Assembly (NCBI GenBank): GCA_002197545.1
Contig: NFUO01000139.1
Span: 1 to 33,583, forward strand
DNA length: 33,583 nt
Direction of reading: 5' to 3'
Origin: Acidobacteria subdivision 2 bacterium RH1 MAG20
Lineage (GTDB): Bacteria; Acidobacteriota; Terriglobia; Terriglobales; Acidobacteriaceae
A program made the translations under genes and the position numbers. The stretch's first letter is position 1. Every line of letters begins with the position of its first letter. Below the pieces are notes generated by a model, which was given only the letters and a program-made list of their open reading frames with translations, did not search any database and had not been told where the DNA came from. Positions 1-33,583 of this stretch are shown piece after piece.

Positions 1-173
1 AGACTAGAGGTCAGGATGGAGTCGCTACTTCCTTTCCTGCAGGGGACTTGCACCCCCTACAACATGCCGGTTTATCCCGGCGCACAGTGATTTATCGCCA
101 ACGCACTCAGCGAGACTCATTCCATCTCCTCTAAGGTGGAGTTCCCCGTAACTGGCCGGCCGAGTCCCGCCAG

Positions 174-190
174 CGCGTCATTCTGACGCG
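174..190. other. Perfect hairpin upstream of the first gene
   Basis: CGCGTCA and TGACGCG form a perfect 7-bp stem around a TTC loop. No T-tract follows, so this is not a clear intrinsic terminator. The rest of positions 1-267 shows no ORF I recognise. A SD-like AAAGGTGA lies just before the ATG at 268. Confidence 0.5.
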
Positions 191-267
191 GCCAAGATAT
201 GCTTTATTCCCTGCCAAATTACACTTTATTTCACATCAACAACAACAAACTCCAAAAAGGTGAACCG

Positions 268-1341
268 ATGCGCAATTTCGCACGCCTCAAAATGGGTTAC
301 TACCCATTGCCTGAGAGTGAAGGGGTAAAACTCCGCGCTCTCCTGTCATTCCCTCAACCAGCTTCGGTCATCGATCCCTGTGTCGGGCAAGGAATTGCGT
401 TGCATCTTGTCACCGGCGATGCGGAGGTTCGGCGTTACGGTGTGGAGCTTGACGCCGAACGCGCGCAGATCGCAACTTCAAAGGGTATCGAGACGATTCA
501 GGGCAATGCCTTCGATGCGGCCGCTAAATCCGAGTCCATCTCTCTGCTATACCTGAATCCGCCATACGACTCGGAGATCGGTTCGGTCGCCAACAATCGC
601 ATGGAACGGCTATTCCTGGACCACACCTATCGCTGGCTGGTGCCCGATGGCGTTCTGGTGCTGGTCATACCCTTCGAACGGCTCTATGACTGTGTTGGCG
701 TTCTGGCCTCTCATTTCGGCAGATTGAGCGTGCTGCGGATGACCGATGAAGAGTCGGTACGATTTCGACAGATCGCGGTTCTCGGAGTACGCCGAAACAT
801 TCGAGGCACAGCCCTCGAAGACAATAAGCGATTCCTGCAAAGCATCAGCCCCTACGGCAGCTTTCACGCACTGCCTGAGTTGGCTCCGACTTCCTGCGCT
901 CCATATTCCGTTCCGCCGTCCGGCGAGGTAGCGCTTAGTTATCGTGGGCTTCCATACGATCTGATTGAGGACCTGTTGCCCCAGTCCGGAGCCTGGAGGC
1001 AGACCATTCCTTTCCTCATGCCTCATGAGGACGTTGCAACCGGCCGACCAATCACTCCATTGCACGGCGGTCATGTGGGACTGTTATGCACTGCCGGTCT
1101 CTTGAATGGTGTCTTCGGCGACGGTGACGAGCGGCACATCGCCCGCTGGAGATCGGTCAAACACGTAACGACCTTCGTCGAAGATGACGGCGACACCCAG
1201 ATTGTTCACCACCGGGAACGGTGGACCAATGAACTGCGATTGGTCTATGCCGACGGTAGAACCCTGAAACTGACGGAGACGCCAGCGAAGGCAGAAGGAG
1301 AGGCCGATGCAGAACGCACATCTGAGGCTCGGGCTGCTTGA
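268..1341 (+). CDS. DUF6094-type N6-adenine-like DNA methyltransferase
   Basis: Predicted class I SAM-dependent methyltransferase of 357 residues. A glycine-rich motif I (VIDPCVGQGIAL) lies near residues 34-45, an acidic GVELDAER motif follows, and the catalytic NPPYD motif (IV) lies near residues 95-100, as in N6-adenine or amino-methyltransferases. I chose ATG 268 because AAAGGTGA lies just upstream; the reading frame extends back to ATG 199 without a comparable SD. DUF6094 proteins are common on plasmids and integrative elements next to SNF2-like helicases, as here. The 3' end overlaps the next gene by 35 bp, which suggests translational coupling. The fold is clear; substrate and role (self-modification or anti-restriction) are inferred. 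Confidence 0.75.
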   Translation: MRNFARLKMGYYPLPESEGVKLRALLSFPQPASVIDPCVGQGIALHLVTGDAEVRRYGVELDAERAQIATSKGIETIQGNAFDAAAKSESISLLYLNPPYDSEIGSVANNRMERLFLDHTYRWLVPDGVLVLVIPFERLYDCVGVLASHFGRLSVLRMTDEESVRFRQIAVLGVRRNIRGTALEDNKRFLQSISPYGSFHALPELAPTSCAPYSVPPSGEVALSYRGLPYDLIEDLLPQSGAWRQTIPFLMPHEDVATGRPITPLHGGHVGLLCTAGLLNGVFGDGDERHIARWRSVKHVTTFVEDDGDTQIVHHRERWTNELRLVYADGRTLKLTETPAKAEGEADAERTSEARAA

Positions 1342-1987
1342 ATACCAGCGAGCCACGGAGAAGATCTCGACCCGCATCCGCGTCCGAGTCGACCGTTACG
1401 TTGGAGAAGATCGCAAGGCGCATCTATTGAGCGTCTTCGGTAACGATTCGGACATTGGAGCAATCACGGCGGCTGTGCATGAGAAGGCGACGTTCACGTT
1501 GACCTTTCCCGACGGAAGCAGCAAAGAGGTCACCCTTGGAGAGAACCCCTCTTGCTACAAGGGGTCGATTAATCTCACGGATCGGAAACATCCCGTGCGC
1601 CACCTGGTTGCGGCCTCGCAGGAGCTTCATGCCAACAGCGGTGTCGGCCGTACTGTCTTACTGCGCTACCAAAGAGAGGAAGCGTGGGCAACCCTCGTCA
1701 GCTTTCTCGGCCTGCCTGGCGAGCCGACATGGGCGGATTATGTCCTCGCGTTGATTGAGAAGGAAGAACGCATCAAGGACCTAGACGGCATCGGCTGCCG
1801 TCCTGTGCTCATCTCAGCCACGACCGAAGAGTTGCTTGACTGGATCGGGGACGGGTTGCGCTCCCGGACGCTGTACTTTCCTGAGAGGAACGGCCCCATC
1901 GCGTGGCCCCGTTTCTCCCTGGAACAGGTACTGCGGCCCATTCCGGCCTACGACATGTCTGAATCGACCGAAAACCTGACCGCTTAG
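1307..1987 (+). CDS. Conserved mobile-element protein of unknown function
   Basis: 226-residue soluble protein that starts inside the end of the methyltransferase gene and ends about 100 bp before the helicase. No motif was recognised. The N-terminal half looks beta-rich and contains a TFPDGSSKEVTLGE stretch; the C-terminal half ends in an acidic, flexible tail. No signal peptide or membrane segment is visible. Its place between methyltransferase and helicase suggests a partner of those two enzymes, but nothing in the sequence shows a function. Confidence 0.6.
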   Translation: MQNAHLRLGLLEYQRATEKISTRIRVRVDRYVGEDRKAHLLSVFGNDSDIGAITAAVHEKATFTLTFPDGSSKEVTLGENPSCYKGSINLTDRKHPVRHLVAASQELHANSGVGRTVLLRYQREEAWATLVSFLGLPGEPTWADYVLALIEKEERIKDLDGIGCRPVLISATTEELLDWIGDGLRSRTLYFPERNGPIAWPRFSLEQVLRPIPAYDMSESTENLTA

Positions 1988-2012
1988 ATTTCGCACGATA
2001 CAGTTTGCCTCG

Positions 2013-2040
2013 AAGGGGCGCTCGCCAGAGTGCCCTTTTT
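2013..2040 (+). terminator. Intergenic hairpin with T-tract before the helicase gene
   Basis: AAGGGGCGCTC pairs with GAGTGCCCTTT around a GCCA loop, giving an 11-bp stem with two G-T wobbles, and runs into TTTTT. It lies 26 bp after the preceding stop and about 55 bp before the helicase ATG, so it resembles an intrinsic terminator or attenuator inside a same-strand gene array. Confidence 0.65.
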
Positions 2041-2094
2041 CGCATTTGCAGGTCATTCCATCCCCCACCAATCCAGATTCCACGAGGTATCTCT

Positions 2095-4398
2095 ATGGAG
2101 ACCACCTTCGATTATTTGCGCGCCCACGCCGCAGAATTGGGCGCGCGCATCCTTGAAACCTACCCACCGCTTCAGAGCACCAAAGACACAATTGCGCCTG
2201 CGGTGGCGACATTGCTGCGCAAAGCCCTGCCTGCACAAGGCCTCGCCATCACCGGCACAGCCAAGTATTTGCGCCGGGCGAAGGCGGCCCGCATTGTTGC
2301 CGAATGCGGGGCGGGAAAGACCTTCATGGCTTTGGGGACGATCCATGTCCTGACAGCCGGGCGACCGAGCACCACGCTCGTCATGTGCCCATCGCATATC
2401 ACGCACAAATGGGCGCGCGAGGTACTGCTGACCATCCCGCGCGCCCGTGCCTTCCTGATCGAGGACATGCGCAACGGCGGCGATCCCAAGAAGCAGCATG
2501 GAATCTGCGAGGTGAAGCTAAGCAAGGGCAAGACCGTGTATGAGGGTAAGCACCTCAGTCTTGCTGAAATGCGGCGCATGGGTCGCCGCGAGTGGCGCAA
2601 GCGTTTCCCCGGACCGGTGTTCTTCATCATCGGCAAGGACAAAGGCAAACTCGGCTACTTTTGGGACCACGCTTATCTCAAAGCGAAGTCGGGGCCAAAC
2701 CTCGGTTCGATCGTCAATCCGGACTCCGGTCTCGCAATCCTGGACTCCGAGCGGCAGAAGTTGACGCACCTCGACTTCGACGACAAGGTCAAAATGTCTG
2801 AGACCGTCACCTCGCCCAAGCTGGGGACGACGCGGTTCTCTGCGTTGTGGCAGGCCGACCGGACCCGCATCCAGCGCATGGCGCCGATCGAGTACATCGG
2901 CCGTTACATGCGCGGATGGTTCGATTTCGCGATTGCGGACGAACTCCATCAACTTGCGGGCGACACCGCGCAGGGCAACGGTCTCGGTGTCCTGGGACGC
3001 GCCGCACAGCGGTTGATCGCGCTCACCGGAACCCTGATGGGAGGTTATGCGGATGACCTCTTCAACATCTTCTTTCGCATGGAACCCCGCGCGATGGTCG
3101 CCGAAGGCTTTGCCTATGGCGGCCAGGGGCGGCGCGATTTCCAGGAGCAGTATGGCGTTCTCGAAACCGTCGAGAAGGTCAAGGAGGCCGACAACGCATG
3201 TTCGAGGGCGACCAAGAAGACGATCCACGTATTGCGCAAGCCCGGAGCATCGCCCTTGCTCTTCGGCAAGTTCCTGATGAATACAACGGCGTTCCTCTCC
3301 CTCGAGGACATCTCGGACAATCTGCCTCCGTATGACGAGAGCGTCTTGTCCGTCGATATGGACCCCGGGCTTCAATCCGCATACGAACAACTGGAAGAGG
3401 ACATTCGGAACGCGATGCAGGCGCACCGCGGCAACAAGAGCCTGATGAGCATTTTGCTCAACACGCTTCTCCTTTATCCCGACCATCCCTACGACTTCAA
3501 GGAGATTTGGGCGCGGGCCTTTGATCCGACGACGAAGGAGTATGAGAAGTTTCTGGTCACGATGCCCGAGAACCTGGCACAGGACATTCTCTATGCCAAA
3601 GAGCGCGAACTGATCGCCGATGTCAAAGAGGAGTTGCGCCAGGGCCGGCGGTGTCAGATCTACGCGACGTTCACGGGAGAAAAAGACGTCACGCTGCGGC
3701 TCGAGACTGTTCTGCGGCAGGTCGGTATTCGCGTAGCGGTTCTGCGCTCTTCGGTTCCAACCGACAAACGTGAGGATTGGTATGACCGGCAGTTGAAGGC
3801 CGGTATCGAGGTCGTGATCTGTCACCCTAAGCTAGTGGAGACGGGTCTCGATTTGCTGGCCTTTCCCACGCTTTACTTCTACGAGTCGGGCTATTCGCTC
3901 CACACGTTGCGGCAAGCCAGCCGACGCTCCTGGCGTATCGGGCAGCGGCACCCCGTGCGGGTGAAGTTCGTCACTTACGCGGGCACGATGCAAGAGACCT
4001 GTCTGCGCCTCATGGGCAAGAAGATGCTGGTCGCGCTCATGATGGAAGGCAAGTTCTCCGGCGAAGGACTGCAATCGCTCGATGCCGACGAAGACCTGAT
4101 GAGCGCCATGGCGCGCGAACTGGTCGAGAAGGCTGGCGTTGGTGAATCAGCCGACGCCATCTGGCGTGAACTGGACCATGAGCGAGAGAAGTTCCAACCT
4201 CCGCCAGTGACGGCCGCACAGCCGGAACTTTCGCCAGAGACGGAGAGCGAATCGATCCCCACCCTCGATTTTGCGATGCCACCACCGGCAGTCTTTGGGA
4301 TTCACCTTGTCGAGCCCGACCCCGCGGCGAAGAAGCGCAAGAAAAAAGTGCCCTGGCCCAATGCTGGTCAGGACGTGCAACTCAAACTCTTCGGGTAA
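2095..4398 (+). CDS. SNF2-like superfamily 2 DNA helicase/translocase
   Basis: 767-residue SF2 ATPase. Walker A (AECGAGKT) is at residues 69-76, motif Ia (VMCPSH) near 96-101, and the Walker B box is DELH at 282-285 in place of DEAH. The C-terminal RecA-like lobe carries ETGLDLL and motif VI QASRRSWRIGQ (607-617), a SNF2 hallmark with arginine finger residues. The C-terminus is proline- and lysine-rich. ATG 2095 was chosen because it fits the start of conserved sequence; the reading frame is open upstream to 2005. It probably moves on double-stranded DNA in replication, repair or anti-restriction functions of the element. Family assignment is firm; the exact task is unknown. Confidence 0.85.
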   Translation: METTFDYLRAHAAELGARILETYPPLQSTKDTIAPAVATLLRKALPAQGLAITGTAKYLRRAKAARIVAECGAGKTFMALGTIHVLTAGRPSTTLVMCPSHITHKWAREVLLTIPRARAFLIEDMRNGGDPKKQHGICEVKLSKGKTVYEGKHLSLAEMRRMGRREWRKRFPGPVFFIIGKDKGKLGYFWDHAYLKAKSGPNLGSIVNPDSGLAILDSERQKLTHLDFDDKVKMSETVTSPKLGTTRFSALWQADRTRIQRMAPIEYIGRYMRGWFDFAIADELHQLAGDTAQGNGLGVLGRAAQRLIALTGTLMGGYADDLFNIFFRMEPRAMVAEGFAYGGQGRRDFQEQYGVLETVEKVKEADNACSRATKKTIHVLRKPGASPLLFGKFLMNTTAFLSLEDISDNLPPYDESVLSVDMDPGLQSAYEQLEEDIRNAMQAHRGNKSLMSILLNTLLLYPDHPYDFKEIWARAFDPTTKEYEKFLVTMPENLAQDILYAKERELIADVKEELRQGRRCQIYATFTGEKDVTLRLETVLRQVGIRVAVLRSSVPTDKREDWYDRQLKAGIEVVICHPKLVETGLDLLAFPTLYFYESGYSLHTLRQASRRSWRIGQRHPVRVKFVTYAGTMQETCLRLMGKKMLVALMMEGKFSGEGLQSLDADEDLMSAMARELVEKAGVGESADAIWRELDHEREKFQPPPVTAAQPELSPETESESIPTLDFAMPPPAVFGIHLVEPDPAAKKRKKKVPWPNAGQDVQLKLFG

Positions 4399-4456
4399 CA
4401 TGGTTGCCGGGAGAACAGTTCCAACGAGGCCACTTGTTTTCGGCTTCGATCAACAG

Positions 4457-4496
4457 GCAAAGAAAGGGTCAGCCTCGCGGCTGGCCTTTTCTTTGC
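4457..4496 (+). terminator. 18-bp stem hairpin directly before the next start
   Basis: The arms at 4457-4474 and 4479-4496 pair along all 18 positions (16 Watson-Crick, 2 G-T) around a TCGC loop. The right arm contains CTTTTCTTT. The hairpin ends two bases before the GGAG Shine-Dalgarno of the gene at 4509. It may be a terminator, an attenuator, or a structure controlling translation of that gene. Confidence 0.65.
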
Positions 4497-4508
4497 GTGG
4501 AGATGTCC

Positions 4509-5039
4509 ATGCCCAAAGGACCATTTCTTCCATCGGAGTTCGTCCCGACAAAGTTCTCGACAGCCGCGGACAAGGCGGACTTCGGGAATGCGTTCCTGCA
4601 CTTTATCGAGTCAGAGTGGAAAGAGACTCTCTTTACCAAAACGCTCTACAACCAGCTCTCCAACACATTCGGGAACATCGCGCACTACAATCGACCGACC
4701 TTCTATTCCACCTGGTTTACCAGCCATGCGGACCGGTTGCACTTTCTTGAACAGGCGCTTGAGTGGCCGTGCTGGGGCGACGCTGAGTTCACCTTCTGTG
4801 ATGTGGAGCGTGCTCTTCAGCGCGAGATCCGCAAACGAAATTACCTTGCGCGTTACGAGCTGAAAGCAGCCGCGTCGTTGCGTGCGGCCGAGATGGCGAT
4901 TCTGGAACGGCTTGAAGCGAAGTACCGCTCGGCAGCGACTCAGCGCACGGAAGAGCCGGTCGACTCAGTGACTTCCGCGACAAGCTCATCTGTGACCGTC
5001 CTTGAGGTCGCAGCTCCGGTGCAAGGCAGCCTCTTTTAG
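4509..5039 (+). CDS. Conserved mobile-element protein of unknown function
   Basis: 176 residues from ATG 4509, chosen because GGAG lies 6 bases upstream; an ATG at 4503 overlaps that SD. The first half is rich in aromatic residues (for example SNTFGNIAHYNRPTFYSTWF). It is followed by a basic helical region with REIRKRNYLARYELKAAASL and a low-complexity Ser/Thr/Val tail. No known domain was recognised. A long hairpin directly precedes the SD, which suggests expression is controlled separately from the helicase. Function unknown. Confidence 0.65.
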   Translation: MPKGPFLPSEFVPTKFSTAADKADFGNAFLHFIESEWKETLFTKTLYNQLSNTFGNIAHYNRPTFYSTWFTSHADRLHFLEQALEWPCWGDAEFTFCDVERALQREIRKRNYLARYELKAAASLRAAEMAILERLEAKYRSAATQRTEEPVDSVTSATSSSVTVLEVAAPVQGSLF

Positions 5040-5104
5040 AACGGGAGGCCCGATGTGTCCGACCTTTCAAACCTTTCAACAAGTGATCCATTAGGGAGGC
5101 TGTT

Positions 5105-5659
5105 ATGGGCCAAGATGTCTATTACAACGGGGAGATCTCCGTTACCCCCGCTCTGACTGAGAGCGATGCTGCGGTATTGCTCGCGGCGACAAATCTTGAG
5201 CGCACGGATGAGACGCGAGCGCTCTTCGCGGCGATCGCTGCCGGTCCCGAACCCAACTTGCCGTACCACGCCGGTCTGCTGGAGGTCTCGGAAGACCGGG
5301 AATTTATCCTTCCCGAACAGGATGAGAGCCGTCACGGATTTCGGATGTGGCTCAGGCTTTTGATCGAACACTATTTGGCGCCGCGCGGGTATGTGTTGGA
5401 GGGTGAAGTCACCTGGGAAGGTGAAGACCGCGATGATAGCGGCACCATCTTCGTCAAGGACAACCGGGTCGAGGCAATCGATGACCTGATCTTCAACGCC
5501 GGCCCAAGCTGGGCACCCAACCACTTCGCCGACGACCACCTGAAGCAGGCGATTCGCGACCTCCTTGATTCGGCGGACAACACCGGCTGCTCGCCCGAGC
5601 TGACCGTGGTAGCCGCGACCGGCCTTGAAGCCATTCGCTCTCGGATGCCTGAGTTCTAG
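5105..5659 (+). CDS. DUF6205-like conserved protein
   Basis: 184 residues with SD GGGAGG just upstream. The N-terminal MGQDVYYNGEISVTPALTE, the central WLRLLIEHYLAPRGYVLEGE (near residues 81-100) and GEDRDDSGTIFVKDN resemble small DUF6205-type proteins, which combine a beta-rich N-terminus with a conserved IEHFLAPWGY-like core. The family has no established function. The family call is from memory of the pattern and not checked by search. The gene is followed by a terminator-like hairpin at 5699-5725. Confidence 0.6.
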   Translation: MGQDVYYNGEISVTPALTESDAAVLLAATNLERTDETRALFAAIAAGPEPNLPYHAGLLEVSEDREFILPEQDESRHGFRMWLRLLIEHYLAPRGYVLEGEVTWEGEDRDDSGTIFVKDNRVEAIDDLIFNAGPSWAPNHFADDHLKQAIRDLLDSADNTGCSPELTVVAATGLEAIRSRMPEF

Positions 5660-5698
5660 CTATTTCTTTTCCTTACTGAACGACTCGCCACACACTCT

Positions 5699-5725
5699 GA
5701 GCCTGGCACCTGCCGGGCTCTTTTT
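5699..5725 (+). terminator. Intrinsic terminator-like hairpin
   Basis: GAGCCTGGCA pairs with TGCCGGGCTC (one T-G wobble, tight loop) and is followed by TTTTT. It lies 40 bp after the DUF6205-like stop and 32 bp before the next ATG. With the hairpins at 2013 and 4457 it is the third such structure directly before a backbone gene. Confidence 0.75.
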
Positions 5726-5756
5726 CGTGTCGGCGTTCGACCCGATAGGTGACCCC

Positions 5757-6230
5757 ATGCGTAGTCTTTCGTCCCGCCACCACAACAACTGTCCACACTG
5801 TCCCGTCATTGGCGCTGAAGATATTCCGGGAGACGAGTTCTACGAGATCCTTTCTCTCCGCTTCAACATCCGCATCGCGCGGGAACTCTGCCGTGGCCAT
5901 GTACCGCATCTGGTAAACCGCCGCCCCTTGGAGCGTTGGCTTGAGCATGCACGCCTCGACTGGGAGCATGTCGATCATCTTCCATCCACTCTCGGTCCCG
6001 GCATCATGGCGACCTTACCCGGTGGATGTGGAATGCCGGTCATCGACGGCAACCATCGTGCGGCAAGGGCTCTGCGCGATAGACACGAATTCTTTGCCCT
6101 CGTTCTCGGCGAGTCGGAGACGCTGGAGTTGTTGCGCCGCACTATGGGCCGCTCCATCGCCGACCACTACTGGGAGCGGATGCTTCATTCCAAACCTCAC
6201 CCCAACGATGTTCAAGAAGGAGAACAATGA
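5757..6230 (+). CDS. Small ParB-like (IDGNHR) protein upstream of the PRTRC cassette
   Basis: 157 residues. The segment PVIDGNHRAARALRDR (near residues 97-112) resembles the phosphate-binding box of ParB/Srx-like domains (DGxHRxxA). The N-terminal half has a CPHC pair near residues 12-15 and a possible helical region. ATG 5757 was chosen because AGGTGA lies directly upstream. The stop codon overlaps the start of PRTRC protein C (ATGA), indicating translational coupling. PRTRC stands for ParB-Related, ThiF-Related Cassette; this gene is much shorter than the usual ParB member, so I do not equate the two. Confidence 0.55.
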   Translation: MRSLSSRHHNNCPHCPVIGAEDIPGDEFYEILSLRFNIRIARELCRGHVPHLVNRRPLERWLEHARLDWEHVDHLPSTLGPGIMATLPGGCGMPVIDGNHRAARALRDRHEFFALVLGESETLELLRRTMGRSIADHYWERMLHSKPHPNDVQEGEQ

Positions 6231-6442
6231 TGAGCAGCCTTAAGACGGAAGCGCTTCCGCGCGAGTTCCAATACAACGGTGTACGGATTCCTGACCCTGG
6301 CCCCGAGTTGACGGTCGATCAGGTCCGCGACCTTCTCACACCTGCGTACCCTGAGATCGCCACGGCATCTGTGACCGGCCCGGAAGATACCGGCTCCGCC
6401 CTGCGCTACACCTTCAACCGAGCCATCGGGACGAAAGGCTGA
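6227..6442 (+). CDS. PRTRC system protein C
   Basis: 71-residue protein matching the small PRTRC protein C family: FQYNGVRIPDPGPELTVDQV near the N-terminus, then a YPEIATASV core and the C-terminal YTFNRAIGTKG signature. Two ATGs (6227 and 6230) are possible. AAGGAG at 6217-6222 fits the second better, while the first overlaps the preceding stop as ATGA. The family is conserved on plasmids and integrative elements and has no established biochemical role. Confidence 0.85.
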   Translation: MMSSLKTEALPREFQYNGVRIPDPGPELTVDQVRDLLTPAYPEIATASVTGPEDTGSALRYTFNRAIGTKG

Positions 6443-6531
6443 CCGATGGCTGCGCCCAACATGAGTTTGGAACGTGTGAGAGCTGGAAGGAGTGCGGTGA
6501 GAGCGTTCTTGTCTTCGCCAAACACGCTATC

Positions 6532-7386
6532 ATGCGCGCCATCGGCGAGGAACGCTGGAATCTTCTGCAGCGTAATGTCGAATACCACCTCGAAATAAGC
6601 GATGTCGCCGACCGCGAAGGTTTCGATGAGGTCATGGTGGATGGACAACTTGCCATCACGGTGGTTTGCGGTGGCTCCGGCTATCTCAAGATCGGCCCGG
6701 CTATCGAAGCGCTCGAGGCGGAAGCGCCGGGGCTCGGAGGGGCTTTCTATTGGACGCTGACCTATGCGCTCTATCGCCTCATGCGCGTCTACAACCACGA
6801 CGATGCACTCCAATACGAGGAACGCATGCAGGAGTATGCCGAGCAGGACGAAGAGGAGAACAAGGGCCAGTATGAGTTTCCGGAAGTCGAGAAGGCATTG
6901 CCGGACTGTATCCGGTTGAGCTTGCAGAAAGACAACCACGATCGCTGGAATCTCGGTGCCCGTCGTCTCCTGCGCAAACACAGCAATGGCCGCTACCGTT
7001 CGTGGATCAAGCGTTTGCGGAAGCTCCAGCAGCTCTCCCGGATTCGGGTTCGGCCAACGTACAGTTTCATCGAAGAGGGTAACTACGATAGCCCGCCGTT
7101 ACCGTCCCTTCTAGTCGCTTTCAAGGAAAGCGATGCCGTTACCGCCTGCTTTGATGAAGAGAGCCAATACATGCTCGAAGGAACCTCGGAGCCCGCCGTG
7201 GGTGTAGCCTTCCATCCGCAGAGCTTAGAAGAAGTACAGCAGGCGGTTCGCATCGTGGAGCGCTTCGTCCTGTTCAACCATGAGCTCTTTCAACTGGTGG
7301 AAGAGTTACAAGAGTGGGAAAAGTCGGAGAACAGCCATGCAGATACACGTATCAATCGGGGAGAACCATCGCTTCGAGCTGCGTGA
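6532..7386 (+). CDS. PRTRC system protein F (5' end uncertain)
   Basis: 284 residues from the first in-frame ATG. The region GPAIEALEAEAPGLGGAFYW followed by ALYRLMRVYNHDDALQYEER is typical of PRTRC protein F, which is conserved beside proteins B and C and of unknown function. The frame is open upstream through the end of the C gene and reads like protein (CESWKECGESVLVFAKH), so the real start may be non-ATG, possibly CTG 6439 overlapping the C stop. Alternatively a frameshift separates it from ATG 6446, which starts in another frame. ATG 6532 has no clear SD. The 3' end overlaps the B gene by 50 bp. Confidence 0.75.
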   Translation: MRAIGEERWNLLQRNVEYHLEISDVADREGFDEVMVDGQLAITVVCGGSGYLKIGPAIEALEAEAPGLGGAFYWTLTYALYRLMRVYNHDDALQYEERMQEYAEQDEEENKGQYEFPEVEKALPDCIRLSLQKDNHDRWNLGARRLLRKHSNGRYRSWIKRLRKLQQLSRIRVRPTYSFIEEGNYDSPPLPSLLVAFKESDAVTACFDEESQYMLEGTSEPAVGVAFHPQSLEEVQQAVRIVERFVLFNHELFQLVEELQEWEKSENSHADTRINRGEPSLRAA

Positions 7387-8044
7387 AGCGCTTCTGGTTT
7401 ATGGTGACCGCCAAAAGAGCTTCGTGACCCGCCACGACGTAACTCTCCAGAAGGACGCGCCACCCACTCTTGGTCCCGCCCAGCCGCTCACTGTCGCCTT
7501 CGTGGAATCCCTAGTGCGCTCTCTGAGCGGAAGCTCTGACGCCGATGTCCTGCCCGAGAACGTCCTGGCAAAAGGCGACAGGATGATCGCATGGTGGACT
7601 CGGGCGCGGCGTCAGCAGATGTTCTATGAGAACTCCGAGGACAAAGCCACGGAGTTGAATGGACTCGTCTTTCCGCAGCCACCCCTGGTGTGGCGCGTGA
7701 AGAACGGCGATCTCATGATTCGCGCGCTCACGGAGAATAAACGTCCGCAGACAGCGACGAAATTGGCCGTCGCACCGTTCTGGAATCTCTCCGACAATGG
7801 CCGCGTTTGTACGGGCTCCATGCGCTGCCCTGATGGCGCAACAGTGTCCTCCATCGCTGATTGGGAACGAGGATATTACGAGAGTGCCTTCACCCACGCC
7901 AACGTCGGACGTTTGACGCGTCACCCGGGAGGCTTCGAGGAGCTATGGCTATCGCTGGCGGGGAAGCGCAAGCCATTCCCACTGGAGACCCTGATCGTTC
8001 TGCCACAGACCCTTGCGCAGTTCGTTCGGGGAGAGAGGGCCTAA
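7337..8044 (+). CDS. PRTRC system protein B
   Basis: 235-residue protein with the family features in order: AWWTRARRQQMFY near residues 78-90, PPLVWRVKNGDLMIRAL, a RPQTATKLAVAPFWN core, VCTGSMRCP, and WERGYYESAFTHANVGRLT. ATG 7337 is preceded by GGAG at the right spacing and lies inside the end of gene F, so the two are translationally coupled. The stop is one base before the ThiF start. PRTRC B occurs next to ThiF in this cassette; no activity is established. Confidence 0.85.
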   Translation: MQIHVSIGENHRFELREALLVYGDRQKSFVTRHDVTLQKDAPPTLGPAQPLTVAFVESLVRSLSGSSDADVLPENVLAKGDRMIAWWTRARRQQMFYENSEDKATELNGLVFPQPPLVWRVKNGDLMIRALTENKRPQTATKLAVAPFWNLSDNGRVCTGSMRCPDGATVSSIADWERGYYESAFTHANVGRLTRHPGGFEELWLSLAGKRKPFPLETLIVLPQTLAQFVRGERA

Positions 8045-8045
8045 C

Positions 8046-8840
8046 ATGAGGATCGAGCACAGATTGCCCTCAAACCTGATACATCGCGGACCAGTTCGTG
8101 TGCTGATCGTTGGAGCAGGCGGCACCGGAAGTTCGATCGCCATGAACCTGCCGTATCTCGATCAGGCGATGCGTGTGTGGGGACACGCGAGCGGTCTCGA
8201 CGTGTCCATGATGGACGCCGATACAGTTTCTGCGACGAACTGCGTCCGTCAACCCTTTTCAGCCTCCGACATCGGCCAGAACAAAGCCACCGTGTTGATC
8301 AACCGCATCAACATCTTCTGGGGAACGAAGTGGACGGCCATTCCCAATCGATTTCATTCGCGCTCCTTTGAGAGCGATCGTGCAAGTGTCCCAGACGTTC
8401 TGATCGGCTGCGTCGATACGCGCGAGGCCAGGAAAGCCATCGAGGAATCGTTCACCCGCGCCTTGACCGGCACCTACTATTGGCTCGATCTCGGCAACAA
8501 CGCTGCCAGTGGACAGTATGTTCTTGGCCAGCCGCTGAACGGGAGGAATCGCCGCAAGGCAGAGCGCCTGCGCACAGTAAGCGAGTTGTATCCGGAGATT
8601 GTGGATGCCGATGCCGGAGAAGATCCTCTCCCGAGTTGCTCCGCAGTTGAGGCATTGGACCGGCAGGAGCCATTCATCAACCCGGTCCTCGCGGTGAGCG
8701 CGCTTGCGATGCTGGGACAGCTCTTTCGCTACGGCAAGCTCAGCTATCACGGCGCATTCTTCAACGCGAGGACTGGCCATACGAGTGCGCTGCCAGTCGA
8801 TCCTGCTCTGTGGTCCAGAACGATGAAATTGAAACGATAA
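8046..8840 (+). CDS. PRTRC system ThiF-family (E1-like) protein, 3' end replaced by transposon
   Basis: 264-residue E1-like adenylyltransferase. A nucleotide-binding loop (LIVGAGGTGSS) lies near residues 20-30, the acidic DADTVSATNCVRQPF motif near 57-71, a GCVDTREAR segment follows, and a conserved PSCSAVEALDRQ lies near 198-209. ThiF/MoeB relatives activate a carboxyl terminus with ATP; the PRTRC substrate is unknown. The last five residues (MKLKR) and the TAA come from the left end of the Tn7-like transposon. The original tail RKRSRKMAA is stranded at 17029-17057. The new tail is also basic, so the protein may still work. Confidence 0.85.
   Translation: MRIEHRLPSNLIHRGPVRVLIVGAGGTGSSIAMNLPYLDQAMRVWGHASGLDVSMMDADTVSATNCVRQPFSASDIGQNKATVLINRINIFWGTKWTAIPNRFHSRSFESDRASVPDVLIGCVDTREARKAIEESFTRALTGTYYWLDLGNNAASGQYVLGQPLNGRNRRKAERLRTVSELYPEIVDADAGEDPLPSCSAVEALDRQEPFINPVLAVSALAMLGQLFRYGKLSYHGAFFNARTGHTSALPVDPALWSRTMKLKR
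8819..8823. repeat. Left 5-bp target-site duplication (AACGA)
   Basis: AACGA lies directly outside the left tip of the Tn7-like element and is repeated directly outside the right tip at 17024-17028. Five-bp duplications are standard for Tn7-like transposition. Confidence 0.8.
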
Positions 8841-8942
8841 GTTGGCCATAACGGCCAGCTTATCGTTCCAATCCATAGCGGCCATGATATGGGTCTACAT
8901 TTCAAATCAACCATATTCTGGCCACTTGGCCAAATTATGGTT
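8824..8942. repeat. Left transposon end with paired inverted TnsB-like sites
   Basis: Fifteen-bp repeats occur as head-to-head pairs. AACGATAAGTTGGCC (8833-8847) faces GGCCAGCTTATCGTT (8853-8867). AACCATATTCTGGCC (8909-8923) faces GGCCAAATTATGGTT (8928-8942). A weaker palindromic CCATAGCGGCC/ATGATATGG unit lies between at 8873-8892. The first pair also makes a strong hairpin and contains the new thiF stop codon, so it could end transcription from the PRTRC operon. Confidence 0.8.
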
Positions 8943-9106
8943 CATTTGTTTGATAGATGAATCTCGATGAGTGACTCGGGCTGTAGGCGTCAACTGAGGG
9001 TTACTTCCGGTTTGCCGGTAAACCAGGACCTACCGTAGATCGCTCGACGCTGCGGGACCATGCAGGACGTTTCTCACAATAAACTTTTAGTTCTATCATT
9101 GCTGCC

Positions 9107-9865
9107 ATGTCCACGGCTCAAACTTGGGACCCGGCGTCTTATGCGCGAAACGCGAGATTCGTATCCGACTTAGGATCGCCCGTCGTGGATTTGCTTGCAC
9201 CTAAGCCCGGCGAAAGGATCCTCGATCTTGGTTGCGGAGACGGCGTACTAACGAAAAAGCTAGCGGATCTGGGTTGCGAAGTGGTTGCGGTCGATTCGAG
9301 CATTCCGCAGATCGAAGCGGCGAGGAAGCTCGGCTTGAACGCATCCGCGATCAGCGGCGAAGACCTGCCGTACAAGGAGGAATTCGATGCTGTGTTTAGC
9401 AATGCCGTGCTGCACTGGATTAGGCGTGCAGATGTGATGCTTGCTGGAGTGTATCGTTCTTTGAAACCAGGCGGCCGATTTGTTGCTGAATGTGGAGGCC
9501 ATGGTTGCGTTCACAAGATCCGGACTGCTCTGGTACAAGCATTGGACCGCCGTGGGTTTGATGGTGAGGCTCGCGTTCCGTGGTATTTCCCCACACCCGG
9601 CGACTACGCCACCAGGCTGGAACGCGCAGGGTTTCGTGTCGATAGCATTGCGCTGATCCCGCGTCCAACTCCCTTGCCTGGCGACATCATTGATTACTTG
9701 GAAACTTTTGCTCTCAACTTTTTTCAAGGCTTCTCCGATGATATTCGCAACGACTATCTGCAAGAGGTTCGGATGATCCTGGAACCGCAACTTCGCGCTG
9801 CCAATGGAACCTGGGTTGCCGACTACGTACGACTGCGATTCGCGGCAACCAAAGCTCGCGACTGA
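9107..9865 (+). CDS. Class I SAM-dependent methyltransferase (transposon cargo)
   Basis: 252-residue methyltransferase of the type-11 small-molecule class. Motif I ILDLGCGDGVLTKKL lies near residues 38-52, motif II VVAVDSS near 59-65, an FDAVFSNAVLHWI motif near 93-105, and LKPGGRFVAECGG near 119-131. It resembles trans-aconitate methyltransferase-like enzymes in layout; the substrate cannot be told. No signal peptide. It lies just inside the left transposon end, outside the transposition operon and on the opposite strand, so it is cargo with its own expression signals. Domain call firm, role unknown. Confidence 0.8.
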   Translation: MSTAQTWDPASYARNARFVSDLGSPVVDLLAPKPGERILDLGCGDGVLTKKLADLGCEVVAVDSSIPQIEAARKLGLNASAISGEDLPYKEEFDAVFSNAVLHWIRRADVMLAGVYRSLKPGGRFVAECGGHGCVHKIRTALVQALDRRGFDGEARVPWYFPTPGDYATRLERAGFRVDSIALIPRPTPLPGDIIDYLETFALNFFQGFSDDIRNDYLQEVRMILEPQLRAANGTWVADYVRLRFAATKARD

Positions 9866-10045
9866 TACGGTGTGGAACAAGGCTACAAAGCAATCCTCCA
9901 GTCCGAGGGTGCCGCTCTCGACATCGACCTGTTGCAGGGCACGGCCCCGATCCGCTCATTGATGGGCGATCCCCGCTTGCCGAATTGAATCGAAGAGGGT
10001 TTATAGGCGCATTGCGAAAACGTTGGGATAGACTGGGAGCGCGCT

Positions 10046-10528
10046 ATGGCTACCCGCATTCTGCTCGCTGCTATCCTCTGCTTCATGCCCACGTTCGCCG
10101 CCGCCCAGACCGACACCGGCCCTGGGCGTGATGTCGCGGCAATACACCACCTTATCGGGCAGTACACCAAAGCTGTGGATACTGTTGATCTGAACCTACT
10201 CTCGCAAATCTGGTCTCACTCGCCCGAGGTCTCGTTCATCTATCCCCTGGGTGAGGAGCACGGCTTCGATGCCATCAAGCAGCAGGTCTTTCAGAACATA
10301 ATGGGCGGCATGTTCTCGGCACGCGATCTTGAGACGCGCGGTGTAGAGATCCACGTGAGCGGCAACGCGGGGTGGTCGGAATTCCACTGGACTTTTCATG
10401 CGACGATGCGGAAAGACGGATCGGTCGTGACGACGCATGGCGTCGAAACCCAGATTTACCGCAGAGAGTCTGGAAACTGGCGGCTGGTCCACGTCCACTA
10501 CTCCGAAGACCACCAGCCCGTCCCCTGA
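10046..10528 (+). CDS. Secreted SnoaL/NTF2-like protein (transposon cargo)
   Basis: 160 residues with a clear signal peptide: MATRILLAAILCFMPTFAAA, with likely cleavage after AAA near residue 20. The mature part has the SnoaL-like/DUF4440 order: a helix (AAIHHLIGQYTKAVDTVDLN), SQIWSHSPEVSFIYPLG, a middle helix, then strands ending in the typical GNWRLVHVHYSED. Such cone-shaped NTF2-like folds serve as small binding or catalytic domains, here probably periplasmic. It sits between the methyltransferase and the convergent tniQ. No link to transposition is evident. Confidence 0.75.
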   Translation: MATRILLAAILCFMPTFAAAQTDTGPGRDVAAIHHLIGQYTKAVDTVDLNLLSQIWSHSPEVSFIYPLGEEHGFDAIKQQVFQNIMGGMFSARDLETRGVEIHVSGNAGWSEFHWTFHATMRKDGSVVTTHGVETQIYRRESGNWRLVHVHYSEDHQPVP

Positions 10529-10835
10529 GCACTTGCCTAAATACAACGTTCCCCTTGGACAAGCTGGCGTCGATGCTTGGTTTGCTATCGGGAGTGTCAA
10601 GGCGCCAGCGATGAACCCGGAGTTTCATCACCGACCGTTAGTTACAGTTCGTTGCTGGTGATGATTAGGTATGTAGATGAGCGCATAATCGCCATCACTC
10701 GCCGAAAGTATGAGCCACATTGCCGAATAGTCCGCATTTCGGACAAGCGGTTGTCCCGCTATTGAGTGGCGAGAGAGAACCTTCTTCCGCGAATTTTCGG
10801 CCAGGTTGTGGTTGATCTCACACTACACCCTGGCC
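10529..10835. other. Intergenic stretch between cargo and tniQ
   Basis: About 300 bp between the convergent cargo gene and tniQ. I see only short ORFs without a plausible SD or a protein-like composition, and no strong hairpin. Nothing further is claimed. Confidence 0.4.
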
Positions 10836-12587
10836 CTACAGTGCCTCGACAGTCCGTGCGGCTTCCTCCAGTTTTCCGCGAATTTGTTTCAAGGCTCTGC
10901 TGGTGGAATGAACGCTTGTTAGCGATGGACTTCTCTTCGAAATGGTCGACAGGACTCGTTTGCGTGAAGGGTATTTCCCACCGGATGTGATCTCTTGGAT
11001 TGCGAGGCTAACCTCTCTTTCGTAGAGGAGTTCGATCTTTTGTCGTTCTGAAGAACGATGCGCAAGGTAGCGTTGATGGAGACGTCTGTGAAGGTCCTGA
11101 TGGGTCACGCGTAGTGTATTTGCGTTGCAATGCAATCGAGAAGCAAGTTCAGGGAATGAAACAGGTGCTTCGTTGAGTGCTCTCTTGAGCGCTTCCTCAA
11201 CTGTCGCGAACTGGAATTGACGACGATCTAACCGGCAGGAGGAAAGGCGAGTACAAAGTTCAGGACAAGCGCTCCGAAGACTGTGGAGGCTGATTCCAAG
11301 GCGTTCCGCAACTTCAGCTACGGTGAGGGGTGGCATTTCGATAAGCGCCCTCTTAAGCTCCAATTCGCTTCTGTCAAACCGTCGCTTTCGCTTGGCCTGA
11401 ATCGCGGCTGTGAGCTCTGGGAACCAATATCGTCCCATGACACAGTGACGATAGCCGAGGCTGCGGAAGATGTCCCTGACCGACCGCGGGACATCCATTT
11501 CGAGTGCGGCTTCCATAGACGCTTTGATCTCCGCTTTGGCAGCTTCCCGGTCGCTTGGAGAAAGTGCCCATAGGCGGGTCCTGGTCATCGGATAGTCGGG
11601 CTCTCGCCTGGATATCTCACTGCGCTTCATTAACTTCGATCGCTCTGCCCGGATGGCCTCCCTAGCCTGGATCCACACTTCGTCAGAAACAGGAATCTGC
11701 TCGATGAGGAATCTGCTCAGAGGTACTCTGAGATTACGCGTAATCACGATGAGCAGCGGCAACGAGGGACGATGTGTCTCACTCAGCCAGTCTGTGAGGG
11801 ACTTGTCGCTGATCCGCGCAATGCGGCAAAGGAGCAGCCGGTTTCCATCAGCCCAATCCTCAATGGCTCTGTGAATGTTGTTCCGAAGATGGAAAAGCTG
11901 TGGCCGATTCTGGGGGATGTTCGAGGACAGCAGAACCCCAACTTCTCTCGCCACTTGCACACGAAAGTCCAGGTCTCGCCCTTTTTCAGCACGCAGTGGT
12001 CCACTAGCGTTGGTCCCTAGCCACGTACCGCAGTGATTACAAGCTCCGGCGAGTCCGCGGGCTGAGAGCGGTAGAGGGCGTTTCTCACAGCAGGGGCAGC
12101 GTTCCTCCAGCAAAATCTCATGCACAGGACACGCGGTAACCGATGTGAGCGCCCACAGCAACGAATCGTAGACTCCGCCGTCCTGACTACGGCGTTCCTC
12201 GTAGCAACGTGGACACCACGTTCGATGTCGGCGCAGAATTCCATCTGTGGCAAAAATACTCCGCCAAGGTAGTAGAGTCAGAGCATCAAGATCGTTCCTC
12301 GAAGTGAGCTCTTGGAGAGCCGCTACCCACTGCATAAAGTAAGGACCGAGACCGTTCAGCGAATGTAGCGCCGCACAACTGAATCGTTTTGGACTTGTGG
12401 GCAAAGAGGGAAAGATTTCTTGTCGAATCAGAGTCCCCGGCGAGACTGCATGAGCATCTGCTAAACGCATCACATAGCTCGTCAGACTTTCGACCTGGGC
12501 GGTTCCAATGGCCTTCGGCGGAAGAGAATACAGGCGACTCCGCGCTGGCAAATTGGTGGGTGCGATAGACCAGAAGTCATAGACCAT
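10836..12587 (-). CDS. tniQ: TniQ/TnsD-like target-selection protein
   Basis: 583 residues from ATG 12587, which overlaps the tnsC end by 11 bp. The N-terminal TniQ domain has the LPP...ESLTSYVMRLADAHAVSPG signature near residues 22-51. It is followed by zinc-binding cysteines: CPRC at 125-128, CPVH at 153-156, CPCC at 164-167 and CNHC at 183-186. The long C-terminal half contains several degenerate helix-turn-helix units (for example LTVAEVAERLGISLHSLRSA and VSFPELASRLHCNANTLRV), as in TnsD-type proteins that recognise a fixed attachment site. Short TniQ partners of CRISPR systems lack this region. I infer site-directed targeting; the site is not proven. Confidence 0.85.
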   Translation of the reverse strand: MVYDFWSIAPTNLPARSRLYSLPPKAIGTAQVESLTSYVMRLADAHAVSPGTLIRQEIFPSLPTSPKRFSCAALHSLNGLGPYFMQWVAALQELTSRNDLDALTLLPWRSIFATDGILRRHRTWCPRCYEERRSQDGGVYDSLLWALTSVTACPVHEILLEERCPCCEKRPLPLSARGLAGACNHCGTWLGTNASGPLRAEKGRDLDFRVQVAREVGVLLSSNIPQNRPQLFHLRNNIHRAIEDWADGNRLLLCRIARISDKSLTDWLSETHRPSLPLLIVITRNLRVPLSRFLIEQIPVSDEVWIQAREAIRAERSKLMKRSEISRREPDYPMTRTRLWALSPSDREAAKAEIKASMEAALEMDVPRSVRDIFRSLGYRHCVMGRYWFPELTAAIQAKRKRRFDRSELELKRALIEMPPLTVAEVAERLGISLHSLRSACPELCTRLSSCRLDRRQFQFATVEEALKRALNEAPVSFPELASRLHCNANTLRVTHQDLHRRLHQRYLAHRSSERQKIELLYEREVSLAIQEITSGGKYPSRKRVLSTISKRSPSLTSVHSTSRALKQIRGKLEEAARTVEAL

Positions 12588-13731
12588 GGATAGCTCGCGG
12601 TGATTGGCTCTGGTTAAGGCCAACCTGATCTCGGCTGGGTTTGCGCTGCCCAACTCGAGTGCTGGACTTTCGCCGAACAGCTTCAGCCGTTGGTGGCATG
12701 CTGGAACTGGCACACATACCCAGTACCTCGCGGAGGCGGGCTTGAGCCTGGTTCACTGATGACAGTTGGGCTTCACCTTCATGTGCCTCGACCGCGATCT
12801 TTTCACACTGGGACACAGAAAGGGCAGTCGTTTCCAAGTGGTGGGCAGTCATCGTTACGCAACCATCTTTCAACGATGCGATTAATGCTCGATCCAGCCA
12901 CTCTTTCAAGATACCGACGCAACCGACGGAGCGTTCGTAGAGCAGGTCCCAAAGTGCCACGAGGTCAGGTTGCTCGTCCAAGGGGAGACGTTCCTGGAAC
13001 GTGAGAATAATGTTCTTGAAGATGCGGAGATCTGCCTGACTCTCTGCGCTATACCTGCTGAAATGAATATCGAGAGTTCTGCGACCCAATTGACCATTGA
13101 GTTGACGTAATCGGAGCAAGTCGTAGGTTCCAAGCAGGATGTGGACGGTTTGCGTGCAGTTGGCCAGAGACTTGATGACTTCAAGCTGGTCTGCCAGCCT
13201 CCTGCCCGATGCGATGCGAGTGAGATGTTGCGCTTCATCCACCAAAATTGCTGCAGGCCTGCGCTGCAAAATGGCCAATTCTAAAGCATGACGAAGCTCC
13301 ACTGCAGCGGAACGGGGACCCAGAAGGTGCTGAGCATGAGAGTCGTACATTAGATGAGCCAAATTCGGCTTGAGCTTACGGTCGAGCATCGGTTCGTTCA
13401 ATGCAAGTAGAGCGCGCCGATAGTGATCTCTCCAACTGAAATTGCCATTATCGGGAGCGGCCGCTTCCACAGCGACGAACGGCACATAGCTTTGGTCAGT
13501 CTTCATGACAGCAAGATTGCGCTCGGCCAACAATTGCTGGAGCTTCAATCGTAGAGTGGTTTTACCAACGCCCGTTGGTCCGTACACCATCATGATTGAG
13601 CCGGGAGATGCCTCGTCGATGGCCGCCGTGAGCAGATCCCTTGCGTCCAGAAGCCTTGGGTGCGCTACAGTGAGCGAGCGAAATTCGCGTGTGCGATCAG
13701 CGATTTGCTGCGGTGAGTAGGCTGACTTCAT
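12577..13731 (-). CDS. tnsC: TnsC/TniB-like AAA+ transposition ATPase
   Basis: 384-residue AAA+ protein that should join target selector TniQ to the transposase. Walker A GPTGVGKTT is at residues 51-59 and Walker B ILVDEAQH at 162-169. The VHILLGTYDLLRLRQLNGQL segment following fits the sensor 1 region of TniB/TnsC ATPases. The gene starts 2 bp after the tnsAB stop and overlaps tniQ at its end, so the three are one leftward operon. The C-terminal tail is Ser/Arg/Gln-rich and probably disordered. Confidence 0.9.
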   Translation of the reverse strand: MKSAYSPQQIADRTREFRSLTVAHPRLLDARDLLTAAIDEASPGSIMMVYGPTGVGKTTLRLKLQQLLAERNLAVMKTDQSYVPFVAVEAAAPDNGNFSWRDHYRRALLALNEPMLDRKLKPNLAHLMYDSHAQHLLGPRSAAVELRHALELAILQRRPAAILVDEAQHLTRIASGRRLADQLEVIKSLANCTQTVHILLGTYDLLRLRQLNGQLGRRTLDIHFSRYSAESQADLRIFKNIILTFQERLPLDEQPDLVALWDLLYERSVGCVGILKEWLDRALIASLKDGCVTMTAHHLETTALSVSQCEKIAVEAHEGEAQLSSVNQAQARLREVLGMCASSSMPPTAEAVRRKSSTRVGQRKPSRDQVGLNQSQSPRAIHGL

Positions 13732-13733
13732 TT

Positions 13734-16427
13734 CTAAAATGCTCCGTATGTCTCGTATTCCTCATCAGCATCTGGAACCTGGATTTGCGGTGAGGCAGCG
13801 ACCAGAAACGGGCGCATAGAAGATGGATTACAGTTGACTAACGGTGATTCAGCTATGGAGGCCGGTTCTGAGCGTGTCTTTCCGGTCTGCAGGTCGCGAA
13901 GCCGCTGAGAGAGTAGGAGTTCCTGAACTTCGACGGATTGAAGGAAATCGCCAATTGTCTTTGCAGAGAGATCGCGCTGCGATGAGTGCTTGTTTCGCCT
14001 CCGTCGGAGCTCCTGAGTGGCGAGCATCATCTCTCGCTCTGAGTGCCCCTGGAAGACAGCGTAATATTCCGAATGACATTGGACCCATTGGTCTTTCACA
14101 AAGGCGAAAGCTATGCCTGAGTTGAAGGGATCGTAACGTATCGGTACTTGTCTCCCTTCAACTTCTGGATCATGGAACAGATCCGACCAATAGTAGATGT
14201 AGTGAATCTTCACGCCCCTACCTGCGAGGACCTTGGCCGCCCCTCTGGGAGTTGTCGGAAGCGTCATGATGAAGAACTCTCGATCATTGCTAATACGGCG
14301 CCGAGGACGCAACCCGGCATTCGTCATTCCAGCTTCGTAAGTGTCTCCGGGACTCTGTCCCAGGGCCGGGTGGTCGAGCGAGTCATAAACTTCGTAGAGG
14401 TATTTGGCTAACCGTTCATGCAAATCGGCGAGTGCCCATACAGCGTGGTTCTTGGGATTCACGCTCGCGGTGACCTGCCGAATCTGGCGCATGATCTGGG
14501 TGTTCCCGCGAAGGTTATGGATGAACTGGGAGTTGCAAGTCCCGAAAAGCCGTTCGACAACAGATCCAAACCGCGCTTTTGCAGGCGGCCGGCTCTTCTT
14601 GGTGCATTCGTATCTCGCCAAGAGCGTCTCAAAGTAGACGCTCCCAAACTCTGCCCCTCCATCGACTACGAATATTTGTGGGAGCCGCTCGTGACGGCCC
14701 ACGCACTCTCGGATGATCATCATGCAAGAGCGATAGCTCGGCGGATCGAAGGACAGCGTGAATGCCAGTACGCGCCTCGAGTATGCATCTGTGAGCAACG
14801 AAAGCCAAGGTCGTCCAAGACCCCGGCCAGTCGCAGAGCACACCAGTTCGACATCCAACTCAGTATGGTCGAGGTGCGCAATTTCGAACGGTCGATCCCC
14901 ATGACGAGGAGTGGTTAGTTCCAGTTCCCAATAGAAGGCCTCGCGCGGGTATGCCGCTCGAGGTCCCATTCTGCGCAGGGTTTGTGAATGGCCTGCTTGT
15001 CCGCGTACAGCCAAGCGAAACGTTCGGTAGCTAGGAGCGATTAGATCTTGATCTCTGCACGCGATTTGGAGGGCACTCCATGAGGCGTACATGCCCTTTT
15101 GTTTAGGTGTCTCATAATCCTCATGAATGATCGTTGCCATGAGCTGTCTGGACGCCTCTGGCAATTTGTGTGTGCTATTGCCTTTCTTTTGGGTCTCAGG
15201 GAGCAGGCCTAAATATCCGTTCCCATATAGGGTTTCGGCTTTCCTGTACATCGAGATCCATCGACGAGATGTCCGTGAAGGGACCGTGGTCTCAGACGTT
15301 GCCCGCTCCCCATCCAGCATTTTGCGGACGACCTCATAACGAAAGTTGGCCTGCCGTAAATCATCCTGGCTGGCTCGCGAGAGCCGCTGCTCAACCTCCA
15401 CATTGGTGCAAGATGATGGTGAAGGCTCCATCGTCAAATGGCCGCCTTCAACCAATGACTGAAACGCCGCAACAGGAAGTTGCGCGATCGAGTCATCATC
15501 GATACGGCGCAAAATGATTCGCGTACGGCCACAGTTGACGACTTCCCATTGCCTACCATCCCAATTTGCGACGCTGCCTGACCTCGGCTGAGCGGCGCGC
15601 GCATCATTCGAAGGTTTCAGTATCACCTTTCGAGCCTGAACATGGTCTGCAGCGGCCCGCGCATCTGCGAAGATGGCAACGCTGTCCGGCTGTGCAAGCA
15701 GTGAGCTGCGAAGATCTACGTGCAACTCACCGAATGCAATCAACAAATGAATGTCGTCGCAATTGGCGCTGCTGCCCGCGGTCGCCAGCAATTGTTGAAG
15801 AGAAATGCCAGGGTGCGCATTTACGTGTGCAATCAGCAGATTCTTTGTAGTAAGCGCGATAGATGTTCTGTCATCCCGAAGGTAGTCCTCTAGGAATTGA
15901 ATATTGCGTTGATACACCCAATTGATGTCCCGTGACGAGCGAACGCAGTAGGTCAGACCGAATGCCTTCGCGTGTTCTTCTCCTGGGGGACAATACCAGA
16001 TGTCGTCATGCCGACAATATCGATGAGGACTTCGCTCCGACCAACTGACAAGTTCCTCTTCAGTCTTACACTCCTCCCATCCAGCACTATCTGTGCGGAT
16101 GACGAAGTAGTCAGAGGTGTGGAGGGTCACAATTCGCTTTCCAACTGAACTCTTGTACTCGAGTTTGTAGGAAGGGGGCTGGTCCCAATATTCGAGCACG
16201 TTGGGATCGTGCTCCAACTCATAGATTCTTGCTAATTCGACACGGTGGCTTTCAAACTGGATCGTGATACCCATCTTTTTGCTTGGGTATCTACCGCTTA
16301 CGTTGCGGCGTCCACCTCCTACACGACGGGATGGATCGGAGGAGCGAATCTGGCGAACAATCGAACGACCGTTATCCGGCAGTCGCACGCTCTGAAACCA
16401 AGCAAGCAGTTCTTCGTTCCCCAGCAT
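13734..16427 (-). CDS. TnsA-TnsB fusion transposase
   Basis: 897 residues combining both Tn7 transposase activities. The N-terminal part (about 50-185) is a TnsA-like PD-(D/E)xK nuclease: E64 in ESHRVELARIYELEHDPNV, D106 in HTSDYF, and E119/K121 in WEECK. A winged-helix-like linker follows. The C-terminal part carries the DDE integrase core: D520 (HLDHTELD), D589 (VVDGGAEF) and E625 (VVERLFG). TnsA cuts the 5' ends and TnsB the 3' ends in Tn7, so the fusion should make complete cut-and-paste excision possible. ATG 16427 has GGGAGGG just upstream. All expected catalytic residues are visible. Confidence 0.9.
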   Translation of the reverse strand: MLGNEELLAWFQSVRLPDNGRSIVRQIRSSDPSRRVGGGRRNVSGRYPSKKMGITIQFESHRVELARIYELEHDPNVLEYWDQPPSYKLEYKSSVGKRIVTLHTSDYFVIRTDSAGWEECKTEEELVSWSERSPHRYCRHDDIWYCPPGEEHAKAFGLTYCVRSSRDINWVYQRNIQFLEDYLRDDRTSIALTTKNLLIAHVNAHPGISLQQLLATAGSSANCDDIHLLIAFGELHVDLRSSLLAQPDSVAIFADARAAADHVQARKVILKPSNDARAAQPRSGSVANWDGRQWEVVNCGRTRIILRRIDDDSIAQLPVAAFQSLVEGGHLTMEPSPSSCTNVEVEQRLSRASQDDLRQANFRYEVVRKMLDGERATSETTVPSRTSRRWISMYRKAETLYGNGYLGLLPETQKKGNSTHKLPEASRQLMATIIHEDYETPKQKGMYASWSALQIACRDQDLIAPSYRTFRLAVRGQAGHSQTLRRMGPRAAYPREAFYWELELTTPRHGDRPFEIAHLDHTELDVELVCSATGRGLGRPWLSLLTDAYSRRVLAFTLSFDPPSYRSCMMIIRECVGRHERLPQIFVVDGGAEFGSVYFETLLARYECTKKSRPPAKARFGSVVERLFGTCNSQFIHNLRGNTQIMRQIRQVTASVNPKNHAVWALADLHERLAKYLYEVYDSLDHPALGQSPGDTYEAGMTNAGLRPRRRISNDREFFIMTLPTTPRGAAKVLAGRGVKIHYIYYWSDLFHDPEVEGRQVPIRYDPFNSGIAFAFVKDQWVQCHSEYYAVFQGHSEREMMLATQELRRRRNKHSSQRDLSAKTIGDFLQSVEVQELLLSQRLRDLQTGKTRSEPASIAESPLVNCNPSSMRPFLVAASPQIQVPDADEEYETYGAF

Positions 16428-16448
16428 GAACCCTCCCCTGAGATCACA

Positions 16449-16784
16449 TCATTCGCGGTTCTTCCCCTTGCGCTGATTCTTCAGCGCATTCACGAGCCGC
16501 ACTCCAGCTTCGTTGATCAGTTCCTGTAGTTGACGGCCGTTCTCGATGGCTTGTTGAATGTCTGGAGCCAGGTCATCGGGTATATAAATTGAGAACCGTT
16601 CGGACCCCTTACGCCCGCTCAGTACATAGCTGGTGTGGCCTTCCCCATAGGTGCAAGCTGTGCAGTTTTTGCGAATGCACCGGGTCTTTCTGAGAGAAAG
16701 TGAACCCTCCGCAATCGGCCACATCTGCCCAATAGAGGCTTGGAACCAGTGGCGGACCTCAACGGGGTTCTCAGAGCGTTGCAT
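16449..16784 (-). CDS. DUF6788-like small protein heading the transposition operon
   Basis: 111 residues from ATG 16784; the frame stays open to 16877. The core reads GSLSLRKTRCIRKNCTACTY with a C-x4-C-x2-C cluster, followed by GEGHTSYVLSGRKGSERFSIYIPDDL and a helical, basic C-terminus. That order matches DUF6788-type proteins, small probable zinc-binding proteins of unknown role often found with mobile elements. It ends 21 bp before tnsA-tnsB, so it is the first gene of the operon. The start lies inside a perfect inverted repeat (16777-16810), so it may regulate itself. No clear SD precedes the start, so the N-terminus is uncertain. Confidence 0.65.
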   Translation of the reverse strand: MQRSENPVEVRHWFQASIGQMWPIAEGSLSLRKTRCIRKNCTACTYGEGHTSYVLSGRKGSERFSIYIPDDLAPDIQQAIENGRQLQELINEAGVRLVNALKNQRKGKNRE

Positions 16785-16810
16785 GTATGTACTATGCCAT
16801 ACATGCAACG
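16777..16810. promoter_or_regulatory. 13-bp perfect inverted repeat at the operon start (candidate operator)
   Basis: CGTTGCATGTATG (16777-16789) and CATACATGCAACG (16798-16810) are perfect reverse complements separated by 8 bp (TACTATGC). They overlap the proposed start of the DUF6788-like gene. Geometry and position fit a dimeric repressor site controlling the transposition genes. Confidence 0.6.
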
Positions 16811-16881
16811 TGGTTTTAGAATCAAGAACGGCCCGTGGATCAACAACGTCAACATTCCACACAAAAGCCAGAAGCACTCGC

Positions 16882-17023
16882 GGCCAGGTTATGCCTGCAA
16901 TCTGAGACTTGCGGCCACTTTATGGTTTCAAACCTGTAGTTCGGGCCAAACGGCACCGCAGGAATTGGCAACTCCCGGCCAACTTATGGTTTCTTCGTCG
17001 GCCAACATATCGTTGCTGTCACA
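16882..17023. repeat. Right transposon end with direct TnsB-like sites
   Basis: Same-orientation copies of a GGCCAnnTTATnGTT repeat occur at 16913-16927, 16977-16991 and 17000-17014, with a weaker copy at 16882-16896. The outermost ends 9 bp before the tip (GCTGTCACA). The arrangement is direct and more compact near the tip, unlike the paired sites of the left end; unequal ends are typical of Tn7-like elements. Confidence 0.8.
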
Positions 17024-17028
17024 AACGA
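17024..17028. repeat. Right 5-bp target-site duplication (AACGA)
   Basis: Second copy of AACGA, directly outside the right tip and equal to 8819-8823. Confidence 0.8.
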
Positions 17029-17057
17029 GAAAGCGCTCGCGAAAGATGGCTGCATAA
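17029..17057 (+). pseudogene. Displaced 3' end of the PRTRC thiF gene
   Basis: When joined after base 8823, these 29 bases continue the thiF frame and encode RKRSRKMAA plus TAA. The restored protein would have 268 residues. Here the tail has no start and is separated from its gene by the 8.2-kb transposon. Confidence 0.85.
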
Positions 17058-17123
17058 TTTTCACGTGATGTAAGACTTCACGGTGGGTGCGGCGGTATGG
17101 TGGAAACGTACCGGAGACCGCCC

Positions 17124-17444
17124 ATGAAGATGAAGCTCGACGTCGATCTGGCAACGGAAGCCAAAGCCCTCGTTGTTCTGGCCTTTCGCAATGGCCCGAT
17201 CGAAGACCTGCACGCGGGAAAGCCCTGCGCGGTCTGCAGCGGCAGGCCGGAGGTCTCCCATATCTCCGACGAGGAGATGAAGGTTGTGATGAAGTCAGCG
17301 GTCGATGCACTGTACCGCCTCCTATGGCAGCGGGATTACGAACCCGCCGCCTACAACGAAGCGCTGGCGTTCGGACGCCGCAACACCATCCACTGGGATG
17401 ATCCTGAACTCAAGAAGCCGAGGAGAGGGTCACGCCCGAAGTGA
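17124..17444 (+). CDS. Conserved small protein of the PRTRC region, function unknown
   Basis: 106 residues from ATG 17124, chosen because GGAG lies 7 bases upstream. A CAVCSGRPEVSHISDEEM segment lies in the middle, with a CxxC pair, and a basic PRRGSRPK tail at the end. A central segment of alternating hydrophobics (VVMKSAVDALYRLLW) is probably a helix. Before the transposon arrived, the gene lay about 70 bp after thiF and was probably cotranscribed with it. No known family recognised. Confidence 0.6.
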   Translation: MKMKLDVDLATEAKALVVLAFRNGPIEDLHAGKPCAVCSGRPEVSHISDEEMKVVMKSAVDALYRLLWQRDYEPAAYNEALAFGRRNTIHWDDPELKKPRRGSRPK

Positions 17445-17466
17445 CCAACCCCATCAGGAGAAACCC

Positions 17467-17997
17467 ATGTTCAAGGAGCTTGCCCCTTACCTGCGGCAGC
17501 GCGCAGTCCTGCTGACCGTAACACGCCTCGAAGACGATCAGATCAGCGTCAACATCATCCCGAAAAAGCTGCAGGATGGAGAGAATACCGCGCTGACAAC
17601 GCCCTTCAAGCTCACCGGTACGGCCGAAGAGCTTGACCGGGACCTGCCATCTTCCATCGTCGACTTCGTCGCCTCTCATCTGCAACTCAAGAGCACGCTC
17701 GACAGAGCGAAGGCCGAGATGGACGCAGCCGGTAAAGCCGCACAGGCCGAAGCGCGTGCAAAGAAGATTCCCGCGAAGAAGGAGCAGCCGAAGTCGGAGC
17801 TAGAGAAGCCGGCTGTTGCTCCGAAGCCAGTTGAGGTTGGCAAGCCGGAACCGCCGAAGACCTTCAGTCTCTTCGATACTCCTGTCGCTGAAACCCCGGT
17901 TGCAGAAGAAGTGGATGAGGAAGAAGAGATTCTCGCCGAAGCCGCCGAAGACGAGCAGGCTGACCCAGGCGACGAGGAATTGGACGAGGCCGCTTAG
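17467..17997 (+). CDS. PRTRC system protein E
   Basis: 176 residues. The N-terminal half matches PRTRC protein E: MFKELAPYLRQRAVLLTVT at the start, IIPKKLQDGENTALTTPF, a GTAEELDRDLP motif and a final SHLQLKSTLDRAKAEMDAA helix. A Lys/Ala/Pro-rich linker then leads to a very acidic tail (EEVDEEEEILAEAAEDE). SD AGGAG precedes the ATG. Function unknown in all members I know. The gene is now cut off from proteins C, F, B and ThiF by the transposon. Confidence 0.85.
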   Translation: MFKELAPYLRQRAVLLTVTRLEDDQISVNIIPKKLQDGENTALTTPFKLTGTAEELDRDLPSSIVDFVASHLQLKSTLDRAKAEMDAAGKAAQAEARAKKIPAKKEQPKSELEKPAVAPKPVEVGKPEPPKTFSLFDTPVAETPVAEEVDEEEEILAEAAEDEQADPGDEELDEAA

Positions 17998-18005
17998 AGC
18001 GGCCT
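17987..18005 (+). terminator. GC-rich hairpin at the PRTRC E stop codon
   Basis: AGGCCGC pairs with GCGGCCT around a TTAGA loop containing the TAG stop. There is no T-tract, so it is more likely an mRNA-stabilising or weak terminator structure than a full terminator. Confidence 0.45.
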
Positions 18006-18072
18006 TAGCTCCCTTCGAATTGATCGAATAACAGTCAACTTGAACAGAGAAAGAAAACAGGAAGGAGATTTT

Positions 18073-18483
18073 ATGGCGAACTGGTACGGGAGCTCTCGCA
18101 GCAACTATTTCCGTGTGAAGGATTGCGATGCTTTCCTTCAATGGGTTGAAAGGCGCGGGCTTGGTTTATTCAAGAACACCGAGGATGCAACTCTCTTTGC
18201 GATTCACAGTGGAGACAGTACGGATGGGGGATCGTGGCCGAGCTACGACCTGGAAGCCGACACAGAAATCGACCTAGTAGCGGAACTCGCCCAGCATCTC
18301 CAAAAAGGGGAAGTCGCCGTCCTGATGGAGATTGGTGCCGAGAAGCTGCGGTATCTGACCGGCATAGCCATCGCGGTCAACCACAAAGGCCGCGCGGCGG
18401 TAGTCTCACTGGACGATGTCTACCACAAGGCAGCACGCACCTTTCGCGTTCAAGAGAGCAAGATCACCCAGGCCGCGTATTGA
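18073..18483 (+). CDS. Conserved plasmid/ICE protein of unknown function
   Basis: 136 residues starting MANWYGSSRSNYFRVKD, with the strong SD AAGGAGA six bases before the ATG. SNYFRVKDCDAFLQWVERRG and a later LMEIGAEKLRYLTGIAIAVN segment (near residues 82-101) suggest a small alpha/beta domain repeated loosely in two halves. Similar short proteins are common beside PRTRC genes, but I know of no assigned role. No catalytic motif, signal peptide or membrane segment is visible. Confidence 0.65.
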   Translation: MANWYGSSRSNYFRVKDCDAFLQWVERRGLGLFKNTEDATLFAIHSGDSTDGGSWPSYDLEADTEIDLVAELAQHLQKGEVAVLMEIGAEKLRYLTGIAIAVNHKGRAAVVSLDDVYHKAARTFRVQESKITQAAY

Positions 18484-18524
18484 GCGACGACTTCGTCAAT
18501 CGCCCGCGCCTCTGATTCAAAGCA

Positions 18525-18555
18525 AATTAGGGCAATAATTATCCTGACTCCACCA
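18525..18555. repeat. Left arm of a 31-bp imperfect inverted repeat around a DUF3800 gene
   Basis: The arm contains AATTAGGGCAATAATTATC followed by CTGACTCCACCA. Its reverse complement recurs at 19443-19473 with 27 of 31 positions identical. The sequence AAGC lies just outside both arms, offset by one base on the left. It lies 43 bp upstream of the DUF3800 start. Confidence 0.65.
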
Positions 18556-18598
18556 TGCCGGGAGCGGATGATGGAAATATTTCGAGCGAGGTACTTCT

Positions 18599-19459
18599 AT
18601 GGTGCTGTGGGGACATATTGACGACAGCGGAGATGGTAAAGACATACTCACGCTTTCCTGTCTTATCGCCGACAGTCCCGCATGGTACTACCTTGGCCTT
18701 GAATGGGAAGAGTTCATAGCAAAGAAAAACAGCGAACTTGTGGCGACAGGACGCAAACCTATCACACGGTTTCATGCCGCAGATTGCAGTAGCCGACTCG
18801 GTGAGTTCAAAGGCTGGACAACAAATGAAGACCAGATTCCGTTCATGCAGGGGTTGCTATCCATGATGGAAAGGTATCGCTTCGACGTTGTGGGCTTTAC
18901 GATAGACCTCAAAGAACTCGCGAAATATGTTCCCGTCTCAAAACCCAGCCCGAGGGCTTTTGCTTATGTGCTGTTGCTTCATTACATGATGACCGGTATA
19001 GCGGATGGAAGTTTAAAGAACAATAGGGACGCCATTATCGGCCTCATCCATGACCGAAGTGAGTATGACTCCGTGTTACTGGATGCTTTCAATATCCTTG
19101 CCAAAAATGAGAGCTACTTCTCGGCTGCCAAGCGATTTTGCTCAATAGCCCCGATGAGTTGGGAGCAATGTATACCTCTCCAACAAGCTGATCTGCTGGC
19201 ATATGAGAATTACAAAGAGAGCCGTCGCAGTGTTTCGCTGCGCGACCGCCGTAAGAGCCTGGATTGGATTCTGGAACGGGGACAACTGGGCGGTTTCCTA
19301 AAGGGATTCAACGATGAGGCCTTGACCGATGTCGCCAAATGGTTCGATGACCTTGATGCACGGATACGGGAAAGTTTTCTTCGGGCGGCGCGTATCCCTA
19401 TCAGTCCGAGGAAGTCAAAAAGATCTGAATCCGATTGCCGAGTGGTGGAATCAAGGTAA
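18599..19459 (+). CDS. DUF3800 protein (RNase H-like fold) in an inverted-repeat cassette
   Basis: 286 residues with the DUF3800 signatures: IDDSGDG at residues 7-13, FHAADC at 58-63, and the C-terminal QQADLLAYENY motif. The spaced Asp residues are thought to form a metal site in an RNase H-like fold; cellular role unestablished, with links to mobile and defence loci. SD GAGG precedes ATG 18599. The ORF is visibly A+T-richer than the PRTRC genes, suggesting transfer. Its last bases overlap the right arm of the flanking inverted repeat, so gene and repeats seem to have moved together. Confidence 0.75.
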   Translation: MVLWGHIDDSGDGKDILTLSCLIADSPAWYYLGLEWEEFIAKKNSELVATGRKPITRFHAADCSSRLGEFKGWTTNEDQIPFMQGLLSMMERYRFDVVGFTIDLKELAKYVPVSKPSPRAFAYVLLLHYMMTGIADGSLKNNRDAIIGLIHDRSEYDSVLLDAFNILAKNESYFSAAKRFCSIAPMSWEQCIPLQQADLLAYENYKESRRSVSLRDRRKSLDWILERGQLGGFLKGFNDEALTDVAKWFDDLDARIRESFLRAARIPISPRKSKRSESDCRVVESR

Positions 19460-19473
19460 TTATTGCCCGAATT
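19443..19473. repeat. Right arm of the 31-bp inverted repeat
   Basis: Reverse complement of the arm at 18525-18555, with 27 of 31 identical bases. It overlaps the last codons and stop of the DUF3800 gene. Confidence 0.65.
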
Positions 19474-19491
19474 AAGCTGTTGGATGATTTT

Positions 19492-19516
19492 GATTATCAT
19501 GATTTATGTGATAATC
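19492..19516. promoter_or_regulatory. Palindromic operator candidate upstream of the toxin-antitoxin genes
   Basis: GATTATCA (19492-19499) and TGATAATC (19509-19516) are exact reverse complements with a 9-bp spacer, 33 bp before the antitoxin ATG. Antitoxins usually repress their own operon by binding such sites. Confidence 0.55.
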
Positions 19517-19548
19517 TAAATACTCAAGCTGGCTCAGGGGTGCTCTCT

Positions 19549-20217
19549 ATGTCCAATGTCAAGCAAATTCAGCAGGTTACGCCGCTGGTGATGAGCGGAA
19601 CCGGGCTCGATGTCATTGAGTTGCTGCACAAGTCGCCGAACCGGCGGACCGTCGCGGTGAGTTTCGCGGACGACGAGCAGGTGGCTGCGGCGGAAAGTGT
19701 CTTTCAGCGCGTCGCCGAGTTTCTGCCACAGCTCATTGAGCAGCGGCAGGAGGGCACCCTCAAGAAATTTGTCAGCATCTTCTTGACGGATGTTGCGCCT
19801 TCGAAGGCGGCGCGAGAGCAAGCTCGTATGCTCATCGACGCCCAAACGGCGATCCTCAACAGCGGTGATTTTCTCCCTGCAAGCGAGGTAGCGAAGCTCG
19901 CCGGTTTCAGCGCGAGCAATCCGAGTGTGCAGCCGAATAAATGGAAGCGCAATCGGGACATCTTCGCGATCCAGCATGGGAGAGACGACTACTTCCCGTT
20001 GTATGCGCTGAATCCGGATGACCACCGCCCCCGCAAACACATGGCGGAGATCCTCCGCATATTCGGCGATGCGAAGGATGGCTGGGGACTGGCCTTCTGG
20101 TTTGCGGCGCTGAACAGCTTCCTCGACGATGAGCGCCCGCAGGACGTGTTGGCGGTCGATCCAGATCGTGTGATCGCAGCGGCGAAGGACGAGATGGCCG
20201 GAGTGAAGCATGGCTAA
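19549..20217 (+). CDS. Antitoxin-like protein paired with a RES toxin
   Basis: 222 residues. The middle has an LPASEVAKLAGFSASNPSVQPNK-like helical stretch (LPASEVAKLAGFSA near residues 104-117) that could bind DNA. The C-terminus, WFAALNSFLDDERPQDVLAV, followed by a short DPDRVIAAAKDE helix, resembles the MbcA/ParS/Xre toxin-binding domain (Pro-x-Asp-Leu/Val-Leu then Asp-Pro). This region would cover the toxin active site. Its stop overlaps the toxin start by 8 bp. Longer than typical Xre antitoxins, with a divergent N-terminal domain, so the class is inferred mainly from pairing with RES. Confidence 0.7.
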   Translation: MSNVKQIQQVTPLVMSGTGLDVIELLHKSPNRRTVAVSFADDEQVAAAESVFQRVAEFLPQLIEQRQEGTLKKFVSIFLTDVAPSKAAREQARMLIDAQTAILNSGDFLPASEVAKLAGFSASNPSVQPNKWKRNRDIFAIQHGRDDYFPLYALNPDDHRPRKHMAEILRIFGDAKDGWGLAFWFAALNSFLDDERPQDVLAVDPDRVIAAAKDEMAGVKHG

Positions 20218-20857
20218 ACCGGCGCCGGGTACGGCGCCGACTGCTGGATCGCTCGACGCCAAATTGATGTCGTGGGGTGCGGGCGAGATCATGTATCGCG
20301 TACACGATGCCGTGTACGCGGTTGATTCGTTCAGCCCAAGCTCGCTTGGTAACGCTCGTTTCAGTCCACTCCGCGATTCGTCCGGGCAGGTAATCCCGAC
20401 ACTGTATGCGGCCACCAGCCCGCAAGGCGCGCTGATGGAGACCATCTTTCATGATGTCCCCTACAAGCCCGGTTTCAAGAGGGTCTCGGTAAGCAGGCTG
20501 GAAGGCAAACTCTCTTCCACACTGGTCTTCCCGTCGGATTTTCAGCTCATCGACCTCGGCAAGATTGGTTTGCGCCGACTGGGCGTTCACCCTCACGACC
20601 TCATCGATACGACGAAGGCACACTATCCGGAAACGAGGAAGTGGGCGGAGTCGCTATATGCCGCATACCCCCAAGCGCAAGGCCTGATCTGGCCCAGCCG
20701 GCAGGATGATCGTGCGCGGGCGGTCGTTCTCTTTGGAACTCGAGTCGGAGCCTCCGAGCTTCGTCCTGCCGGGATCTCCATTCCTTTGATGGAGAATGGC
20801 GTTGTCCATGAAGTTGCAAAGGCGCTGGCGACTGATCTGAAAGTCTTGATCGAGTAA
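20210..20857 (+). CDS. RES-domain toxin (probable NAD+-degrading)
   Basis: 215-residue RES protein. Key polar residues are visible in order: R30 (MYRVHD), R50 in GNARFSPL, Y66 in LYAATSPQGALMET with E77, and the late GLIWPSRQDDRARAVVLF box. RES toxins such as MbcT deplete NAD+ (phosphorolysis or hydrolysis) and arrest or kill the cell when free of antitoxin. The gene overlaps the antitoxin, as expected for a type II pair. On a plasmid or integrative element, such a pair would favour retention of the element. Confidence 0.85.
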   Translation: MAKPAPGTAPTAGSLDAKLMSWGAGEIMYRVHDAVYAVDSFSPSSLGNARFSPLRDSSGQVIPTLYAATSPQGALMETIFHDVPYKPGFKRVSVSRLEGKLSSTLVFPSDFQLIDLGKIGLRRLGVHPHDLIDTTKAHYPETRKWAESLYAAYPQAQGLIWPSRQDDRARAVVLFGTRVGASELRPAGISIPLMENGVVHEVAKALATDLKVLIE

Positions 20858-21262
20858 GCCTGCATGACAGCCCTAGCCTTATCACCTTTAGCAAGTAGAT
20901 CCATGTAAACGTTCCCTCTCACGGACATGATTTTCAGATTCTCTTGGGCATCGGGGCAGAGCACTCCAACTAAAGGAGAAATCTATCTCGTCGGTGACAG
21001 CTACTCGCCAGGTCACGACATATCGGTACCGATCACTTCCTCGACGAGTGCTTTAGCGATTTAGCAACAATCAGCCACGCCCGCGTAACAAATCTGACGA
21101 CACTTGACCGTGACACATTTCTTCAGGCCAATGCTGCGTCGTAAATACTGCTTGAGCTGACACGGGGGATTAGGTATAGTTCGCTTCGATCTCAATTAGC
21201 AATAAATCTGCTGCGCTTTGGGCCTCTTGTTCCAGAAGGACGTTCTCTGTGGAGGTAAACCA
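20858..21262. other. Intergenic stretch with a possible decayed reading frame
   Basis: No complete gene. A 48-codon open stretch without a start (20998-21144) reads protein-like near its end (NLTTLDRDTFLQAN) and might be a decayed fragment, but I cannot assign it. The strong SD GGAGG for the next gene lies at 21251-21255. Confidence 0.35.
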
Positions 21263-22554
21263 ATGGTCATAGGCAGAATCTCCGTACATAAGCACGCCAT
21301 GTTGGCACTCTTGTCTCTGGTTGTGATGTATGGCAGCGCGGTGGCATGTGAAGGTCAATGTGAGGCAAGGCGAGAGTTCGGACCATACCATCCAGCCGCA
21401 GGATCCGCTTCCATTCTAGGGAATCCCCTCAGCACCCCGGGGAGTACGGCGGCACTGAAAATCGTGACAATGGGTGATTCCGTTGTCTGGGGTAACGGCA
21501 ATTTGCCTCAAAACAAGTTCTCAATCAAGGTAGCGCAGCACATAGCAGATGCTACTGGGCGTGACGTGTTAGTCGTGACCTACGCGCACTCGGGAGCCCG
21601 ACTGAAAGTATACGAGGATGATTCTTTCGTTCCGATTGTGGATGGTGCGAGTCAGCCAGACCTGAACTCGCAACGACCAACCACGACGGAGCAGTCAGCC
21701 TGTGCAGCCGAAAAAGATAAGGACGCAGAGATTGTGCTGCTGGATGGATGCATCAATGAGGTCGGCGCGACGGACATCGCGCTACCATTTCCGCTGAGCT
21801 GGACTAAGGAAAAGGAGATCCGCCAGCGAGCTTATATGGGTTGCTCGAAGCCGATGAGGGAGTTGTTGAGCGACGTATCCCAGGTTTTTTCGAACGCAAC
21901 AATTGTGGTGCTGAACTACTACCAGGTCGTCACATCCGACAGCAACCTTCTTAAAGCGCCTGTGCCCGGTGCCCCTGCGGAGTCGGTACAGAATGGTTCT
22001 TCGGCGGCCGCTGTGAATGAACTCGAGGAAGAACGAAAAAGGTTGTTGTCAATGTCTCCAGAGGGGCATAAGCAACTGGAGCAGAAGAACTACGCCCTTG
22101 GGCTTCAATCGTGGCAGAAGAATTCTAAGGCATTTCTTGATACGTCGATGGGGTGTTTCACCTGGGCTGTGGCAACCGTCAACGGGCAAAGGGTCCCGAT
22201 CTCCCAGCGGTGCCACCAGCTAACTTGGCGTGCCCAACCGCTGTTCTGCCACCACCGCAACGAGCGACCCCGACTGTTCGACTTTTCCTGGTAACACTAG
22301 AGAACAGGCCGGAGTTTGGCTATGGCGCTCCCGGAACGCATGAATGGCGTCTGCAAGTACCGCCAATAGAGAGTCGTATTGACGATATGTACGCCATACG
22401 GGCACAGCTATGCGACAAATTGTACCCGCAAGGGGGTGCCAAACAAGAGGGGTGCAAGATAAATGCAATGGCCCATCCGAACGTGGTTGGAGCGCAGGCA
22501 TACACCCAACAGATCAACAGCGTGCTGGATAAGGCATGGAGCTTATCTCACTAA
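21263..22554 (+). pseudogene. SGNH/GDSL-like hydrolase gene with a frameshift
   Basis: ATG 21263 follows GGAGG at ideal spacing. The product begins with a signal peptide (hydrophobic LALLSLVVMYGSAVA). Block I GDS lies at residues 71-73 (TMGDSVVWGNG), a DGCINE stretch takes the place of the GxND block, and AHPNVVGAQAY carries the C-terminal His block. That last block lies in a different frame. Frame 1 ends at 22294 while homologous-looking sequence (VRLFLVTLENRPEFGYGAPG) continues in the next frame to 22554, so a shift falls at about 22190-22260. Likely a broken secreted esterase/acyl-hydrolase; a sequencing error would also explain it. Confidence 0.6.
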
Positions 22555-22691
22555 TAGGATAAAGGTTTCGTCTTTAATTTATTGCTATCGCTAGTGAGCT
22601 CGGATCGTCTGATTTGGAGCGTTGTAAACGCCCACGTGCCGAGCGGTTGATGGTCAACCCGGACGTGTTTCTCGATGGTTGTTAACAGGCC

Positions 22692-23534
22692 TTAGCTCGT
22701 TTCCACATACTTGAACGCGATCAAGGGGCCGAATCGGTCATTCACAGGCTGTTCCAAGTTTTGCTTGCAGCCGAGATGAAAACGATTGACGGCGGCGGGG
22801 GACATAGCGATACCCGTGAGGATTGCAAGCGGGCCGAAGACAAAGACAACGGAAAAATAGGCGATCTGTTGGAGTGCGTTGTATCCATAGTATCCATTGA
22901 ATTCGGGCGGAAGGTGGAACGTCGCATAGTGTACCCATGTATTCCACGCCTGTAGCAGTACGAGGGACGATTGTGGAACGAGCCGTCGCCACTGCTCCGT
23001 ATCGAACAGCATGATGATGAAGAAGACCCCTGTAAGGATGAAGCCGTAGACGTTGAGAAAGTGCCATGAGCGGGCAATGCCAACGGTATGCCGGTAACCC
23101 GGAGTGGCAACGATGGGCGAGACGTAGCGAGCATCGTCCTTCGCCGTCCAGAGGCGATCCGTCGGCACCTTGATCGGGGTCAAGCAAATCCACTCGCTGC
23201 CTGGCGTGCAGTGATTGTTGAAGTACAGGCGAGGATGATCAGCCAGAATCGAAAGCCCGCTTCGGATTAGCATCATCACAAAAACGAAGTTGAAGAAGTG
23301 ACAGTAGCGCACCCACAACGGAAAGCCGTGCGGGCCGACGAAGTTATTGGGATAGATCTGCGGAACGGGCGGAATATGAGGAAGTCCCACAAAGAGAAAT
23401 TCAATCCATGCCGCGAGTAGAGGCAACAGCACCAATACGGCCGCAGAGATGAGAATCGAGGCCCGAATCCAGATGCGATGACGACGATCAGGGGGATAGT
23501 GAACGGCGGCGTGCGCCGCGTCAAACGAGATCAT
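22692..23534 (-). CDS. Cytochrome b561-like membrane subunit, C-terminus damaged
   Basis: 280 residues with hydrophobic segments near 24-50, 76-97, 155-177 and 222-245, and candidate haem-ligand histidines at H79 and H158. The layout resembles cytochrome b/b6-domain (b561-type) subunits that carry electrons to or from a periplasmic oxidoreductase. Sequence resemblance ends at SPAAVNRF near residue 252; the final part (CKQNLEQPVNDRFGPL) looks unrelated and the expected last membrane segments are missing. GGGGAGG precedes ATG 23534. No oxidoreductase partner lies nearby, so it is probably a non-functional remnant. Confidence 0.6.
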   Translation of the reverse strand: MISFDAAHAAVHYPPDRRHRIWIRASILISAAVLVLLPLLAAWIEFLFVGLPHIPPVPQIYPNNFVGPHGFPLWVRYCHFFNFVFVMMLIRSGLSILADHPRLYFNNHCTPGSEWICLTPIKVPTDRLWTAKDDARYVSPIVATPGYRHTVGIARSWHFLNVYGFILTGVFFIIMLFDTEQWRRLVPQSSLVLLQAWNTWVHYATFHLPPEFNGYYGYNALQQIAYFSVVFVFGPLAILTGIAMSPAAVNRFHLGCKQNLEQPVNDRFGPLIAFKYVETS

Positions 23535-23683
23535 TGCGCTCCTCCCCGAAGACTTTCATTTCCTATACGAGCCCCGCGTTGATCGATCGTTCCGTTCGTC
23601 GAGTGTGATATGCAACTCGGTCATGAAATCGTCAGACTAACGGGCTCGTTGACGAACGGATGTTCCCACTTCGTCGATAACGA

Positions 23684-26092
23684 CTATGACTTCACGGCCC
23701 ACGTCCAGTTGCGTAACTCCGGCGAATCGATCCCGTTCGCATGCGCATAGTTCACGCACTCGATGATCTGGTCCTGCAGCCATTGCTTCGTATGCGCCGC
23801 GGCAGCCTGCAGCTTCGGCACGCGATCAATCACATCAATCGCCAAGTTGAAACGGTCCACCTGGTTCAGAATCGCCAATTCCAGCGGAGTATTGATGTTT
23901 CCTTTTTCCTTGTATCCGCGCACATGAAAGTTGTCGTGGTTCTTTCGCTTGTACGTGAATTTGTGAATCAGTGCGGCGTAGGCATGGAAGTTGAAGATCA
24001 CTGGTTTGTCGGTCGTGAAAAGGCTGTCGAACTCCCGCTCCGATAAGCCATGTGGATGCTCTTGTTCCGGCATCAATCGGAACAGGTCCACGACATTCAC
24101 AAACCGTATCTTCAGATCGGGACACCGCTCACGCAGAATTGTTACCGCAGCGAGCGCCTCCGAGGTTGGAATATCTCCCGCGCACGCCATTACCGCATCC
24201 GGCTCCGAGCCCTCGTCATTGCTCGCAAAATCCCATATTCCGATACCCTTCGTGCAATGATCGATCGCCTGCTGCATCGTCAGATACTGTAGATGCTCCG
24301 CTTTATCCGCGACGATCACGTTGATGTAGTCTGTGCTGCGCAGGCAGTGGTCGGCTACGCTCAGCAAGCAGTTCGCGTCAGGCGGCAGATAAATCCGCGT
24401 CACTTCGGGGCTCTTGTTGGTCACGATGTCGAGAAATCCCGGGTCCTGATGCGTGAAGCCATTGTGGTCCTGCCGCCAGACCAGCGAGGTAATCAGCAGG
24501 TTGATCGAAGAAATCGGCACTCTCCATCGCAACTCTAGCTTCGATTTCTCCAGCCACTTCGCATGCTGGTTGAACATCGAGTCGATAATATGTACGAACG
24601 CCTCATAGCTCGAAAAGAACCCGTGCCGTCCGGTGAGCACATAGCCTTCAAACCAGCCTTCCAGCGTGTGCTCGCTCAACATCTCCATCACGCGGCCTTC
24701 GGTAGAAAGATCGCCGCCGTCCGCGTCCTCTGGCAGCATCTTCGCCATCCACGTCTTGCCGTGGCTACCTTCGTAGATCACCTGCAACTTGTTTGACGCA
24801 GTCTCATCGGGACCAAATACGCGAAAGCTCGTCATGTTCTTCCGCATCACATCACGCAAAAAATGCGCCAGCGTGTCGGTTGACGACAGCAGGATTTTTC
24901 CCGGCTCCTCCACCTTCACCGCATAGTCGCAAAACTCTGGCAGATCGAGCGGTTTGCGCAGCTTGCCCCCATTCGCATGCGGATTCGCCGTAATGCGGCT
25001 GTCGCCCTTCGGCGCCATCTCCTTCAACTCTGCAATCAATGCACCGCTCTCATCGAACAATTCTTCCGGCTTGTAACTCCGCATCCAGGTTTCGACCAGC
25101 TTTAAGTGAACCGGGTTCGTCACCGGATCGAGGATCGGCATCTGATGCGCACGCCACGAGCCCTCCAACTTGTGCCCGTCAATCTCCTTCGGACACGTCC
25201 AGCCCTTCGGTGTCCGCAGAATGATCATCGGCCAACGCGGTCGCTCCACCGGCGTTCCCGGAGCTGCGCTGCGAGCCTTCTGCTGAATCGCGCGAATTTC
25301 CATAATGCAGTGCTCCATCACCGCAGCCATCTTCGGATGCATCACGGCAGGGTCGTCGCCTTCCACCACGTACGGCCGCCACCCATATCCAAGGAACAGA
25401 TTCTGTAATTCCTCCGGAGTGATTCTCGCCAGGATCGTCGGATTGGCAATTTTGTACCCGTTCAAATGCAGGACGGGCAGTACTGCGCCATCGTGCGCTG
25501 GATTCAGAAACTTGTTTGAGTGCCATGATGTCGCCAGCGGTCCGGTCTCCGCCTCACCGTCTCCAACCACTACCGTTGCAATGAGGTCGGGATTGTCGAA
25601 CACCGCGCCAAACCCGTGCGACAAGCTATACCCAAGCTCCCCGCCTTCATGGATCGACCCCGGCGTCTCTGGCGTGCAATGGCTTCCGATCCCACCTGGA
25701 AACGAAAACTGCTTAAAGAACTTCTGCATACCCGCAACGTTCTCGCTCTTGTCCGGATACACCTCCGAATACACGCCTTCCAGGTAGCTATTGGAAAGTG
25801 TTGCCGGCGCTCCATGCCCAGGGCCTGAGATGTAAATCAAATCCAGGTTGTATTTCTTGATCAACCGGTTCAGATGAACCCACACAAACGTCTGCCCCGG
25901 ATCAGACCCCCAATGGCCCAGCAACCGGTGCTTGATGTGATCCGCCTTCAGCGGTTCGCGCAACAGCGGGTTCTCCAGCAGATATAACATGCCGACGCAT
26001 AGGTAGTTGCACGCCCGCCAGTACGCATCCATTTTGCGTTGTTCCTCCGCAGAAAGAATCTCGGTCGAAGGGAGTGTGGCAGTCGTGCTCAT
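23684..26092 (-). CDS. xfp: Xylulose 5-phosphate/fructose 6-phosphate phosphoketolase
   Basis: 802-residue, thiamine diphosphate-dependent phosphoketolase. It splits xylulose 5-phosphate or fructose 6-phosphate with phosphate to give acetyl phosphate plus a triose or tetrose phosphate. Seen in order: GHWGSDPG (59-66), SGPGHGAP (89-96), SFPGGIGSH (130-138), [10 protein letters not shown] (148-157) and the TPP motif GDGEAETGP (177-185). Length matches the family. ATG 26092 was chosen because GAGG lies 7 bases upstream. It starts 58 bp after ackA on the same strand, so acetyl phosphate made here is probably converted to acetate and ATP by its neighbour. Soluble and cytoplasmic. Confidence 0.95.
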
Positions 26093-26150
26093 AATTGGAC
26101 CTCGTGCAGTGCCAAATCCTCGGCATTCGGTTGTCGTTCTATGCTTCCGC

Positions 26151-27308
26151 TTAGACCATGCGTTGCACATGCAGGGCGATGACAAGATCTTCCTGGGCGG
26201 GAACGGCGAAGACCGCCGTCTTAGAGTCAGATGCACTAATCCGGCGAACACCATCACTCCTTGCCTCATTGAGCGAAGAATTGATCGAAACTCCACTCCC
26301 AGACAGTACTTCGACGCGGGTCGCGGCATCATGCTCCCCAATCCCACCTGTAAACACAATCGCGTCCAGGCCGCCCATCAGCCAATCGAAACCGCCAATC
26401 GTCTTCCGAATGCCGCGCGTGAACACCTTCAGCGCCAGCGTCGCCTGCGCATTGCCCTCTTTCGCGGCCTTGCGCACAGCCTTCATATCATTCTGCAAGC
26501 CGGTAAGTGCCACCATGCCGGCGTCATGATTCAGTATTTTCTCCAACCTGCCCGGCCCGTCAGTGCCTTCTTGCTGCCGCAGCAAATACAACAATAACCC
26601 GGGATCCAGATCGCCCGGCCGCGTCCCCATCACCACCCCGCCGGTGGGCGTAAGTCCCATCGTCGTATCGACAGACTCACCATTCACCACCGCCGTCACG
26701 CTACACCCACTTCCAAGGTGGGCAATCACCATTCGCCGCGGCAACGGACCCAAATTTCGTATCTGCCTCACTACCGATTCGCAACTCAACCCATGGAATC
26801 CATAACGCTTCACGCCCCGTTCGCGATACTTCGCGGGAATCGCATACGTGAACGCCTCTTCTGGCATCGTCTGGTGAAATACCGTATCGAAGCACGCAAA
26901 ATGGGGTACATTCGGCATCCGCCGCATTGTTTCGCGAATAATCCCTATCGCCTCCGGATCATGCAGAGGCGCAAAACTCGCCGCCGCCTCGAGCTTCTTC
27001 AGAATTTCGTCCGTGATGCGCACATGGTTTTGGATTTCCGCTCCGGGATGCACCACCCGGTAACCAACTGCACCTACTGGCACCCCGGCATCTCGAACAG
27101 CATCAAGCACGATGCCAATGGCTCCAGCAGGAGTATCAGCCCCTTTGACCGTCCGCTTTTCCTGAAAAATCGACAGTATGGCTCCCGCCGTCTCCGTCCC
27201 ACTGAGTTCTCCGTCAAGAAAAAGGCTCGGCTCGGAGCCCTCTTCTGCCCAAGCGAAGATAGAAAATTTGATCGACGAAGATCCGCCATTGAGGACGAGA
27301 AGGTTCAA
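26151..27308 (-). CDS. ackA: Acetate kinase
   Basis: 385-residue ASKHA-fold kinase converting acetyl phosphate and ADP to acetate and ATP. Conserved parts: N-terminal NGGSSSIKF (7-15, normally NxGSSS), R84 in GYRVVHPG, D141 in CFDTVFH, H172 in YGFHGLS, H197 in HLGSGCSV, a [18 protein letters not shown] segment, and FTGGIGEH near the C-terminus. Length is slightly below the usual 395-400. It precedes xfp in a two-gene leftward operon. Its upstream region is a decayed P-type ATPase fragment, so any promoter must lie within about 100 bp of it or inside that remnant. Confidence 0.95.
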
Positions 27309-27353
27309 GAGACCGCCTTAGGTGCAGCTTACTCTAAGCGGAGTCGTTGGTCT

Positions 27354-27540
27354 TCCGGCCATCTGCAGCTAGTCGGGCTCATTCTCCCCCAGTGACCTAC
27401 CTCGTTTCGATTCTGCTCCTCTCATCCAAGAATTAGGCACACTCGGAGTACGCACGGTCATGGTTACAGGCGACGCGCCAGGAACTGCAGTGATCGTTGC
27501 GAAGGCTGTACGGCTGAGCGGAGCCGTATGTCCTATAACG
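27354..27540 (+). pseudogene. Remnant of a P-type proton ATPase gene
   Basis: One + strand frame reads HLQLVGLILPQ before a stop at 27393-27395; the next frame continues DLPRFDSAPLIQELGTLGVR and TVMVTGDAPGTAVIVAKAV. Together this is the hinge region of a plasma-membrane proton-efflux P-type ATPase (compare the conserved DPPR, VRTVMVTGD). A frameshift and missing ends show it is a decayed fragment. It directly abuts the ackA start on the opposite strand. Confidence 0.7.
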
Positions 27541-27931
27541 TTCGCGAACGTCACCACCTATGGAGTTCCCGGCCAGGTATATGGGTCATCGCGGCGTTGC
27601 CTCTGAATGGTCGACAGCTCAGAGCGACTAGCTCAGATGCTGAAGGCTTCCCCATTACTTCATATGGTTCTGGCGGATCACGAGCTATTCAGAAGTTGAC
27701 TCAACTGGTGATAACAGGGCAACGCGCTCATTGAACTGGGAGAGCGGACTTTGGATCATTAGTCCTGCGAAACGCGCATCTCGGAATCCATCACTCGTGA
27801 TCAAACCATGAGCAGTGGTTTCGATGGGAGAGTCGTTCGTCAGGAACAACTGAAATTCAGAGCAGATGGTGTTTCGTTGTGCAACCCCCACACGAACTGC
27901 CAGGGATCGGCTTCGGGATCAAGGAGGTAGT
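27541..27931. other. Intergenic stretch between accessory and backbone genes
   Basis: No gene, repeat or strong hairpin recognised. The end of the stretch carries a strong AAGGAGG Shine-Dalgarno (27921-27927) for the following gene. Confidence 0.4.
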
Positions 27932-28249
27932 ATGGAGCGGAAAAAGGTAAAGTCAATTTCTGAATCAACCGAACATCTCTCCCGTTCATCCTCCGCGCGC
28001 CAGAAAGCCGCTCGTGACTTCCTCTATGAAGAAGCGCGAGGCAAAACCGTCGATTTCGTCCGCTATGCAGATCGGCGGGATGGCTCGCCTGCATTTGAAA
28101 TCCGATTCGCGGATGGCACTTTCCTTTTCATCGAACCTGTCCCTCAAATTCAGTTTCATGTGCGCTATCTGAAGGTTCGCGCCGGGAACGTCCGGACAAT
28201 TCGAGATTACGGACTGGTACAGGAGCTCATCCGCAGTTCAGAAGGGTGA
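27932..28249 (+). CDS. Conserved small protein of unknown function
   Basis: 105 residues from ATG 27932, behind AAGGAGG. The N-terminus is Ser/Lys-rich and basic. The middle (FADGTFLFIEPVPQIQFHVRYLKV) suggests a small beta domain. The C-terminus ends with RTIRDYGLVQELIRSSEG. It starts the resumed backbone and lies 50 bp before the AAA ATPase gene, so the two may be cotranscribed. No family recognised. Confidence 0.55.
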   Translation: MERKKVKSISESTEHLSRSSSARQKAARDFLYEEARGKTVDFVRYADRRDGSPAFEIRFADGTFLFIEPVPQIQFHVRYLKVRAGNVRTIRDYGLVQELIRSSEG

Positions 28250-28299
28250 ACCCTCTTTAGCGGCGTAACACTTCAACCCTTACCTTTCAAGGACATTCC

Positions 28300-29313
28300 A
28301 TGAAACCCTCTAAGCTCTATGAAGCGCTTCATGCGCTCATTGGCGAGCGCGTGCCCCTGCATATCTGGGGACCATGCGGCGTCGGCAAATCCCAGATCGT
28401 CGGGCAAGTCGCCGCCGATCTCGACTACAACTTTCTCGATGTTCGGGCCGTGCAACTCGATCCGGTCGACCTGCGCGGTCTGCCTCGCATTGCGTCGGAC
28501 CAGACCGAATGGGTGCCCCCGAAGTTTCTACCCACCGCAGGGAAGGGCATCCTGTTTCTCGATGAACTGACCTCGGCACCGCAGATGACGCAGGCGGGAT
28601 GTTATCAACTCGTTCTCGATCGTAAGCTCGGCGAGTACGTGCTGCCCGATGGATGGGTCGTCATCGCCGCCGGCAATCCGGCCTCGGAGCGTGGCGTCCA
28701 TTTTGCGATGCCGCGTCCGCTGCGCAACCGTTTTGTGCATCTTGAGCTTGAGGCCGACCTGGACGATTGGTGCAAGTGGGCGATCAAGGCCCGCATCCGT
28801 CCTGAGATCATCGCCTTTTTACGGTTCAAGCCGGACCTGTTGCATGCGGCCGACACGACGGCCGACGCCAACGCATGGCCCACTCCACGATCCTGGGAGA
28901 TGGCCTCAAATGTCCTGTGCGGTGTCGCCAAACGTCGGAACGCGGTCCTGCTCTCCGGCACCAGCGAGTTCGAGGCGCAGTTGCTCGATGGGACAGTAGG
29001 CGAAGGAGCGGCCTCGGAACTTATCGGGTTCCTCCGTCAGTTCCGTCAGTTGCCGTCCATCGATGAGATCCTTCTCAATCCCGCGACGGCTCCCGTACCC
29101 ACAGAGACCTCTGCACAGATTGCGGTCGCCACGGCGCTCGGCCGTGTTATGACGGACAACTCCATCGGCAGAGGACTTACCTATCTCGACCGCATGCCGA
29201 CCGAGATGCGGGTCATGGCCGTCCGAGACGCGGCTGCACGAGAGGTCGCCATCACCCACACGCCGGAGTTCATCCAGTTCGGCGTGGAATACCGGGAGTT
29301 ATGTGGTGTTTAA
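28300..29313 (+). CDS. MoxR-like AAA+ ATPase, last residues changed by the RIT element
   Basis: 337 residues. Walker A GPCGVGKS at 24-31, Walker B GILFLDE at 83-89, sensor-1 AAGNP at 123-127 and an arginine-finger region RPLRNRF at 139-145 show a MoxR/CbbQ-type AAA+ chaperone. Such ATPases usually remodel a partner with a VWA domain; here the next backbone gene is a DUF3150 protein. The final codons (LCGV plus TAA) lie in the RIT left end. Without it, the gene would end EYREVLQ with TGA overlapping the DUF3150 ATG, so insertion likely left activity intact but broke coupling. Confidence 0.85.
   Translation: MKPSKLYEALHALIGERVPLHIWGPCGVGKSQIVGQVAADLDYNFLDVRAVQLDPVDLRGLPRIASDQTEWVPPKFLPTAGKGILFLDELTSAPQMTQAGCYQLVLDRKLGEYVLPDGWVVIAAGNPASERGVHFAMPRPLRNRFVHLELEADLDDWCKWAIKARIRPEIIAFLRFKPDLLHAADTTADANAWPTPRSWEMASNVLCGVAKRRNAVLLSGTSEFEAQLLDGTVGEGAASELIGFLRQFRQLPSIDEILLNPATAPVPTETSAQIAVATALGRVMTDNSIGRGLTYLDRMPTEMRVMAVRDAAAREVAITHTPEFIQFGVEYRELCGV
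29293..29298. repeat. Left direct repeat CGGGAG at the RIT element
   Basis: CGGGAG lies directly outside the left tip and again outside the right tip at 32821-32826. Removing the element and one copy restores the overlapping ATPase-DUF3150 gene junction. Confidence 0.7.
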
Positions 29314-29382
29314 AGTTATGTTGCGTAGCAGTGTCAATGCACAGTACTCATGCGGTCATGAAGCACTGCTGACGCAACATAA
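29299..29382. repeat. RIT left end with recombinase-type motifs
   Basis: Starts TTATGTGGTG, then GTTATGTTGCG (29315-29325) and the inverted CGCAACATAA (29373-29382). The latter two extend into a longer interrupted palindrome: TTATGTTGCG plus TAGCAGTG faces CACTGCT plus CGCAACATAA with one extra base. It may act as recombinase binding sites or a terminator for the converging genes. Confidence 0.65.
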
Positions 29383-29386
29383 GTAA

Positions 29387-30394
29387 TCAGAGAGAACGGA
29401 GGAAAGCCATCAGAGATGGATTATCTTTCCAGGGCCGTTTAGATACAGGGTTGGAATGGAGAGCGTTGGTCTTTTCCAGCATCTGAGCCTTGCGTTCGAG
29501 ATCGATCTCGACATAGATGTTGGTGGTGTCGATAGAGACATGACCGAGCCATGCACGAATAGTGTTGATGTCCACGCCGGCACGTAGTAGGTGCGTAGCG
29601 GTGGTGTGGCGGATGGTGTGGGGGCTAATGCATTTGTTGGCCAAAGATGGGCAAGGAGCCATGGCCTTGCGAACATATTTCTTGATGAGGCGATGAACAC
29701 CGTGACGGGTAATAGCCTGCCCATGACGGTTTACGAAGACCGGCTCGTCAGACGAACGGTTGCGGGTGAGCGAAAGTAATTCCGCTGCTGTGGCAGCCCA
29801 TAAGGGACAACGACGGGTTTTGCCGCCCTTACCGAATATTTCGACATGGCTCATAGCGTTGGGCCTGAGATTTAGTTTGTTGATCGGCAGGCTTGATGCT
29901 TCTGAGACGCGGGCACCGGAATTGTAGAGAAAGAGGAGCAATGTGTAATCACGCCGACCCAGTACCGTGTTACGATCCGGAGCGGCTAATAGTGCATCCA
30001 TTTGGGGCTTTTCAAGGTAATTGAGTTGAGGACGATGAAAACGCTTGAAAGGCACTGCACGAATCGTAGCGCACCATGCGACATGCTCAGGGCTGTGCTC
30101 AGCCACGAAGCGAGCCATCGCATGAATAGCGGCCAAGCGTTGATTGCGTGTGCGGATTTTACAGTGACGCTCATGTTCAAGGTGGTCGAGGAAGGCCTTC
30201 AAAACACCGCTGGAGAGATCAGCGATACAAAGATGGTCAATGGGGTGTTGGCTATGAATGCTGATCCATGGAAGTAAAATGGACAAAGTGTCACGATAGC
30301 TGCGTTGCGTGTTCTTGGAGAGGTTTCGCTCCGCGATCACATGCTCCAGAAGAAAGCGCCGTACCCAACTGCCAAGCAAGTTCGCACTAGTCAA
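29387..30394 (-). CDS. Tyrosine recombinase, third gene of the RIT trio (TTG start)
   Basis: 335 residues. Catalytic set R162 (NSGARVSEASSL), K192 (GKGGKTRR), H259/R262 (SPHTIRHTTATHLL), H285 (LGHVSID) and Y294 (TTNIYVE) is complete, as in XerC/D-type recombinases, with an N-terminal SAM-like core-binding domain (about 10-115). The start is TTG at 30394, behind GGAGGTGA and overlapping the upstream gene by 8 bp, so translation is probably coupled. RIT proteins are thought to act together on the element ends. Confidence 0.85.
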   Translation of the reverse strand: MTSANLLGSWVRRFLLEHVIAERNLSKNTQRSYRDTLSILLPWISIHSQHPIDHLCIADLSSGVLKAFLDHLEHERHCKIRTRNQRLAAIHAMARFVAEHSPEHVAWCATIRAVPFKRFHRPQLNYLEKPQMDALLAAPDRNTVLGRRDYTLLLFLYNSGARVSEASSLPINKLNLRPNAMSHVEIFGKGGKTRRCPLWAATAAELLSLTRNRSSDEPVFVNRHGQAITRHGVHRLIKKYVRKAMAPCPSLANKCISPHTIRHTTATHLLRAGVDINTIRAWLGHVSIDTTNIYVEIDLERKAQMLEKTNALHSNPVSKRPWKDNPSLMAFLRSL

Positions 30395-31328
30395 GGCTCA
30401 CCTCCGGTCGAGCGTAGCGCTCGAAGCAAAGGCTGGCCTCTGTGAGTAGTTCTGTTGCCATCGTCAAGTAGTGCGCAGTGTCCTGAATACTGCCATGTCC
30501 AAGGTAGGTTGTGAGGTGGGGCAGTAAACGCTGCACGTTCTTACCCTCTCGATACCACGTAACGATCCGTACCAGGGCAAAGCTGTGACGAAAATCATGA
30601 AGTCGCGGCTGGTATCTCGCCTCCCTGGAACGATGGACCCCGGCTTCTTCGCGCAACTTCTGGAAAACATCTTCGGCAGTATTGCGAGTGATCCTCTGAA
30701 GCTTTACTGTTCCCAGCAGTGGTGTGTTCTCTGTGTGATGGACCGATGGCCACTGCTGATCGATATAGGCTTCTAAGACGCGCCGCAAGTCAGGTCCAAC
30801 GGGAACGAGGCGGCTCTTAAAGAACTTGGTCTCGCGAATAGTGAGCACCCCAGAATTGCGATCAAAATCTTCAAGATTCAACCGCAACGCTTCACTGATC
30901 CGGAGGCCGGTTCCATAAAGTAACAACAAGAGCGTACGGATGGTATTGGGTGTAAGAAACCACGTGTATCGATGGCGCGAGTCGGCAGCATCAATCAACT
31001 TGCGCATATCGTCGTTGGTGTAGATGTAGGGTTGAAACTGCTCTGGTAATTGTGGTTTGCTGCGTGGTAGAGGGCTGTTCTGAACGTAATGATGAGCCTG
31101 CGCATAACGGTAGAACGTTGCCAGAGTCTGATACTTGTAAAACCAGTTAGCAGTCACTGGACCGCTGCCGTCCAAGAAGCGTCGAACAGCGCACGGGTTT
31201 ACTTGCTTTATATCGCCGTCGCCTACGCTCTTCACAAAGGCACGTAGCTTGACAGCCTTTGACTTGAAGTCCTTTCCGAGAGAACGCTTATATGCAATGT
31301 AGGACTCAACGACCTGTGACAGTGTCAT
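30387..31328 (-). CDS. Tyrosine recombinase, second gene of the RIT trio
   Basis: 313 residues from ATG 31328, which forms an ATGA overlap with the upstream recombinase and has GGAGG before it. The catalytic set R143 (GTGLRISEAL), K168/K171 in the beta-hairpin, H244/R247 (LHDFRHSF), H278 (LGHGS) and Y287 (TAHYLTM) is complete. The frame is open further upstream, but only inside the neighbouring gene. N-terminal core-binding domain about residues 4-90. Confidence 0.85.
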   Translation of the reverse strand: MTLSQVVESYIAYKRSLGKDFKSKAVKLRAFVKSVGDGDIKQVNPCAVRRFLDGSGPVTANWFYKYQTLATFYRYAQAHHYVQNSPLPRSKPQLPEQFQPYIYTNDDMRKLIDAADSRHRYTWFLTPNTIRTLLLLLYGTGLRISEALRLNLEDFDRNSGVLTIRETKFFKSRLVPVGPDLRRVLEAYIDQQWPSVHHTENTPLLGTVKLQRITRNTAEDVFQKLREEAGVHRSREARYQPRLHDFRHSFALVRIVTWYREGKNVQRLLPHLTTYLGHGSIQDTAHYLTMATELLTEASLCFERYARPEVSLD

Positions 31329-32665
31329 AGTAGTCCTCCAAGGCTGATCGCAGCTACGGCCTGAAGCGCTTCGATGCTGCCTCTGGGATAGATCGGTGTG
31401 GCAATATGAGCACTGTGCTCGGTATGGGTAACCAGGCCACTTAGATCGAGCTGACCAACTTCTTGCAACGCGACCAGGTTGGTCTTGGCATATATCTGTG
31501 TAGATTCCAAGGAGACGTGGCCGAGATGTTCGGCAATATCCTTGAGCGTGAATCTTTCCGCCAACAAATGGGTGGCGCAGGAATGCCGAAGAGCATGGGG
31601 CCCATAGCATGGTAGTGTGAGACCCAACTGGAATAAACGATTATGTACCGTAATCGCGAGACAGGTTGCCGTTAACGGTCGAAATGGCTGAATGAGTGTG
31701 ACGAACACCTCACGATACGAACATCGTGGACGCACTTCGCGAAGGTACCGCAGGATTGCATCGCCCACATTGCGGAGCAAAGGATAATGTTGAGTTTTGC
31801 GCTGCTTAGTACAGCGAACATGCATCACTTCCTGTTCCCAGTCAATGTCGTCCAGACAGAGATGGCGCACTTCACTGCTGCGAAACCCATAAACTGCCAG
31901 CAGTAATAACATGGCGTGGTCGCGAATGTCGTTCGGAGTGTCACCAGAAGATGCAACTAGAAGGCGCTGCACATCACTCCACAGCGGTCCTCGTGGTAAC
32001 CGTTCGAGTTTATAAATACGAGGCGCATCGATGGTGTTGGCAAGGCCCTGAACACACCAATTCATCGATTGAGCAAAACGAATAAAGTTGCGCAGTGCCT
32101 TGACATGAATAGAAATAGTTGTCCGCTTCCATCGCCGTTGTGCGGCCTGCCAAACAAAGTAACGAGATATATCCTCGGGAGTTATCTTGCGCAGTGTCTT
32201 TACTTGGTCTGCAGCCCAGTTAAGGAATGGGCGCAAGTGTGTCTTATGCATTTTTAAGGAAGCATCTGCTAGACCGCGCTCTTGTTGTTCGAAATGAAGG
32301 AACGCATCCTGCTCAGTGGTGAACGGAAGTTGGGACTCCGGTTTCTGTAAACGACCCAGCATGCGCAGCCAGTTTGTCGCGTGAAATACAAACTTTGTTT
32401 CTATGCGATGCCGACTGGCACGGCAGCGAACAAGCGTGGCACTCCACTGTCTGGCAGCAGCTTCAATTTGGGTGGGCGTAACTGACGGGAGACTGAGCGG
32501 AAGTTGCTCCGCCATATGGTAGAGCAGATTTGCAATTTGTCTCAAGGTCGGCAGAGAGCGGCCTTCTTCCATCAGCAACGTCAGATAGCGTTCTCGTTCT
32601 TTTGCATATGGACCGTTGCGGTGGCGGCTGAGATTAGATCGACGGAATAGAATTCTCTCGAACAT
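31325..32665 (-). CDS. Tyrosine recombinase, first gene of the RIT trio
   Basis: 446 residues from ATG 32665, with GAGGAG just upstream. It is longer than its partners because of an extra N-terminal region (about 100 residues) and a C-terminal extension after the tyrosine. Catalytic residues: R262 (GFRSSEVRHL), lysine in the TKQRK hairpin (287-290), H357/R360 (PHALRHSCATHLL), H383 (LGHVSLES) and Y392 (QIYAKTN). It begins about 45 bp inside the right-end motif array, so the promoter probably lies among the repeats and may be repressed by recombinase binding. Confidence 0.85.
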   Translation of the reverse strand: MFERILFRRSNLSRHRNGPYAKERERYLTLLMEEGRSLPTLRQIANLLYHMAEQLPLSLPSVTPTQIEAAARQWSATLVRCRASRHRIETKFVFHATNWLRMLGRLQKPESQLPFTTEQDAFLHFEQQERGLADASLKMHKTHLRPFLNWAADQVKTLRKITPEDISRYFVWQAAQRRWKRTTISIHVKALRNFIRFAQSMNWCVQGLANTIDAPRIYKLERLPRGPLWSDVQRLLVASSGDTPNDIRDHAMLLLLAVYGFRSSEVRHLCLDDIDWEQEVMHVRCTKQRKTQHYPLLRNVGDAILRYLREVRPRCSYREVFVTLIQPFRPLTATCLAITVHNRLFQLGLTLPCYGPHALRHSCATHLLAERFTLKDIAEHLGHVSLESTQIYAKTNLVALQEVGQLDLSGLVTHTEHSAHIATPIYPRGSIEALQAVAAISLGGLL

Positions 32666-32710
32666 GGTGAATCTCCTCTGAAAGTGGTGATTCCCCAAGT
32701 ATCGAGTTCA

Positions 32711-32820
32711 GTTATGTTGCGAGCAAAATGCCACCAGATCAATAGGAGAGCTTGTGGTCGCCTTCTACACAACATAACTTCAAAAGCAACATAACTCCCT
32801 TTATGTTGCTCACCACATAA
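32711..32820. repeat. RIT right end with five GTTATGTTGC-type motifs
   Basis: Motifs: GTTATGTTGCG (32711-32721), inverted CACAACATAAC (32768-32778), inverted GCAACATAAC (32786-32795), TTATGTTGCT (32801-32810) and terminal CACCACATAA (32811-32820). The last two form an inverted pair that could be the crossover site. Motif number and spacing differ from the left end. Confidence 0.65.
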
Positions 32821-32826
32821 CGGGAG
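32821..32826. repeat. Right direct repeat CGGGAG at the RIT element
   Basis: Second copy of CGGGAG, outside the right tip. It also belongs to the GGGAGG Shine-Dalgarno of the DUF3150 gene. Confidence 0.7.
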
Positions 32827-32834
32827 GTACTGCA

Positions 32835-33583
32835 ATGATTACCGAACGCGCTATGCTCGCGGCCGTCCATATCAGCATTTGGACGGCCGTCAAACACGAC
32901 CGGAAGGTCAGCCGCGATGTCGCCGATCAACACGGAGCGCATCAGAGCGCCGGCCGCTACAATAAACAGCTCCTGCGCAGGGCAGACAAGCTGGACGACC
33001 TGCGAACTCTGGCAGGTCAGATACGGCAGCACTTCTACAAGATCACGCTTCCTTGGTCCGACGAGGGCTTTCGTCTGTTGCCGTCGAACTTCTACTTCGA
33101 CCTGATGGAGCGGATGCGGGAGTTCGAGGCGAGCTTTGAGCAGGGAGTTGAGAGCTTTCTTGCCGTCTATCCCCAGTACATCGACCAGGTGCGCCCGGAG
33201 TTGAACGGACTCTTCCGGGAGGAAGACTACCCGGCTGTGGAAAAGCTGAGGAAAAAGTTCGGGGTCAAGCTCGAAGTGCTGCCCATCCCGTCTGGCGCCG
33301 ACTTCCGCGTCCAGATGTCGGCCGAGGAGCAGGCGCGGGTCTCGCGCGAGATCGATGCCAACGTCCGCGAATCGCTGATGCGCGGAACTGAAGACCTCTG
33401 GAGGCGGCTGCGCGAGGTGGTCGCTCACATGGTCGACCGGCTGAACGAGCCGGAGTCGCGCTTCCACGGCTCGCTGGTCACCAATGTTCTGGATCTGGTG
33501 GAGATATTGCCGCGGCTTAACGTCAATGGCGACACAGACCTCAACCGCTTCGCGGATCAGGTCAAGGAGCGGCTTTGCAACTA
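32835..33583 (+). CDS. DUF3150 protein (3' end outside the window)
   Basis: At least 249 residues, open to the window end. The N-terminus MITERAMLAAVHISIWTAVK, then QSAGRYNKQLL, the KITLPWSDEGFRLLP segment (near 69-83) and NGLFREEDYP (near 127-136) are typical of DUF3150 proteins, found beside MoxR-like ATPases on plasmids and integrative elements; function unknown. The ATG follows GGGAGG. Before the RIT insertion it overlapped the ATPase stop as ATGA. The intact SD may let it be expressed from a promoter in the RIT end, but the operon promoter is now 3.5 kb away. Confidence 0.75.
   Translation, partial: MITERAMLAAVHISIWTAVKHDRKVSRDVADQHGAHQSAGRYNKQLLRRADKLDDLRTLAGQIRQHFYKITLPWSDEGFRLLPSNFYFDLMERMREFEASFEQGVESFLAVYPQYIDQVRPELNGLFREEDYPAVEKLRKKFGVKLEVLPIPSGADFRVQMSAEEQARVSREIDANVRESLMRGTEDLWRRLREVVAHMVDRLNEPESRFHGSLVTNVLDLVEILPRLNVNGDTDLNRFADQVKERLCN

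What the first reader, a model, noticed from the sequence alone, without database searches (positions are those of the whole stretch)
8819..17057. Exactly bounded Tn7-like insertion that rewrites the last residues of PRTRC ThiF
AACGA flanks both tips, the first TnsB-like repeat is 9 bp inside each tip, and joining the flanks with one AACGA restores a thiF frame ending RKRSRKMAA. The element supplies MKLKR and a TAA within its own first repeat. A basic tail is thus replaced with another basic tail, which would spare the host gene while inserting into it.
Basis: seen in the sequence. Interest (0 to 1): 0.85.

Follow-up and report, generated by a model that had tools for sequence, protein, structure and literature searches.

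The report
Transposon that re-tails its target gene
A Tn7-like jumping element, probably of soil bacteria, sits at one exact spot near the end of a gene found on many plasmids, and the tip of the element itself spells a short new ending and stop signal for that gene, so the gene is re-tailed rather than simply cut off.

Summary
An 8,200-bp element (8824-17023) lies between two AACGA copies (8819-8823, 17024-17028). The outermost TnsB-like site is 9 bp inside each tip, and joining the flanks restores thiF ending RTRKRSRKMAA. Two natural empty sites exist (L040, L041; ThiF 86-88% identical).

The element encodes a TnsA-TnsB fusion, TnsC, one TniQ protein whose model best matches a solved TnsD-TnsC-DNA complex, a DUF6788-like protein and two cargo genes.

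It looks recurrent. Eight other PRTRC ThiF proteins switch, exactly three residues after a conserved Trp, to tails such as MKLKR, MKLQR, LKLKR or MKQQL. All fit NTG + element tip + the TAA of a TnsB site. Trees scatter the nine ThiFs (AU test against one clade p = 1e-6). The DNA of those eight could not be read, so their transposons are inferred.

Ten sister left tips all begin TGT; seven would stop ThiF at once. The thiF-side tip reads TGA and gives five codons. Best reading: a single-TnsD element homing to a plasmid-type backbone gene, whose tip also codes a replacement tail. Homing is well supported; selection for the tail is inferred.

The parts
8046..8840 (+). PRTRC thiF; last five codons (MKLKR) and TAA supplied by the element, apart from the first base of the ATG
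   Evidence: TIGR03736 268 bits, cut-off 144.75; Pfam ThiF; frame
8819..8823 (.). left target-site duplication AACGA; the insertion point is 10 bp after the conserved Trp codon
8824..17023 (.). Tn7-like element, 8,200 bp
8824..8832 (+). left tip TGAAATTGA; codes the tail together with the first TnsB-like site
8833..8847 (+). outermost left TnsB-like site AACGATAAGTTGGCC; its TAA is the new thiF stop
8853..8867 (-). second left TnsB-like site, inverted partner of the first (5 bp apart)
8909..8923 (+). third left TnsB-like site (2 mismatches)
8928..8942 (-). fourth left TnsB-like site
9107..9865 (+). cargo: class I SAM-dependent methyltransferase
   Evidence: Methyltransf_11 3.7e-19
10046..10528 (+). 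cargo: SnoaL/DUF4440-like protein
10836..12587 (-). TniQ/TnsD-like target selector, 583 aa, C-terminal half predicted all-helical
   Evidence: PF06527 6.8e-19; model pLDDT 81, pTM 0.54; 8v32_J E 1.2e-18
12577..13731 (-). TnsC-like AAA ATPase
   Evidence: AAA_22 2.6e-16, TniB
13734..16427 (-). TnsA-TnsB fusion, 897 aa
   Evidence: TnsA N and C, rve, Mu C-terminal hits, most below curated cut-offs; D106, E119, K121 and D520, D589, E625 invariant in 16 aligned rows
16449..16877 (-). DUF6788-like small protein, found beside tnsAB in sister elements
   Evidence: 26.5 bits, cut-off 27.2; 7 of 10 sister loci
16882..16896 (-). fourth right TnsB-like site from the tip (3 mismatches)
16913..16927 (-). 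third right TnsB-like site
16977..16991 (-). second right TnsB-like site
17000..17014 (-). outermost right TnsB-like site
17015..17023 (-). right tip, TGTGACAGC read inward
17024..17028 (.). right target-site duplication AACGA
17029..17057 (+). displaced native thiF 3' end with its stop (RKRSRKMAA when joined)
   Evidence: L040 and L041
190..235 (.). probable end of a second, sister Tn7-like element, 32 bp upstream of the DUF6094 ATG (268); weak sites (2 and 4 mismatches)
   Evidence: same place as L077, L078, L079

Best explanation
This is a Tn7-like transposon (TnsA-TnsB fusion, TnsC, a single TnsD-type TniQ) that homes to the 3' end of the PRTRC thiF gene. Inferred: the C-terminal half of TniQ reads the conserved end of thiF and, through TnsC, places the left end 10 bp after the conserved Trp codon, in one orientation. 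Shown in the window DNA: the left tip (TGAAATTGA) and the first TnsB-like site (AACGATAA...) are read in frame as MKLKR and stop, replacing the native basic tail. Inferred: thiF-homing lineages gave up the TGT terminal triplet at this end and so removed an early stop, which lets the transposon end double as coding sequence and softens the cost to a gene that rides on plasmids and similar elements.
For: Exact TSDs and ends. Natural empty sites. Eight further ThiFs change to element-type tails at the same residue. The residue at W+4, which must be codable by NTG (M, L or V), is M or L in 9 of 9 with the tail, window included; of 164 others 158 have R or K and 3 have L or V. Every such tail ends 8 residues after the Trp, where the TAA of a TnsB site would lie; MKQQL-stop fits a site AACTATAA. 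In a 46-row tree the 9 labels need 9 changes (8 forced by well-supported branches; one clade rejected, p-AU 1.1e-6), and a 170-row quick tree gives 9, at least 6 forced. Thirty-nine TniQ relatives align at 42-92% identity. The TniQ model matches TnsD-TnsC-DNA. Sister left tips begin TGT in 10 of 10 that could be placed. No ThiF of 173 has the 4-residue tail that the opposite orientation would give.
Against: Six of the eight came from a search whose query carried the tail (120 of 215 hits listed), so they say nothing about frequency. None of 80 ThiF places in 52 of 398 genomes carries the element. TniQ binding to thiF is untested; within the last 60 codons of 33 thiF genes the third positions near the site are no better conserved than those further up. 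Eight of the ten comparison tips rest on motif and 9-bp spacing alone; only L076 and L078 have both TSDs. No intact element with a close TniQ was found in the genome samples searched. The bootstrap of the 46-row tree had not settled, and the neighbours I picked for P0243 were poorly chosen (ungapped identity 0.35).
Confidence: 0.85

Rival explanations
1. Homing to thiF is real, but the MKLKR tail is a by-product: the tip changed for transposase or drift reasons, and ThiF works, or fails, regardless of it.
For: No functional data; the TAA lies in the TnsB-like site and would be there anyway; tail net charge is lower than native (2 to 4 against a median of 6).
Against: The TGT triplet kept by 10 of 10 placed sister left tips and by the window's own right tip is lost on the thiF side in the window and, by inference from the second tail residue (K or R), in all 8 others.
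Confidence: 0.4
2. A single chance insertion in this strain, with no preference for thiF.
For: None of 80 ThiF places found in 52 of 398 genomes carries the element in the stretch read.
Against: Eight further tails at the same residue in scattered lineages.
Confidence: 0.05
3. The MKLKR-like tails are natural ThiF C-termini that arose repeatedly, and the window's insertion only happens to resemble them.
For: Their DNA was not seen; K or R at W+5 is also usual in native tails (149 of 164).
Against: Position, length, NTG-codable first residue and the fit to two TnsB-site variants all agree with the element; near relatives in the tree have arginine-rich tails.
Confidence: 0.06
4. The insertion damages the PRTRC operon by polarity (it parts thiF from orf17097 and PRTRC E) whatever happens to the ThiF tail, so it is not gene-sparing.
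For: The element separates thiF from the downstream genes; a stable hairpin overlaps the new stop.
Against: The paired inverted sites that form the hairpin occur in 7 of 10 placed sister left ends, so the hairpin is not special to thiF. Expression was not testable.
Confidence: 0.3

Closest known systems
Tn7 (TnsABC+D at glmS)
   Same: TnsA and TnsB activities, TnsC, a TniQ-domain TnsD, 5-bp TSD, arrays of TnsB sites, insertion at the 3' end of a conserved gene.
   Different: TnsA and TnsB are fused, no TnsE among the named genes, target is thiF of a plasmid-type cassette, insertion is inside the coding end, and the gene-side end is the left (tniQ/cargo) end. That Tn7 lands beyond the glmS stop and with its other end there is recalled.
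Type I-B2 / I-D CAST backbones (TnsAB, TnsC, TnsD; tRNA homing)
   Same: TnsAB, TnsC and TnsD; the second structural match is TniQ of a type I-B CAST (8fcu_P); TnsAB is up to 46% identical over most of its length to cyanobacterial plasmid copies.
   Different: One TniQ only; no cas hit in the element's six named genes, no CRISPR array; thiF instead of a tRNA gene (their targets from PMC11406308 and PMC10293859, passages seen).
Tn5053 family
   Same: One TniQ aimed at sites abundant on plasmids (res sites; PMC11406308, passages seen).
   Different: Target here is the end of a coding gene; a TnsA domain is present.
Sister acidobacterial elements upstream of DUF6094 (L077, L078, L079)
   Same: TnsAB 49-56% (L077, L078; not on the L079 contig), TnsC 46-47%, same site motif, paired left-end sites, left end next to the conserved gene.
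   Different: TniQ only 28-31% identical, other target, TGT left tips (and TGT right tip in L078).
Tn6022/AbaR at comM
   Same: Tn7-like element inside a coding gene.
   Different: It inactivates comM (PMC11406308, passages seen); here the frame is closed near the natural end.

Membership tests
Tn7-like transposons | TnsB-type DDE transposase with catalytic residues | tested here: met
   rve 25.4 bits (cut-off 32.6) and Mu C-terminal 22.0 (cut-off 21.7); D520, D589, E625 invariant in 16 rows; their assignment as the DDE triad is mine
Tn7-like transposons | TnsA endonuclease | tested here: met
   TnsA N 23.6 and C 22.4 bits, just below cut-offs 26.5 and 23.4; D106, E119, K121 invariant
Tn7-like transposons | TnsC AAA regulator | tested here: met
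   AAA_22 60.5 bits, cut-off 27; TniB 29.4, cut-off 22.4; 43-52% to sister TnsC
Tn7-like transposons | TniQ-domain target selector | tested here: met
   PF06527 69 bits, cut-off 27; TnsD structure match
Tn7-like transposons | 5-bp target-site duplication and arrays of TnsB sites | tested here: met
Tn7-like transposons | both tips 5'-TGT (rule recalled) | tested here: not met
   right tip TGT, left tip TGA; treated as a variation, as the other features are met
Tn7-like transposons | transposition activity, TniQ binding to the target | not testable with these tools
   needs bench work
CRISPR-associated transposon | cas genes and CRISPR array inside the element | tested here: not met
   six named ORFs without cas hits; no array among repeats of 8790-17070
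Tn5053 family | no TnsA; resolvase for cointegrates (recalled) | tested here: not met
   TnsA domain present; no resolvase hit among the six named ORFs
PRTRC ThiF (TIGR03736) | score above curated cut-off, beside PRTRC B and E | tested here: met
   268 bits against 144.75; PRTRC B and E neighbours

The most novel reading that the evidence does not exclude
A transposon terminus under double selection: it is at once the TnsB-bound end and the coding sequence for a replacement C-terminal tail of the homing gene. To do this, thiF-homing elements abandoned the TGT terminal triplet at that one end, turning an early stop into five codons that close on the TAA of the first TnsB site.
Probability: 0.5. 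Interest if true: 0.8.

Novelty: new variant of a known kind. Interest (0 to 1): 0.68.

Why it matters
Tn7-like elements usually pair a safe chromosomal home with a separate route to plasmids (PMC11406308, passages). Here the one recognised home is itself a gene carried by plasmids and similar elements (405 of 72,556 PLSDB plasmids hold a relative of this ThiF), so homing and spread could be the same step. It adds a new att site, in the same operon as a second one upstream of DUF6094, and it suggests that transposon ends can evolve to write the end of their target protein. That is directly testable and bears on designing insertions that keep the target protein.

Tried and rejected
Rejected: a chance one-off insertion (contradicted by eight further tails); a CAST (no cas hit or array); third-position conservation as a sign of the TnsD binding site (no excess). 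Led nowhere: viral-contig scans with the TniQ alignment and with a tip pattern (nothing); genome contigs with the single TniQ (nothing) and with the alignment (30 loci, highest identity 47%, L002, cut off by a transposase gene); TniQ profile searches of 396 phylum, 398 family, 62, 15, 80, 119 and 2 genomes (samples that overlap): no intact close relative. Plasmid searches gave TniQ relatives at 26-40% only. Literature: Tn7 with PRTRC (4 papers, one mention of Tn7 each; listing and abstract starts only); TniQ with ThiF with transposon (0 papers); Tn7-like with attachment site, TnsD, PRTRC (93 papers with two terms, 20 listed, none of these with PRTRC); 'thiF' occurs 0 times in the main texts of PMC10293859 and PMC8649781. 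Passages of PMC11406308, PMC10293859 and PMC8649781 were seen, not whole texts. Searches for insertions that code a target's C-terminus (20 of 84 papers listed; 8 of 673) showed nothing relevant in the lists; that is not proof of absence.

Rows dropped: 6 of 176 ThiF rows in the 170-row tree (no Trp motif or too short); the 46-row tree took 6 near neighbours of each labelled row. P0240 and P0245 lack the motif. Of ten sister loci, L001 gave no left tip; the tip counts use L028, L074-L081 and the second window end.
Full report
What is there. Window 8824-17023 is an 8,200-bp element bounded by AACGA repeats. Its ends hold arrays of a 15-bp motif, AACSATAANTTGGCC: six copies with at most one mismatch, all near the tips, 0.02 expected. 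On the minus strand lie a 142-aa DUF6788-like protein, a TnsA-TnsB fusion, TnsC and a 583-aa TniQ; on the plus strand a methyltransferase and a SnoaL-like protein as cargo. Alignment of the fusion with 15 relatives keeps D106, E119 and K121 in the TnsA part and D520, D589 and E625 in the TnsB part, which I take as the catalytic residues. GC is 54.2% against 58.5% and 55.4% in the flanks.

The target. The interrupted gene is PRTRC thiF (TIGR03736, 268 bits), between PRTRC B and E. The element closes the frame as W-SRT-MKLKR-TAA; joining the flanks gives W-SRT-RKRSRKMAA. Of 398 family genomes 52 gave 80 ThiF places. All 80 were read: none shows an element-type tail, or TnsAB, TnsC or TniQ in the stretch fetched. 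A few run off their contigs (L056 and two 5' halves in G699). In G584 a sister element lies about 10 kb upstream of an intact thiF (L080).

The site is used again and again. A search with ThiF listed 120 of 4,374 homologues; two end MKLKR or MKLQR. A second search, scored on the last 41 residues of a composite query that carries the tail, listed 120 of 215 and brought six more. The eight tails after the Trp are ARTMKLKR, RLVMKLQR, SKTLKLKR, RKLMKLQR (twice), SKMLKLQR, SKTLRLQR and SKLMKQQL. Of 173 listed ThiFs with the motif, nine have exactly 8 residues after the Trp: these eight and one native-looking tail, SKTRKRSK. If the target gives the first base and the element gives TG, the residue at W+4 must be M, L or V: it is M or L in all nine element tails (window included); of 164 others 158 have R or K, two L and one V. 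The stop always falls where the TAA of a TnsB site would be; MKQQL fits a site AACTATAA. The nine ThiFs do not group: 9 changes in the 46-row careful tree, 8 forced by well-supported branches, one clade rejected at p = 1.1e-6 (bootstrap not fully settled); 9 changes, at least 6 forced, in the 170-row quick tree. So the same nucleotide was probably hit independently, most simply by homing. The DNA behind these eight proteins was out of reach, which is the main weakness.

The selector. TniQ has relatives at 42-92% identity (39 aligned with it), from sources without context. Its AlphaFold model (mean pLDDT 81, pTM 0.54) best matches a TnsD-TnsC-DNA complex (8v32_J, E 1.2e-18, TM 0.47 by the query) and then TniQ of a type I-B CAST (8fcu_P). 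The C-terminal half is helical; I read it as tandem helix-turn-helix units, an inference. Binding to the conserved thiF end is inferred from Tn7, whose TnsD reads the glmS 3' coding end (PMC11406308, passages).

The tip. In sister elements the left tip can be placed by the motif and its 9-bp spacing: L074 TGTAACTTG, L075 TGTGACTTG, L076 TGTCACTTT, L077 TGTGACGTA, L078 TGTGACTTG, L079 TGTGAGTTA, L080 TGTGATTTA, L081 TGTCACTTA, a neighbour element in L028 TGTGGCATA, and a second end in this window TGTGAAATA. All ten begin TGT. L076 and L078 are proven by both TSDs; L074 and the second window end rest on weaker sites. In the thiF frame seven of the ten would stop after one residue (NTG TGA or NTG TAA); three would not. 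The thiF-side tip reads TGAAATTGA, so the frame becomes NTG AAA TTG AAA CGA TAA. In the other eight tails the second residue is K or R, so the third tip base cannot be T. The element's own right tip keeps TGT. I infer that the thiF-side tip was remodelled to lengthen the reading frame. Whether ThiF needs the tail is unknown; native tails have median net charge +6, element tails +2 to +4.

Orientation and neighbours. By the convention in PMC11406308, the right end is the one upstream of the transposition genes; here thiF adjoins the left end. The same holds at a second site: L077, L078 and L079 carry sister elements whose left end lies 28, 33 and about 31 bp upstream of a DUF6094 gene (Pfam for L077 and L078, by recognisable sequence for L079). 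The window has a probable end of this kind at 190-235, 32 bp upstream of its own DUF6094 gene, so the operon shows two homing sites, both apparently occupied. These sisters share 49-56% TnsAB (L077, L078) but only 28-31% TniQ, as expected if the selector sets the target.

Compared with what is known. It is a Tn7-like element by the features tested except the TGT left tip. It resembles Tn5053 in having one TniQ and a plasmid-type target, and I-B2/I-D CAST backbones in machinery, without cas hits. I found no paper that names thiF or PRTRC as a Tn7-like target in the searches (open PMC library only). PRTRC ThiF is widespread on plasmids: 405 of 72,556 PLSDB records, 107 of them conjugative and 74 mobilizable. 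Whether this window is plasmid, ICE or chromosome is not known; that the host is an acidobacterium is inferred from the nearest ThiF and sister elements.

Verdict: observation confirmed; homing to thiF likely (0.85); tail-sparing tip about even. A new variant of a known kind.

Noticed in passing
window 190-235: Probable end of a second sister Tn7-like element (TGT tip, two weak TnsB-like sites) 32 bp upstream of the DUF6094 ATG; its body lies outside the window.
   Followed up: partly
L077, L078, L079: Sister Tn7-like elements inserted 28-33 bp upstream of DUF6094, a second homing site in the same kind of operon.
   Followed up: partly
L131-L134 (genome G699): Two different thiF copies of one genome are each split at the same codon (YWL|, about residue 147) at contig ends, with the same inner tip sequences on both sides and TGGCT repeated: another element that seems to choose one spot inside thiF.
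   Followed up: partly
window 16449-16877; L001, L028, L075, L077, L078, L080, L081: A DUF6788-like protein sits just upstream of tnsAB in 7 of 10 sister loci; possibly an unrecognised transposition accessory protein.
   Followed up: partly
window 8828-8872: The first two left TnsB-like sites form a 20-nt inverted repeat; as RNA a hairpin over the new thiF stop (-31.8 kcal/mol for 75 nt, z -6.6). Similar pairs occur in 7 of 10 placed sister left ends.
   Followed up: partly
L028:1678-1750: Left end of one element abuts the right end of another with ACCCA between them, as if two elements stacked at one site.
   Followed up: no
L077:9632-11587: Open frame joining a DUF6094 start to histidine-kinase ATPase and CheW domains; a deletion fusion or an assembly join.
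   Followed up: no
L081:5831-5930: The left tip of a sister element is followed by a frame that looks like the C-terminal part of a tyrosine recombinase (read by eye).
   Followed up: no
L002:632-1440: The TniQ relative of highest identity in held genomes (47%) is cut off by a transposase gene that looks IS5-like (name recalled).
   Followed up: no
window 29387-32698: Three tyrosine recombinase genes in a row on the minus strand, like a recombinase-in-trio element (name recalled).
   Followed up: no
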